Notes under the pieces: generated by a model
Database searches by the model: none
Told to the model about the DNA's origin: nothing
The model's input: only the letters and a program-made list of their open reading frames with translations
NCBI GenBank assembly: GCA_010094045.1
Contig: ML986599.1
Location: 56,787 to 120,786 of the forward strand
Direction: 5' to 3'
Length of the DNA stretch: 64,000 nt
Source of the DNA: Lojkania enalia
Taxonomy: Eukaryota; Ascomycota; Dothideomycetes; Pleosporales
Made by a program: the position numbers and the translations under genes
Shown here: positions 1 through 64,000 of the stretch, in pieces
Layout: every line of letters begins with the position of its first letter
Position numbering within the stretch: the stretch's first letter is position 1

Positions 1-1191
1 GACACAGTCAACAACTTGGGCAACCTCTATGCGGACCTAGGACGGCTTGACGAGGCGGAGAAGATGTACCAGCGGGCGCTGCAGGGTAAAGAGAAGGCAT
101 GGGGACCAGAGCACACATCGACACTCTCTACAGTCAACAACTTAGGCAACCTCTATAAGAACCTAGGATGGCTTAACAAGGCGGAGAAGATGTACCAGCG
201 GGCGCTGCAGGGCTTTGAGAAGGCATGGGGACCAGAGCATACATCGATACTCTCTACAGTCAACAACTTAGGCAGCCTCTATAAGAACCTAGGACGGCTT
301 GACGAGGCGGAGAAGATGTACCAGCGGGCGCTGCAGGGCTTTGAGAAGGCATGGGGACTAGAGCATACATCAACACTCTCTACAGTTAACAACTTGGGCC
401 TTCTCTATGCGGACCTAGGACGGCTTGATGAGGCAGAGAAGATGTACCAGCAGGCGCTGCAGGGTAAAGAGAAGGCATGGGGACCAGAGCATACATCGAC
501 ACTCGACACAGTCAACAACTTGGGCCACCTCTATGCGAACCTAGGACGGCTTGACGAGGCGGAGAAGATGTACCAGCGGGCGCTGCAGGGCTTTGAGAAG
601 GCATGAGGACCAGAGCACACATCGACACTCTCTACAGTTAATAACTTAGGCCTCCTCTATGCGAACCTAGGACGGCTTGATAAGGCGGAGAAGATGTACC
701 GGCAGGCGCTGCAGGGCTTTGAGAAGGCATGGGGACCAGAGCACACATCGACACTCGATATAGTTAACAACTTAGGCCTTCTCTATGCGAACCTAGGACG
801 GCTTAACAAGGTGGAGAAGATGTACCAGCGGGCGCTGCAGGGCTATGAGAAGGCAATAACGCCAGAAAACCTATCTACTTATTCCCCCGCACTGTAAAAT
901 ATGTAGAGCTTTACCTCACTCTACGATCGTCAGTAATAGGCGGATGATGCTAAAGCCTGGTACTCGAAAGCTCTCTTATGCTACAAAAACGTGGTTGGAA
1001 CTAATCATCTAAAGTGCCAGACTCTTTAGAATAGGCTTGCTATCTTGGGTATAGAATCCGATAAAGCTGATAGATTAAGATTAGAGTTGTTGGCGCAAAG
1101 ATTCAGTGCTATAGATCTTTCTGCCAATATCGAGGCAGAAGCAGCTAAACCAGCTTCTAAACGGTATAAACTCTTTCGCAAATTGAGATAG
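1..1191 (+). pseudogene. Decayed NLR-type protein, C-terminal TPR array (5' end outside window)
   Basis: One reading frame runs from base 1 to the stop at 1189-1191 and encodes about seven tandem 42-residue TPR units of the kinesin-light-chain/TPR_12 type. Each unit carries motifs such as VNNLGNLY, AEKMYQRALQG and GPEHTSTL, and the units repeat every 126 bp with very few differences. The frame is broken by stops at 604, 895, 904, 934, 937 and 1027. Each can be explained by one transition from a Gln or Trp codon. The part after 897 still reads as the usual divergent tail of such proteins (AWYSKALLCYKN, NRLAILGI). In fungi these arrays form the C-terminal sensor of NB-ARC NLR-like proteins, but the nucleotide-binding part would lie left of the window and is not seen. 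The family call rests on the repeats alone. Confidence 0.8.
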
Positions 1192-1840
1192 AAGTAAGAT
1201 TAATCTAGTACTGAGGCTTATATTTATATACTATAGGCAAGTAGGATATAGATCTAACGTTAGAGTACATTATTATGCAGTATAGGATTAGGAAACCGCC
1301 TATACTTCTGAAAACCTGTTGCCCTGCGCTACAGCTATTCTTAGAGGTTGATTTGAATAGGTATAGCGCCAAATTTGTTACAGAAGATCACAGCGATATA
1401 TAAGTATGCTACTACATGCTAAGTCTTTTTAATGCGTCCCAACACGCTGGAACACTTTTCACCGTTTTCGATTTTGACCGGCGAAACTCTCAGACCACAT
1501 CGTTGCTAGGGTAAAGAGACCTTTAGAGCTTAGAAACGAGATATCTCTTATTTAAGCTCTATATCTAACCCTCCGAAGTCTACAAAGATCGTTATAGTTG
1601 TGAAAAGACAGGGTGTATTAATAAAGGGTTAATTTTCGGTGCCGACGAAGTGATTGATAATATAGTTAACATCACAGTAGCTGTTCTCAGAGGCTAGTGC
1701 ACTTACAGAGAAGTGACAGCAGAATATTATACATAATTCACAGGTCTACGCACCCGCGAAAAAAAGACAGCGAAGGTCCGAAGTGCAAAGCGTCCCGTTA
1801 CACCATGCGTCCCGGCATATAGGGATAGACGTTAGTAGCA
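1192..1840. other. AT-rich intergenic stretch
   Basis: No open frame or RNA gene is recognised. The sequence is rich in TA and CTA/TAG words, as expected of old, RIP-worn DNA next to the decayed NLR gene. Confidence 0.5.
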
Positions 1841-1915
1841 GATGTAGATTTCAGCTGCTTCGCCACCCCCCGAATACCCGCTAAAAACCCAGAAACTCCT
1901 GTTAAGCAGATAGTT

Positions 1916-2203
1916 ATGCTGCTCCTCTCCCCACCGCACCGCGCTTTCCGGAATGGCGCCATCTCCATCAACTGGGTAATAGGCGTTACTGGGCCAGCGC
2001 ATTTCCTGTTTAGGAAAGAAGATGAGCGGTTTGTGCTGGTAAAAGACTCCGAGTTGCGGCTTCGGGGCGTCCAGCTAGGTTTACCACGAGCATATTATGG
2101 CTGGCTCTGCGGCGATGACCATGAATATTCGGCAGCAGAGGAAGGTGCTATCTTAACTCCTGAATTCTTTGAGAAGGAGGTTGATATAGGGCCATCTTTA
2201 TAA
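1916..2203 (+). CDS. Small hypothetical protein, probable fragment paralogous to the next gene
   Basis: A 95-aa open frame. The pattern FR..I..W..V...HF, then LRLRGVQLGLP and YYGWLCG, matches the middle of the gene at 2674-3276 (FRIPMIWVV, LRTHGIRAGLP, LYNWLCG). The same frame stays open about 75 nt upstream of the ATG and reads VKQ where the neighbour has VKQL, so the homologous region begins before the chosen start. The N-terminal third of the neighbour is missing here. This may be a truncated duplicate or a gene with an unseen first exon. I recognise no function. Confidence 0.4.
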   Translation: MLLLSPPHRAFRNGAISINWVIGVTGPAHFLFRKEDERFVLVKDSELRLRGVQLGLPRAYYGWLCGDDHEYSAAEEGAILTPEFFEKEVDIGPSL

Positions 2204-2673
2204 GTTATTTCTTCACATGCAAGTCACAATACTTTGCCAAGTTAATTTGAGCTTTAATTTTTGTATTTCCTCACCTGTTTCAAAGTCATCTTCAACACTG
2301 CCTTCTTTCACCTTCGAATTGCGTGATATCTCGGCTACCACACCGATTGAACGGTTTCTCAGTCCTGAATACCTGTTTTACTAGAATCTTCTCTGGTTCT
2401 TGTCCCTTCAGCGGCTTGGCATAGGAGAATTACACCTACGTACTCTACTAGTGTGGAAGGCGCGCTCTCTTCCCCTATGAATTTATAAACCAGCTTCCCC
2501 TTATTGTTTTGTGAGGCTCAACTTGAGCTTCACATCCCACAACTGCCTATCGACTGTGAACTTTCTTTATCTTTCCCACCACACGCTGTACCTCTCGCTC
2601 CAGCTCCAGCTCCAGCTCTTCACTACCGCCACCCTACGACTCTCGCTCTCTCCACGCCGCTGCTACCGCTTCT

Positions 2674-3276
2674 ATGTCCAGACTCCAGAACCGCATGACA
2701 GAGGGTGCCAAAGCCGCCATAAAGATGATCCTCGATAATGAGGAAAACATCGATTTCGAGGAGTCTTCGCTGGCCTGCAAAGACATCGACATCAACATCT
2801 CCGACCCAGCGGCCTACCGGTCCGTCGACGACCTCGTGAAGCAGCTGCGGGCGCCGAAGGAGTCGTTCCGCGGCCCGGCGGGCTTCCGCATTCCGATGAT
2901 CTGGGTGGTCAAGGTCGTCGGGGAACAACATTTTGATAAGGACTATGCAACCAAGTGGCGGTCGCTTAAGGAGAATAGTAAGCTTCGGACTCACGGGTAG
3001 GTTCTATCCGGCGGTGAGCCTTGTGGTTGTTGCTGACTGGAGAGTAGGATTCGGGCGGGCTTGCCGCCAACCCTCTATAACTGGCTGTGCGGCCACCACA
3101 TCCCCGACCTCTACAATGCCTCATACGAGGCAGTCTTCGTGCCCGACTGTGAGCTCAAGAAGGTGTGTATTGTCTGCCGAGGCGGCGACGGGCACTGTAG
3201 CTAATATAATGATAGGAGAGCAAGCTATGGAGGCTGGCTTGAGTGGTTTCCTTGGTTTGAGATCTTTAAAACTTGA
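2674..3276 (+). CDS. Hypothetical 166-aa protein, three exons
   Basis: The deduced exons are 2674-2996, 3048-3164 and 3216-3276. Two 51-nt introns (GTAGGT...TAG and GTGTAT...TAG, the second with a GCTAAT branch-like site) keep the frame open from ATG to TGA. The N-terminal half is acidic (NEENIDFEE, CKDIDINISD). The central part reads RGPAGFRIPMIWVV and the end is aromatic (GGWLEWFPWFEIF). The LP..LYNWLCG motif is shared with the ORF at 1916-2203, which supports both the exon join and a local duplication. I do not recognise the family. The last exon is the least certain: without the second intron the protein would stop at 3204. Confidence 0.55.
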
Positions 3277-3519
3277 GTTTAGTATGCTACCTCGTGGTTA
3301 GATAGAGAAATCTGAATATCCTTTACAAGACTCTCTAAGCCGAGAATTTCCAGCATATTGTTCATTATGACATGCAATGATCCGTATATGATAAACATCA
3401 TAGATGACACGAGAGCTTGCTTTGAGAAGGGTAGTATTTATACGTACAAGCGAGTATTCATACTTCATAGACTAATGCGAACCGTAATTGAGCCCTGTGC
3501 TATGCACTAATCGGACAAT

Positions 3520-5490
3520 CTATACACCTTTCTTCGTGTACTCAACTGGACCTACATACACATATCGTCCCTTAAAGAAGAAATATACAAGCGAAAACAA
3601 CACTATAAATCCATAGATCAAGATGTTCCAGTTCATATCGATAGGATCCGGGTGCGGTGTTTGTGGGAAGAAGTTCATGACAAACACAAGAGCGAGGAAT
3701 AGGACACTAAATATGTTGATAGGTAGGCCCCACTTACCGAGCGAGTAGCGGCACGGAAGTAAAGGCTCACCACGGATGCGCTTCCAGGCAACGCAGGAGA
3801 TAGAGACGATATAGGAAGAAATAAGAGCCCCGGTTCCAAGTGAGGTAACAATGTTGAACGCGACAGTCGAGCCAATGTTAATGAGGGACAAGAGGACAGC
3901 GATGACGTAGGATACCATAATGGAATTGAGGGGAAGATCCCACCCAGGACGTACCTACAATAGGTATTAGCAAGGATTAGCAGACAGTTTTATTAAAATC
4001 GGTTTGTCAAAAATTCCCAGCCGGCCCGAAGGCCAATTGGAGCAGTCAGTAGTTGTAGTTTTCAACTAGCAAAAATCCAGGCTCAGACGTAATCTTCACT
4101 GCCATGGATAAAGCCCGTACACGAGGATGGAGAAAAAAGAAAGAAAAGCAAAGTGAAGGAAGGAGGGTATATAAACACAAGAGGATGCCAAGGCGCTAGA
4201 AGTGCACGTGATGCTGCCGGAAAGATTCAACTTACATAAGCCAACCACGAGGAGAAGGGCATACCCTGATCACGAGCAAAGGCCCAAAGCTGACGGGAAG
4301 AAGTGGCAATGTTGGTGACACAACCGAAGATGGCCATGGTAATCATAATAGCGGTCATGACACTAGCGCCGGCCTTGCTGCCCGTGGCGTCGTAGAACAT
4401 CTGGATAAAGGGCTGTCCGGTAGGCGTTGCAAGGAGTGTTTCGAGGTCACCGCTGAGCATGCAAAAGGTGACCAGCATAACATAACCCATGGCGCCATTG
4501 ACAAGAGCGGTAGCAACCATAGCACGAGGAAGCGACTTGCTTGCGTCTCTCAGCTCTTCGGACATGTGCGTGGCGGAATCGGGGCCAATGAAGGAGAAGA
4601 CGGGAGACAACATTCCGACCAAGCAGGACAAGCCTATATTTCCCCAGCCACCACCATCGGTGAACGTTGTGAAAACTTCACGAGCGTCGCTGCGTTCTCC
4701 GAGAACCCAAAGTGGGATCAAGACGGCGAAGAAACCGCAAATGTGGAGAATGAGAACGACTCCCTCGACCAAGGGAAGCTTGCGGGCCAAGAAAGTGTTG
4801 AAGAGCTGGCAGAATGAAACGATGGCAATGACCATCATGGTCTGATGCCATCGCTGAGGCTCATAGCCCGCGTTGTTCAGGATAGCCAGCCCTTGGATCA
4901 TATTTGCAGCTAGGAATGCAATGGCTGTGTTGCCGACTTGCCAACCGAGCACGCAAAGCCAGCCTACAATGTAAGACAAAAATTTTTGGTAGTTTGCAGG
5001 AGCGAATTCAGAAACCCAGTGGTACTGGCCTCCTGTTGTTGGAGCCCTGACTCTGCGTTAGATAGACTGGTGAGTAAACCGCTGAGGTATGCTTACATGG
5101 ACGCCATCTCGGCCATGGATATAATAGCAATGAGAAAGCCGAAAAATGTTCCAATATACATCCAGAGGAGACCTCCAGTACCTCCGTTAATGAGACCGAA
5201 TATATTTGCGCTCTGCAGAGGTTAGATACCCTAATGTCTCAATTGAATCAATCACAAGCGGGATTACACACTAGCTGGGCCTCCCAAGTCGCCATCAACA
5301 CCATGGTAAAACCGAAAATGGTAACGAAGCGGAAGTTACGCCTTAATTCTTGAGTCTTTCCCATACGGTTCATATCACGCTGATCAAACTCGGTTCCCTT
5401 TTTCTCGGCGATTGTCTCGTCGAGGCTCTCATCGATCTCGTAAGGGTCGGCCTCCACAGGCTTGCCATCAGCTTCAAACATGGCGCTCAT
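3520..5490 (-). CDS. Amino acid/GABA/choline-type permease (APC superfamily)
   Basis: Exons read on the minus strand are 5490-5272, 5212-5097, 5046-4236 and 3954-3520, giving 526 aa, the usual size for fungal APC permeases of the Uga4/Hnm1 group. The hydrophilic N-terminus is followed by about 12 hydrophobic segments. Typical motifs are FGFTMVLMATWE at the first membrane segment, TTGGQYHWVSEFAP, and GPDSATHMSEELRDAS in the loop after segment 6. Proteins of this group import amino acids, GABA or choline with protons at the plasma membrane; the substrate cannot be told from sequence. The third intron (3955-4235, 281 nt) is far longer than the first two (59 and 50 nt) but has normal ends (GTAAGT...TGTAG). 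Confidence 0.92.
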
Positions 5491-7247
5491 CGTGAATCGA
5501 ACAACAACACTAGCTGGACGGGAAAAAAGAAACGGTAGGGCGGAGTGAGGGTCAGTAATGGTTCAGCCGAGCTAGAAAGGCAGCGAACAAGCGTTCAAAT
5601 ATGGAGAGAGTTTCGCGCCGATCTAGTTTGGGGTCAGCCCAGAGAGTCCAGGGCCTAGGGGCTCCCGCTACTGGCTCTCAGATAAAGTGGAATTTTAAGA
5701 AAGGTGGAGCCGGGCGCCTCAAGCAAGCTATTGCTCCGGAACAAGAAGACGGCGTCGTCGCTAACGTAGATGCGGCAGCCAACCCTGCATTAGATCGGAT
5801 GCGGAGGGGTTTCGTCCCTCATTCTTATCACCACGCTAGACTGTGGCTGATTAATAATAGCGCGCATTTTGGAAAGAATGCCATTCGCAAAAGCACATGC
5901 AATCTAGCCCTTGTCACTCTTCTGTTGTGGGGAGATATGTACGAGAGCCCGAGTCGGCAACTACACCATCTGCACACTAGATGCCGGCTGACTAGGATAA
6001 GCGCGGCACGGCCCACGGGAAGGGTTCACATTCGCCGCCGCTCAAATGGTGCGGGATTAGAGTGGATCAAGGGCCGAGAAAGAGGGTTACGACGCTCGGG
6101 CTCTAGCTTGCTGATGTGAATGTGTCTCTGCTGATCCCTACACCACACGAAACACCTGGCCTTTAGAGGAACGCGATCGTTGAGCGTTCCAGAGCTTCCG
6201 GGATGAATCCCCGCGGCGGAACTCGGAGGGAAGCGTTGGGATCGATCAACATGGATTTACCGCAGAGCATGAGCTAGAAGCTGTCACAGAAGCTGTCTCG
6301 TTTCCGAAGGTTTGGGTGCTTTAAAAATGGGTCTGATCTATAGAGTTTTTGCCGCAGCTACCGACGCATGCGAAGACTCTACCAGGCCTTTCCACTGGGA
6401 AAGCTTTCCTTTGCCACGCGGCATAACCTTGCTTCGGCTACGGGCTTGCTCGGTTTTCCATTTATTCTCAGTGTACTTTCTGATATCTGCTATCTTAATT
6501 GGACGATTCTAGACGACATTAGTCGCAATCGTATGAGAAGAGGGCGTATGTACCACCGAGGTCGCTAGAAAGCCGAGCGGCCAAAGCATGCAGCATGCAT
6601 AATCCGGACCCGATTAACAGAAAATACGCGCGACAGACGCCTGCGGTCCCTAATTACCTTTTCCATGACTAAAGACATAGCATTGCAGCGAAGAAGACTC
6701 CTTCGTCGTCAGAATCCCATATCAAATGGTGTCTTAGATGGTGCAGCTATGTAAAACCTTAGTCCCCCACTAGGGGAAACGCCGTTCTCAAAGGCGTCTC
6801 GTCCCGGCGACTTCGCTGGTGGGTCGACCGCTGCGCGGCGGTGCTCCCAGTTCCGCCCGCAAGCATCTCGGCTTCAGCCGTGGACACTTGTGCCATCTCC
6901 GAGTCAGGCTCCTGCTTGTCTAGTCAATACCCCAAACCCCAGCGAGATTAGAGTGCTAATGTGTGGAACTAGGGCACAATTGCTAGCGTGCCCAACAGAA
7001 AGTGTATGCTTCGAACCCCATACTCAGCCGCTAATCGCGTCATTCAAAACCTTCATGTAGATAATTGCAATGCTGGGTGTATCGGAAGGATTCGCGTTTA
7101 TTGCGTCTCACCCGACCTCCTGGTTGCCACGCGGCTCCGGATATGAACAACTTGAGGCTGACGGATACATATGAGACATAAACCCAGGATTATATCTTAG
7201 TACAAGCTAATGGAGACTGGGGCACATTGCGTGGCGTTCTAGCGCTT
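5491..7247. other. Intergenic region between permease and acetyltransferase
   Basis: Apart from the possible GATA sites I see no supported gene. A 172-codon open frame at 5601-6119 has an Arg/Ser-rich, family-less translation in a GC-rich stretch and is probably chance. Confidence 0.5.
5680..6001. promoter_or_regulatory. Possible GATA-factor sites upstream of the permease
   Basis: Three GATA cores lie 190-510 bp upstream of the permease ATG: AGATAA at 5680, TTATCA (TGATAA on the other strand) at 5825, and GATAAG at 5996. Fungal AreA/Nit2 GATA factors commonly control nitrogen-source permeases. Single GATA words are frequent by chance, so this is only suggestive. Confidence 0.25.
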
Positions 7248-8049
7248 TCAACTGCCGTTCTCGTCTGTAGCCTTCGGCAGAATATTCTCCTTCCCCGGCG
7301 CAGGCGTGTCCGTGAACAGTATCCAACCACTCTCCAGGCCATTCAGCGGGTTTCCCTCCCCTTCGGTGGCCATACCGACTTCATGCTTGAATCCCATTTT
7401 TCGATAGAAGTTGTAACCGGGTTTGCTTGACACTACGCTGGCGCAAACGCCCTCCTCCCTTGCCTTGTCCAACCCCCATTGTACAAGCTCTTTTGCGATT
7501 CCCCGGCCTTGATATTTCGGATCAATTGCAAGAAGATCTAGATAGACTGAATTTGCTCTCAAACCATTCCAATGGTGCTCAAAGAAATGATGCGCAGCCG
7601 GGAAGGGGTTCCGAAGGACAGGGTCTGGGTTTGCTGCGCGGTTTGGTTGGACCATCGTGGAAAGTTGGTTCAACGTTTTTGCAGCTGGCATGATTGTTCG
7701 TCCTGTGGCCTCAGTGAGTTCTGAATTCTCGAGCTTCGAAGAGGAGAAGTGTACTCGGATCTAGGGAGGCGAGTTTATGCTTATCAGCTACGCTGCCCAT
7801 GAGCTCCCATTCGGCGACTCCAACTACAACCTCCTCCCCGTTTTCCTGTACAGTAGCGACCCACCATACATGTGTCCAGTCCCACCAGTTTTCCCGCATG
7901 CGCCTTGTGAAGAAACATTCATAGTCCTCATAGTAATCTGCGCGCTGTGGGTGCATTAGCGGACCGAAGAGTTCGTCCTCGTAGAATGCGGCCGCACACA
8001 GCTTTGCCACGACTGGTAGATCTGCCCATCGGGCAGGGCGGATAGTCAT
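7248..8049 (-). CDS. GNAT-family N-acetyltransferase
   Basis: Two exons, 8049-7755 and 7702-7248, are joined by a 52-nt intron (GTACAC...CACAG) and give 249 aa. The join restores LDPR, a motif I associate with related fungal GNATs. The start MTIRPARWADLPVV is the classical GNAT beta1-alpha1. The acetyl-CoA binding motif A reads YQGRGIAKELVQWGL at about residues 160-175, and YRKMGF near the end fits motif B. Such proteins transfer acetyl from acetyl-CoA to small amines or proteins; the substrate is unknown. Without the intron the two halves lie in different frames, so the join should be confirmed, but no other change is needed. Confidence 0.82.
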
Positions 8050-8855
8050 CTCGAGGATCCTGAGGCTGAACGTCCAGGGCCGGGCCGATCACTAGATGAA
8101 GTATATCTAGTGCTGCTAGGAGGCTCGCGAAGTCATCGGCGCATTAGCACAGCATCAAGATCGATATCACAACTGGACCACTTGCAGAATCTCTTCGTCT
8201 CCAATTCCACATTGCAGGCTTCGGAAGGTTGCGATGCAGTCCGCTGGAAGTTTCTATTGGCTGGCCTCCCATGCCTCTGGGCCTTCTACATTCTGCAAGT
8301 TTGGTAAAGTTTCCATGGTTCGTCTGCTTTCCAGACCTCATAGTGGGCGCCTCCTACCCAGTATCTTGGTTCTGGTGTGGTGCTGGAGGTCTTGGTGGCC
8401 TGATAGAGAAAAGAGACACGGGTCGGTGCGCTAATTTCGAGGCGAGCGGTATATAGCAAGCTGCAGCTACGAGAAAGTGTTTCTGGCGGGCCGATTGGCT
8501 AATTAGTAGTGGGTCAAGCTGAGTATCATGACGAGGGGCGAATAGCGAAGGTTCTTGGAGCACCAGATCGAGACAAGCATCTGATCAGACGGCCCGATTG
8601 AGACATGCAAAAGCAGCCAGCTCTTTATAGCCAAATATTAGTCCAGTGAGTTATCGTCGTGAGAAATATGGTAATAAACTAGACCATTAAACCCTTGGCA
8701 TTACTATGTAAAATGCTACTGCATCTGATTCATCCCATGTCATTAGAAAAAAAACAAATACCCGATGCCCGTGGTATCATGAACGCCAACCCCACTGTCA
8801 CCCAATGCCACCTATGGATCACGCGCTAGAGCGGAAATAGTTTACACACTCGAAT
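8050..8855. other. Intergenic region
   Basis: Only short overlapping frames on both strands with no family resemblance. No gene called. Confidence 0.5.
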
Positions 8856-10083
8856 TCAACCACCACGGTGCAACTTCTTGTGCTTTTGCGGGGTTACCTC
8901 GCCAAACTCGGCAGTCTGGCCTTCAATATGCGGGCTTAGTGTAGGATCACTTCGAACGCTGTTCAAGACGCGGACCGATCCCTCGCGGATATTTGGTCCC
9001 TCGTTTCCTTGGATAGCCCCGTCAAGAGCAGTATGAGGACGATGCGCGGATGAGTAGACGCCTGGATTGTTGAAACGTGGCTCCGATCGCATCGCCTCAT
9101 GATTCCGCATAATCGGGTTGGGGGGTGTGATGCCGAGAGTAGGAGATGGAGGAACTGAAGGACCAGGGGAACCATTACTGTTGCCGTGCGCGAAGGCTTG
9201 ATGTTGATGTGGACCCCACACGACTGGCTGTGCGAGACTTGTGCGGCTACTGTTTCCATGCCCCCGAAAGCTCTGCAGTGTGTTGGTACGGCTACGTTGA
9301 CGAGGCGGAAGCCCTGCGACCGATTGTGACGGGACACTAAGAGGAGGCGGGCTACGAAGGAGACCATTGCCCACGCTATTCGTGTTCAAGCTTCCATCAC
9401 GACCACCAGACATAACCATTCCTCCAGGAGGAGGGTCACAGGCTCCAACGTTGGCGCGGGCGGCATCTTTCTTGCGGTCATGTCGCCGTCTGAGCCAGAC
9501 GCCACCGACCCAAAAGAATACAATGGCGATAGCGATGATGATGACCATGAGGATCCACTGCCAATGACCAGACCACCTGAGTATGTTAGTAAAATGAACA
9601 TACACAGGGTGATATGCATACGTACCAGCTCTCTTTCTTGTCTGTCTGGCCAGCATTTGCTCCTTGACCCACACCGGCTGCACCGACCGTTGATGTTCCG
9701 GTGGCCGCGGTCGTTGTCGCCGTACCAGTTGTCTCAGCGGCAGTTGTGGTCGATGCCTCAGGCGGCGCTACGACGGGTCCGTTGCAGAGACCAATGTAGT
9801 ACTGAGAGATCTTGGTCGCATCCTCGGCGGAGCAAATCGTTTGCTGTGGCGTGGATTGACAGGGAGCGCCAGAGGAGTGCAGGTCGAGGATGAGTGCCGA
9901 ACTGCAGAAGCAAGACTGGTAGGTGCTTTGGTCGGTTGTGAGGGCTCTGGGAGGAACGCAATTGGCCTCAGCGTCCTTGAAGACGGTGCATTGCTGCGCG
10001 CAGTCTGGAAGTTTGCTGTAGTCGACCACCCCTTCGGCCACGACCGAAGCCGCGACCATCAAGATGGGCAGGAGTCGCCTCAT
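8856..10083 (-). CDS. CFEM-like eight-cysteine, single-pass membrane protein
   Basis: Exons 10083-9626 and 9576-8856 (49-nt intron with GTACGT, TACTAAC and CAG) give 392 aa. The start is the ATG at 10083, which begins a signal peptide (MRRLLPILMVAASVVAEG). The ectodomain then carries eight cysteines spaced much like a CFEM domain, with a CFC pair (DCAQQC, SCFCSS, final LC). A Thr/Ala/Ser-rich stalk follows. One transmembrane helix (WILMVIIIAIAIVFFWVGG) precedes a basic stop (RRRHDRKK) and a long Ser/Pro-rich cytoplasmic tail. CFEM proteins act at the cell surface in haem/iron capture, adhesion or sensing. Here the single helix and long tail suggest a surface sensor, which is inference. Confidence 0.8.
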
Positions 10084-10805
10084 GATACCCCTCGACGGAA
10101 GGCGAGAAATGAGCGACAAGCGCCGCGCGAACGACGCTACAAGTAGCGAGTGTGGCGGGTGGTGCGAGAACGAGCGTGACGGAGGTGAGGAGAGTTGGTG
10201 TTGGGCAGGTGATGTTTCTGTTCCTAGTGGCCCTTGCGTCGAGCATCCCCCGGCTACTTCACGCGCAGACGGAAAGCGAGCCGAGTGCTACGCAGGGAGA
10301 GTCGAGGATCCGCGTCATAGACAGATTGAGACTTCGAGTTTGAATGACTTTTATTCTTAGTAGTGGTCGCTCTGTTGTGAGCGGCTTAAACAATTCATAG
10401 GAAGACACATATCTGGCCCGCTCTATACTCAGATCAGCACTTCCTTGCTCCACATTATAAGGGGACTCGATCTCGAGTCCCGCGAGCTTAGCGTGCTTGG
10501 GAAGCCGCTAAAAGCTTCCGCCAGGGGCCGGAAACAGCGAAATATCACACAATTTTCAGTTTAGACAGAACAGACAAGAGTACACTGCGGGTCACTACGA
10601 GCACGAAATAATCAGCTCCCTGTTACTGAGGATTCTTATTGCATCTGTCTAAACCATTGGAACTGTAGGAATCCTTCGGCAGCCTCGCCATATGGAGAGA
10701 AGCACGCTAGTTCTGTAAGCGGTTTAGCAACGTGGACCCCACAATCTGCAGGCATCTGTCTTGACATTTCACGAACACCCTCCACTAACATTGCACAAGG
10801 CCGAA
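10084..10805. other. Shared upstream region of divergent genes
   Basis: This lies between the start codons of the CFEM-like gene (minus) and the 10806 gene (plus), so it probably holds both promoters. No additional gene is supported. Confidence 0.5.
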
Positions 10806-11411
10806 ATGGCATTCCTCAAGCTTCCCGGCGAGTTGCGCAACAAAATTTACGCATATCTCCTTTTCCCTAGCCAGGAGAAGCTCCTCATCGCCTTCGCCAA
10901 CAAATATCGGGCGCTCGCGGAATCTTGCTTTCAATCCCCGGTATTCCGCCTCAACAGGCAAATCCGCGCGGAAGCGATCGCATTCCTCTGCGCAAACAAG
11001 CAAATCCACTTCCAGAACGCAATTTCTGCTCTAAATTTTCTGCGGCTCGTTGGCGAAGGCGGCATTTCAAATTTCAAGCGAATCAGCCTCACAATTGACG
11101 TTTTTCAAAGCCAGCTGTTCCTGGAAACAGGGCAATACGAATTCCTCCAGTTGCTGCGAAAAGCGCGGAATTTGAAGCATTTCCACCTCCAGGTCGATGT
11201 CTGGAAATGGGGATATGGGGATGAAGAACCGGAAGCTTTTGCTTCAAAAGCAATGGATTTCGTGGACAGCCTTGAAGGCGGGAAGTTGACCTGGGCTGTC
11301 GCTCCTCGAGAGGGAATCACTGCACCCATCAGCCTCGTCTTCGGTCTTAGGTCTATTCTAGGAGAAGAGAATATGCTTCGTAAGCGGCGAAATTACCATG
11401 TCGAGGACTAA
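10806..11411 (+). CDS. LPGELRNKIY-motif (2EXR/F-box-like) hypothetical protein
   Basis: A single exon of 201 aa starting at the ATG of MAFLKLPGELRNKIYAYLL. The frame is open 45 nt further upstream but has no ATG there. The opening motif LPxELRNxIY defines a large fungal family (2EXR-like, F-box-like N-terminus) found in many ascomycete genomes, often expanded. The second conserved block is FRLNRQIRAEAIAFL at about residues 54-68. The remainder is a poorly conserved alpha/beta region. Members have no established biochemical role. The gene is complete and intronless. Confidence 0.75.
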   Translation: MAFLKLPGELRNKIYAYLLFPSQEKLLIAFANKYRALAESCFQSPVFRLNRQIRAEAIAFLCANKQIHFQNAISALNFLRLVGEGGISNFKRISLTIDVFQSQLFLETGQYEFLQLLRKARNLKHFHLQVDVWKWGYGDEEPEAFASKAMDFVDSLEGGKLTWAVAPREGITAPISLVFGLRSILGEENMLRKRRNYHVED

Positions 11412-12315
11412 TGCGTCTAGCGGGCGGGCTTCGTGCGCAAGTCTTGAAATGGCGGAATCTTAGGTGAACAAAGAGAGATTCCATTTACAATGAATGGATG
11501 CGTTCTCCATACAATTTTTACGTTTCACAATCAAAGTTTGTGTCCCCCAACCTACTTACTTCAAGTTTTCCTTCAATGCACGATAGAAAAATTAGGAGAG
11601 TGGAGCTTTGGTAGGAATTATCAGTGAAGCAAGGAGCGTTTCAGTTTCTATCTATGGACGAATAGGTCATCCATCCTTAGCTCCTACTAAAGACTAAGCC
11701 TTCCTATCGAGAACCAACAATCAATCCTGTCACAAAGTTTTTCATTGACACTTGCTACTCTCCGGTTTCAAACCCTGTACGATCCGCCTTCGTTCCACAC
11801 CTTAATATCTCGTGATCCCCCTCTAAACTAGTAGTGCTTAGACTTAGCGTCTCCCTTAGGCGGACTATAAAGGGCCATACCACGTAAATTCGCATGCATC
11901 TATTTAGCTTAGGAGATTGTATCTTCATTTTAGTACAGTGCTATATATAATCAGCTTCCGGTTTCTACTTGTTCCTTAGACATTTACCCTGTATACCCCT
12001 AGTCGCGCTGGAAATAAATCTTACTATTCTAGTCTAGTGTTAGTTAGTAAGCTTATATTAAATTAGGAAACCTAGCTAAACTATTTAGATTGTAAATACT
12101 AAATAATAACATGAATAAGGGGAGCGGCTAACAGACTCTAATGTAAAACAAATGGCTTATAGTTGCTAATTAGTGAAGAACCAATTTTTTTTAAACGAAT
12201 TTGCAGGCCTTAGATAGCTTTGAAGTAGAAGCATCTTCGACCCACAAGGATGTTCGGTACGCAGAAGAGAGGTTACTACGTTAATTGTTGGTCTCCGGAT
12301 TACCAGCTCCACACC
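11412..12315. other. AT-rich intergenic region
   Basis: No gene is seen. From about 11700 to 12230 the sequence is strongly AT-rich with many CTA/TAG/TTA words, resembling RIP-worn DNA, but no ancestral element can be recognised. Confidence 0.5.
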
Positions 12316-13926
12316 TTAATCCCAGTAATCCGCAATATCATATGGCGCTGGCTCGTCTTCATCAAACTGTGCATGAAACACCGTATATAGATACTCCCTC
12401 CATGCAGCACTCTGATTCACAATGACCATATCTTGCGAAGGAAAATATGTCTTCTCGTCCGGCTCATACCAGAGTGATGTCGTCTGACACTCGACACCGA
12501 TGAAAAGCGAACCTAGCGGATAAGTTTCATACTTTCCCGGCACTACTTCATCCCCGTCGCCTAAGTTGGCCGTTGTTTTAAGCATCATTTGCCGATCTTT
12601 ACCGCAAAATGTTGAACGTGCGTACTTGGGATCGCTATGGTCATAGATTGGATATAGATACCTCGCGTATATGTCCATCTCTTTACCATTGACAGTTCCG
12701 TGGAACCACAGCGACTGCGGTGTGCTATTGGCGTCCCAGATTCGCGTGAAATCGAGATCGTGAATGACGACGATCTCGCCTTGCTTGTATTGCAGGTTGG
12801 ACGGGTCCGCGATAGATTCCTCGGAGAGCACATCACTTGTAGATGCGACAGCGTAGAAATGGTAATCGCCCATACGATGCATCGAAGCTAATGGCGGTGC
12901 AAGAGCCTGCAACGAGGCAGGCAGCGTGTTATTGCCCTGGGGAAAGACAAAAATCCATTCCTGGGCTACATCCCAGTGCGGCGAACTTCTTGGAATGACC
13001 GCATCGAGGTTCTCAAAATTATTTTTAGCAGACACAAGACTGAGTGATTGGCCTCGGGCGATCCACTTCATGAAAGCCACGTCGAATGGATGATAGACAA
13101 CCTTACACTGCTCGCAGTTGAGAGAGGTAGAAAGGAATAGTGCCTCATGACCTCTTTCCGCGTTCAGAAGCTGACCAGTGTATTGCCCCGATTGTGCAAA
13201 CAGCGATGGTTGGATATTCTGAAAGATATATTTTCTACGTTCCTTGCTTTTCACTAGATGTTTCTTCTTCATAAACAGCGCCAAAGTGTTTTTGTGCTCA
13301 TCATACGGCTTAACGTCATCGTTGCCTAACCAGTCCGGATACATTGGCATTCCGGGGAAGACATTCTTCATCCCGTGGTCTCGAAACGATCGTGCATTAA
13401 ACATCGTGTCCTCACCGTGGGCAAACTTGCCTATTGCTCTCCATAACGGTTCGTATACGAACGATGCCACGGCTTTCGACCTCGAATCAGTGCCGGCATA
13501 GTAGCCCAAATCTTTCCCCGAAACGGCCTTACACCACGCAAATAGCGCTGTTGCCTGGATGAATTCCTCGTTCCGATTCGTATCTTCGACATTAGCCAAC
13601 ATTGCTTTCACAAACAGCGCGCCGGCCATGCACTGGCCGCGTACATCCGCATTCTGTGCTGATAGCACGTTGAATAGCGAGCGCCGGCCGTTATCGAACT
13701 TTTCGACAGTGGAACGATGTTTTTTGCTGTCGTTATCGAGATGCCAGGCCTGATTTGCTGCCGCCTCAAGGTCTACGATATTGAGGTGCTCAAGTCGAAT
13801 CCCCAAGTCTTGAAGGGAGTCCCAGAGGCGGGTGGCGTAGAGTTCGCGCTCTTCAAAGCCATCGGCAAACTTCTTGACGCTATTGAATACCTTGACGCCA
13901 GCGCCGATTAAGTGGACGATTTCCAT
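12316..13926 (-). CDS. Orphan hypothetical protein, 536 aa
   Basis: One uninterrupted exon. I chose the ATG at 13926 (MEIVHLIGAGVKVFNSVKKF); the frame is open a little upstream without an ATG. The N-terminal ~60 residues are amphipathic and helical-looking, and the rest is a mixed, Trp/Tyr-rich globular protein without signal peptide or membrane segment. A CEQC pair near the middle could be a metal or disulphide site. I recognise no family. An amphipathic N-terminus followed by an unrelated body occurs in fungal membrane-acting or NLR-type effector proteins, but nothing here proves that. The length and clean frame make it a convincing gene. Confidence 0.7.
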   Translation of the reverse strand: MEIVHLIGAGVKVFNSVKKFADGFEERELYATRLWDSLQDLGIRLEHLNIVDLEAAANQAWHLDNDSKKHRSTVEKFDNGRRSLFNVLSAQNADVRGQCMAGALFVKAMLANVEDTNRNEEFIQATALFAWCKAVSGKDLGYYAGTDSRSKAVASFVYEPLWRAIGKFAHGEDTMFNARSFRDHGMKNVFPGMPMYPDWLGNDDVKPYDEHKNTLALFMKKKHLVKSKERRKYIFQNIQPSLFAQSGQYTGQLLNAERGHEALFLSTSLNCEQCKVVYHPFDVAFMKWIARGQSLSLVSAKNNFENLDAVIPRSSPHWDVAQEWIFVFPQGNNTLPASLQALAPPLASMHRMGDYHFYAVASTSDVLSEESIADPSNLQYKQGEIVVIHDLDFTRIWDANSTPQSLWFHGTVNGKEMDIYARYLYPIYDHSDPKYARSTFCGKDRQMMLKTTANLGDGDEVVPGKYETYPLGSLFIGVECQTTSLWYEPDEKTYFPSQDMVIVNQSAAWREYLYTVFHAQFDEDEPAPYDIADYWD

Positions 13927-16900
13927 ATTCTTTTCGGAGAAATTGGAGACTATGGCCAAGGCGAGACACGGCAAGGATTTATGAGCGCTGTTTGAACCCT
14001 CAGCCTGATAAGATGAAGTGCTCTGAATGCGCTGGCCAGATTCTCAGCTGATCGTTAGGGATGTTAGCGAGAAGTAGAGAGGCTGTGTTGAGGGCTATGA
14101 GTTCGTGGTTATTGGTGGGTAACCACGCCACTTTTTCTTGGTCGTGATCTAGACTACGGCACCGGACTACTGATCTACATGTCCCGAGAGCAAGAAGCGA
14201 GTTGTAGAGCCTCGAGATAAGCCAAGTGGAATCTAAGAAAAAGACTTCCGCTGCTTAAACACCAGGTTTCATAGGTGCACGAACACTACAAGATCTAGGT
14301 TTAACACTCTTTGATTGGCCTATCAGAGACTCCATTAAATGGGGGAGCTCTTGGTCTAATGAATACCGTTCCCCAACTTTTTACCTAAACGTTAGCCATT
14401 TCGTTAATGGGATATTCTCCAAGGTTTATGACTGAAGATGAATATCTCAAATTAAAGAAAACCCGTCAAAAAAAAAAAATTTTTTTTCCTTCTAGAAAAG
14501 AGAGAATGGTCATGATTTATGTATTGCTAAGATAACAAAATCGACTTGGTTATAAACGTATTTAGCAATAAGAGCGTGGATCCGATCCAGTCTGGGTGTT
14601 CGATGTCAATGTCTAGAAAGAGAAAGGAGGCGCTTGTGACGGGGAAGAAGTGTAATCAAGGGGACTAGCCCATGCTTGTTGCTGCTGAAGCCGTCTGGAA
14701 ATATCGCTTCTTACTCTTAACCTGCTAAAAACCACCGTGCTGTCTTAAAGCTCTCTCTTACGGGCTGGCTTTCTACTATTGTATACGTATGGTGAAGTCG
14801 TGGGACCTCTCTTCTCTGCCTTTCAATTTCCTAGGCTCCATGGCTTCACCTTAGTATCTCGTTTGGTGATATGTGAAGAATTCACCTAGTTACCCGTTCC
14901 TGGGACAGCTTTGGGATCCTGCTTTATGACTTTGGCATCTTCAAAGTGGACAATGATATTCGGGAAGACCATATTCTCTTTGAAGTGAAGGTATTTCAGC
15001 ACACAGGGACATTCGGAATACAGAGGGGTAAGTTAAATAATACGTGTCGTAATGATCAGACAAAGAATCTCTAGTAGCCTTGCAAAATAGCCAGCCTAGG
15101 TGCTAAGTCGTTGGTTAGGTGTGATTGGCAGATTGGCAATAGGGTTATCCTAGTTGATATGGGTGTACCAAAGCATTGCGCCGCGCAAAAGATGAAGCCA
15201 ATCTTGTCCTCCACGGTACCATACTAACTATTACCACGTAGAATTTGTAAGGCCTCCTGAATACTTAAACACTGTTTGAGCAGCCGAAAACTGCTTCTAT
15301 ACCAGGGAGGGCACGCAAATACCATGGTTATAGTCGCTTCAATGCTGGAATTGCTAGGTTTAAGACAAAGGATAATACGGATCCCGGTTGTTGTGATGGA
15401 TACAAGTTCTGAATCCGCTCGCGGACGCCACAGGATAAAAATAAAAGGCATCTTAGTTGCGTTGTTGTGATGTGAAGAGGTCAACTAGCGGATTTATACG
15501 CTGTGCTTTATCATAGACCGTTGCCACATCTACGACTACATAGCGATCGAATTATTTAAGGGGTATTAAGTAGTTAGGATTGTGCGACGAAACTATACAC
15601 TAGAAACTCGACAATAGAGTAGGATGTCGTTGACTTGGGTCAATGTAGATGAGGGTTGTTGTCCGACAAAGGACGATCGAAGGTTGCGTAACACTTGAGT
15701 TGATCCCCAAATGCCTTCAGGGCGCCACCTGATCCGCCAGTGTTGATGGATGTTAGGTTTTAATATTGGTTCCTTTGGGCCGCATCAGTAAGCGGATGAT
15801 CGGCTTGATTGCCAGATTTCCAGATTTGAAACCACTGAGTGATTAGAGAGCCCTGGAGTGAGTCCTGCATCTTCCAGTTTCATTTTCCCGTCCTTATTTT
15901 ATTATATTTTTTCTCTTTCTTATTTTGGAAGGGGGATCGGGGTTCTGAATGCAAATTCTGCATGCTGCAGTGAATTTTCCACCCCCCATCCATTTTGATA
16001 CATAGAATTTTGTCAAAATTCATGGTGACGAATTGGTTTAGTATTGTCCGTCTTAGGCGCTTTTCCAACACGTCTATAGGACAAATATGCAAACTAAAAC
16101 GCCGTGCTGCTCCGTTCTACTTCAATCGAGAACGCAAGAAACGGGGTATAGTGAAATTTTCCATGTTGAGGACTTAAAACGAGTATGCTCGGTGAGTTTG
16201 CGACCTAGAATAGCATAAATTAACGAAAGAGAAAATGGGGCAATGCAATAAAAAATATGAGTGGAATAAAAATTGACTTTTGCATTACCGCAAATTTAAT
16301 CCAAAGGGGATATACAGCACATTTTCACCTCCAGCACCGTCATGTTGGGGATGGCAAATTTTCAATGCAGGGGTTCCGAACACGTTCTGGCGATCACCCC
16401 AATCTCATTCTTACCATCTTCAATTATACTCCATCCCGTTATGGTTAAGATTTGCGTGGCATCTGTCTTGCTGCCCATGGAATGGTCACATACTGTTCAT
16501 CTTGGCCGCACCTCAATAGGGAAGCTGTGAGAGAGCTACGTCGCGGTTCGGTGGGGCCTATTTCGAGGGCTTTGGCAAGGCGGATAAATAAGAACGGGAC
16601 AAGAGAAGAATTATATAACTACATTAGTTGAGAAAACGCCAAATCTCGAATTTCAATCGGCAATAATTCTCTAGAGAGCTAAGGCTTTCAAATTTCGAGC
16701 AATAACAGATTGCAAGCTTGCCAGACGATGAAAACGTGTGGTATGCAACACGCGGCCGCAGCCTACGGACTTCATAAACGCGAGACACATTCATGAGGGT
16801 GGCATCCAATGAGACTAGTGCATTAAGGAACGAGGGCTGCTCGGCCGCTGCCTCAAACGCACAGTATTCCAGTACTTTCGGCATGCAATACTCGCCAGCA

Positions 16901-17652
16901 ATTTCGTGAAGCCAAGGTACGAGAGAAGCATAGATGTTGGGAGTGTAATGACGAGTGTGCGAGGTGCAATGTTGAGGAGAAATGGCGTGCTGGCAGGTTA
17001 ACATCGGCAGGCACGTTCTTGGCATGCGCCACCACCAGCAACGCTGTCAGCGAAAAAAGCAAAAAAAACCTAAATATTTCCTTGATACCTAATTATTATC
17101 TCACGATTGAAGCATTTAGAAAGCTCTCCCAGCTGCAAATTCCACGTCCGGGGTATTCATAATCTGGCAACTTGCGAAAGCGTAAATTACTTAATCGGAA
17201 GATATATTCGCATCATAACTTAGTTACGAGGGATGGATGAGCAAGAGAACCGCCAATGGCATGCATAATTAGTAGAGCTGATGCAAAGGTGCCACCCTGC
17301 CTACATGCTAGCACATATCAACTCTCCAGCTTGTGGAGTTCCCTATTTGTACTTATCGAGTTGGGATATATGCGCGTTGATTCTTCTTCTAATAACCGCA
17401 TTCATCTCGGGTTGGAATAGCAAAAGAAGACATAGAAAAGAGTGTACCAGGTGTTATCAAACCGCATTAGAGGCGAGAAATATGTAGTGGTTCAAAATTT
17501 CAGGGTGAACTAGGTTTTTTTTTTCCTACTAAAAAAAGGGCCGAATGGTAAAAAGAAAGATTAGAAATGTACGAGGCGGCTTTACTACTATCACCATGCA
17601 GGTGGAGCAGTACTAACGACAGGGTTCTAACCGCTCACTTGTTGCCATACCT
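13927..17652. other. Gene-poor region
   Basis: There is no convincing intact gene in 3.7 kb. Noted items are an A12/T9 block at about 14467-14488 and short frames without family resemblance. On the minus strand at about 17094-16853, a frame reads like a secretion signal (FFLLFSLTALLVVAHA) but has no ATG in front of it. It overlaps another open frame ending at 16624. This may be a dead secreted-protein gene. Confidence 0.4.
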
Positions 17653-17867
17653 TGTTATGGGGATTTTGGCTAGTCCGCCGAGCTGTATCAGATATCGATG
17701 CACAATATCACGGTCGATATCACGCTGGATATCACGCTGGATATCACGCTGGATATCAGCTGATATACCCCTTTTTCATGTACATAAATATGGCCCGCTG
17801 GCCATCTTCAATCAACCAGTTCAGCTCCTCATCTCCCTCCCTGAGACAAGATTCGCCTCTCACCGCA
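17653..17867 (+). mobile_element. Solo-LTR-like element, copy A (215 bp)
   Basis: The element begins TGTTATGGGGATTTTGGC and ends CTCACCGCA, and is flanked by the perfect 5-bp duplication TACCT (17648-17652 and 17868-17872). Inside are a tandem array of a 12-bp unit (GATATCACGCTG), the palindrome TATCAGCTGATA, a C-C-C-C-T5 block and a TATA-like ACATAAATATGG at about 17782, 75-85 bp before the end. This is the longest array of the four copies. TG...CA ends with 5-bp duplications are the hallmark of LTR insertions. No internal retrotransposon genes or second LTR are in the window. Confidence 0.85.
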
Positions 17868-18407
17868 TACCTTTTTGAGATCCCACCGCTCTAAGATAAA
17901 AGAACAGATATACTAAATAAGCAGTTTCGTAAAGGCTTAGCATATCTTCTTCCAGGTCAACGAAAAATATCTCGTAGCGCCAGTCGCAACTATAAAAGAG
18001 CTAGGTCGAAGGCATAATAGCCGGATGGAGGGGGATGGAAAATGGAAGTGAAAGAGGCAACTTACCAAGTAAATAGGTGAACGCAATATGCTTAGATACA
18101 GCTACCTACCTTGTAAACCATATGAGAAGAGGCGATCTTAACAAAGTTGTGCTTGAAGTTGTTCGTGTATTGTTGTGGGAAATCTGAGGCGGCGAGAACA
18201 AAATGGGCAGAAGAAAAGGCTTGATGTTTGTTATTGTGTTGTGGGAGCAAACGCGGAGCTTCTGTGGGCATCGAAGCGACCTCACTAACAAGTAGCGTAC
18301 TGACGATGAATGAGGCTTGGAAACCGCAAGCATGAAAACCTTATAGGAAATCTAGATTGCTCTTTGGCGGGCATTTATGTATCTCAGAGTAAGTATATAT
18401 TCCATTT
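17868..18407. other. Intergenic region
   Basis: No supported gene. Only weak short frames are present. Confidence 0.4.
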
Positions 18408-18815
18408 GTGATGAGCCAAAAGACATTGATTTGGCAATTGCGCAGTATACTACACATATACAGCTATATAGCTCCATCAGCTAGCATAATTATCATAATC
18501 ATTGCTATTATGCCTAACCTTATCCTCTTTACCTTTTTCGATATGAATCTGGGCCATTTGGCTTTGACTTACATACCAATTGTCGTTGTCTTAGCAATTA
18601 GTTTTAAGGGATCCGAACCCTATCTAAGTCCTGCTGGCTCTCTTGTCGTCGTTTGGACGGAGGATATCTTGGTGTACTACGTATTAGCCTTCACAGCTGG
18701 GTAGGAGGAGGAGAATGCAGAAGATGCGAAGCAGAGGCAGGAGGAAGAGACCAGGAAGGAAGAGGAAAGGATAGGGCGGCTACAAGCCATGTTTGCGGCT
18801 TACGAACCTTCATAG
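18408..18815 (+). pseudogene. Small membrane protein ORF interrupted by one in-frame TAG
   Basis: The frame opens at 18408 (or at the in-frame ATG at 18510, MPNLILFTFFDMN). It encodes two or more hydrophobic segments (TYIPIVVVLAISF, LVYYVLAFTAG) and reaches TAG at 18702. The same frame continues with a highly charged, coiled-coil-like tail (EEENAEDAKQRQ, ERIGRLQAMFAAY) and stops at 18813-18815. The tail makes good protein sense, so the TAG is probably a recent nonsense change (CAG or TGG to TAG) or is bypassed. I do not recognise the family. Confidence 0.45.
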
Positions 18816-18847
18816 GGGAGAAAAACGAATGGGAGAAGTAGGAATTC

Positions 18848-18870
18848 TTTTTTTTTTTTTTTTTTTTTTT
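18848..18870. repeat. Poly-T tract (23 T)
   Basis: An uninterrupted homopolymer between the ORF ending at 18815 and the stop of the SET gene. It could be read as a poly-A tail on the minus strand, but no retrogene is attached to it. Confidence 0.9.
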
Positions 18871-18898
18871 CCTTGGGTACTAACAACAAGCTGCCCTG

Positions 18899-21284
18899 CT
18901 AAGATTTTAGGAACTCTTCCACACCTACTTCACTTCCTGTAATAACTATGTACCAAAGTCTAGCAACTTCCAAACACTGATTGGCCAAAGCGGTTTCCCC
19001 TCTAACGCTAAATCCTTCGGCAAGATACCGCAACGCACGAACCGCTTCAACGTTGACTAATCCCGCATTTGAATCGATTTTGAACTTGCCTGCATCAACA
19101 CGCGTGATGATCCCAAAATTACGCAGAAGTTTCTGCGCATACTCAAGCATTTTCTCGGTATTCTTCACTCCCCTCCAGGCTTCAACCAGGAACAAACTGG
19201 GATGAACAAGTGCTAACCTCGGAAGACCTTCGTACACATCTTTCTCACCAACTGCTGGCAAATATAGTGCTTCAAGCTCTCTCATACCCCGTGCAATCTT
19301 CTTAATACCAGTTATCGTTGTGCCTCGCTCCCCAAGTCTCAATACGCTTGCCTTGAGCTCCTCGAACAAGCGCAATCTCTCTTTCCTACGCCCCTCGTCA
19401 ATGGAACTATCTACTTTGCAAAGTCGGCAATCGCACTCGAAGTTCCACGTCCCCATATACTGTTCCTGACGGTCAGCAATGTCAATGGCTGGGGAGACGT
19501 ATTGATGCGTTATCTCTTCACCAGCTGCTATGTCACGCGTGGCACGAAGGAAGTGGATATCGCCAATGAATGTGCGGACGCTATTTGGGAGGCATGAGTG
19601 GTTAACGTAGGAGGCGTGGTTCCAAAAACCATTTCTCATCTCCGGGTTTGAATTAGGCGGTTGATGTAGTATGTCACTCGAGCGTGTTGGGACGGAGAAG
19701 CAGTTCAAACGGCGGATACGCTCGATTCGGAAGCTCTCGCAATGTCAGAGGCCAGTCTGGGGAATGAGACAACACAAGATTTGGCACTTACACGTCAACA
19801 GGAACCTCCTCTTCATCCTCTACTTTCCACCCACTCTCCTCCCAATATCCCCCATCATCCAATTCAAAGAACTCTTGCCGCAAGCTCTTGTTCCATCTAA
19901 GTTTTTGCACCAACTCCCTAAACAGCAATGCGCCTGGCCTCGGTGCAGCCGTCTCATCCCCAAGATTAAACAAGAAGCAATCAGAGCTTCGATCTTGGAT
20001 GAAGTAACCTGGCATAACGAAAGCCTTCTCGGCACAAATAAGTTCCCCGGCTTTGAAGTTACGCTTGGCGAAGAGGCCACGGCCGTGGGACGAGGTCGAC
20101 TGGACGGTGGTGTCGCAGGTGTAATTAGCGGCATCGACATGAAGAGTCAGGGGACCGACATAGGATGATATTAGTGGGAGATTGTAGGTTGGTGTAGTTT
20201 GGCTAACTCCTAGATCGAATTTAATGCGGGCGGCGAGTTCACGGAGAGGACGGGGAATCTTTGCCGAGATTTGTAAGGGGTCATCAGTGCTATTGTCGTG
20301 GAGCCAGGAGTCTATAATAGTGGCATCGGATATTGGTGAGTGGGATAGGTCCGGAGTGGACTTAGCGTGGACAGCGATAGCTTTGGAGAGATCTTTGGCA
20401 GCGTCATCAAGCCGGAGCAAGACAATGTTGACTCCACATTTCTTGCGATAGAGGTCAATTAGCGATATTGAAGATGGGTTAGTATTGAGATAGTTTAAGC
20501 CGAGATTGTAGCTGGAGGATATTAGCGTAAATAATTACTTAAGCGGCGTTTTGGCCACTTTGAGTAGGCATGAGATGGCTACCATTCTAGCGCCTTGCGA
20601 AACTTCTTCTTCAAGAAGAACATATCTCCTTCTTTCTTCCAGTCCTTATCGTCCTTACTAGAATCTATCTCTTGAACAATTCTCCACGCATCTGGTACAA
20701 TCGCGTCATCTGACTTCAAAAGAAGGAGATCCGAAGGATGGTCTACACGAACATGGTAGCCTCCACCAACCAGCCGAGTCCAGCAAGGCTGTTTCACGGC
20801 AAGGATACTACCTTCGGGGGTAATTGGATCTATCACCGAGTCCTCAAGGTTGCAGAGGGTTAGCCTTGATACCTCGCCAAGCTCATCTTCGGCAATGACT
20901 ATGGTTGCAGAGTAGATATAAGGCGCAGTGATGGTTCGGAGGAAAATAGTACTGCCTGGGTCTCGTGACTCGACACGCAGATTGTCAAGTTGAAGCTGTA
21001 GGGGAAGTTAGACTTGACTTAAGATAGGGCGTAAAGCATACAGTTCGACACCTTTCATCTTGAATCGAGTATTGCGATGGTGGATATGGCCGAGGCAACG
21101 TATAGTTCCTGACCGGAAGATTCCCCTGAGATAAAAACTTCAAATGCAATTCATGTTGTTTAATAAGAGTACTTCGTGAGGCTTTCCATTGCCGAAATTC
21201 CCGCTCATCTGGCGCCTTTTTCTGGAGGTCCTTGAGCTGGTCAGGAGACTCTTCGTACGTGTTACGAAAGTTCTTTGGGAGCAT
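18899..21284 (-). CDS. TPR-SET (SMYD-like) putative lysine methyltransferase
   Basis: Deduced exons: 21284-21042, 20995-20583, 20511-19792 and 19733-18899 (736 aa). The N-terminus is helical. A TPR-like segment (FRKALECYNLGLN) is rebuilt across the 69-nt intron at 20512-20582. The split SET domain follows: GRGLFA at about residue 362, YVNHSCLPNS at about 500, AGEEITHQY at about 528, and the Cys-rich post-SET ECDCRLC at about 558. The NHSC and GEEI..QY blocks form the cofactor and lysine-channel site. Such proteins methylate lysines with S-adenosylmethionine. The end of exon 1 (21042-21110) is odd: the alternative frame reads TIRCLGHIHHRNTRF, which looks more conserved than the frame that splices cleanly, hinting at two compensating frameshifts. 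Confidence 0.83.
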
Positions 21285-21852
21285 CCTAGTATCGAGTGAC
21301 CGTAGGCGACTTCTTCAAGTGCATGGAACAAAGCTGCAAGGTATACCGATCGACTAGTTGACTGCGGAGAGGAGTTGCAGGGCAGGGATTACGTAGAACG
21401 AGATTAGTAGATCTCAACGCAGCGAGCAACACTGTGTGAGTCAAAGAAACAAAGATGGAACAACCACATGTAAGATTGCATTATCTTGACCGAAGACTGG
21501 AGATAGCTCTCCCTTTGATTAATGTCAGAATGATTAGGTGGCCTCGAGAGCGCGGCTAAATCATATCGAATTGCAATTTATCGTACGTCGGCAGTATATT
21601 AGCGAGCATCATTGCTGGGCACGTACTTCCTAGATCAGCCAAGCGTCTTTGGAAGACACGTGGAATGCCAAAATTCCGACATTATGGAATTCCCGAGGTT
21701 TGTGTGCCAGGTAGTTGGGCAAGGTGTTCTATATGGGTTCGCATTCAATTTATTGAGCTACAAAGCGAGAACTTGTACCAAGAATTACATGAATATTCAC
21801 AAGAATCAGATATTGAGAGGAGAAAATTCCCCTAATGGCAAGTCAGGAAACT
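21285..21852. other. Intergenic region between SET and xylanase genes
   Basis: This is 5' DNA of the SET gene and 3' DNA of the xylanase gene. No gene recognised. Confidence 0.5.
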
Positions 21853-23290
<1,438 letters not shown>

Positions 23291-24498
23291 GGTTACAAAA
23301 AAAATTGTAGGCTAGTTCAAGGAGACTAAATAGGACTGGGACGAGGGGCGAAGATGTTGACAAGGCCAACGTGAGAAACGAATATCATAAGAAACGTTCG
23401 AAAGACCTACTTAATCACACGACTATGGCCTCTATCCAGGCCATTCCCGCCGGCTGTATTGTTCAATATCTAGCCTTGATGGGGGAGAGAGCTGTTTTGG
23501 TCGTTAGAGCTTCTGTGCTTGACCTGAGGACGGCGATGCACCTGGTTTCGAAAGCGGGATACGACGTGCCAGTACCATCAGGGCTAAGAACCGGGGAAAC
23601 ACGCCTTGAATAATACGAGAGGGGCTTCGCGAGCAGCCGATGGGGTGGATCTAGGCATTTAGGGCCGCGAGATAAATGAAACCGATTAAACTATCATGCA
23701 GGAACCTAGCAAAATGCGCACTGGTGTCATGAGACCGCAACTGAAGGTGCCTATTCGTGACATGGCTATTATGTACTTCACAACCGATATTTGAGATTCA
23801 TTCTGCGGGATGGAGAAGGACCCCAGAGCCCGGTCGCAACGAGGATAGATACGAACAAGAGATGTTATAATGGAGCTCGACGACTTGGTATTCGACGCGA
23901 GTCATGCGACGCAATCCAGCTTGGCGGCTCGGAAGCCTAGCTAGCCGACACCAAGCTCCCGACTCCGGGTCCCTCATCGACGCTTCCATCAATCGGTTAT
24001 ATCTAGGCCAATCGTCATTGTATGACAGCTTTGCAACTGTTCCCGCATCGTTTTCCACCTTGGGTGCAGAAGGAATAATCATTCCCTCTTCGAATCTCGA
24101 CACACCGCATCGTTTGAGTTTCAAACCAAAGATGCTCTTTTTTTGCCGCGCCCAGTCGGTCTCGTCGCCCGCCACGTCTTCTCCGAGCAGACAACCTCCA
24201 CCTGTCCGTCACTCTCTCGAGCCTACCACGAGCGAAATAATCACCAAATGTGGACTCGACGCCCCATAATACCGCAGAGCAAGGGACTATGACGCATCGA
24301 AATGCTGTTTTATCGGGAATACATTGCGTAATACTTGGGGAAAGTGTACGCCCTAGGCGGGAATGAGTGGCCTCGCTGATCACCTGTTGGGCAACCTATT
24401 CCAGCCAAGGCGTCTCCTCAGGCATGGCGGGGTTCAAGGCCCAGAATAGCCACAGACGGGACTAGTCGCCTTTTTTACCATCTGAGGCCGTTTGAACA
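23291..24498. other. Intergenic region upstream of the xylanase gene
   Basis: Overlapping frames on both strands (for example 23798-24175 minus) have no family resemblance and are not called. The proximal part should hold the xylanase promoter. Confidence 0.4.
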
Positions 24499-24702
24499 TG
24501 TGGTGAGAGGCGAATCTTGTCTCAGGGAGGGAGATGAGGAGCTGAACTGGTTGATTGAAGATGGCCAGCGGGCCATATTTATGTACATGAAAAAGGGGTA
24601 TATCAGCTGATATCCAGCATGATATCCAGCGTGATATCGACCGTGATATCGTACGTCGATATCTGATACAGCTCGGCAGACTAGCCAAAAATCCCCATGA
24701 CA
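24499..24702 (-). mobile_element. Solo-LTR-like element, copy B (204 bp)
   Basis: In reverse orientation it begins TGTCATGGGG and ends CTCACCACA, with the perfect 5-bp duplication TGTTC (GAACA on the plus strand at 24494-24498 and 24703-24707). It shares with copy A the GATATC array (fewer units), TATCAGCTGATA, the TATA-like box and the 3' block CCTCCCTGAGACAAG. Confidence 0.85.
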
Positions 24703-26755
24703 GAACATATACCATGTCATCGAGCGGTTAGCCAAGGAGCCGATCCACTGCGACATAGGAAAAGCCGGCTCTTTGTAGTATGCGGCCAGGGCGTCGGGAT
24801 TACAATAATGGGCTTCATTCTCTACATGTATACCGAGTGGCTTGTTGGACAAAGATTGTTCATGGAGAGCAGGCAACGGCAAGTCACAAGGCTTATTATA
24901 ATGACTCGATTCCGCCCCAGGCCACGGATAACCATACAATTACAATGCTCTAAGCTATCCATAGACAAGTGTTCATTTTTTTCCTCTTCCTCTTCTATAG
25001 TGTTTGGTTTAGCGTTCTCCCTTCTCTAGTCAATCTCATGTTAGTCGTTTGTAGTCAAATTTCCTAAACACGATTTTCTTCAAAAGACAGGCCGTGATAC
25101 CGTCAAAGTCTGTAAGTCCAGCTTCTTTCGACAACCTTCCAAGTACAGTTTCATATTCCAAATATCATTTTGGGGCCGATATTGTTATTCAGCCTCAAAC
25201 AAGGCAACATCCGAAAAGGCTTTTGGTTGGCCGCTCAAGTGAATATCTATCAAATTTCATAATATTAATCTCTACATTTCCGTTGCTCTTCTTCATTTCA
25301 GAGTCCATGATAGCCCTCAATCGGCCATCCAGCATTCCTTAGAGCATTTTACTCGCTCTCGCCGCTTTTCTAGCTCAGACGCTGAAAATGAAAATGTGGG
25401 GAATCATTTTCGTCATGCACTTCGAGCCAGGGCTGTGCTATACGGTTGATTTGTTGACGAGACCTTACAGTCGTTCGATACTTCATTGATAGGACTCGGC
25501 GTGCGAGAGAAACATGTCGCCTAGCATAAAAATTGGGCGGATGCTCTGTCTGTTTTAGGCAAATGGACGACCGTAGCGTATGGCATCCTGCTCCGACATT
25601 GAATATCAATACCATACCCCAAAGTGGTGAATCGAAACTACAATTTGTGGCTCTCCCTTCGCTGTAAGGCTCAAAATGCCGCCGTTGGAGTACGAAGCCA
25701 TCACCGCCGAAGCTCAAACAGTTTCAGCAAACCGGAATACTACCTAGAGATCCTCGGCATAAATTTCAGAGTGGCAATTAAGCACCGCACCGTTGGCATG
25801 CATAGTGGGGCGTCCAATTCATCCCTCTATCTCGCTTTAGAGCGAGAAGAAAGTAATCCCGCCAATGCTCGGTTCGAACTCGGGAGCAAAAGAAACCCAG
25901 TGGGACAGAAACTACGAGTGTATTCTGATTCATGAAGGGCGTCACCGACTGCGCCAAAGCACATGCACTACGTGCACCAGACTTACCTTTCTGAGTCGGA
26001 ACGGAAATTGGGATTTCTCAAATGATATTTATAACGGATTAATTGGAGGTATGGGTGGATGTTAATTAGGTGATAGCGTGCGTACCCGCCGCGTGCGCGG
26101 TTTTTGGAGGAGTGAAGGCGTGGCGCCCCTCTTGCAGCCTGAACTAGCAATACAGAGGAATACAGCACCGTTTCTTGCTACTGTTATACTGCCCATTTAT
26201 TGTGTTCATACTATGTAAGTCTATGTGAACGCATTTGAAGAGAGTAAGGAATGTATAGCTCAGGCCATGATCTCTCAAGCGTCCCTGATGTAAAAGAGCA
26301 GATAACGCTGCTCTCGAAAACTGTCGTCGGTGAAGACTGTCGCCTTCACCACCTTCCCCAGCTACCTATTTTACTATATCAGGAAGTAAGGCACGTCGAC
26401 GCCAGAAGCGCCTTCGCTTCATCCGTGTCTGCCTAAAAGCTCACTCCAGATCAGCCCTCGAGGATAATTGCCGTCTCCGTCAATGCCTGATTGATCAGTC
26501 CGATGGACTTGTCATCCTAGACTGGGGCAGAAAGAATGTATTTGACATCCCCGCTTCCACCCTAGATACCCCACTGTAGGTATATGACATCTGATCATTT
26601 GTAGAGGTCAGGTACCTCCTTGACTGGGAGATTTTGCCCTGGGGCCCGTGGTCTTTGCTGAGCTTGACCTATCCGAGGATGATACTAGCACTCTGTCGAA
26701 AATCGTGATGAAGTCGGCATTTGTTGACCGCATCCTCGTTACCGCAGACAATATT
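24703..26755. other. Gene-poor, probably decayed DNA
   Basis: Two kilobases between LTR-like copies B and C. Short frames (25370-25717 minus, 25624-25935 plus) resemble nothing I know. The region may be remnants of a gene or element worn beyond recognition. Confidence 0.4.
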
Positions 26756-26947
26756 TGTGATGGAGATTTTAGCAAGTCTACCGAGTTATATCGGATATCG
26801 TCGTATGATATCACGCTCGATATCACGCTGGATATCAGCTAATATACCCCTTTTTCTATGTACATAAATATGGCCCGCTGGTCATCCTGAATCAATCAGC
26901 TCAGTTCCTCATCTCCCTCCCTGAGACAAGATTCGCCTCTCACCACA
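26756..26947 (+). mobile_element. Solo-LTR-like element, copy C (192 bp)
   Basis: It begins TGTGATGGAG and ends CTCACCACA. The flanks are ATATT (26751-26755) and GTATT (26948-26952), a 5-bp duplication with one difference. It has the shortest intact GATATC array and is otherwise collinear with copies A and B. It abuts, and seems to have cut, the minus-strand pseudogene to its right. Confidence 0.82.
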
Positions 26948-27486
26948 GTATTCGAAGAGGAAACCACCTACCGGGTACTTTTTCCCATTAGCGTCCTCGT
27001 GAACGTATGCGAGCTTCCAGATCTGGAAACTGCCGCCGTTTCCCTCACTCTTCGGCTCCGCATTAATCCCTTTCGCAGAATTCTCCAGGGGAATGCCTGT
27101 CGGTCCCCAAGAGGTCTTGTTCTGGTAATCTTCCATGCCGTAAGCCCATGCCAAGAAGTTAGGGAGAGGATCGAGGAACTTCAACTCGGTGGAGTCATGT
27201 CTTAACTCTATACCCGCCTCGAGTGAAGTCTAGGATTCTTGGAACCTCTACTAGAAACTCCAGAAAAGCTCAACTGGGGGCGGAAATCGGAACGAGTGGT
27301 CACATCCCCGACAGGCTACTTATGGTCGAGGAAACCATTATTGACAGCTGTCGTGTCACCAGTGCCAACCATGACTATGCGTTTGACATGGACACTAGAT
27401 TTACCCACAAATGCAGCAACTCCAGACTTGGGCATGTAGAGGGCAGCGGCAGAACTGAAAGACAAAGTAATAAGAAGCGCTTTCAC
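26948..27486 (-). pseudogene. Secreted-protein pseudogene, 3' end cut by LTR-like copy C
   Basis: The minus strand encodes a good secretion signal beginning KALLITLSFSSAAALYMP, but the codon before Lys is GTG at 27486, so an ATG has probably been lost. The frame then meets TAG and further stops. A later frame shift leads into a well-formed segment (FLDPLPNFLAWAYGMEDYQN, then SWGPTGIPLENSAKG and GSFQIWKLAYVHED). Coding sequence ends in FLFEY exactly at the 5-bp duplication of the LTR-like copy. I do not recognise the family. Three kinds of damage (start loss, internal stops/frameshift, insertion) make inactivity very likely. Confidence 0.6.
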
Positions 27487-28195
27487 GTTGAATTACTGGT
27501 GTATCGTGGACGACACTCCAATGAAGTGTTAAAAGTTGAGTGAATGAGAAGTTCAAAAGAAGAGGTGTCTGGGGGATTGTTTGGGTGTAGCAGTCTTAAA
27601 AAGTGCTCATGAGATAAGAGAGGCACCAGAGTAAGAAAGAGCGCTTTCCTACATAGGTATGTACATTAATCATGTGAGTCATTTGGCTCTCTAGAAACAG
27701 CCGCAAGGAGGCATGTGGCATTTTGGTGAACTTACATACACTAGAGAGTGTGACTAGATTATTTGCCATCATTGCTCGTAGTTCGTGAGAATGATCAGGG
27801 GACGGTGTTGCAGTGATCACTGACAGAGGTCGGCGAGCTTCGTAGCCGCTAATAATATCATCCATATGGGGTAAAAACAGGGGAAACCCCTCGTGGAAAT
27901 GCGAAGGTTAGTTAATACAAATTGGAGATAATATTTCAAGTATACTCCTTTCGTGTCCGAGTATCTATAATCAGACAATCCAACACGATGCGCTGTGCCA
28001 GGTTCCAGACTCAGCGCCGGGACTGCATTCTTATTATTCCAAATAACCGTCGCATTCCTTCTTTTCTGATCAGGCTTGAGAACGTCATAACTCGACCCAA
28101 ACCTGGCCTTTTCATTGACATGTGCCTTCCGTTCAACGGGCCCAAACCCCCGATGTGCCGCCCTCTCCACATCTGTTCTTCCATTTGTATTTAAT
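27487..28195. other. Intergenic region
   Basis: The minus-strand frame at 27817-28212 begins as the hydrophilic tail of the transporter pseudogene to the right. The rest shows no gene. Confidence 0.4.
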
Positions 28196-29854
28196 TTAAC
28201 AGCCTCTTCCACGAGATGGGGTCTTTATCCACTGGTGGCAATGAGTGGCGGGTCTTCGCAGTAATAAGCATCTATATTTTCGAGTGTTCCGGCGGTTAAT
28301 TCAGTTAGCGAGAGGGCTTCTTGAAGTTTGGCATGGGAGGCACTTATTAGTATCAAGGTACAAGAGGTATAGAAAAGCAGGAATGCGGTACTAGGAAACA
28401 CATCCAGACGATATAGAACTTCCATCCAAAATTTTGGAGGCCACGCGGTGTAACTTCGACTACAATGAAGTTTGTGATTCAATCGGTTGTAGTGGTCATT
28501 GCCGCACCCTTAGTACTCATAGGCAAGAAGTTGGTCTCCGTTAGGTATAGCCACGGGATTCGAAGCATGCTGAGTCCGAATATAATGTTCTAGACGAAGA
28601 TCTACAGGACACATGTCTTTCAGGAGGCTTGGCGATCCACCCTGCGCAGGTCGTCGGCGTACTAGAGCAGGATAGTCATCAAAAGAACTAAAGAACTTTG
28701 GAGGCCATCATTATGCGGTGGCCGTAGCGCTCGACTGTAGTAGTAGCGATGCCAGACGCAATAAGGCGGGCGATGGATAATATGGCTGCAATAAGCTATG
28801 TTATGCTGTACATGAGACCCACAGGTGTAATTAAGAAAGTTAGGAGGTAACACACCATAATATCGATGACCCTTAGCTGCTCCTAAAAGCAGACGACAAA
28901 TTTTTTTCGTTCCGGACTAGGTGCGACCTGGAAGATTACGCCATCGAATGGGATTCTCGCGCTCATAGTCAACACGGAATCGAATATCAATTTTTTGGGC
29001 CTTAACGTAAGGATCGTTGTGAGTCTTGCATTTAGGGTTCGCGAGGATTGGAATAGCTTCGGCGCCGCGATCAGAATCAATGAGTTACTGTGGCGACTTA
29101 GAAGCCATGGTATTAAAGCCAAGAGGACGAAGATATAGACAAATTGAAGATCAAGTAGTAAGCGCAAGGCAATTGGCCTATCAACGAGGGAAAGGCTGTA
29201 GCTAGTATAATTGAACGAGTGAGAAGCCGAAGATTTTCATTATCATTTTGAAAACAACAAGTTTGCCGCGCCATTTTGATTGTGATGTCTCAGTGCCAGA
29301 TGGAAACAGTAGCGATGTTGTCGCCATGTCTAATGCTAAGTTTGATTAGCTTTGAACATTTGTCCAGGAAAGGAGCTTAATCAGTTTACCCCGCGATAAT
29401 ACAGCTAGCAATCATGTACCTTTCGCTGAAAAAAGACGCCTGGAGAATAGCTCCGACAATCATTATGACTGTACCCATTAGGATAGTTTTCGTCCTACCT
29501 AGTCTCTCGCCATGCTAGAAGGCCAGGATAGCTCCCAAGAAGCATCCGATGTCATAGATGACGATGATAATGGATAGCAAGTCTATATTCTCGAGATAAT
29601 TGAGATTATGTACGTCCAGGGTATCTTGTGTAATAAAGACGCCACTAAAAAAAAAGGTAAGAAACACACATCGAAGGAGACGGAAGTGCATTTACTTATC
29701 CCTGGTTGTAACTAAGCAAGCTCATGTTGGTCGCACAAGCGATCTGCCAAGATGAGCTTGAAGACTCAAGAGAAGTCGCATATGCATGAACATATTGTAA
29801 TCCATAATGTGAGCTGTCCTTTAGTCTAAAATAAGGTCCCCTTAGCTTGAACAT
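28196..29854 (-). pseudogene. Decayed MFS sugar transporter
   Basis: Reading the minus strand from ATG at 29854 (MFKLRGPYFRL), pieces in several frames match the fungal hexose/sugar transporter family in order. They are SYNQG; then, after an intron, GVFITQDTLDV, IYDIGCFLGAILAF, GERLGR, TILMGTVIMIVGAILQA; QFVYIFVLLALIPWLL; HNDPYVKAQKIDI; the GINVMCYLL-like block; SGIATTTVERYGHRIMM; and the C-terminal LTAGTLENIDAYY. The first intron has ATAAGT where GTAAGT is expected. TAG replaces Trp or Gln before HGERLGR, and many more stops and frameshifts follow. The gene cannot be functional. It lies between the xylanase and cellobiohydrolase genes. Confidence 0.8.
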
Positions 29855-31236
29855 AATGGTCGCCTAGACGAGTATCGTATTCACTACCCACTGTAACCCG
29901 TCAAGACAGCTGATCCATCTTTTTTCGTGAATGCTGCAGACCTTGCCATCTTTATACTGCTGCTATATTGCTATATACCTCTAACTTGAGCGCAATATTT
30001 GATATGCTATATTCCTGGCTTGCCACGGGAATAAGAAGATTTGCAATGAAGCTGAAAATTAGTCAGGCATCTGCCTAGGGATTCCGTATATAGGTGGCGT
30101 GCCTCTTTTTGCATGTGGTTCTATCTGGGGCGACAAGTCAGGTCATGGGATGCCTCCGTTGTGTGTGGGACGAGTGGCATCATTCTCCGGGGTATAAAGA
30201 AAATCTAAATGGATCACATCTTCACCTTTTATTTTGTGGAAAATGTAAAGTATTGGAGTAGATGAGGAGAAAAAACTATGTTGATTCATATCTATTGAGG
30301 ATCAAGGCAGTTTATGCTGTCTGTCCTAGTATCACATGATAATAGGGCTAGTCCTTAATGGGAATCGTGCCGCACATATAACCTTACAGAAAATAATGGG
30401 GTTTGTTGAAGACGCATTTCATTGCGGGTGGAATAGGGCATGGACAGTGGTCCTATTTTTAAATTAGCAGTATGATGGAGGGAGAAAGTTTTTGGGTTAC
30501 CTAGGCTCTCCAGATATGTGAACTTTTCAGTACCGGATGCGAATTCATTTTCGCCACGAATTAGCCCGAAGATCAGGACAACAGAATCTTTACACTAGAA
30601 CTAGTGACACTAGCTGCGCTCACGCTACTATACGTAGTGAAGCTAACGCTCTACCCGCGCACCAGTTGGTATTTTGGATCCTTGGCGAAGGAGGTAAACT
30701 TGCAGCGCTCTCCTCTCGAACGGGTGATGCATTGTCTGGAAACGTCGCGTTCCATTCTGAGACAAGACTGTAGCACGAGAAAGCTTAAACCCCTTCAAGC
30801 ACCGCCGATCGGGGGCCTCATAATTAATCTTCGCTATGCCATTTTGGTCGAATGGCGCGCCGAAGGTATAGGTCCCGTTAGTGGGCTAAATACGCGACAT
30901 TATTAATCTACGGGGCTCAGCGCAATCTAACCAGAGCATCTAGAAGCTACAGGACATAATCACGCTCAATATATTTAGCGAACACGAAAGTTTGGGATCA
31001 TAATTGTCATGAGCCCACTGCCAATCCCCAAGACCTTAGCAAAGAATCTTAGCAACTTGTCGGAGAAATTCACAGCATTGGCAAAGAAGCTTAGCGTAAC
31101 TGCAAGCCGTAGGTCACTTGTGATTGAAAACGCACTCTCTTCATCTATCGGCGAGTGGCTTGGAGAGTGAGTTGCTACTGGAGGTTCGATCCCTCTGTCT
31201 TTCTATCTTTGTCGAAACTAACGCCAGCAAACCAAT
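29855..31236. other. Gene-poor region
   Basis: No supported gene. A GGTTCGATCCC box at about 31188 resembles a tRNA T-arm, but no matching acceptor stem or anticodon arm is found upstream. Confidence 0.45.
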
Positions 31237-32691
31237 TTACCCAAAAGTAGAGTTCAAAGGACCAACTCTGATATTGGAGTACGTGACCGAAGCACTAGCG
31301 CTCTGACTCTCAACGTCAGCTGGGACGCCAGAAGTAGTCTCACACTCCCCACGGCCAACTCCGGGAGTGCTAGGGTCCTTATCGGTAGGATACGTCGAAT
31401 CGAGCCATAGCATGTTTGCATAATGATCATCCCAAAGCGACATGACCAACACCATACCGCCCTCAAGCGCCTTGGCCATGTTAGCCATGCCTCCTTTCTC
31501 CTTAAAAGTGTAGGTATCGCCGAACGCTTGCTTCTGCGCATCGCAGAACTGGGTCGTGATCGAGTTGCCCTCAACGCCTTCGATCTTGGACTGAGAATTA
31601 GGAATGACCTCTCCGTTCTGGACGTAGAAGCGTTTGATTTCCATACTCTCGCCATTTCCGACGAACTGAGTGACAACGGTAAATTTCTTGCTCGTATCAA
31701 CGATCTTGCCTTTGCCGTAGAAAGTTGTATCACCCATGCGGTAGGAGTTGAAATCGCAGCCATCCGGGTCACACAGGCCAGCGTAACGATCAGAAGAGTA
31801 TGTTCCACCACATCCATCGCCGTCGCAACGGGTCTGGCCGATCGTCGAGCAGGAATGGGGGGTCACTGCAGTCGAGACGGAATTGGCCTCCCAGATATCC
31901 ATCTCGGCGCAGCAGGACCCGTGATTGCCAACACCAGCATTTTGATCATTTGAAGACTGTTGCCAGCCTTCTACGTTACCCTACGAGTTTGTTAGTGTGG
32001 AAAACCCGTGCGCCGAGGCAACGTACCTCGCCATTGATAAACTTGAGATCACGCGGGCACTGCGCATCGCAATAACCTGTCCCATATTTGGCGCCGGCTT
32101 TATTTGAAGAGTATTTCTTCATGCCGCCGTCTGCATCCATTGACACAAAGTACAGTGCACCATTCAATCCGCAAGGGAGATTAGATAGGTCAACATCGAA
32201 GGTAAACTCCCGATCCGGAGCGAGCTTAAACATCTCGTAAGTCGAGTCATCCTTCATCATGTATGTGCGCGAGCCGATATTTGTCGAGTATGAGCCTTCA
32301 GTAACGAATTTTAGCTGAAGCGAGTTTCCACTAGCGGTAATGCCATAAGTCCCCCTATAGTCGGCTCCATCGAGGGCACAATTTGTTGCGCAAGATTTGT
32401 TGTCTGCACAGAGGGTGCTATTCCATTCATTGCCAGTATAACAGTTGTCGTACCTTGCATTTGTTAGGAAAGAATTCTTTGGAAAGCTGGCATTTGAACA
32501 AACCCGCTCTTGGTATGAAGCCAGCGCCAGTTCGAATCAAGAACGATCTTCCCGTTCTTCGTTTGGCAACTTCCTTTGGCTGTGCATTGTTGCCAGGTCA
32601 TGCCTGGATGGGTTTCGGTCTGCTGCGTGCCAGCCAATTGGCCATGGGCCACGGCGAGAATAGAAGTTGCGATGGCGAGTGTTCGATACAT
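31237..32691 (-). CDS. Cellobiohydrolase (GH7), catalytic domain only
   Basis: Exons 32691-32504, 32453-32027 and 31980-31237 (introns of 50 and 46 nt, the first with TCCTAAC) give 452 aa. A signal peptide ([17 protein letters not shown]) is followed by the mature N-terminus [12 protein letters not shown] and a GH7 fold. Conserved blocks are [25 protein letters not shown] and [16 protein letters not shown], and the catalytic signature is EMDIWEAN (E231, D233, E236). [32 protein letters not shown] and the final [12 protein letters not shown] are also typical. It ends without linker or CBM1, as many GH7 enzymes do. It should release cellobiose processively from cellulose ends outside the cell. 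No damage is visible. Confidence 0.95.
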
Positions 32692-35622
32692 GGTGCCTGT
32701 CTAATTTCCAGATGGGTGCTTGTAACGAGGAATGTGGGAGAAGAGTAGGTTAAGTGTAGGCCCTTTTAATTGTGGCTATGGTGGATCTGTTGCCGCTTTC
32801 AGTACGGAAGTTTCGGTCCAGGGATTAATAGTTATCAAGTTACGGGCCGGATGGATGGGAGACGGAAATGATTAAACCATTATTCTCAAGCCAGCAGAAA
32901 GTTTAAGGTACATCTTTTACTATCATTTGATTGAGCAAGCTTGATGGAACGAGCTGCTGTTGGATCGTCAAGTTTGTTCTAAACTATCGACCGGAGTATC
33001 GATCCATGAATCCGGGTGGATCCGCGGAGAGTGAATGAATGTGGAAGGATTGACGAACGATCGTAGGAGCCTCCTGAAACAATAGTATTGATTTGATGAC
33101 TCTTCGAGTGTGACATGTTGACCCTAATAGCAGGCGTCCAATTGAACTGGAAGATGACCATTAGATCTAATGAATGCTAATCAAATTAGAAATTATGCAG
33201 ATGAGGCTCAGATAGACTTTGTCTTTCATATCTCGTATGATCTTTGACATTCCTTTGTCTCTTCATTTTATGATATAACGCTAGACAGGGTGTCAAGCTA
33301 AGAATGGCGAAGCTTTATGCCGGAATCTCTAGGCTTCTTGGGTCTGCTGGGCAAGCAACTGGCTCGTCATATGCTAGGTTTTTAATTAGATGTTACCGAG
33401 CGGAGTTATCTGGAACTGCTGTTCTTATTATCCAATTATGAGGCTAGCTTTGCTTTGGCTGCCTTGAATACCCGTGGCTCAGAAAACTTGGATAACAGGC
33501 CTTAGATATACATCCTTCTCCGTATAATCCCCAAGTGCATTCACCACTCTGGCTTTCTGCAAATCCTCTCGGGAGTTTATGCATGGATATGTAGAGAAGA
33601 AACTTGGAAAGATCCCATAAAAGGTCTTCGAATCTGGCCAGGAATGCGATCGGTGAACGGTGCGACCACTTTCTGCTAGGTATCTAACCGCTCGAATGTA
33701 TTGAAGCGTGCCATGATAGGGGGAAGCATTGCATTCCCTGATCGCATTAATATTGATCAAAGTAGGATGCAGTCGGGTTTCATTTAGGCTTACCTTAAGC
33801 AATTTAAGTTTGTGGGAGTGCAAGGATTCTCCGCAACGTACACCGATGTGACTTTTCTCCGTAATACCCCAAACGCAAACACCGCGAAAGCGACCAGGCA
33901 AAAAAATGGCCTATTTCGTAGTTTCTTCAAGCCAAAGATAGCTTATGCGGTAGTTAAAGTCAACCCGACGTGTGTCCTAACGGGTCTTAAATCGGTGTTT
34001 TTTCTAGCATTGCTATTGTATTGGCGTGGGAGATTCGATCAGAGAGCTCGATCGAGATACCCTCGTAGAGTACATAAATGTACGGCAATTGCGAGGGTTA
34101 ATAAAACCAACTGATAGGAACGGCATTTCCTCCGTGGAGATTGGGTCAGAAATACCCAGCGGCAATTTCTTAACCGACCAATAGCAGGAAGAGCCCTATC
34201 GTACACTCGGCTAGCAGTATTTTTAGGCTTCCTTGCCTCCAAGCTTAGGAGATGGATTCGTTGATCGAGTGGTACAGGATCTTGCATTAAGAACGCGATC
34301 TGAAGATGTATAATCGGATAATTAAGGTAATGCAGAAAAGACTCCTAGCGGATTGCTAGACCCAGGTCATAGCCCGTATCGACAACATTGAGCCTCTTTG
34401 GAGGCTGAAGGAATTCCGGAAAACAGAGAGATACTTCGGATTTAAGTAAGATTTCAGTTCGAAGTAGTCACCAAGCCCATTGTGTCGCTCTCGGAGAGGA
34501 GGAGCGGGTAAATGCTTATCACTTGGTAGCAAATGCTCTTAGGAGGCTTAAGAGAGCCCAGATACTAAAAGTCCCAATGTGCGGACTGTCGATAGTAAGG
34601 AAACCCAGGTCCTGAACCGAAGTTACTGAAAGTGAAACACCGGTTATGGTGTTGGAGATTCATAGGGAGGATATAGCTCATCTGTACTAAGGCGATCGCA
34701 TCTGGTGGGCGAATGAGAAGAAGGTATTCATATAACCACGTTATGTCCAGCCATGATCGACTCAACACGCCCATTATACAGTATGCAATACAGAACGCCG
34801 GGAAAGATGTGTGCAGCGAGAACAATAGATAGACATGGGAATTGGGAATGAAGATGGAGGCTGAACGGAAAGCTGTCGTGCGATGTCAACATGCGGATCC
34901 AAAAATCATCAACGCAGTGTAGACAATTGATACACATTGAGTTGGTCATGCTCGCGGTCGATCTTCGAATGTGGAGGATGAGGAGTGCGACAAGGTTAAA
35001 TTTGGAATTCTCTGCTTCTGAATGACACAACTGTGTCCTGGTGAAAACGATGTTGCACAAGGACGCAGGCTCAAGGGGGTGTGGGCGGAAATGCAGTGGA
35101 GCCATTTACGTGGAATGACGCGTTCCTATTACCATCTACAGCACTCCTATGAAACCGGACCTCTTGAGAAATGCATTGGCAAAAAAGACCTTTTCAATGT
35201 GTTACGCTGACGAGCAATACACTTGCTTGTCAATGAACTACCTAGGTTCCTTCTTGAGCGGAACTAACACTAAACCTAGTTCGGAAGTTTACCACCCATG
35301 GTTGGCAAGTCGACATTGATATCTCCTTTGCCTGGACTGAACCTCTGGTCGGAGTCATAACTTACTCTCTCGATGCCCATGGTCTCAATGCTACTGTCGC
35401 CGCCCTCAGACCAACCGAACATTGAATCCCCCCTAAAGATGCAGCGCCATGGCGCTCATGCTCAGATCCTTCGGCTTACTAAACAACCGGTCATCCTCCA
35501 GCGTTCAAACCGGCCCCGAATCCGGTGCTACTTAATCTCGCTTGCCCATCTCCTGATCTCCATCTCGATCTCCGCCTTGTCCGATTTTCTCCATATTGCC
35601 ATCCGCCGCAGCGTGTCTCGCC
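32692..35622. other. Long intergenic region, left part upstream of GH7, right part upstream of the Zn2Cys6 factor
   Basis: Nearly 3 kb without a gene I can support. The minus-strand frame 33479-33901 contains a good-looking intron donor (GTAAGC at about 33796), but splicing there does not give a longer protein. The last ~350 bases are C/T-rich and are probably promoter and 5' UTR of the regulator gene. Confidence 0.45.
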
Positions 35623-38143
35623 ATGTCAACGAGGAGCGCCGAGTCGCGATCCCATTCGCCAGATGGATCGCCCGAGAAGCGAGTCAGTAAGAAACGGAAG
35701 GTTCTGTCATGTTATGCATGTCGTAACCGAAAAATGAAATGCGACCGGGTCTATCCAGTCTGCGGGAGGTGCCAGAGAACAGGAAGGGCTGATCAATGCA
35801 CGTACGACCCCAGACTGCTTGAGGATTTACCTATGAATGGCGATGGGCATGTGGAAGCCGGAGTGGGCGTGGCCTTCGCAGTGCAATCCGAGCATGGAAG
35901 AAATGAAACCCTGTCAGGGAGTATACAAGCAGACTCTCTGACCTGGACGTTGAGAGCACAAGAACGTCGACTTGAATTGCTCGAGAGAAAGCTAGCCAAA
36001 TCAGACGGCTCACAAGATCCTTTTTCTAATGCCCCGTCGCATATGCCAGATTTCGATTGGCAAGAAGCAGAACCCAAGATAAGTGAGGCTATAATGTTTA
36101 GAGGAAAGGGATTTAAAACTCAGTTCTATGGTTCTACAAGCCCTCTCAGTATTATCAACCAAGTAAGCACGATTGAAACTGTGTCAATCTAATTAGGGCT
36201 CTAACCTCTATTAGTTCAATGTACTGCAGTCGTTCACGCGTGAGGCAATGGCCATTGATACATCTATGGCCCGCATCCGGAATGATTTCAAAGGGTTTAG
36301 AAATAAACGAAAGGCGATGTTGAAGGAGAAAGGGCAATTGTATCAGGGAACAGATGCTGAGATTACTGCACTCGTCCCTGAGAAGGTTATCCTGGATCCT
36401 TACGTAGCATTCTACTTCCAAAACTTTGAAACTTCATACCGCATTCTACATGAGCCAACCTTTTGGAAAGACTACCATCTTTTCTGGGACAGACAACAAG
36501 ACAATGAGCCCCCGTCTAGTTTTACGACCATACTGGTCCTAATTACGGCAATTACGAAATCTGTCTGCACAGAACGTGAGACTCTCTTCATTGGCGACAG
36601 TTCTGTGGAAAGAGCGGAGTCATCGAATCTCATCGACGCCTGTGACATTTGGCTCTCACGCCAGTCCCGAAAACATCTTACTCTCGCCTTCTTCCAACTT
36701 CACTGTCTTTCCCTACTTGCTAAGCGGGTGAACTGCGTCAAAATGAAGCAAGACTGGGTGAATTCTGGCGATATGATTCGATTGGGAATGGCTGCTGGAA
36801 TGCATCGTAACTCAGACCTGCTGGCTGGTGGACGAATATCCGAATTTGAAAAGGAGATGAAGAGGCGGATTTGGGCGACTATGATGGAACTCGAGCTACA
36901 GTCGTCAATTGACTCAGGACTTCAGTCTTCTCTTTCTGGTTTATACTTTGACACGCAGCCCCCAGCCAATATTATAGACGAGATGGTGTCTCCCGAATCG
37001 ACGCAAGCGCCAGTAGGAAGACCTCTGGAGTTTTTCACACCAACGTCTTATTTGAGCTTCAGCATAAAATATCTACCTCTGAGAATTCATCTCACCCAAT
37101 TACTGAACAACCCTACAACAGATCTGCAGTATTCCGATGTCCTCCACTACGATACCCAGATTAACCAGCTGCTCACATCGCTTCCATCTTGGAAAGATCC
37201 TCGTTCTACAATTCCATCAGCGCTTCTAGACCTCCAGCTCCGTCAATTCATACTTATGCTTCACTATCCTTACGCTAAGCTAGCAGCGTCCAACTCTCGT
37301 TTTGGCTTTTCCTTCACGGCATGCGTCAATGCAGCTAATTCTATACTTTCTGTGTACGAGAATTTCATCAGTGAAAGCATCTTCACGGTCAATCACTTTC
37401 GAAATGACATCTTCAGAACAGGCATGACAATCGCTCAAATTGTGTACCACAACTCCACATTCGCCTCAGCGCCCGAAACCACTAATATCCTCACCCCAAC
37501 TAGCAGCACCAACGCTCCCGACGCCGCCGGTCCAAACAATTCCCCCAAACACGAAATCAAAATCCCTCAACTTCCAGAAACAAATTTCATGGCAAAAATC
37601 CTCTGCCAGTCCTCGATCGAGCTCATGGAGCGAGCCCTCTCCGTCTTCGAAAACAAGGTGATGCGCTTGGGGACGGGGTACATGGAGTACTGGATCATGT
37701 CGGCCGCCATCGGAATCATGCCTTCTCTCTCGCCTTCTGCAAGCCAACTCACTTATGCGGAGGACATCCGCTCGCGCGGCCACAAGGCAATCGATCGGAT
37801 TACGCGCCTATGTTTCCGCGTATTAGCATTGCAAAAAGATCCAGGCTCTGACTTCGCTTCGTCTTTGAGAGGGACAATGGCCACCGCTTCTCCACCTGAG
37901 CCTCGCCTATCGGTGGTAGTTCCGCCCGGCGGCTTAACGCCGCTCTCATCAGAGATCTCGATCCCCAGCGTAACGAGTGTAGAGAGGATACCAGGAGCCG
38001 GTGGACTTGCGCAGCCGCTTGGCGGAGGAGGTATAAGTGGGCAAGGGCAAGTGGCATGGGATGGATTGCAAGATATGCAGGTCGATATGAGTGGATGGAC
38101 CTTTCCTGACATCTGGGCTTTTGATATTTCGGGGGACTTTTAA
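35623..38143 (+). CDS. Zn2Cys6 fungal transcription factor
   Basis: Two exons, 35623-36162 and 36215-38143 (52-nt intron GTAAGC...CTAAC...TTAG), give 822 aa. The start is the first ATG (MSTRSAESRSHSP); upstream in-frame sequence has only TTG. The Zn2Cys6 binuclear cluster spans C30-C59 (CYACRNRKMKC, then CGRCQRTGRADQC; spacing 2-6-6-2-8), preceded by a basic patch (KKRK). A leucine-rich dimerisation-like helix follows (RRLELLERKLAK). The middle-homology (fungal_trans) region starts about FQNFETSYRILHEPTFWKDYH, with RIWATMMELEL typical of its core. The C-terminus is Gly/Pro-rich and acidic. Targets are unknown. Proximity to hydrolase genes is not evidence of control. Confidence 0.93.
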
Positions 38144-38171
38144 TATTTTCTTTTGTACTTACGAGGAAAAT

Positions 38172-38424
38172 CTATTCTAGGTACCATTCCATCATCCACC
38201 GCTCCATCTGCTCAGGGGAGGTCTCTTCGAGCTGCTCCTGGTGCGCAACGGCCCTCTGGTCCAACCATTCTTTATATTTCTTTTTCTGTAATCTAGGATT
38301 AATTATTTGCTGGCTTCGAAGAGGTTTGTGGTACACATACGAACTCAGCGCTCTTCTCCTTGGCTTTTAGCCAGGCATGGAAGTCGTTAATTTTATTGAA
38401 AAGCTTTTTAAAGGGACGAGTCAT
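38172..38424 (-). CDS. Small 65-aa two-exon protein, tail-to-tail with the Zn2Cys6 factor
   Basis: The exons are 38424-38341 and 38285-38172, with a 55-nt intron (GTATGT...TTACAG). Exon 1 reads MTRPFKKLFNKINDFHAWL and exon 2 begins KKKYKEWLDQRAVAHQEQ and ends MERWMMEWYLE. Both exons are open, phase 0, with charged helical composition and excellent splice signals, so I believe this is a real gene although each exon is very short. The stop lies only 28 bp from the stop of the convergent transcription factor gene, so the transcripts must overlap. No family is recognised. A basic N-terminal half and acidic C-terminal half suggest a soluble helical protein. Confidence 0.6.
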
Positions 38425-38597
38425 AGTGGCAGTTTATGATGTGTGAAGTAGGTGTTGTGGTGTAGGAGGGAAAGCTGCTGAAATAGGCACAAATATATTC
38501 GATAGACTGAGGTGGTCTTTACATTCATCGGTGAAGTAGTTATACAGTGGAGTGAAAATTAGAGCTAGCTGTTAATAAACCACATCGTTGAGCTAGA

Positions 38598-40111
38598 TTA
38601 AGCCATCCTAGCCTTCCTTCTCCGCCTAGCTTCGTATTCATTCACCATCTCCTTCGCACCCTCGAGATCTTTTTCAGCTATCCAATCTGCAGCATCGCCG
38701 TAGCCCTCCCACTTCACGAGATAATATTTCGTACTATTGTCGCGGGAGTGCGCCAAGATTGCTTCCACAACATACTCTTCTTTATCTGACTCCTCATCAT
38801 TACTAGGCTGTTGCGTTTCGGGGATCACGCGGGAAGAGACACCTATAGGCTTAGAAGCGAGAGCACGGGTGAGGAGAAATTCTTTTGAGTTTGACACCGA
38901 TTCCGGGTCAGACGATTGTGCCTCGCGAACATGGAGTTTGGGTGTTCCATAGCTGAGAGAAGTTTTTGAACTTGGAATAGGCTTGCCGGATTTGTGAGAA
39001 GCAGGTGGTCGGCGTGACGAAGGCTTACTCTCTGTTCTCCGTCTTTTATCTCGATGGCGACTTTCACTGACGTCCTCATCTTCATCCTCATCGATAAGCG
39101 GGGGTGCACGATATTGTCGCTCCGAAATGAGCTGCTGTGCGGCGCTCGAGGTTGAAGAATTTTCATCCAAGTCTTCGATCCCGAGAAAGTTAGCGCGTAC
39201 AGGTTGTTTCATGGCCGGGAAAATTGGTAGAGCGCTATGGACTAGGAAAGAGGAGTGAGTCAGATCGGGCGAGACCTGCTGGAGGCTTGTTTCATCCACA
39301 TCTTCGTCTTCTTCCTCATCTTCAGTCCCATCGATAACACGCTCAAAGGATTCTGGTGGCTCCCCCTCATCGATGATATGCCCATGCTCTTCTACGTTAG
39401 CAGTCGCATCCTCAAATGCCCAAGTCGTGGTCCGCACGGCATCACCCGCAAGCAAATGACCCCCTCGGACCCTTCCACGACCTCTGCCTCTCGGCGGCCG
39501 TCCCCCTCCACGACGGTGCCCAACCTGTATATCTAGATCTGCAAGCATCCTGCTACCCCTTCCAGCTCCCCGCACCCTTGCATTCTTCGCCAACCTCTTC
39601 TGCTCCAATTCTCTCTGTGCCTCCCGTTTCGCAACCCTATCCGCCTCTGCCTCAGCTCTGAACTCAGCATTCTCAAAGCGCTCCAACTCCCTCGCACTCA
39701 CATACCGCAGAATACGCGACATGTCGACTTCCTCGATCACTTCATCGACGTTCTTATCATCTGGACTCTCCGAATTTACTCCTGTCGAAGAGCCTACTGG
39801 AAACCAGCGCACGAGGACACGGTAGTAGTGTCTATTGGGTGTTCCCTCAGTCTGTCGACGTGCGAGGATCTTCGTATGTGCGTTCGGAATAGGGCATTCG
39901 TTGGGCAGATTTGGCGTAATAATTGGGGGCGCTCTGTGGACTCGAAAGAGGCTGTTATAGACCTCTGGTCCCGGCTCGTAAACTTCCCATTCCCACTATC
40001 TGTCCATCAGCAATCTGAATTGGAGAAAGACATTGTACGGTATTTGCGCACCTTTGTAGTTTTTCTTTTTTTGCCCGAGCCGCGTGGGCGACCACCCACT
40101 TTCATGGCCAT
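38598..40111 (-). CDS. Chromodomain protein with AT-hook-like N-terminus
   Basis: Exons 40111-40052 and 39995-38598 (56-nt intron GTGCGC...ATAG) give 485 aa. Exon 1 encodes a short basic leader with GGRPRGSGKKRK, an AT-hook-like motif; a second Arg/Gly block (GGRPPRGRGRGRVRGG) lies mid-protein. Acidic runs (EDEEEDEDVDE, DEDEDEDVSES) and a basic low-complexity stretch follow. The C-terminal ~55 residues form a chromodomain: EEYVVEAILAH, YYLVKWEGYGDAADWIAEKDL. Chromodomains bind methylated histone tails, so this is probably a nuclear heterochromatin or chromatin-remodelling factor. The domain sits at the extreme C-terminus, unlike HP1. The ortholog is not identified. Confidence 0.8.
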
Positions 40112-40450
40112 TTCGCGCGGTAGGGAGTGAATATTTGTGTGGTCATCGGCAAAGAAGGCATTGTGCAGGTGAAGGTGTTGGGGTTAGAGCGCGAGTTCAC
40201 GTTTTCCGAAGAGTTCAGGTGTTAGATTACGTAATGGTAGGGCTGAAACTGCGCTATGCAACATATTTCGTAGGTATTGCAGTACAGGGTTGTCCTAAAT
40301 AAGTTTGTGCTAATTGAGCTATTATCATTTGGTAATATTTGAGCGTACAGGAGCAAAATAAAATCTTAGTTTGTGCCCGTGGTTCGCGATTCTACCCTCT
40401 CATCCTTCGCGATGATCATGTCTCGACATCGAATTGGAATAACCCTAATT
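40112..40450. other. Short intergenic region
   Basis: This is upstream of the chromodomain gene and downstream of the SNG1-like gene. Nothing else is recognised. Confidence 0.5.
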
Positions 40451-42302
40451 TTATGCTTCCCCATTCGTATTCGCAAGTAAGCTACCTCTTCTCGCACTTT
40501 TCTCTCCAAGCGTTGTAACTCTAGCTAGGAAGCTTGGCTGCGCAGCCTCTTTCTCCATCTTCGCTTCCCACTCTGCCTCTCTCTGGGCCACTAACCTCTT
40601 TTCTCTCATTGTCTTCCATCTCATGTAGAAGCAGCAAAGAGGAAACAGTGCAGTATCGATCGCACACCAAGCGAACAAGACGCTAAGATTTAATCCTATG
40701 CGGGGATGAAGATCGAATAGAATCTGGCGCGTAGCTTCGACAACTATCGACAATCAGCGAACAGAGAGGTAGAGATACAAGGAGAAATTACTGTTATGCA
40801 TCGGCCACGCATATCCCCACCTATAGAATCCAGCTTCCAAAGGCAATGCATAGAACCCCGTTGCTACGTTACTTATAACCCAGAAAATGAGCCACAGAGC
40901 CGTCCAGGGTGTGCCTAGTAACATCGCCATATTCTCGCTTGCAAGCCCAAATGCTGTCATACCTACCCAATTTACCATCCAATATACAACAAACGTACCC
41001 CGATGATAGGCATTTGGATTGGTGGCGGGCCAGACGTGGGATCCAGGGGAGTTACTCATGGGCATTAGGAAGGCGAGGGAGACAAGAGAGTAGACTAAGG
41101 AAAGCAGGAAATACGACACCACAGTCGCTACGTAGCGCCAGATTATAAGCTGGTAGAAGTGTAACGGTGGATGGCCTTTCGGAGTCAGGTACTTCATGTG
41201 GATGGGTAAGAAGAAAGTGAAGCTAAAAAAGGAGAGAATGATCAAGTAGATTAGCCCGATGCTGACGGCTGGTGTTGCTACCGGGGGTCCAAAGGGTCGG
41301 AGATCGTAGATGGTGAACTCGACGCCGGGGGATACGGCTTGGGGAGCAGATTCTAGGTTTAGATCGACGAGGCTGTTGTTTTGCAGGAGATGACCAATCC
41401 ATGTTCGGCCGAAGTTTGAGACAACAATTTTTTGCACCATGGTCATGGAAGGGACGATATAACTTGCTGCTGTAGTCTGGTCCCGAGCAGAATTGTAAAT
41501 TATCTGGCATGCACCGAGTGGATCATATGAAGAGTTTCCTTGCCGCACTGCAGCCTGCAATAGGGCTGTAGCATTGGGGTTGATGATTACTGCTGCCCAT
41601 GCATGGTAGTCATAAACACTCTCTCGTACTTTGAGCGGGTCATTGTCAAAGTCCGAAGGCAGCCGGAAAGTGTAACCTGGATGTTGCCCTGGAGTATCAA
41701 GGAGCCCCTGGATACCACCTGTGACAAAAGGACCAACGAAAGGCTCCACATCTTTGTACGGTGGCACCTGCCCGTCAAAATCTACGACCCATACGTTCAG
41801 AGATCCTATATAGTCTTCTTGCTTGAAGAGAGCTCCCCAGAACAGGCAGAGAAAAGACATAATTGCCACACTAAGAATGAGATCTTGAATGCCGATCAGC
41901 TATAGGAATAGGGATTGTGATTCTTCTACGTACTTGTTCTCAGCCAAAGCTTTACCACATGCACCCTGACGCCCGCCTATGTCCCGTGTTAGAACTTGAA
42001 GGATACAAATATTTCACGGAGCATACCATCTGCCAATGCCAAAAGCCCACAGGAGTTGGAGGGGTTGCTGCTTTCCGGCTGCTTCTAGAGCGCCCTTTTT
42101 GTAGAGTAGCAGGACGTGATGGCTGAACCGCCTCATAATCGTGTTGGGTTTCTGCCTTCTCAATATTCAATTGGTTCGTAGTCTGTGTCTGGATATCGTT
42201 GCTTTCTTCTAGATCTTCTGTGATCGTCGATTCCAAGTCCGAAGACGAGTCGGGGTGATCATAGTCCGGAGCAATTTGGCACCCCAGCGCTGGCGAAGGC
42301 AT
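40451..42302 (-). CDS. SNG1/DUF3533-family membrane protein with a 21-nt microexon
   Basis: Exons: 42302-42027, 41976-41956 (21 nt), 41899-40792 and 40743-40451, giving 565 aa. The N-terminal ~85 residues are acidic and Ser-rich. The conserved entry motif GFWHWQM is split from AGVRVHV and LIGIQDLIL by two introns. The seven-codon microexon restores the family block and the phase, which supports it. A first membrane segment, a large exoplasmic domain, and five or more helices follow (IGLIYLIILSFFSFTFFLP, then ENMAMLLGTPWTALWLIFWVI). MHNIVEATRQILFDLHPRIGLN is the C-terminal signature. Yeast SNG1 is linked to resistance to nitrosoguanidine and to lipid asymmetry. The function here is inferred. 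Confidence 0.88.
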
Positions 42303-42737
42303 TATGAGATTGGTAGACTAAAAGGGAATATTTGCTGGAGATGGGAAAAGACGTAATGTTGGAAGGGTGAACAGAGAAAATTGAAGTTCACATCATGACT
42401 AGTATTATAAGAGACGCATCGGCAAATCGAGCAAAATGTGAAAACTGACTGATTGCGGGGCCTCAAGGGTGCTCTTGCCTTCAAAGGTTCGAAGTGGGCT
42501 GACAAAGCTTATGCAGCAGCTTTGGTAAAGGGTGCTAACCGCAAAGACGATCGGTAAGACCTCGTCATTGGGCACAAAACGCCGATCCTCGATCTTTGCT
42601 CGTGAATGTTAATATCCCGTCGCTCGGGACGTCACCGTGAATGCGCATAAGACGGGAGGCGCCCAAGCCTGTGCACACATACGGAACATCTTGCTGAGCT
42701 TATTTCAACGTTTGTTTTTGAGATTTTCCCCAATCCG
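42303..42737. other. Intergenic region
   Basis: This is the 5' region of the SNG1-like gene and the 3' end of the ferric-reductase-like gene. No gene seen. Confidence 0.5.
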
Positions 42738-44986
42738 TCATGTAAAGCTCTCCGTAAATAGATTTATCTCCTGCTTGCGTTGTCCAAGCGCGTATTGGAC
42801 ACCGAATTTTGCGACCTGGGTTTTCACTTGCGCCGTAATTTCCGAGTTCAAGCACGTTGCTATCATTGTAGGCCCTTCATCTCTCCTTAAGACAAAGTCT
42901 TGGACAATGTCAGGAACGCAAGGCCGGCTACCTACAGTCCGAGATATTTCATCGAACGTATTGGTAATAGATTTTGACCTTAGTATTGTCTCTTTAAGCC
43001 TACATGAGCACGACATGGTGCCTGATGACCCACGATTTAGTAGTCTAAAGGAAGGTATTCTGAACCAACGGCGTCCCTCTTCGTGGATTTCAGATGATGG
43101 CACGTCTTCTTCGATCAAGGTTGAAGACACATCACTTTCCAAGCTTGATCGGCTAGGCAGGCATTCATCTTCAATGATCTGAGCTTCATTGATCCAGAGC
43201 CTCAGTAGAGGCTTATCGGCAAAGCGTTTCCGGCGAGGACGGCGAAGGTGTGCGAACTGATCGTACTCGCGCAACCCGCTCCAGGAGTTACTGTCGATGT
43301 TTGCCTTAATACAAGTAATATAGAATTCGGCAGTGATAGTTATCCCTGCCTCTTCTAAAACAGCGCAATGCTGCAGCAACATTTCTTTTACGGTGGCCTC
43401 GAAATCCGGTTCCACATGCCGGTTAGCCCAAAGAAAGTGAATCCTCTGAGTACGTAGCTGATTCCTCGATTCCACGCAAGTATGCTTTAGGTGGTCTAAA
43501 ATGGACAGTGTGAATGATACACCTGTAGATGTCGCAAGAAGAACGATATTTTCGTATTCTGCCCATCGGGGTGGGAAACCAAAAGGGCCACTGACGTACG
43601 CCGTTAGTGAGGGAGACGGCCGTGAGGAATTAGGACATGGAAAAGATAGCCAGTTCTGATGATATCGCGCAAGTCTGCGAGTAATACCGCTACGGGACCG
43701 AATCATCAGCACCATGTCATTCACCAGTTTCTGTGTATGTTTGGGGAGTAGCCGGTGATCCTCAAGATCGTCGGCGCCTGTCATATAGGTAGGCGATTCA
43801 ACCCCAAATGGGCAAGTGGCCGAAGTTAAGGGGTGCATCTCCATAATCCCGAGCCTCGGGATGTACAACCGTATGTGCTGGCCGGGTTTCCAAGAAAACG
43901 GGACATTGCAGATACGCACAATAGTAGTTACAGCCTCGAGCTTGTCCGAGTTAACAGGAATTGGCGATTGGATAGGCATTGTCATCTTCACTGGGTGTCC
44001 TATTGAAGATGAGTCGCATCTCCGCTGATTCACAAGTCCCCTAAACCGCTTTTTCCTGGTGCTTATGTAGATGTTGTTCTTCCAAAACATATAGGCACAC
44101 GAGTATTGATCCGCGGCTGAAATCGCAGCTGCTATGTAAATTGGGAATCGAGCATAGTTCGGAACATGTTTCAAGAGGATCCAGAGGAAAACCAGAGTTG
44201 ATATCCAATGATTAACGTGGAACACATGGTAATTCCATCTTTGCAATGGAAGGATACTTGCGAGAGCAATCCAAACAAGCAATCCATACGCGCTAAGGCC
44301 ATACCGAACGAATATCACTTTATTCGAGGATCTAATAATGTCGGCATTTGAGATTGAGTACTTCATTATCGCCACATGGACGGTAGTAGATAGAAACAAG
44401 ATCTTGCCAGCCCATTTGTGCGCCCAATTGATCCTATTGTAAGAAATATGCGCAAGAAGATTGACTGGGCCACGTTTTGTAGCAAGCAGATACACAAGCG
44501 GTATCTGTGCCAGGCTGGTCCAAGCAGCCCGAAATGCGACATCGTCGATGAAGTGGGGTGAAAACCTTGGGGTATCGACGGACACAATGAGAAGTCCAAT
44601 TATGCAAGCATAGGCAGCAACCGCGAAGAGATGTCCTATGAAGAACGAGGGGCGAGATCCGGGTAGAATAGACACAGGGAATATCCACAAGGCTTGGTAG
44701 AAAGTGGCAATCCTCTTCGTGATGCTCCAGGGGACATAATGAACGGGTTGGACGCGTCGAAGTGATGCGTAGCTGGGCAAGCGTCAATATCTCTTCGCGC
44801 ACTACTAATAAAAGAACAATACCTTTGGCGATTCCACCGAGAAAATGCCCTTTGAGCCACCCTAGCAGCAATCAGTGCGAGTGGCACAGTCCATATGAAG
44901 TATACTAGGCGTTTGTCGGACTCAGTTCTGTGTCGCAGGTGGCGCTGATGGCGAATCCCATCCAGGTCATCAATCTCGACCGTCAT
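42738..44986 (-). CDS. Ferric-reductase-like transmembrane oxidoreductase
   Basis: Exons 44986-44823 and 44772-42738 (50-nt intron GTATTG...CCCAG) give 732 aa. A soluble N-terminus with one hydrophobic segment precedes the ferric-reductase membrane domain. Candidate haem histidines occur in NLLAHISYN/WAHKWAGKILF (about 160-175), STTVHVAI (about 187) and FHVNHW (about 241). The FAD site is HPLTSA (about 367; family consensus HPFTSA). GPFGFPP (about 451) and LLATSTGVSFTLSIL belong to the NAD(P)H-binding part. The C-terminal region carries a long acidic/Ser-rich insert before the last conserved segment. Such enzymes pass electrons across the plasma membrane to reduce ferric iron or copper. The insert and a weak final nucleotide motif suggest a divergent member. 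Confidence 0.85.
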
Positions 44987-45615
44987 CTCGGCGGGAGATA
45001 GGGAAAAATAAGAAAATACAATATTTTCGAATATTATGCGTAGGCAGCAAAAAAAAGGTAGATGAATACAAAAAAAGATGCTAATGGCAGCACTTCGTTG
45101 GTCCACGCCGATGGAAAGTTAATTGAAGCCAATGAGCAAAAAAGAGGTCCTCAAGGACGTGCTTGTATGACGAGGGAAAGCATCGCTAAGCCGGCTAAGG
45201 CTTCCCTTTGTCTCACCCGATATTCAGACCTAGTGCGATGGGGGACGACCCGTTTGACAGTGTTGAAACAGCATTGGTATTGGATTTGATAGTCAGTTTC
45301 GCAAGATTCTTGGCCGGTCAGGTACAATGCGGAAAGCTTGTTAACTATGCAACCCTTCAAAAATGAAAAAAAAATGTATTAGAGCGATAGATTTAAATAA
45401 GAAATTTTAGATACAGATGGGCACGAAAGAAGATGCAATTGATGAGAAAGAGAAGGGCCCCGGGTACAAGAAGTAGTGGTGGTGGGGTTAACGCCGTTTC
45501 AGAGGCTAGCTTCGCGTGCAAACCCGCCCTAGTTGATCCTTCATGCCATCGAAACGTAAAGTCCAAGTGCTCACAGCAATCGAAAATCTCAAGAGATAAG
45601 CCATTACAGAAAGAA
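44987..45615. other. Intergenic region
   Basis: This is upstream of the ferric-reductase-like gene. It contains several A-runs (for example 45050-45075 and 45367-45375). No gene recognised. Confidence 0.5.
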
Positions 45616-46431
45616 TTATGGTGAGGTTTCGGGCCCGCTGATGCTAACGCCGGTAGGCAAGACAGGTCCGAGACCCTTCAAAATGGTTCGAAGGAAGGTA
45701 GGGTCAATCGAGACAGAGGATCTATGCACCAGAATTCCAAGAGGAGCAGTGAAGCTACCAGGCAGGTCCGATTGTTCCCTCTCAGTTTGTACAGGAGTTA
45801 GCGTTCTCTGTACCTGATTTTCCGCGTGCAAGTAGTAAATAACTACTCGCATCGCGCCGCGCTCGCCATTATCGAATTCCCAGGCCATTTTTGCAACCTT
45901 GTCCGCAGTCGCCTCTCCCCGAGACCTTCCTTGCCGTATTACATCCCTCGATCCGTCGCCGAAAACCCTGACCGTCTGGAAGTAGAGAACAGCCAAACCC
46001 TTGCAGAATGACTCCAAGCCTGAGGAATCTTTTGCACACTCGTTGAGCAGGTCGTCGTATAGATTTATGTCCAGCTTTTCCCGTGTCTCTTCGTTGAATC
46101 GGCCTTGTTTGTAGTAGTTTCGATAGGCGAAATCATGGCGCTGGCAGGAGGGTAAGAAGTTGAAGCGAAAGGGATGGTCAGGTGAACTCGAGCAGCCATC
46201 CGAGGTCCAATCAAGTCGGCTGTCGGTGTATTGGCCTGTTTGTGGCGAGCCATTCCCCACAAGCCCAATGCCGCGCGCTTTTTCAAACTCATCTATAGAC
46301 ACGTCGAAAATCAGGGTGTCGGTTATGTTGATTAAAGCATTGTCGACTGAGACCTTCGGAAGTGGGGAAGCAAGTGGGAACGCTATCGCGAGCCTAAGAA
46401 GATATGAAGGAAATAGCAATAGCAATAACAT
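45616..46431 (-). CDS. Secreted fungal/bacterial-type phospholipase A2
   Basis: A single exon of 271 aa with a signal peptide (MLLLLLFPSYLLRLAIAF). The central domain contains the hallmark of the prokaryotic/fungal phospholipase A2 family: DWTSDGCSSSPD, then FRFNFLPSCQRHDFAYRNY, with the His-Asp pair (H99, D100) as catalytic dyad. Further cysteines (NECAKD, FCKG) would form disulphides. About 100 residues follow the catalytic domain, without membrane segments. The enzyme hydrolyses the sn-2 ester of phospholipids, usually with calcium. Secretion suggests a role in nutrition, defence or interaction with other organisms. The gene stands alone between large intergenic spaces and shows no damage. 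Confidence 0.88.
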   Translation of the reverse strand: MLLLLLFPSYLLRLAIAFPLASPLPKVSVDNALINITDTLIFDVSIDEFEKARGIGLVGNGSPQTGQYTDSRLDWTSDGCSSSPDHPFRFNFLPSCQRHDFAYRNYYKQGRFNEETREKLDINLYDDLLNECAKDSSGLESFCKGLAVLYFQTVRVFGDGSRDVIRQGRSRGEATADKVAKMAWEFDNGERGAMRVVIYYLHAENQVQRTLTPVQTEREQSDLPGSFTAPLGILVHRSSVSIDPTFLRTILKGLGPVLPTGVSISGPETSP

Positions 46432-49400
46432 CTTGTCTAGGGATACTCCTGAGTAGGGTTGGACTCGATTCCCTTCAACTATTTTCGATGGCGAAACATG
46501 AAACCTGAAGTCTCTCTCTTTAGAACGTCAACGATAGGTACTGTTGAGTCCCTTTGCCCACAGTTCAAACGTTGGCTCCGGCTTCGAAAAGCTCAACACA
46601 TTTAGGGAGATGCTAGTTCGCTCATGAGTCTCAACATCCCTTAAACATTACACCAAGACAGGCGAGAACATCTTAGCAATAGCTAGGATTTCAGGATATG
46701 ACCTCACTTAGAATAAATAATATATTAACAAACTAGTATCCTTCACGTCATTTAGCATCACCTAAGGATACAGCAAGCCTCCTTCTAAACGAAAATTTCA
46801 GAGACTATATTCATCATGTCTGAATAATAGCGTAAACGCTTTCCAATTAGAATTACTCTATTAGATTTATTTATCTCATCTTTTATACTAAATCAGCATA
46901 ATGCAGAGGACAAAGTACAGATCCTATTAATGCTTTCCTATGTTATACTCCAGAAAATCTACATAATATTATTACATTTAGCTTTCACATTTCGATCGTC
47001 TAATGTCACTATACAATGTGCAAGATCAATATTCATTCAATAGTTCGTCGTCCTATCTTCCTTCCTTATGGCGGGCTAGTACAGCTCCTCTGTTAAGTAA
47101 ATGAATTCATGCATATGCCTCGCAAGGCAAGCTCATAGAGACAAGATATTACCTCTATATATTGGGCTCTTTATCATGTTTTAAATTTTTTAAAAAAAAA
47201 TTATTTTTTTTTTCTCAATTAGTACTACAGGACTTCCTACTAACGGAACAAGAGAAGAATGCATGCTGATTCTTGAGAGACGCAAACAGTTTGATCTACT
47301 GAGGGAGCGATATCATCTCTTCTTTCAGGATTGCGTCGAACCGATTCCCCGTTCATTTGCACTTTCGAAGGCAGTGGGCTAAGCAAGGGCATATGTAAGA
47401 GCAGATGAGTGAGGGCACGGAAGGAGACTGTGGCACGAATGCTGAACACTGTAGTTTTGTCAACTGTACGATTCAAAATTGCTAGATACCGTCTAAGGCC
47501 TGACAATGACCCTGAATTAATTGTCGCAATAGCAATTACGCAAATGCTAGAGAAAAGGACTCAGAACTGTCAACCTCATGGTAGAAATAGTTGTGACCTC
47601 CGTTTATGAAATGTTATCCGATCCAAATATAATATACACCAACGCCGATTCCAGACCATATTCACAGTATGTTCTCAGCCCTACGCCCTAGTAACACCAA
47701 CCGGAGCTAAAGTTACACAAAGCTGCACGAGCACCCTTTGCCAGCCAGCCTCAATGTTACACAACCGCAGATTTAGTATGCATACTCCCTAAACCGCCAG
47801 AAGTACTAAAAACTCTATTCCCTCTCTACCGTTCATTCTCGATCTCATTCATCCACCATTTCCTCACATGGAGTGTCGATAATGGCGAGGGAGGAAGAAG
47901 GACATCGTGTCCTCCTTGAAAATCTTGAGCACATCTGTAAAGTCAAATTTTGCCGTCGACGCATTGGTCGACGTTATGCTCATGGATATAGGTACCTATA
48001 TATGAGGCAAAAGAGTCAGCGAAGACCTGTTAAGACGCTCCGATATGGCAAGAGGGTCAAAGCGCTGATAGAAACCTAGTAGGCAAAGGCGGGGTTCATT
48101 TAAGAGCATTAAATTGAGCTCTAAAAACCCCGGAAGCCATTGCTCGTGCATTTTCATACTACCTACGACTGGCATATGATGTGTGGTGAGCAGAGGATGG
48201 GCGTTGAGGGCATATGAGCGGGATATGGGGTAGGCTATCGTTTCAGTACTGAAGCTGGACATACGCCTTTCACGCGATCTTTGGTAGCGTATGAGAATGA
48301 AGGACGAAGGGGATGCTATATGCTGTCCCAAGAACTCTTGTCATTCATAAATTTTTCAGGCTAGACGTCATCATGCAGGTCCCTTTACCAACCGTCTTGA
48401 CTTGCTCTGTTAAGGTTTTGGGCCTATATTGGGCAATGAATGAGGATATTCCGTAACAGTGCGAGAACTCGGGGATTTGTACGTCGATCGAATATTTGGG
48501 AGGCATGTGAACTAGTAGAAAGTGAATACTTGAAAGGAAGCTTGTATAACCAATAATAGCTTAGAGAAATACGCTGCGGAGCTTGGGAGCGCATGAATAG
48601 ACTAGCGAATGTAGATGGAGGACTTGGAACATTGACTCTATGTGCGATATTCCATAGTCTTACCTTGTTATTTCATGTCAATGTAGTTGTCCTTTTCCGC
48701 CTGTTCTTTGTCGTACCGACATCCGCATAATTAAATTTTATCAAGTCGCTGTCCTTCACCCACTAGTGTATGTGACGGTTTTACAAGTATACATAGAGCT
48801 ACGGCATGAAATTGCCACTAGGCTTGAAGCATCGATGCTATATTTGTTCACCAATAACTCAGGGCCGGTTAGGAATAAGTACTGACGTAGTAACAGTGCT
48901 TGTTCATCACTACGCAACTGCTGAGAACGACTAGCCGAAATATCTTTGAGCTTAGATCAAAACCAAGCGTGCCTCAAAAACCCCCGTCCGGATCAACAAG
49001 AAAGCTTTAAACAGGGTCTTTGTCCTCCAAAACTCCACATGTGAGAAGTCGTCAGTATAGGCATAGTGCAATAAGGGCTCGTTTGTTCGGAAAGCCATAT
49101 TTAATAGGCCAAAGATTGGCGTCTTGACTAGACTTAATTGCTGAGTAATGAGGAGTGAATCATTCTAATGCCGGAGATTACTAATAAGAGCTATTTTTCA
49201 TGCGCATAGTTCTCCCCAAATACATTTCTACTCGACGACGATACATTGGAAGGAATACTATGCGACCACGGACCTCTAACAACATTGTACTATTTAACAG
49301 TTAAGACTTATACGCGTGGCGTAGCTGATAGTCTGTTCGGAATAGTTGCAAGAATTCTTCGGTGTCAGAGTCGACTCCTTGCTAGCCCATTGCTCACTAA

Positions 49401-49983
49401 GTCAAATATAAGGTGCCAAGTTTGCACCTAAATCAATATCGCCCGCAATCCGATATTTGAAACTGACTCACCCGCCATATAGAAGAATTTTCAGACAACT
49501 GCGGCACTATAGGACAGAATCTTAAGGGTGCTAGATACTGCCTAGTTAGGTTGTTCAGTTACAGGGATTAGGCTCGGCTGCGCTACGGAGAATTCAAGTA
49601 GCAACCTTTTAATACAGCGTTGCCAAAGATCATTTCGCCTAGTAATGTCTCTTGTTTCGACTAGCAACACTTAAACTATCAAATTATACTCTCTGACTAC
49701 TCAGAGAATTGATAGATTTTTTCCAGTCGTAAAGAGAACACAATGTGAACATCTAGGTGGACCATGTCGCTATGGGACCCGGACGTCTCGATACCCCTCA
49801 CCACACCTCATCAGGGACAATATTAGGCTATGACGTCGCTAATAATTCACATTTCCGACGACTTATTCCGCCGCAATTGCTTTCATAACTTCCTGGAATT
49901 GCTGTTCGGATATTTCAAGTGTTTCGCTACTAGTAATTATCCTTCTAGCACTCCTCGACATAAGATCGTGCCGTTGCATCACC
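46432..49983. other. Long gene-poor, partly AT-rich region
   Basis: There is no supported gene in 3.5 kb. From about 46680 to 47220 the DNA is very AT-rich and ends in an A9/T10 block, resembling RIP-worn sequence. Short frames (47873-48079 plus, 47996-48331 minus) lack any family resemblance. Confidence 0.5.
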
Positions 49984-50308
49984 ATGGGCAGCGGACAATC
50001 TAGCATAGAAACCGTATCAGAGAAGAGCGGTGGCAAGCCGTCAACCGGAGGTGGCAATAACACGAACTGCAGGAATTGCAAGGGATGTCGGAATTGCTCG
50101 AATTGCACTAGTACGCTTCTGCTTCCCTTGGACATATTGTCACTGCTGCTCGATTTCCTATTTGTGCGTTTCGAGAATAATATTAGAAATAATATTGACT
50201 GATGCATTTGTAGATTGTACGGATTGTGATAATTGTTCGAACTGTGCCAATTGCATAGAGTGTACGAATTGCTCGAACTGTACGAACTGTTACAAGTGCG
50301 TGTCCTGA
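49984..50308 (+). CDS. Cysteine-ladder miniprotein with N-myristoylation-like start
   Basis: Exons 49984-50110 and 50214-50308, joined by a 103-nt intron (GTACGC...CTGAT...TTTGTAG), give 73 aa. The protein starts MGSGQSS, which fits the N-myristoylation consensus (Gly2, Ser6). A Ser/Gly-rich spacer follows. Then cysteine occurs at every third residue without a break from C29 to C71: 15 triplets of mostly Asn-Cys-X (NCRNCKGCRNCSNCT... NCSNCTNCYKC). The splice keeps the three-residue register exactly, which strongly supports the intron. At DNA level this is an imperfect 9-bp tandem repeat. I know no characterised domain with this period. A membrane-anchored metal-binding, palmitoylated or beta-solenoid protein is possible. 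A further exon may continue the ladder (50343-50412). Confidence 0.7.
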
Positions 50309-50412
50309 TGGTAGGAAACAGAAGATGGTGTGCTGATTGAAGCAGTTGCACTAATTGCACTAATTGTAGTGGGTTAAAGAATAAGAGGAATTCTAGTAAT
50401 GAGCATGAATAA

Positions 50413-50817
50413 AGATGGGATTATTAACACTGTGAATAGCATAGTGAATTGTCACGTCAGAGTTGCTATTTCCTGTTCCTATGCTATGAAGTATAATATT
50501 TCAATGATGCCAGGGGTTGGGCATTGTTCAGATGTTAGATAAAGTGCTGTCAATGCCCCGTGTAGTATCACTATCATTCCTACAGCGCAAAACACGCACC
50601 AAGGCTTCTATGTGCCCCATGCTTCTTTCACGTCAACTCAGGCATGTCCCCCAAATAGGGCCTATAGATCTCCTGACTTCCACAACAACTTTAGGAGGGC
50701 GTGTTGGGAGCAAAAACTTTTCTTCTGCCGCCTCCCTCTTTTCTCCCTCGAACTCCGCCTCCCACTCAAACCACAACCTACATTCGCCACTCCGCCGCGT
50801 GAAAACTTCTTTTCGAA
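50413..50817. other. Intergenic region
   Basis: No gene recognised. C/T-rich sequence from about 50690 probably belonged to the promoter of the decayed gene that follows. Confidence 0.4.
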
Positions 50818-51805
50818 ATGGAGGCTGAGTGTCAGAGTTTCCTTGATCAGATGCTGCCAAAGCAGCTCAGGCTTGTCGAGTCCTCGAGCACGGAACGGTC
50901 CGGCAAGACCCCCCCTCCCACTTCAGCACCTCTAACCCATTTTGAGGTTAAAAAGTAGAACCCGAAGACGCCCCTGCCGACCCAGCTTCTCCTTCGGCCG
51001 CTTCTGCAGAAGTTATTGGCTTCGTCAGCATTAATGGTAGATAGAGTGATACATCTTCACCACAAGAGGCATTTCTCAACCCCGATGAGGCCCCCCAATC
51101 CTCCCGTCCGCCTGGGATTCTCACCGAAGCGTTCTGGACCGAGTATGAGAGGGAGTTGGAGGGAAAGGGGAGACAAGAAAGAGTGATCCCAATCAGAGAG
51201 CCTTGGGGCTCTCATATCTACAGGATTGGAGGGGGGATAGGAAGAGGAGAAGAAAAGGTAAAGGAACCGGCTGGCGCAAAAGGCTCCGCGCAGTTTGAGC
51301 TAAAGGGACACCACATCGAAGAAAAAAAAGCCTGAATTCGGGAATTTTGCCTCCAGAACGTCTTCGAGTGGGAGGACTGCCGAGCCGAACTAATATATGC
51401 TGGTTTGGATATTGGCGACTTCGACTGATACGCCATCAAGGAGGGGGGTTACAACGTTCATGTCGACGGCCGCCCGAACAAGGGCTTCACCTACCTCCAC
51501 TCCGGCTAGAACCTAGCGAAAGGCTTTAAGATTTGCATCTCCGCTGCCGAGAAGTACCAGAAGTGACGTACTAACGCGCTCACCAGGAACCGTCCGAGCA
51601 GAAGGCCGCTTGAAAAGTCATGTTCATCGAGCACGAGCCGTACGGCAGGCAAGGGGAAGCGGCGCGCTGGGCAGTACAGCTTCTCAGTATGAGGACCATG
51701 GCTAAGGGCCTTGAGGACAGGAGGCGGGTAGCTGAGGATTTCGAGTTTGTGTGTGGGTTCGTGACGGAGATCTGGGTTTTCCAAGAGAAGAAATTCAAGG
51801 CGTAG
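50818..51805 (+). pseudogene. Decayed gene of unknown family
   Basis: From ATG 50818 a frame reads MEAECQSFLDQMLPKQ and SSSTERSGKTPPPTSAP, then shifts near an A-run at about 50954. The next frame reads EPEDAPADPASPSAAS, ILTEAFWTEYERELEGKG, EWEDCRAELIYAGLDIGD, EGGYNVHVDGRPNKG and NLAKGFKICISAAEKYQK. Several single stops interrupt it, mostly where Trp or Gln is plausible. A third frame ends in FIEHEPYGRQGEAARW and EDFEFVCGFVTEIWVF at 51805. The pieces are clearly protein-like and ordered, so this was one gene. I cannot name it. Confidence 0.6.
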
Positions 51806-51987
51806 CAGTAAAAGTGTTTCTTGTTTCAAGAATGGATGAAAATTGTATTAGGATAGTACAATGTTTGATACTCAGTCGAAATGACAATATATTACTTTGC
51901 TCTTAATATATACTGAAAGAAGCTTGGTAGCTTCATAGAATGTCGTAGAACGTGAATGAGATCTATGTTATAGCTATTCATGCCAAT

Positions 51988-54219
51988 TTAGTCTTCCTCA
52001 TCTTCTCTCCGCCTTTGCATATTCAGCTCCTGCAGCACCACTCTCCCTCCAGCCAGAACTTCCAATGTCCGGCTCTTATTATCATGGTCCCTAGTTTCAG
52101 GTACCATGAAATATGTCGTAGCGGCACCAGCAATCATAAACGCGCTCATAACTTGAAGAACATGGCCAAAGTTTTCCTTTTCCCAGTCGGATTCATCCTT
52201 TCCATGTCCCTTGAATGCAAACGCGAGGAAGATCTGTACGATCCAGGAACCTAGCTTTCCGGCAGCGGCGGCAATTCCATGAGACGTACAACGGTAACGG
52301 GTTGGAAAAATCTCAGCGGGGATCTTAAAAGAGTTAGTTGAACGCCAGATGAAAGGCTTAAAATCTAGAGAAGAATGCAATTGAATCATATTTAGATATG
52401 AAACGTAAGGATGTTCTCTTGTCGAAAATAAGAGCAGGGGGAGCTTACAATAAATGTGGTTACGTTAGGGCCAAGATTGAACGCAATATGGCATAAAACA
52501 TATAAAACGATAAGGCCCGAACGACTGCTGTCAAGAAGAGCGGTCCATGCACTCCCTGTAACAATGAAGAGGACGAATAAGACAAGGAAGCCCCAGAACT
52601 GAATGTCCTTTGGTGAAGCATATTTTATAACCTTAATCATAGCAGCACCCCCAATGATAGTGCCAACCGAGACCATGATAAGTGTATTCAAGCTGTTGTC
52701 TTTGAGCGACTGAAAGACGTTTGCTCTTGGCTCATTTGGATCATTCCAGATATGACGGACAATCTCTGGAGATGAGAGGCCTAAGCCGTAAAAGGCAAAG
52801 TCAAGGAAGAGCCATGAAAGCGATGTGCCGAGGAGGTAGATCCAGTTCTTCTCCTTGATGAAGAAGTGCTTGGCATCTGACCATGAGGCGAGAGGAGGAA
52901 CAAAGTTAGGATCGCCGGGAGGGAATTGAACGGGTTCCGCAGCATGACCGTGATCTTCACTTCTTCTATGCTCACTTTCACCATCGCTTTCGATTACCTC
53001 ATCTGGCGCGATTTCAGAGTCGCTACTCGACCGGCGAGACGGCCGCGGAGGTACAGGAGAGACGGGTGACTTTGGAAGAGGCGAATTCGGAGCCGGAGTA
53101 TTCAGCATAGTCATCTCACCGCCCTCAGTGTCAAGCTCTGGAGCATCAAAATAGTCTCTGGTATCTTCGAAAGAGTCTTGGACATTACGAAGGACATCGA
53201 GCTTATATCGAGGACTTTCGGGAATGGTAAACCGGAAAGCAAGCGCAAGAACAGCGGGAACGATTCCTATGCCTACAACCAGCCTCCATAGACGGTCAAT
53301 CGCCCGGAAACAGGCAGGGTCCTCAATGGGACATGATCTTGCTGTATTGGTAATCTGAGATTTGAAGCCCTCAACAGCGGCGAGTGACAGGACGTTGGCG
53401 AGAAGCTGGCCGAGAGGCTGGGCGAAGAAGACCCAGGATATCATTCTAGCTCGGAATCTGCGGGGTGCAAATTCTGCCGTGATTACAGCAGATAGGGGAT
53501 CTAAGAGCACGGTCAGCAGGGGTCACTTGGGGAAAGGCTGTGGGTAAAATCGAAGTTCAGCGTCTCTTACAGCCCATTCATCAAATGAAATGGTGATAGT
53601 CAATACTCACAGTCTGCTCCAATACCAATGCCCATAATAGCTCTCCAGGTAATTAGCCATCCGCCCACAGCCATGCTGTTCTTCTCGCCGTTGGAGCTCA
53701 TTATCATGAGCATCGTTCCAACGATAACAATGACGAGTTCCAAGCCATACATCTTTCTCCTTCCGAGAACATCTGCTGCAAATCCAAAAATGATTTGTCC
53801 CAACATGGTACCGGCCAGAGTTGCACACATCATGCCAGTCTTGATACCCTGGGGCACTTCTGGAACGCCGTCTTTGTCTTTATTCTCGGGCCAATAGACA
53901 TAACCAAGCATGGGAGTGACGACATTAAGAGCAAATAGTCCAAATGCGTCCGTAAGGAAGCCTATTCCGGCAACTACGACGACCCAGACTTGGAAGGGCG
54001 CCTGGTCGATGGTCTGGAGCGCCCATTTCCGCCGCCTATGAACCTACGGGACTCAGAATGGGGAGCGGATAGGGGTTGACGAAGAAGATTATGAAATTAC
54101 TGCGATTCAAAGTATATGAGGTCATCACATACCGGAATACCCTCATCGCCTCGAGTCAAGTCCTGCACACCGAGGTGATGGCCCCTCATTGGGCGGTTGA
54201 GCCACCTACGGAGCCCCAT
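51988..54219 (-). CDS. PHO84-type inorganic phosphate:H+ symporter (MFS)
   Basis: Exons 54219-54133, 54043-53611, 53500-52449 and 52323-51988 (introns of 89, 110 and 125 nt) give 635 aa. Family signatures appear in order: AGIGFLTDAFGLFALNVVTPML in segment 1, FGFAADVLGRRKMYG, and GIGIGADYPLSAVITAEF, the phosphate-transporter GxGxGxDYPLS motif rebuilt across the second intron. FRFTIPESPRY, IYLLGTSLSWLFLDFAFYGLGL and IPAEIFPTRYRCTSHGIAAAAGKLG follow. The central cytoplasmic loop (about 300-370) is long and Ser/Pro/acidic, a likely regulatory phosphorylation region. It takes up phosphate at the plasma membrane. A related role for glycerophospho-compounds cannot be excluded. No damage is visible. 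Confidence 0.93.
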
Positions 54220-55349
54220 CTCTTAAATTAAAAGTCGGACCCAGGGAAAGAGGAATGTGAGCAGCAAAGAAATCAAAATCAACAGAACGAGTTACCAAAT
54301 TCAAAACACTGGATATGGAAGTGTTTGCCTGTGGTCTACATTCGATCCAACAGCGAAGTCATGGTTCATATGGTGCAGGGCCGTACTGTATCAGCCACCA
54401 CAAGAGAGGGACAAGTCAGGAGAGAGGGCCACGCCACGGACCGCAGTCCCCGGGGGGGGGGGCGCCAAATACGAGGAACGCGCCGGTGAGCAATATCTGG
54501 CATGGTGCCACAGCAACTCGTGTGCGATGCAGAGAACAGTGGGTGGAGAGCAGCGGCCGGCGGTTAGGACGCCTCATGGCCCCGTTTGAGATGAGTCCTA
54601 AATACCCGGTGACTGGAAGCGATGGGAGTGCATGAACCTCCATACGGCCAAATGTAAAGAAGTGGGATGTGTTCTAAAGAGGCAATGATCTCGCAAACAT
54701 CGAGTGAGCGATGTCCGGGCTGTTAACAGCGAGAGATCTGGACATCGTAGATTGATTAGGAGGCAGAAGTGCCGAGGTTGCGTAGCGGAATAGTTCGTAT
54801 AGAAGAACGCATACACTATTGATGTCCGTGGCTCAGATTTCGAATGGAGAGTGTTGGTGATGCACGTGCAGATTCTCGAGATGTGATTGAGCGCCATTAA
54901 GCGGCGCACCGCCTCATATGGACTTGCGAACGCCCCCTAAGTCAACGCCACGACCGGCAACACGACTAGCAATGGGACTATAGGCGGCTGCACACGTTTG
55001 CAGTACAGTACGTGCAGGCGCTCCCCCACAGAACGCTCTGCCCACGGGATGCCAATCCGAGGGCCTGTCCGCGCAACCGCTGCGCTGGTACATAGGGCGT
55101 CTGACAGGGTGTCGAAGCCAATTCTCCAAACGACGCACTCAGCCCCTCGACTCGTGTCCGCCCTGATATTGGGAGCCATACACCCATGGCCCTGGCGGAG
55201 GGGCTCAGCAACATCCTCCCTTAACAACTCGCTTGTCGGGAGCCTGCTCGTGCGACACTCCAGCAGCTCATCTACAACCCCCAAGTGCATGATCTGGAGT
55301 TACCTTCCTCCTTTGCTGCGCTCAAGCGCGGCCGTGAGTGCCATCAGAC
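54220..55349. other. Divergent promoter region
   Basis: This lies between the starts of the phosphate transporter (minus) and the 55350 gene (plus). A G10 run occurs at about 54453. Overlapping frames at 54914-55290 minus have no recognisable family. Confidence 0.5.
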
Positions 55350-57580
55350 ATGTCGTTTGGACTGAGCCCTTCAGACATCATCAAGGTCGTTGAGATCTCC
55401 ACCCGCATCTATGTTGCCTTCAAAGGTACGTCCCCGTCTAGCACAGACCCGAGTGCGGCCTCGCTGAGAATGTCACAGATGCAAACGACAACTCGGAAGC
55501 CCAGGTCGAAGCCCTAGTCCGGGAATTCTCCGCCTTTCATCACTGTCTTGTGGAGCTCGAGGAGTTGATGAAAGAATGGGGCAAGCCCTTGCCTTTTGTG
55601 TCTCTCGATTTCAAGGATACCCTAAGGAAATGCGAGAAGACGCTCAAGCCTTACGCTAACCACCTAGTTGACAACAAGAAGACGACAGCGAAGAAAATCG
55701 GCTATGTCATTAGGTACATCGGGAAAGAGAAGGAAATCGATGGACTCAGAAAGCAGATCACGGGCCACTACCAGGCTCTCCAGATGTGCATCAGCTTCCT
55801 TCAACTGTGAGCGCTCGCTACATCCCGCCAATAGTTCGAACTACTAACATGCTATAGACGGCTCCACCTAGAAGCCACAAAGCAAACACAGCGCCTCCTC
55901 GACTCGGCGCCGTTCCGCACAATGAGTCTTGGCGGCCAAATGTACTCCAGCAACGCTTTTGCAAGCAGCTCTCGAGCAACCCACAACGCCCTGCCTGCAC
56001 CATCTGAAGCAGACCAGCTTTATAAAGACTGGATTATATTCAATCGCTGGTTGAAGAGCGAGGACGAGAGGATTGCGCTGGAAGCCGGACGACCACTATC
56101 ATTTGGCAGCGCCCCACCTGTCGCGCCCAGTGGAAATGTTGAAACCGCAGCAGTGATAAACCATCTTCGAAGAGAGCTTGAAGATGCCATTATGATCGAA
56201 GACAACAAAGCTAAGAGGATAGCGATGGAGAAAAGGGCTAACCTCGCACCAAGCGATGCAATACGGCAAGAAGTGCGGAGCATGCCCCCTGTTCCATCCC
56301 GAACATACACCCTCGATACCGACTTCTCTGGGTTTAGCAACCCTTCTATGGCCGACTCGGCAGCAACGATTCGCCCAAACCCCACTATTAGCCCTTCGGT
56401 GTCCCCGACTAGCAGTCCCCAGATCCAGCAGGGTGATTTTGGCTCCGTAGAGTGGGGTAACCTGTCATCATCCCCTCACCGTACATCATCCGTCTCTACC
56501 AATCGTAGCAGCTTCTCCACAAGTGGCGAGTCTCGTGTAAGCGTGTCGGGAACCAGCACCGTTGGCACCACACCGGAAGACCATCCTCTCCGACCCAAGG
56601 TTTCGGCCACAAGCCTTAGAACTATCGCACTGGGGCAAGGTGCTCTCGATTGGAATAAGCTTTGTCGGAAAGTGGATGTTGAGCGCACATCAAGCAAAGG
56701 GGTGGAACACAGGGAATGTGATGTGCACTGGCGATACAGAGAAGACCACGGCTTGAGTGTCCGATCGGTATACCGCGATGATAAGGATAAGATCCGAGTC
56801 TGGACCATCCAGAATTTCCCAGCGACCGGCCCTTCAATACCCCTAACGACAAGCCTTTCAGAGGTCGATATCTCAATGGACTTTCCGCGCAAGTCCTTTG
56901 GCAAGTTAGAGAAGGGATACGCCGATATCAAATACCTATTCACTGATCGAAGATCAGCATCAAAACTTCAGACGCTCCTTTATACTAATAACGGACAGGA
57001 TGCAGCAGAACTCCTCTTCGACCGCCAAGTCCATAGCATATCGTCAGACAAGAACAAGCCCGAGTGCCGCAACAAGAACGTGCGGTTATGGAGACGTAGC
57101 GAGTGGCATGAAGGGCCAAACGGTATGACTGAAGTCGACGTCCTAGTCATACTTTTCTACACTAGTGCCCTTTCCGAAGACCGCGCACATTGGGTCGAGG
57201 AACCGCACTACATATTCCAATGGCTGGAAGACTCGGTATACAAGAAATCATCCGACAAACTCGAGCTCATCTTTTCAAAAGAGCCCGGAAAATGGACAAA
57301 AGATAAGCTCTTCAAGCGACATAGATCATCCAAAGACGCCGCCGATCCCGAAAGCCCGACGACGCTAACGATCAGGAGAACCAGCACAATGAACTCCACC
57401 CGGTCATCGGTGTCAGTGAGGAGCGGGAAATCGGATATTTTTGCTGGCCCGAGTCGGGTTGGTAATCTGAATCGTTTCGGGTATTCGGAATTGGAGATCA
57501 AATTTCAGAACAAGCAAGATAGAAAGGAGTTTTTGGGGATTTGGAAACAGTATGTCAAGCCCTTGGGTTACGTTGAATGA
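55350..57580 (+). CDS. Large hypothetical protein, 708 aa, HeLo-like N-terminus possible
   Basis: Exons 55350-55425, 55479-55806 and 55858-57580, with 53- and 51-nt introns (GTACGT...CACAG and GTGAGC...TATAG), keep the frame open throughout. The N-terminal ~160 residues (MSFGLSPSDIIKVVEISTRI, then LVREFSAFHHCLVELEEL) form a helical domain of the sort that opens many fungal NLR-like and signalling proteins (HeLo-like). That assignment is by general resemblance only. The middle is Ser/Thr/Pro-rich and disordered (SPTSSPQIQQ, SVSTNRSSFSTSGES). The C-terminal ~300 residues form a folded, basic/aromatic domain (RVWTIQNFPATG, ELEIKFQNKQDRKEFLGIW). No catalytic motif is recognised. Confidence 0.78.
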
Positions 57581-58884
57581 TTGTATTATTACTGGGTTTA
57601 GTTTGATATACCCATGTTGGAAATGGATCGGATAGTTTTTTAGACTGATTACTGCACATCAAGGCTCTGACTATCTCGTCCTTGTGCTATATTATGCCGT
57701 GATTATTTATTTTATGCGGCATTATAGACGATACAATTTGATGGAAGACTAGCTACCATTTCATTGACTTTGGACTATCTGCACACGCGTCCTCATGTTT
57801 TATACGCCTTCTTTCACACTTTTTACATCCGATCTTAAGCCCCAACATCTACTAAACTATTGTACTAGCATTGCTAAGGAACATGGTCCAATCTGCTTCA
57901 CGGTTGTTTACTTTAACTTACCGGGTACGGACGCGCTAGCGCACAGACCCTGTCTACAGATCCATGAAGGTTTAGTTCCCTTCCCTTCGTTTTTCTCTTC
58001 CACTAGTCGTCCTGTGACCTCGAAAACAGAAGAACGATTATGAAAAGGTGTATTTTTTTTTTTTTTTTTTTTTTGGTGCAAATCGTGCTACGACAAGTAG
58101 TCCGGATCTATGCCGGCTTCTAGGCCGACCGATGGTAAATCTCGAGAGTCGAAGATCATGGAATTCATTCCGTCGCGTCGTCGTAGAAGAACTTTTAATT
58201 GTGAGATTGTTCTTGGTAATGTGCGATACATTTTTCTCTCGTACAACTTATGTTTGTAGCGTGATTATAGATCTGTGTTAAACGAGAGGGAACCTTCACA
58301 GGAGCTGATAAATAAAAACATGCCCATGTGGATCGATCACGTTCGATATCCCGGGATCATGTTGTATTGCTGTGGACTTGCCTTCACTACCACTCATATG
58401 TCACAGGGCACGCGCCGCACCCGTGGCAAGCCCTGGGGTATGAAGACCTTCCCTCTGCCACCCTTTACACTTCTTCTCAAGGAATGGTCAATGAAATAAT
58501 AAAAGAAGTTACAGATACCCATACAAACGACAATCAAAAGTTTTCCTCATACCGGTTCTCCATGGTATGAGCGCCATGTGGTCACGCATGGAAAGATTGG
58601 ACATTGAAGATTGAGGGTCGCGGGGCCTATCTCTTTGCTCGGCCGCATGCCGTATAGTTGGCATGTTGGTGTAGTGTAGGGGCAATATACTCTTTGTTAT
58701 ATGTGATATGGGCTTGGGTAAGGTAGAACAATGCTGCCACTAGTGTTTACACGCGTTACGGCATAACCAATGTCACTTTTTCAGGCATCAACCTTGCCAT
58801 GGAGAATTATTATTAGCATCGATTACACTGTATTACGTCCAGAATTACGATACGCCAGTTGCCAATAATTCGGTATCAGTACCG
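57581..58884. other. Intergenic region with a 22-T run
   Basis: No gene is supported. A poly-T tract lies at 58053-58074. Short frames at 58275-58570 are unconvincing. Confidence 0.5.
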
Positions 58885-59560
58885 CTAAGCTCTCTCTAGC
58901 AGCTCTCGAACGCGATCGACGACGACCTTGAGTACGTTATATTGATCGTCCACCCCCGCCATGATCGAAGGCCACCGATCCTGTCCATATCGCACCACAA
59001 ACGTACTTCTTCCTCCCATTTCGTAGGTCCACAATATGCAGCCCTTTCCCACCCGGATTCCTCGCCCCCAATCGCCGAGTAAGACCACAAAAGGAGCACA
59101 TGGTTGCATATGGTACCTCGTTCGTGCTCTAGGATAGAAAGAACATGACGCCTTGGACTATGAGTCGCTAGAAGTGCTCCGTCCGGCAAGCTTTGCACCA
59201 GATATGCATTGCTTACATGTGAGGAAGCCAAGAGGCTACTCGCCAGAGTTTACGAGCGTGGCGTTCTCAGTCTGGTACCGACAATATACCCAGAAGCTCT
59301 CTATTTCGCCCTCCATGAATTGGAGGGCTTCGGCTGCGAAGTCTATGAGGTGGTATTGGGCTTTGTGATCCTGGACTTTCAAATACTTCGAGTTCTTCTC
59401 GCCACATCTCTCGTGGAGATGGTGGAAAGTCGCTGTTGACGATCTTATGCCCAGCTGTGCTAAGCTGGCAGGGCTCGGTACTGGCGACTGCATACTCAAC
59501 TATACTTACATGGGGCTGCTTTCGTCCATCTCGACGTGTATCCATCTCAGGAGACTCCAT
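58885..59560 (-). CDS. Hypothetical gene starting 16 bp from LTR-like copy D; 3' structure unresolved
   Basis: Exon 1 (59560-59510, MESPEMDTRRDGRKQPH) joins exon 2 at 59454 through a 55-nt intron (GTAAGT...GCACAG). Exon 2 encodes LGIRSSTATFHHLHERCG, AQYHLIDFAAEALQF and FWVYCRYQTENATLV, then TAG at 59236. Further on, in other frames, clearly protein-like segments continue (PFVVLLGDWGRGIRVG, STFVVRYGQDRWPSI, VVDRVRELLERA) to a stop at 58885. I could not find introns that unite all pieces, so this is either a gene with a frameshift/nonsense change or one with an unusual second intron. The family is unknown. The upstream neighbour is a solo-LTR-like element in the same orientation. Confidence 0.45.
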
Positions 59561-59576
59561 GCTCGATGACTGGTAC

Positions 59577-59803
59577 TGTGGTGAGAGGCGAATCTTGTCT
59601 CAGGGAGGGAGATGAGGAGCTGAACTGGTTGATTGAGGATGGCCAGCAGGCCATATTTATGTATATAAGGAAGGGTATATCAGCTGATATCCAGTGTAAT
59701 TTGATATCGTGCGACGGTATCTGATAAAACCTGCAACCGGATAACTTGCTCCCGTACGGTAGTAGGAAATCGTACTCAGTAGACTCGCCAAATCCCTATC
59801 ACA
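59577..59803 (-). mobile_element. Solo-LTR-like element, copy D (227 bp)
   Basis: In reverse orientation it begins TGTGATAGGG and ends CTCACCACA, with the perfect 5-bp duplication GTACC (GGTAC on the plus strand at 59572-59576 and 59804-59808). It has the fewest GATATC units, an extra segment of about 40 bp in its left half, and the same TATA-like and 3' blocks as the other copies. The ATG of the gene at 59560 lies just beyond its 3' end. Confidence 0.85.
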
Positions 59804-60459
59804 GGTACGATACTAGGTCAGCTTTCGATATCATAAATCCAATTTCCCCGTCATTTGTCTCCACTTCTCCGGAATCCAGCAGTGAATCGGAAACCCTAAT
59901 ATAGCCTTACGTATCATTTCCGTATATTCCTTCATTCCCTTGTTTGATATAGGAGTTATAAATATGATTAGCAAGACAAAGAATCATCATATCAGCAGCG
60001 TATATGCCGGGCCATTAGGATTCCATGGTATCTTTACAATTTCTTGCATGCAGTTTTAGGATATTTGTGTAATGTTCACACAATGCTGCTGGGTGAGGGT
60101 TCGACATACACAGTTGCTGAGATGCTGTGAACAGATAGGAGACAACACGATCATGATCTATCAAACCGCTTGTGTACCCTTTAGCAACGCTTACCTGAGT
60201 ACAGACTCCAGGCACTTCATGACAATCAAGTTGTTGAAGGGCCGAAATATTGGATTTCTCTCTTCGAGGTATTCCCCATGTTGCTTAAGATTTGAATAAT
60301 GCATCCACCCACATTTCCAATCCACATGCCATTCCCTAAAAGAGTTACTTTATGAACTTCTATGCCCCCACACCAAATCTCCCTCCGCAGAGAGCCTAGC
60401 GGCTCAGGCTTAAGCCCCAGAGGAAACCATGGTCTCTGCTGACTCTGTGGCGACTTGCA
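59804..60459. other. Intergenic region
   Basis: No gene recognised. Confidence 0.45.
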
Positions 60460-61092
60460 CCTCACGTCCTCCATTCTCATGACCGCAAAATAAAATGGCA
60501 TCTTTATCACACTCGACATCATAGTCTTCGGCCCAATTCTAAACACCGAGAAGTGAAAGTGCCCCAATGCCCTCGGCTGCGCACCACAAATGCAACGCTT
60601 CTGCGGGACAAGTAGATACATCTTCCCGTCCGTCTTGAAGACATTCGCGCGCCATTTTAACCCACATGCACATATAGCTGAATGGCTACACATGCTCTTC
60701 GGAATCCCATTCCGCACAAGGAAGGCCCTTTATCTCGATTCTTTACAGCACGCGCGAGCAAGTTGTGTTATTAGCCTTCACTCTCCTGCAGAACTCGCAG
60801 GCTAAAATACCAAGTGGATGTTGGCTATCAGCAGTAATGATCGCGTTTTACGTCTTGCAATACGTGCATTTCCACGTTCCGTTGACTTCCTGCATAGTGA
60901 CTCTTGTGTAGGAAATGCCATATTTACAGCTGGAGAGTGGGCGCGTCTCGATATAGTAGCCTTGGATTGAGACCTTTTGCTTTTGGAGGATGGAAATTTG
61001 GGTTCGGACCTAGTAGGGTTTGCCTGCAAGAATCCCTTTTCCTAGGGCAATTGCTTTGGAAATTGGATATTGATTGCGTTTAGACGCTCCAT
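60460..61092 (-). pseudogene. Dead member of the three-gene Cys-rich family
   Basis: From ATG 61092 (MERLNAINIQFPKQLP, then TAG) a basic Ser-rich leader runs into another frame with VNGTWKCTYCKT, a stop, then ILACEFCRR and NNTTCSRVL. A third frame reads SHSAICACGLKWRANVF and KRCICGAQPRALGHFHFSVFRIG. The order of CxxC, CxxC, CxCG and aromatic blocks matches the genes at 61539-62435 and 63000-63605. The stops replacing likely Gln codons fit CAG/CAA to TAG/TAA. At least two frameshifts are needed. It is the leftmost of three same-strand paralogues. Confidence 0.65.
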
Positions 61093-61538
61093 TTTGTTCG
61101 ATGTTTTATTAAATTTTAATTAGGGGAATCTTTTACTAGAATTAGAGGTTTTCATGTGCATAGATAAGGAAATATTGTACAACATAAGGAATGAGGATTC
61201 GTGCTAACTTATGTTCTGTTCTCTTACAACGTTAGGTTTTGAAATGCGAATATAATGCTATTCAATATCAGTCCTCGATCAAAGAGCCAACGCGCAAATT
61301 AGCATTGGATGAGATATGAGCAATCGATTCTGTCTCCAATTACTTGAGAACTCCTTTGTCCATTTCGCTAAGCCTAATCAGCAAGGGCGCAATGATAGGC
61401 CAATAGTTAAACAATAGTAACGTTATCACTATTCTTAGACATTTTCCGTCTTAAATATCTACATTTTAAGACCTGATAATCCCACTTGAAAATCAATCAT
61501 CCATTACATAAATCATTCCATTAAAAAAAACATCTAAG
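61093..61538. other. AT-rich spacer
   Basis: Spacer between two paralogues. No gene seen. Confidence 0.5.
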
Positions 61539-62435
61539 TTAATACGCCTGAATAGGCCGTGTAAATCCAAGACAGGGCGCGATCTGGTTCCTTTTATATT
61601 TGGAAAAGTAGCTTTTGTCGTAGGGCAGTGCAGTATATAATAGATTTGCTCGAGCGTAAATGGAGCTCCGAACCGATATCTGGCCAGAGTGTCGGAGCTC
61701 GCGAGCACGTGTCTCTTGACAAACGACGCCCACATTTCCGGAATTCTCCAGCTTTTCCATAGAAATGCTCAAGCACTGTTCTAGAGATGCCGCATATGTC
61801 ACGTCAGGATCTCCGTACCGGTAATCGGAATTGTCATCGATACGGAAATAGATCCAAGACGGCGACCAATGAGCCCCACAAGGACATGAGCTTGGGAAGG
61901 CCAGATTTATGCGTGTACTTGAAGTTAGTACCTCTCGGTCGTTTATATCCGGCAAAGCCCGGACAGAGAGCCCACAATCTCCACAGATTACACCGTGTGG
62001 GTTATCTTTGCTCTTATAGAATGGCAAAGACAACTCATCGTTCGCAATAAGGTGAGCGTGCTTGAGAACGTTGGTCGTTACACAACGTGGGGACCACGTC
62101 TCTTTACACAATCGACACTGTAGGAACCCCAGGGGGTATTTCCCAGGTATCTTGACTATCTCGTTCTCAAGATTACATTTTTCGCACCGCCAGATGCCAT
62201 CCACATCTTTGCGTGTGCTTCTCCAGATGTGGTATACCGTATCATGCACGATCCCGTCATATTCATCTTGTGATTCACGGCGCAATTGCTCGCGGGCTTT
62301 CTGCTCTAGGTGTGCAATGCGCGCTTTCACGGTTTCGATCCTTTCGCGATCGCGTTTGACGGGTTTGATTTGATTCTTCATTCTAAATGTCCCGGACATT
62401 GATTGTAATCTTTTAGTAAGTTTACTGAAAATCAT
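61539..62435 (-). CDS. Cys-rich, zinc-knuckle-like protein, 298 aa (paralogue family)
   Basis: A single exon beginning MIFSKLTKRLQSM, with a basic coiled-coil-like leader (RIETVKARIAHLEQKAREQL). Three CxxC-type blocks follow: DGIWRCEKCNLEN; FLQCRLCKETWSPRCVTTNVL; VICGDCGLSVRAL. A fourth is SSCPCGAHWSPSWIYFRI. The pattern W-x-C-x2-C...N, C-x2-C, W-x-P-x-C-x-T-[TN]-VL, C-x2-CG, C-x-CGA-x2-[YS] and W-[IY]-x-F is shared with the neighbour at 63000-63605. Four Cys pairs would suit one or two zinc sites. The ~100-residue C-terminal extension is unique to this copy. The function is unknown. Same-strand tandem arrangement implies local duplication. Confidence 0.7.
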   Translation of the reverse strand: MIFSKLTKRLQSMSGTFRMKNQIKPVKRDRERIETVKARIAHLEQKAREQLRRESQDEYDGIVHDTVYHIWRSTRKDVDGIWRCEKCNLENEIVKIPGKYPLGFLQCRLCKETWSPRCVTTNVLKHAHLIANDELSLPFYKSKDNPHGVICGDCGLSVRALPDINDREVLTSSTRINLAFPSSCPCGAHWSPSWIYFRIDDNSDYRYGDPDVTYAASLEQCLSISMEKLENSGNVGVVCQETRARELRHSGQISVRSSIYARANLLYTALPYDKSYFSKYKRNQIAPCLGFTRPIQAY

Positions 62436-62999
62436 GTTTTCAAATTGGGATATGATTATCGTTCAGTTTCACAGTAGGTATATGGCTTGTATCAGCGGAA
62501 GTTTATGCATATTTTATCTACGTGCATAACTCTGAAAGAGGAGTGATTGTAGAAGCACAGCGCTGACCCCGAAATCACCTCTCTATCTTGGGCTTCAGTG
62601 TGTTTATACAATGTGATGATAGATATTCGCTCCTCTGGGCTTCATCAGTGGGCTGGGTCAGAGTGTGCGACTATTTGCATGGAGATATCGAGCATTGGCA
62701 TTGTATTGAAATTTTACAAGAACCTGGAAAGCTTATCATATTGTACCTGTACTTGCTTTATGTTTTTAATTTAGGAATACATGAGGACCTCTATCTAAAC
62801 AAGCTGTCTTAGGTAATGCAAAACTCCGTCTCATCAAAATTGATTGGCACCAATTTCACCCAGATTTCAGGTGTATCGAAGCTTCTAAGATTATCTTGCA
62901 TCTTCAGATTGTAATGATTACTCTGACCCAAGAGAAATTATATCTCAACTTGTGCAAAAAGTAGCAACTCGTGGCATCGGAGGCCCATCTCCAGTATCT
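62436..62999. other. Spacer between paralogues
   Basis: This is upstream of the 62435 gene. Short frames only. Confidence 0.5.
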
Positions 63000-63605
63000 T
63001 TAACGTTCCTTCGGGAGGTAGTAATAACCGCTTTCACTGTAACCGACCCGAAAATACGCGTCATGTCGAACACTAAAACGATACCAGTCGGTGGAGTATG
63101 TTGCTCCACAGTCGCACTTCATGTGGCCGAAACGGACTAATGATGTTCGTAGTAGCGTTCCAGATTCTTTCATCACATCATTCTTCCCGGTGGCCTTCTT
63201 GTTTTTGGCTTTGAGCTTCTGCAGCATATTAGCGTATTTGGCCCGCCAAGTTTGACCACAATCATTGCAAATACAGAAGAAAGGTATCTCTTCCCTGAGG
63301 CGCCCTTCGAATTTCGGAATAGCAACTGGATCTTCGGCCTTTGAGAGAAAGCGGCGGAGGACAGAAGTCGTGTTACACGAAGGGTTCCATATATCCCCAC
63401 AGTTGTGGCACTTCATATGCGCGAAGGGATGCAGTCCGGCACTATATTTCAGTGAATTCTGAGATGAGCATGAGATACATTTCCATCGCCCGTCGATATT
63501 ATATTTCTGCTGTGGCAGTTGTAGCAATTCTAATTGACTAGGAAGCGGCGTGTCTAAGCGTTGAGGAGACTTGAGATTAGAGGAAGCTTTGCCGGAGTCA
63601 GTCAT
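63000..63605 (-). CDS. Cys-rich, zinc-knuckle-like protein, 201 aa (paralogue family)
   Basis: A single exon starting MTDSGKASSNLKSPQR. The conserved blocks are DGRWKCISCSSQN; HPFAHMKCHNCGDIWNPSC with TTSVL; CNDCGQTWRAKYAN; and FGHMKCDCGATYSTDWYRFSV. These are collinear with the 298-aa neighbour and with the dead copy further left, while the linkers differ completely, as in a fast-evolving family under constraint only at the metal-binding positions. There is no signal peptide, membrane segment or nuclease motif. The family is unknown to me. It resembles generic zinc-ribbon pairs (two CxxC per ribbon). Confidence 0.72.
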   Translation of the reverse strand: MTDSGKASSNLKSPQRLDTPLPSQLELLQLPQQKYNIDGRWKCISCSSQNSLKYSAGLHPFAHMKCHNCGDIWNPSCNTTSVLRRFLSKAEDPVAIPKFEGRLREEIPFFCICNDCGQTWRAKYANMLQKLKAKNKKATGKNDVMKESGTLLRTSLVRFGHMKCDCGATYSTDWYRFSVRHDAYFRVGYSESGYYYLPKER

Positions 63606-64000
63606 GATAAAGTTAGTCTTAGGCCGGAGTTCACTATCTCTTAGAGAATGTATTTGCAGCTAAAGGCTATTTTGAGAGATGGGATAAAGAGTACAGACTC
63701 ATATTCTGCAACACACTTTTCATTGTGATTGAACGTGCTGTTTTCAGTGCATTGTGTTCTCGATGTCTATCTATATAGCATTCACTACATTATACACGAC
63801 GATCTAGTTTTTCTCATACAGGAAGATTACGATATTATATTAATTACATCTGTAGTTACCAATATTATTGCGCATCTAAATTGGTTCACATTTATACTAT
63901 CATACTGACTATAAGTGAAAGTTCTAGTAATAAATGACAATCATGTATTGTTGCCTGTTATTGTTCTACTTATAATTAGTAGGGCAATATAAACTACGCA
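63606..64000. other. AT-rich right end of the window
   Basis: This is upstream DNA of the 63605 gene, increasingly AT-rich. No gene seen. Confidence 0.5.

What the first reader, a model, noticed from the sequence alone, without database searches (positions are those of the whole stretch)
49984..50308. A 73-aa protein with cysteine at every third residue and a myristoylation-like start
Seen: 15 consecutive triplets of the form [N/G/D/E/K]-C-x, from residue 29 to 71, with no break in register even across the intron. The start MGSGQSS and a Gly/Ser spacer precede the ladder. Known: Gly2 with Ser6 is the classical N-myristoylation pattern, and clustered cysteines can be palmitoylated, bind metal or oxidise. 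A strict period of three puts all cysteines on one face of a polyPro-II or triangular solenoid-type fold. I know of no described family with this repeat. Inference: a lipid-anchored metal-binding or redox-sensing miniprotein.
Basis: partly seen in the sequence, partly recalled or inferred. Interest (0 to 1): 0.87.

Follow-up and report, generated by a model that had tools for sequence, protein, structure and literature searches.

The report
Membrane-tethered fungal cysteine-core solenoid protein
A fungal genome carries a gene for a small protein with a cysteine at every third position that is predicted to coil into a tube with the cysteines pointing inward and is likely tethered to a membrane by a lipid; look-alike ladders occur in other fungi and in phage DNA, and their function is unknown.

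Summary
The cysteine ladder is real, coding and not chance. A Lophiotrema nucula protein aligns over the ladder without a gap, also has 17 triplets and ends NCSGLKNRKNASNEHA. The DNA units differ (14 distinct of 17) yet every Cys TG is kept and its third base is free: selection on protein, not a minisatellite. Four of eight proteins with the fungal C-cap have a myristoylation-type MGxxx[ST] start (0 of 48 others). Similar ladders occur in phage records (PHROG 15341, unknown function); Pfam and NCBIfam have no family. AlphaFold2 on the Lophiotrema homologue predicts the ladder as a regular solenoid (pLDDT 90-93). Interruptions keep register (50 of 61), replace Cys mostly by Ser or Leu, and Leu often sits in register at the ladder ends: the middle residue is the core. 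Homology between fungal and phage ladders is not proven. Function (metal-thiolate core, redox lock or plain scaffold) is inferred, not shown.

The parts
49984..50110 (+). exon 1: MGSGQSS start, Gly/Ser-rich linker, first 5 triplets and first base of the 6th
   Evidence: matches Lophiotrema MGSCQS..GGNNSNCRDCKGCKNCSNC
50111..50213 (+). intron 1 (103 nt, phase 1), GTACGC..CTGAT..TGTAG
   Evidence: best of 20 GT..AG pairs tested for ladder length. P0006 reads through what looks like an unspliced intron after its 5th triplet, same phase (my inference from its letters)
50214..50295 (+). exon 2: end of triplet 6 through triplet 14 and the first two bases of triplet 15
50296..50345 (+). inferred intron 2 (50 nt, phase 2), GTGCGT..GCTGAT..GCAG; missed in the finding
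   Evidence: supported by the homologue's C-terminus and by P0036, whose match begins at the same point
50346..50412 (+). exon 3: last 3 triplets, cap SGLKNKRNSSNEHE and stop TAA
50065..50371 (+). the cysteine ladder: 17 x-C-x triplets, interrupted only by the two introns

Best explanation
A single-copy fungal gene at 49984-50412 encodes, after two inferred introns, a 91-residue protein whose 17 back-to-back Asn-Cys-x type triplets are predicted to fold into a tight, likely four-sided beta-solenoid with every inward side chain a cysteine, likely tethered to the inner face of a membrane by N-myristoylation, where its thiols would hold soft metal ions. Anatomy: Met-Gly-Ser-Gly-Gln-Ser start (inferred NMT site), about 20 residues of Gly/Ser-rich flexible linker, the ladder (corner residue N/D/G, inward Cys, outward variable residue), and a C-terminal cap in which Leu replaces Cys at the inward position (GLK). 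Shown by calls: the ladder, its coding nature, a gap-free 17-triplet homologue, the conserved cap, the recurring MGxxx[ST] start. Predicted: the solenoid (AlphaFold2 on the homologue). Inferred: lipid anchor, cytosolic side, reduced thiols, and that metal-thiolate bonds do the stabilising job that disulfides do in the similar beetle antifreeze coil.
For: Homologue with 17 triplets and no gap, 18 of 34 identities at the non-Cys positions against a shuffled mean of 11.2 (P=0.0005). Codon pattern of purifying selection on Cys. AlphaFold2 with a 57-row alignment: ladder pLDDT 90-93, one bridged residue every third residue from 76 to 134, N-terminal 70 residues low confidence; without alignment the ladder reached only about 63. 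In 61 ladder interruptions of at most 18 residues, 50 keep register; of 73 non-Cys middle residues there 32 are Ser, 12 Leu, 7 Gly and 3 charged. Leu at the in-register middle position just before the ladder in 38 of 75 and just after in 26 of 76 ladder ORFs, background 5.7%. Beetle antifreeze coil TCTxSxNCxxAx: residues 2, 5, 8, 11 point inward (passages of PMC8038014), i.e. the same out-in-out period; the PDB chain 1ezg is the top sequence match (E 2e-5, 50 residues without a gap) and the reversed query loses it. MGxxx[ST] in 4 of 8 capped proteins, 0 of 48 others.
Confidence: 0.42

Rival explanations
1. Steric-core scaffold: the solenoid is the same, but cysteine is only the side chain that best fills a very narrow cytosolic core; the protein works as a rigid, membrane-tethered binding rod whose outward residues contact partners (PPxY motifs in some relatives would recruit a WW-domain ubiquitin ligase).
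For: Inward Cys is replaceable by Ser and Leu in register; Leu at the ladder ends; outward residue freely variable; PPxY in P0001, P0006 and P0045, 3 of 56.
Against: Cys is far commoner than Ser, Ala or Val in ladders, more than a filler needs; the ladder searches were made for Cys, so this bias is partly built in. The window protein itself has no PPxY.
Confidence: 0.3
2. Redox lock: the thiols are free in the reducing cytosol, leaving the ladder loose, and oxidation forms cross-lumen disulfides that stiffen it, a membrane-attached oxidative-stress switch.
For: In beetle antifreeze protein the inward Cys2 and Cys8 are disulfide-bonded and the protein became active only after oxidative dialysis (passages of PMC8038014).
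Against: Not tested; nothing in the sequence says which Cys would pair; phage ladders sit in a reducing bacterial cytoplasm (inference).
Confidence: 0.15
3. S-acylation carpet: after myristoylation many ladder cysteines are palmitoylated and the ladder lies on the membrane.
For: N-myristoylation plus nearby Cys is a classical S-acylation setting (general knowledge); relatives have MGC or MGSC starts.
Against: The window protein has Gly at positions 4 and no Cys before residue 29; in-register Ser/Leu substitution and Leu caps point to buried, not acylated, positions.
Confidence: 0.06
4. The 73-aa form ending KCVS (intron 2 retained) is the real or an alternative product.
For: Open frame to 50308 and the KC pair stays in register.
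Against: The homologue's conserved C-terminus lies in exon 3.
Confidence: 0.05
5. Ribosomal peptide precursor of the heterocycloanthracin type (Cys-Xaa-Xaa repeats turned into thiazoles) or a non-coding minisatellite.
For: [quoted passage not shown] Most pattern hits in other genomes are low-diversity repeats: only 70 of 299 ladder stretches passed a nine-mer diversity of 0.6.
Against: No NCBIfam match for the window protein; no Gly-Gly-rich Cys triplets; codon evidence for selection on protein.
Confidence: 0.02

Closest known systems
Lophiotrema nucula BDV96DRAFT_580411 (P0001) and Macrophomina phaseolina B0J12DRAFT_155644 (P0004), hypothetical proteins
   Same: Ladder, C-cap [GN]LK[NG]xxNxSNEH; Lophiotrema also 17 triplets and an internal MGSCQS
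   Different: Lophiotrema has two non-Cys triplets, a PPSY motif and an annotated 40-residue extension; Macrophomina has 18 triplets with 5 non-Cys and no MGxxx[ST] start
PHROG 15341 (phage family, unknown function)
   Same: Long [NDGS]-C-x ladders, Leu caps in register
   Different: Phage proteins have N-terminal modules such as DxNGNxAS..WGSxEAA..ALxSL or RWYDENNNSWxTEE..YSPTLT, lacking in the fungal protein; the reversed window protein also scores (27.7 against 38.8 bits), so homology is not shown
Tenebrio molitor antifreeze protein (1ezg)
   Same: Period-3 out-in-out pattern, Cys at inward positions, tight beta-helix
   Different: Secreted, disulfide-bonded, TCT ice face, two of four inward residues per coil are Ser and Ala; the window protein has no TCT and no hydrophobic signal peptide
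Heterocycloanthracin/sonorensin bacteriocin precursors (TIGR03601)
   Same: Cys every third residue
   Different: Bacterial RiPP leader, CGG/CFG triplets; no match for the window protein

Membership tests
Fungal ladder family (window, Lophiotrema, Macrophomina and metagenomic relatives; unnamed) | x-C-x ladder in strict register followed by [GN]L[KR][NGD]xxN | tested here: met
   cap motif in window plus 7 of 55 fetched relatives
Fungal ladder family (window, Lophiotrema, Macrophomina and metagenomic relatives; unnamed) | same number of triplets | tested here: inconclusive
   17 in 4 of 8 near-complete members by my count (window, P0001, P0007, P0008); P0004 18; P0005, P0006, P0009 differ
N-myristoylated proteins | Met-Gly start with small residue at 6, pattern recalled as G-{EDRKHPFYW}-x(2)-[STAGCN]-{P} | tested here: met
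   actual modification not testable here
PHROG 15341 | profile match better than chance for ladder composition | tested here: inconclusive
   E 1.3e-9, but the reversed sequence gives 3.3e-6; no match exon by exon in the own genome
PHROG 15341 | phage N-terminal module before the ladder (DxNGN.. or YDENNNSW..) | tested here: not met
   absent from residues 1-27; phage modules
Beetle (Tenebrio-type) antifreeze protein | inward residue every third position | tested here: met
Beetle (Tenebrio-type) antifreeze protein | 12 residues per coil | tested here: inconclusive
   weak lag-4 signal
Beetle (Tenebrio-type) antifreeze protein | TCT ice-binding face | tested here: not met
   0 TCT
Beetle (Tenebrio-type) antifreeze protein | secretion signal | tested here: not met
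   highest 9-residue hydropathy in residues 1-27 is -0.2
Metallothionein | C-x-C or CC clusters (recalled) | tested here: not met
   0 CC, 0 CxC, 16 CxxC; no Pfam match
Metallothionein | binds metal | not testable with these tools
   needs protein
Heterocycloanthracin/sonorensin (TIGR03601) | NCBIfam model match | tested here: not met
   0 families for the window protein
Pentapeptide-repeat solenoids | known solved fold close to the model | tested here: inconclusive

The most novel reading that the evidence does not exclude
An undescribed protein class, the thiol tube: a 12-residue-per-turn solenoid in which all four inward positions of every turn are cysteine, making four continuous sulfur columns that hold a one-dimensional metal-thiolate wire; found across phages, bacteria or archaea, giant viruses and fungi, and in fungi turned into a membrane-anchored device by a myristoylated start.
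Probability: 0.2. Interest if true: 0.92.

Novelty: new variant of a known kind. Interest (0 to 1): 0.73.

Why it matters
If right, a beta-solenoid can be built with an all-cysteine core inside a cell, something I know of no solved example for (recall, and no close match). It would give a natural scaffold for stacking metal-thiolate or redox centres, explain a PHROG without function, and add a conserved lipid-anchored miniprotein to fungal biology that gene predictors miss because its exons are short.

Tried and rejected
Triangular (9-residue) turn: lag 3 shows z 1.4, 1.0, 0.9 and 2.1 (1.1 after removing internal duplications), lag 4 shows 4.2, 2.1, 1.5 and 2.9; not excluded, less favoured. 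In one search the class of residue 3 also peaks at lag 2 (z 2.8), which I cannot explain.

PHROG match as proof of common descent: rejected after the reversed control.

1ezg match as homology: rejected; convergent geometry only. P0002 as query to phages and plasmids by tblastn found nothing (low-complexity filter is on), and one of 17 candidate stretches in viral contigs. A protein search with P0002 found only itself and P0003.

I dropped low-diversity stretches before counts: 229 of 299; one search kept 95 of 151 candidates; one search kept 48 of 80.

Phage neighbours: 6 of 20 nearby ORFs have a named PHROG function (three helicase or primase, one RusA-like, one methyltransferase, one terminase), 3 match unknown-function PHROGs, 11 none; this hints at an early, non-virion role but the choice of 20 was mine. 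An earlier count said 8 of 20; 6 is the recount.

Fungal neighbours (ferric reductase-like, phospholipase A2, MFS transporter) gave no clear functional link. Paper searches for the repeat and for myristoyl/PPxY combinations found no description of this protein; the library holds open-access papers only.

Full report
What was checked. The window lies in a 58.1-Mb genome of 400 contigs, a filamentous-fungus type genome judging by neighbours such as a Fungal_trans factor and ferric reductase-like protein. The finding's 73-aa protein is present as described: ATG 49984, intron 50111-50213, stop at 50308, 15 triplets in register.

Better gene model. A 50-nt intron, 50296-50345, with GTGCGT donor, CTGAT branch-like site and GCAG acceptor joins them in register, giving 91 aa, 17 triplets and the tail SGLKNKRNSSNEHE. 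One alternative among 78 GT..AG pairs gives 18 triplets, with a poorer donor and a 41-nt intron. Lophiotrema nucula (Pleosporales) has a protein, P0001, found with E 4.6e-17 among 16 candidates, that ends NCSGLKNRKNASNEHA and contains MGSCQST at residue 41. The two ladders align without a gap at 17 triplets each; 18 of 34 non-Cys positions are identical, against 11.2 +- 1.8 for shuffled units (P=0.0005). Two metagenomic relatives fit the intron sites: P0006 seems to read through an unspliced intron after its fifth triplet in the same phase, and P0036 becomes alike exactly where exon 3 begins (my reading of the letters, no DNA seen).

Coding or repeat DNA. The 17 nine-base units include 14 different ones; the T and G of the Cys codon never vary, the third base is T 9 and C 8, the third codon varies freely. 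Adjacent units are no more alike than distant ones (3.5 against 3.4 differences), so there is no sign of recent expansion. The genome has no second copy and no other N-C-x x3 stretch on the exact pattern.

Relatives. A profile of the window and Lophiotrema proteins found 54 proteins at E<=1 among 190 candidates. Eight of the 56 proteins examined (window, P0001, P0004, P0005, P0006, P0007, P0009, P0036) share the cap [GN]L[KR][NGD]xxN; four of these eight have MGxxx[ST] before the ladder; none of the other 48 has either. P0004 is Macrophomina phaseolina (Botryosphaeriales), where 13 of 18 middle residues are Cys and the others Ser or Leu. PPxY occurs in P0001, P0006 and P0045; the window protein has none.

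Wider occurrence. Pattern scans found ladders in many records of bacteria, archaea and viruses, most of them low-diversity repeats: 70 of 299 stretches had nine-mer diversity of at least 0.6. Diverse coding ladders occur in phage records, often several per record: PHROG 15341 matches 10 places in one 41-kb record, 5 in each of two others, one in an archaeal MAG (Cenarchaeum) and none in the fungal genome exon by exon or in 14 control genomes. All 10 proteins scanned score against PHROG 15341; no Pfam family matches them, and NCBIfam gives only sub-threshold hits (TIGR03601 32.3 bits, cut-off 35, for a different, heterocycloanthracin-like protein). Because the reversed window protein also scores against PHROG 15341 (3.3e-6 against 1.3e-9), common descent of fungal and phage ladders remains open.

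Which residue is inside. Where a ladder is interrupted for at most 18 residues, register is kept in 50 of 61 cases, against one third by chance (P about 8e-15); the replaced middle residues are Ser 32, Leu 12, Gly 7, charged 3 of 73. The middle residue of the triplet just before the ladder is Leu in 38 of 75 and just after in 26 of 76 ladder ORFs, background 5.7%. The fungal cap GLK follows the same rule. So the Cys position behaves as a buried core position, with Leu plugs at the ends.

Geometry by comparison. The top PDB sequence match is the beetle antifreeze protein 1ezg (E 2e-5, gap-free over 50 residues), lost when the query is reversed. [quoted passage not shown] The window ladder has the same in/out period with Cys at every inner place. 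It is not an antifreeze protein: no TCT, no signal-like stretch.

Mechanism. Myristoyl anchor, flexible linker, cysteine-core rod and Leu cap fit a cytosolic, membrane-tethered device (inferred). A coil this narrow has almost no hydrophobic core; the beetle protein relies on disulfides. In the reducing cytosol I think metal-thiolate bonding is the likeliest substitute (inference, about 0.4), a purely steric Cys core next (0.3), a redox lock third (0.15).

Novelty. My paper searches found no description of such a family; the only every-third-Cys family found is the heterocycloanthracin precursor (PMC2674419, abstract and passages). I rate it a new variant of the beta-solenoid kind rather than categorically new, since its in/out pattern has a known precedent.

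Noticed in passing
window 49863-50420, - strand: An antisense frame of 185 codons without a stop covers the whole gene, introns included; no Pfam match. Probably a by-product of the repeat.
   Followed up: partly
phage record G004 (L132, L247, L254, L258 and others): Ten ladder places in one 41-kb virus record, most with the same RWYDENNNSW..YSPTLT start: an expanded phage gene family of unknown function.
   Followed up: partly
P0045: A 124-aa protein with MGNTQN start, PPxY-type motifs and a short ladder after DEFGNINC; it looks like a giant-virus protein (my guess from its letters), pairing a myristoylation-like start with the ladder outside fungi.
   Followed up: no
L107, L170, L174, L186, L208, L227: Heterocycloanthracin-like bacteriocin precursors turned up by the same DNA pattern (L107 scores 32.3 bits, just under the TIGR03601 cut-off).
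   Followed up: partly
window 17705-17766, 24600-24663, 26807-26837: Related 12-bp tandem repeats of the ATATCACGCTGG kind at three separate places.
   Followed up: no
window 4-855: 126-bp tandem repeat, 6.8 copies, that reads like TPR repeats.
   Followed up: no
window 50800-51800: G+C-richer stretch with broken coding-like frames, possibly a decayed gene next to the ladder gene.
   Followed up: no
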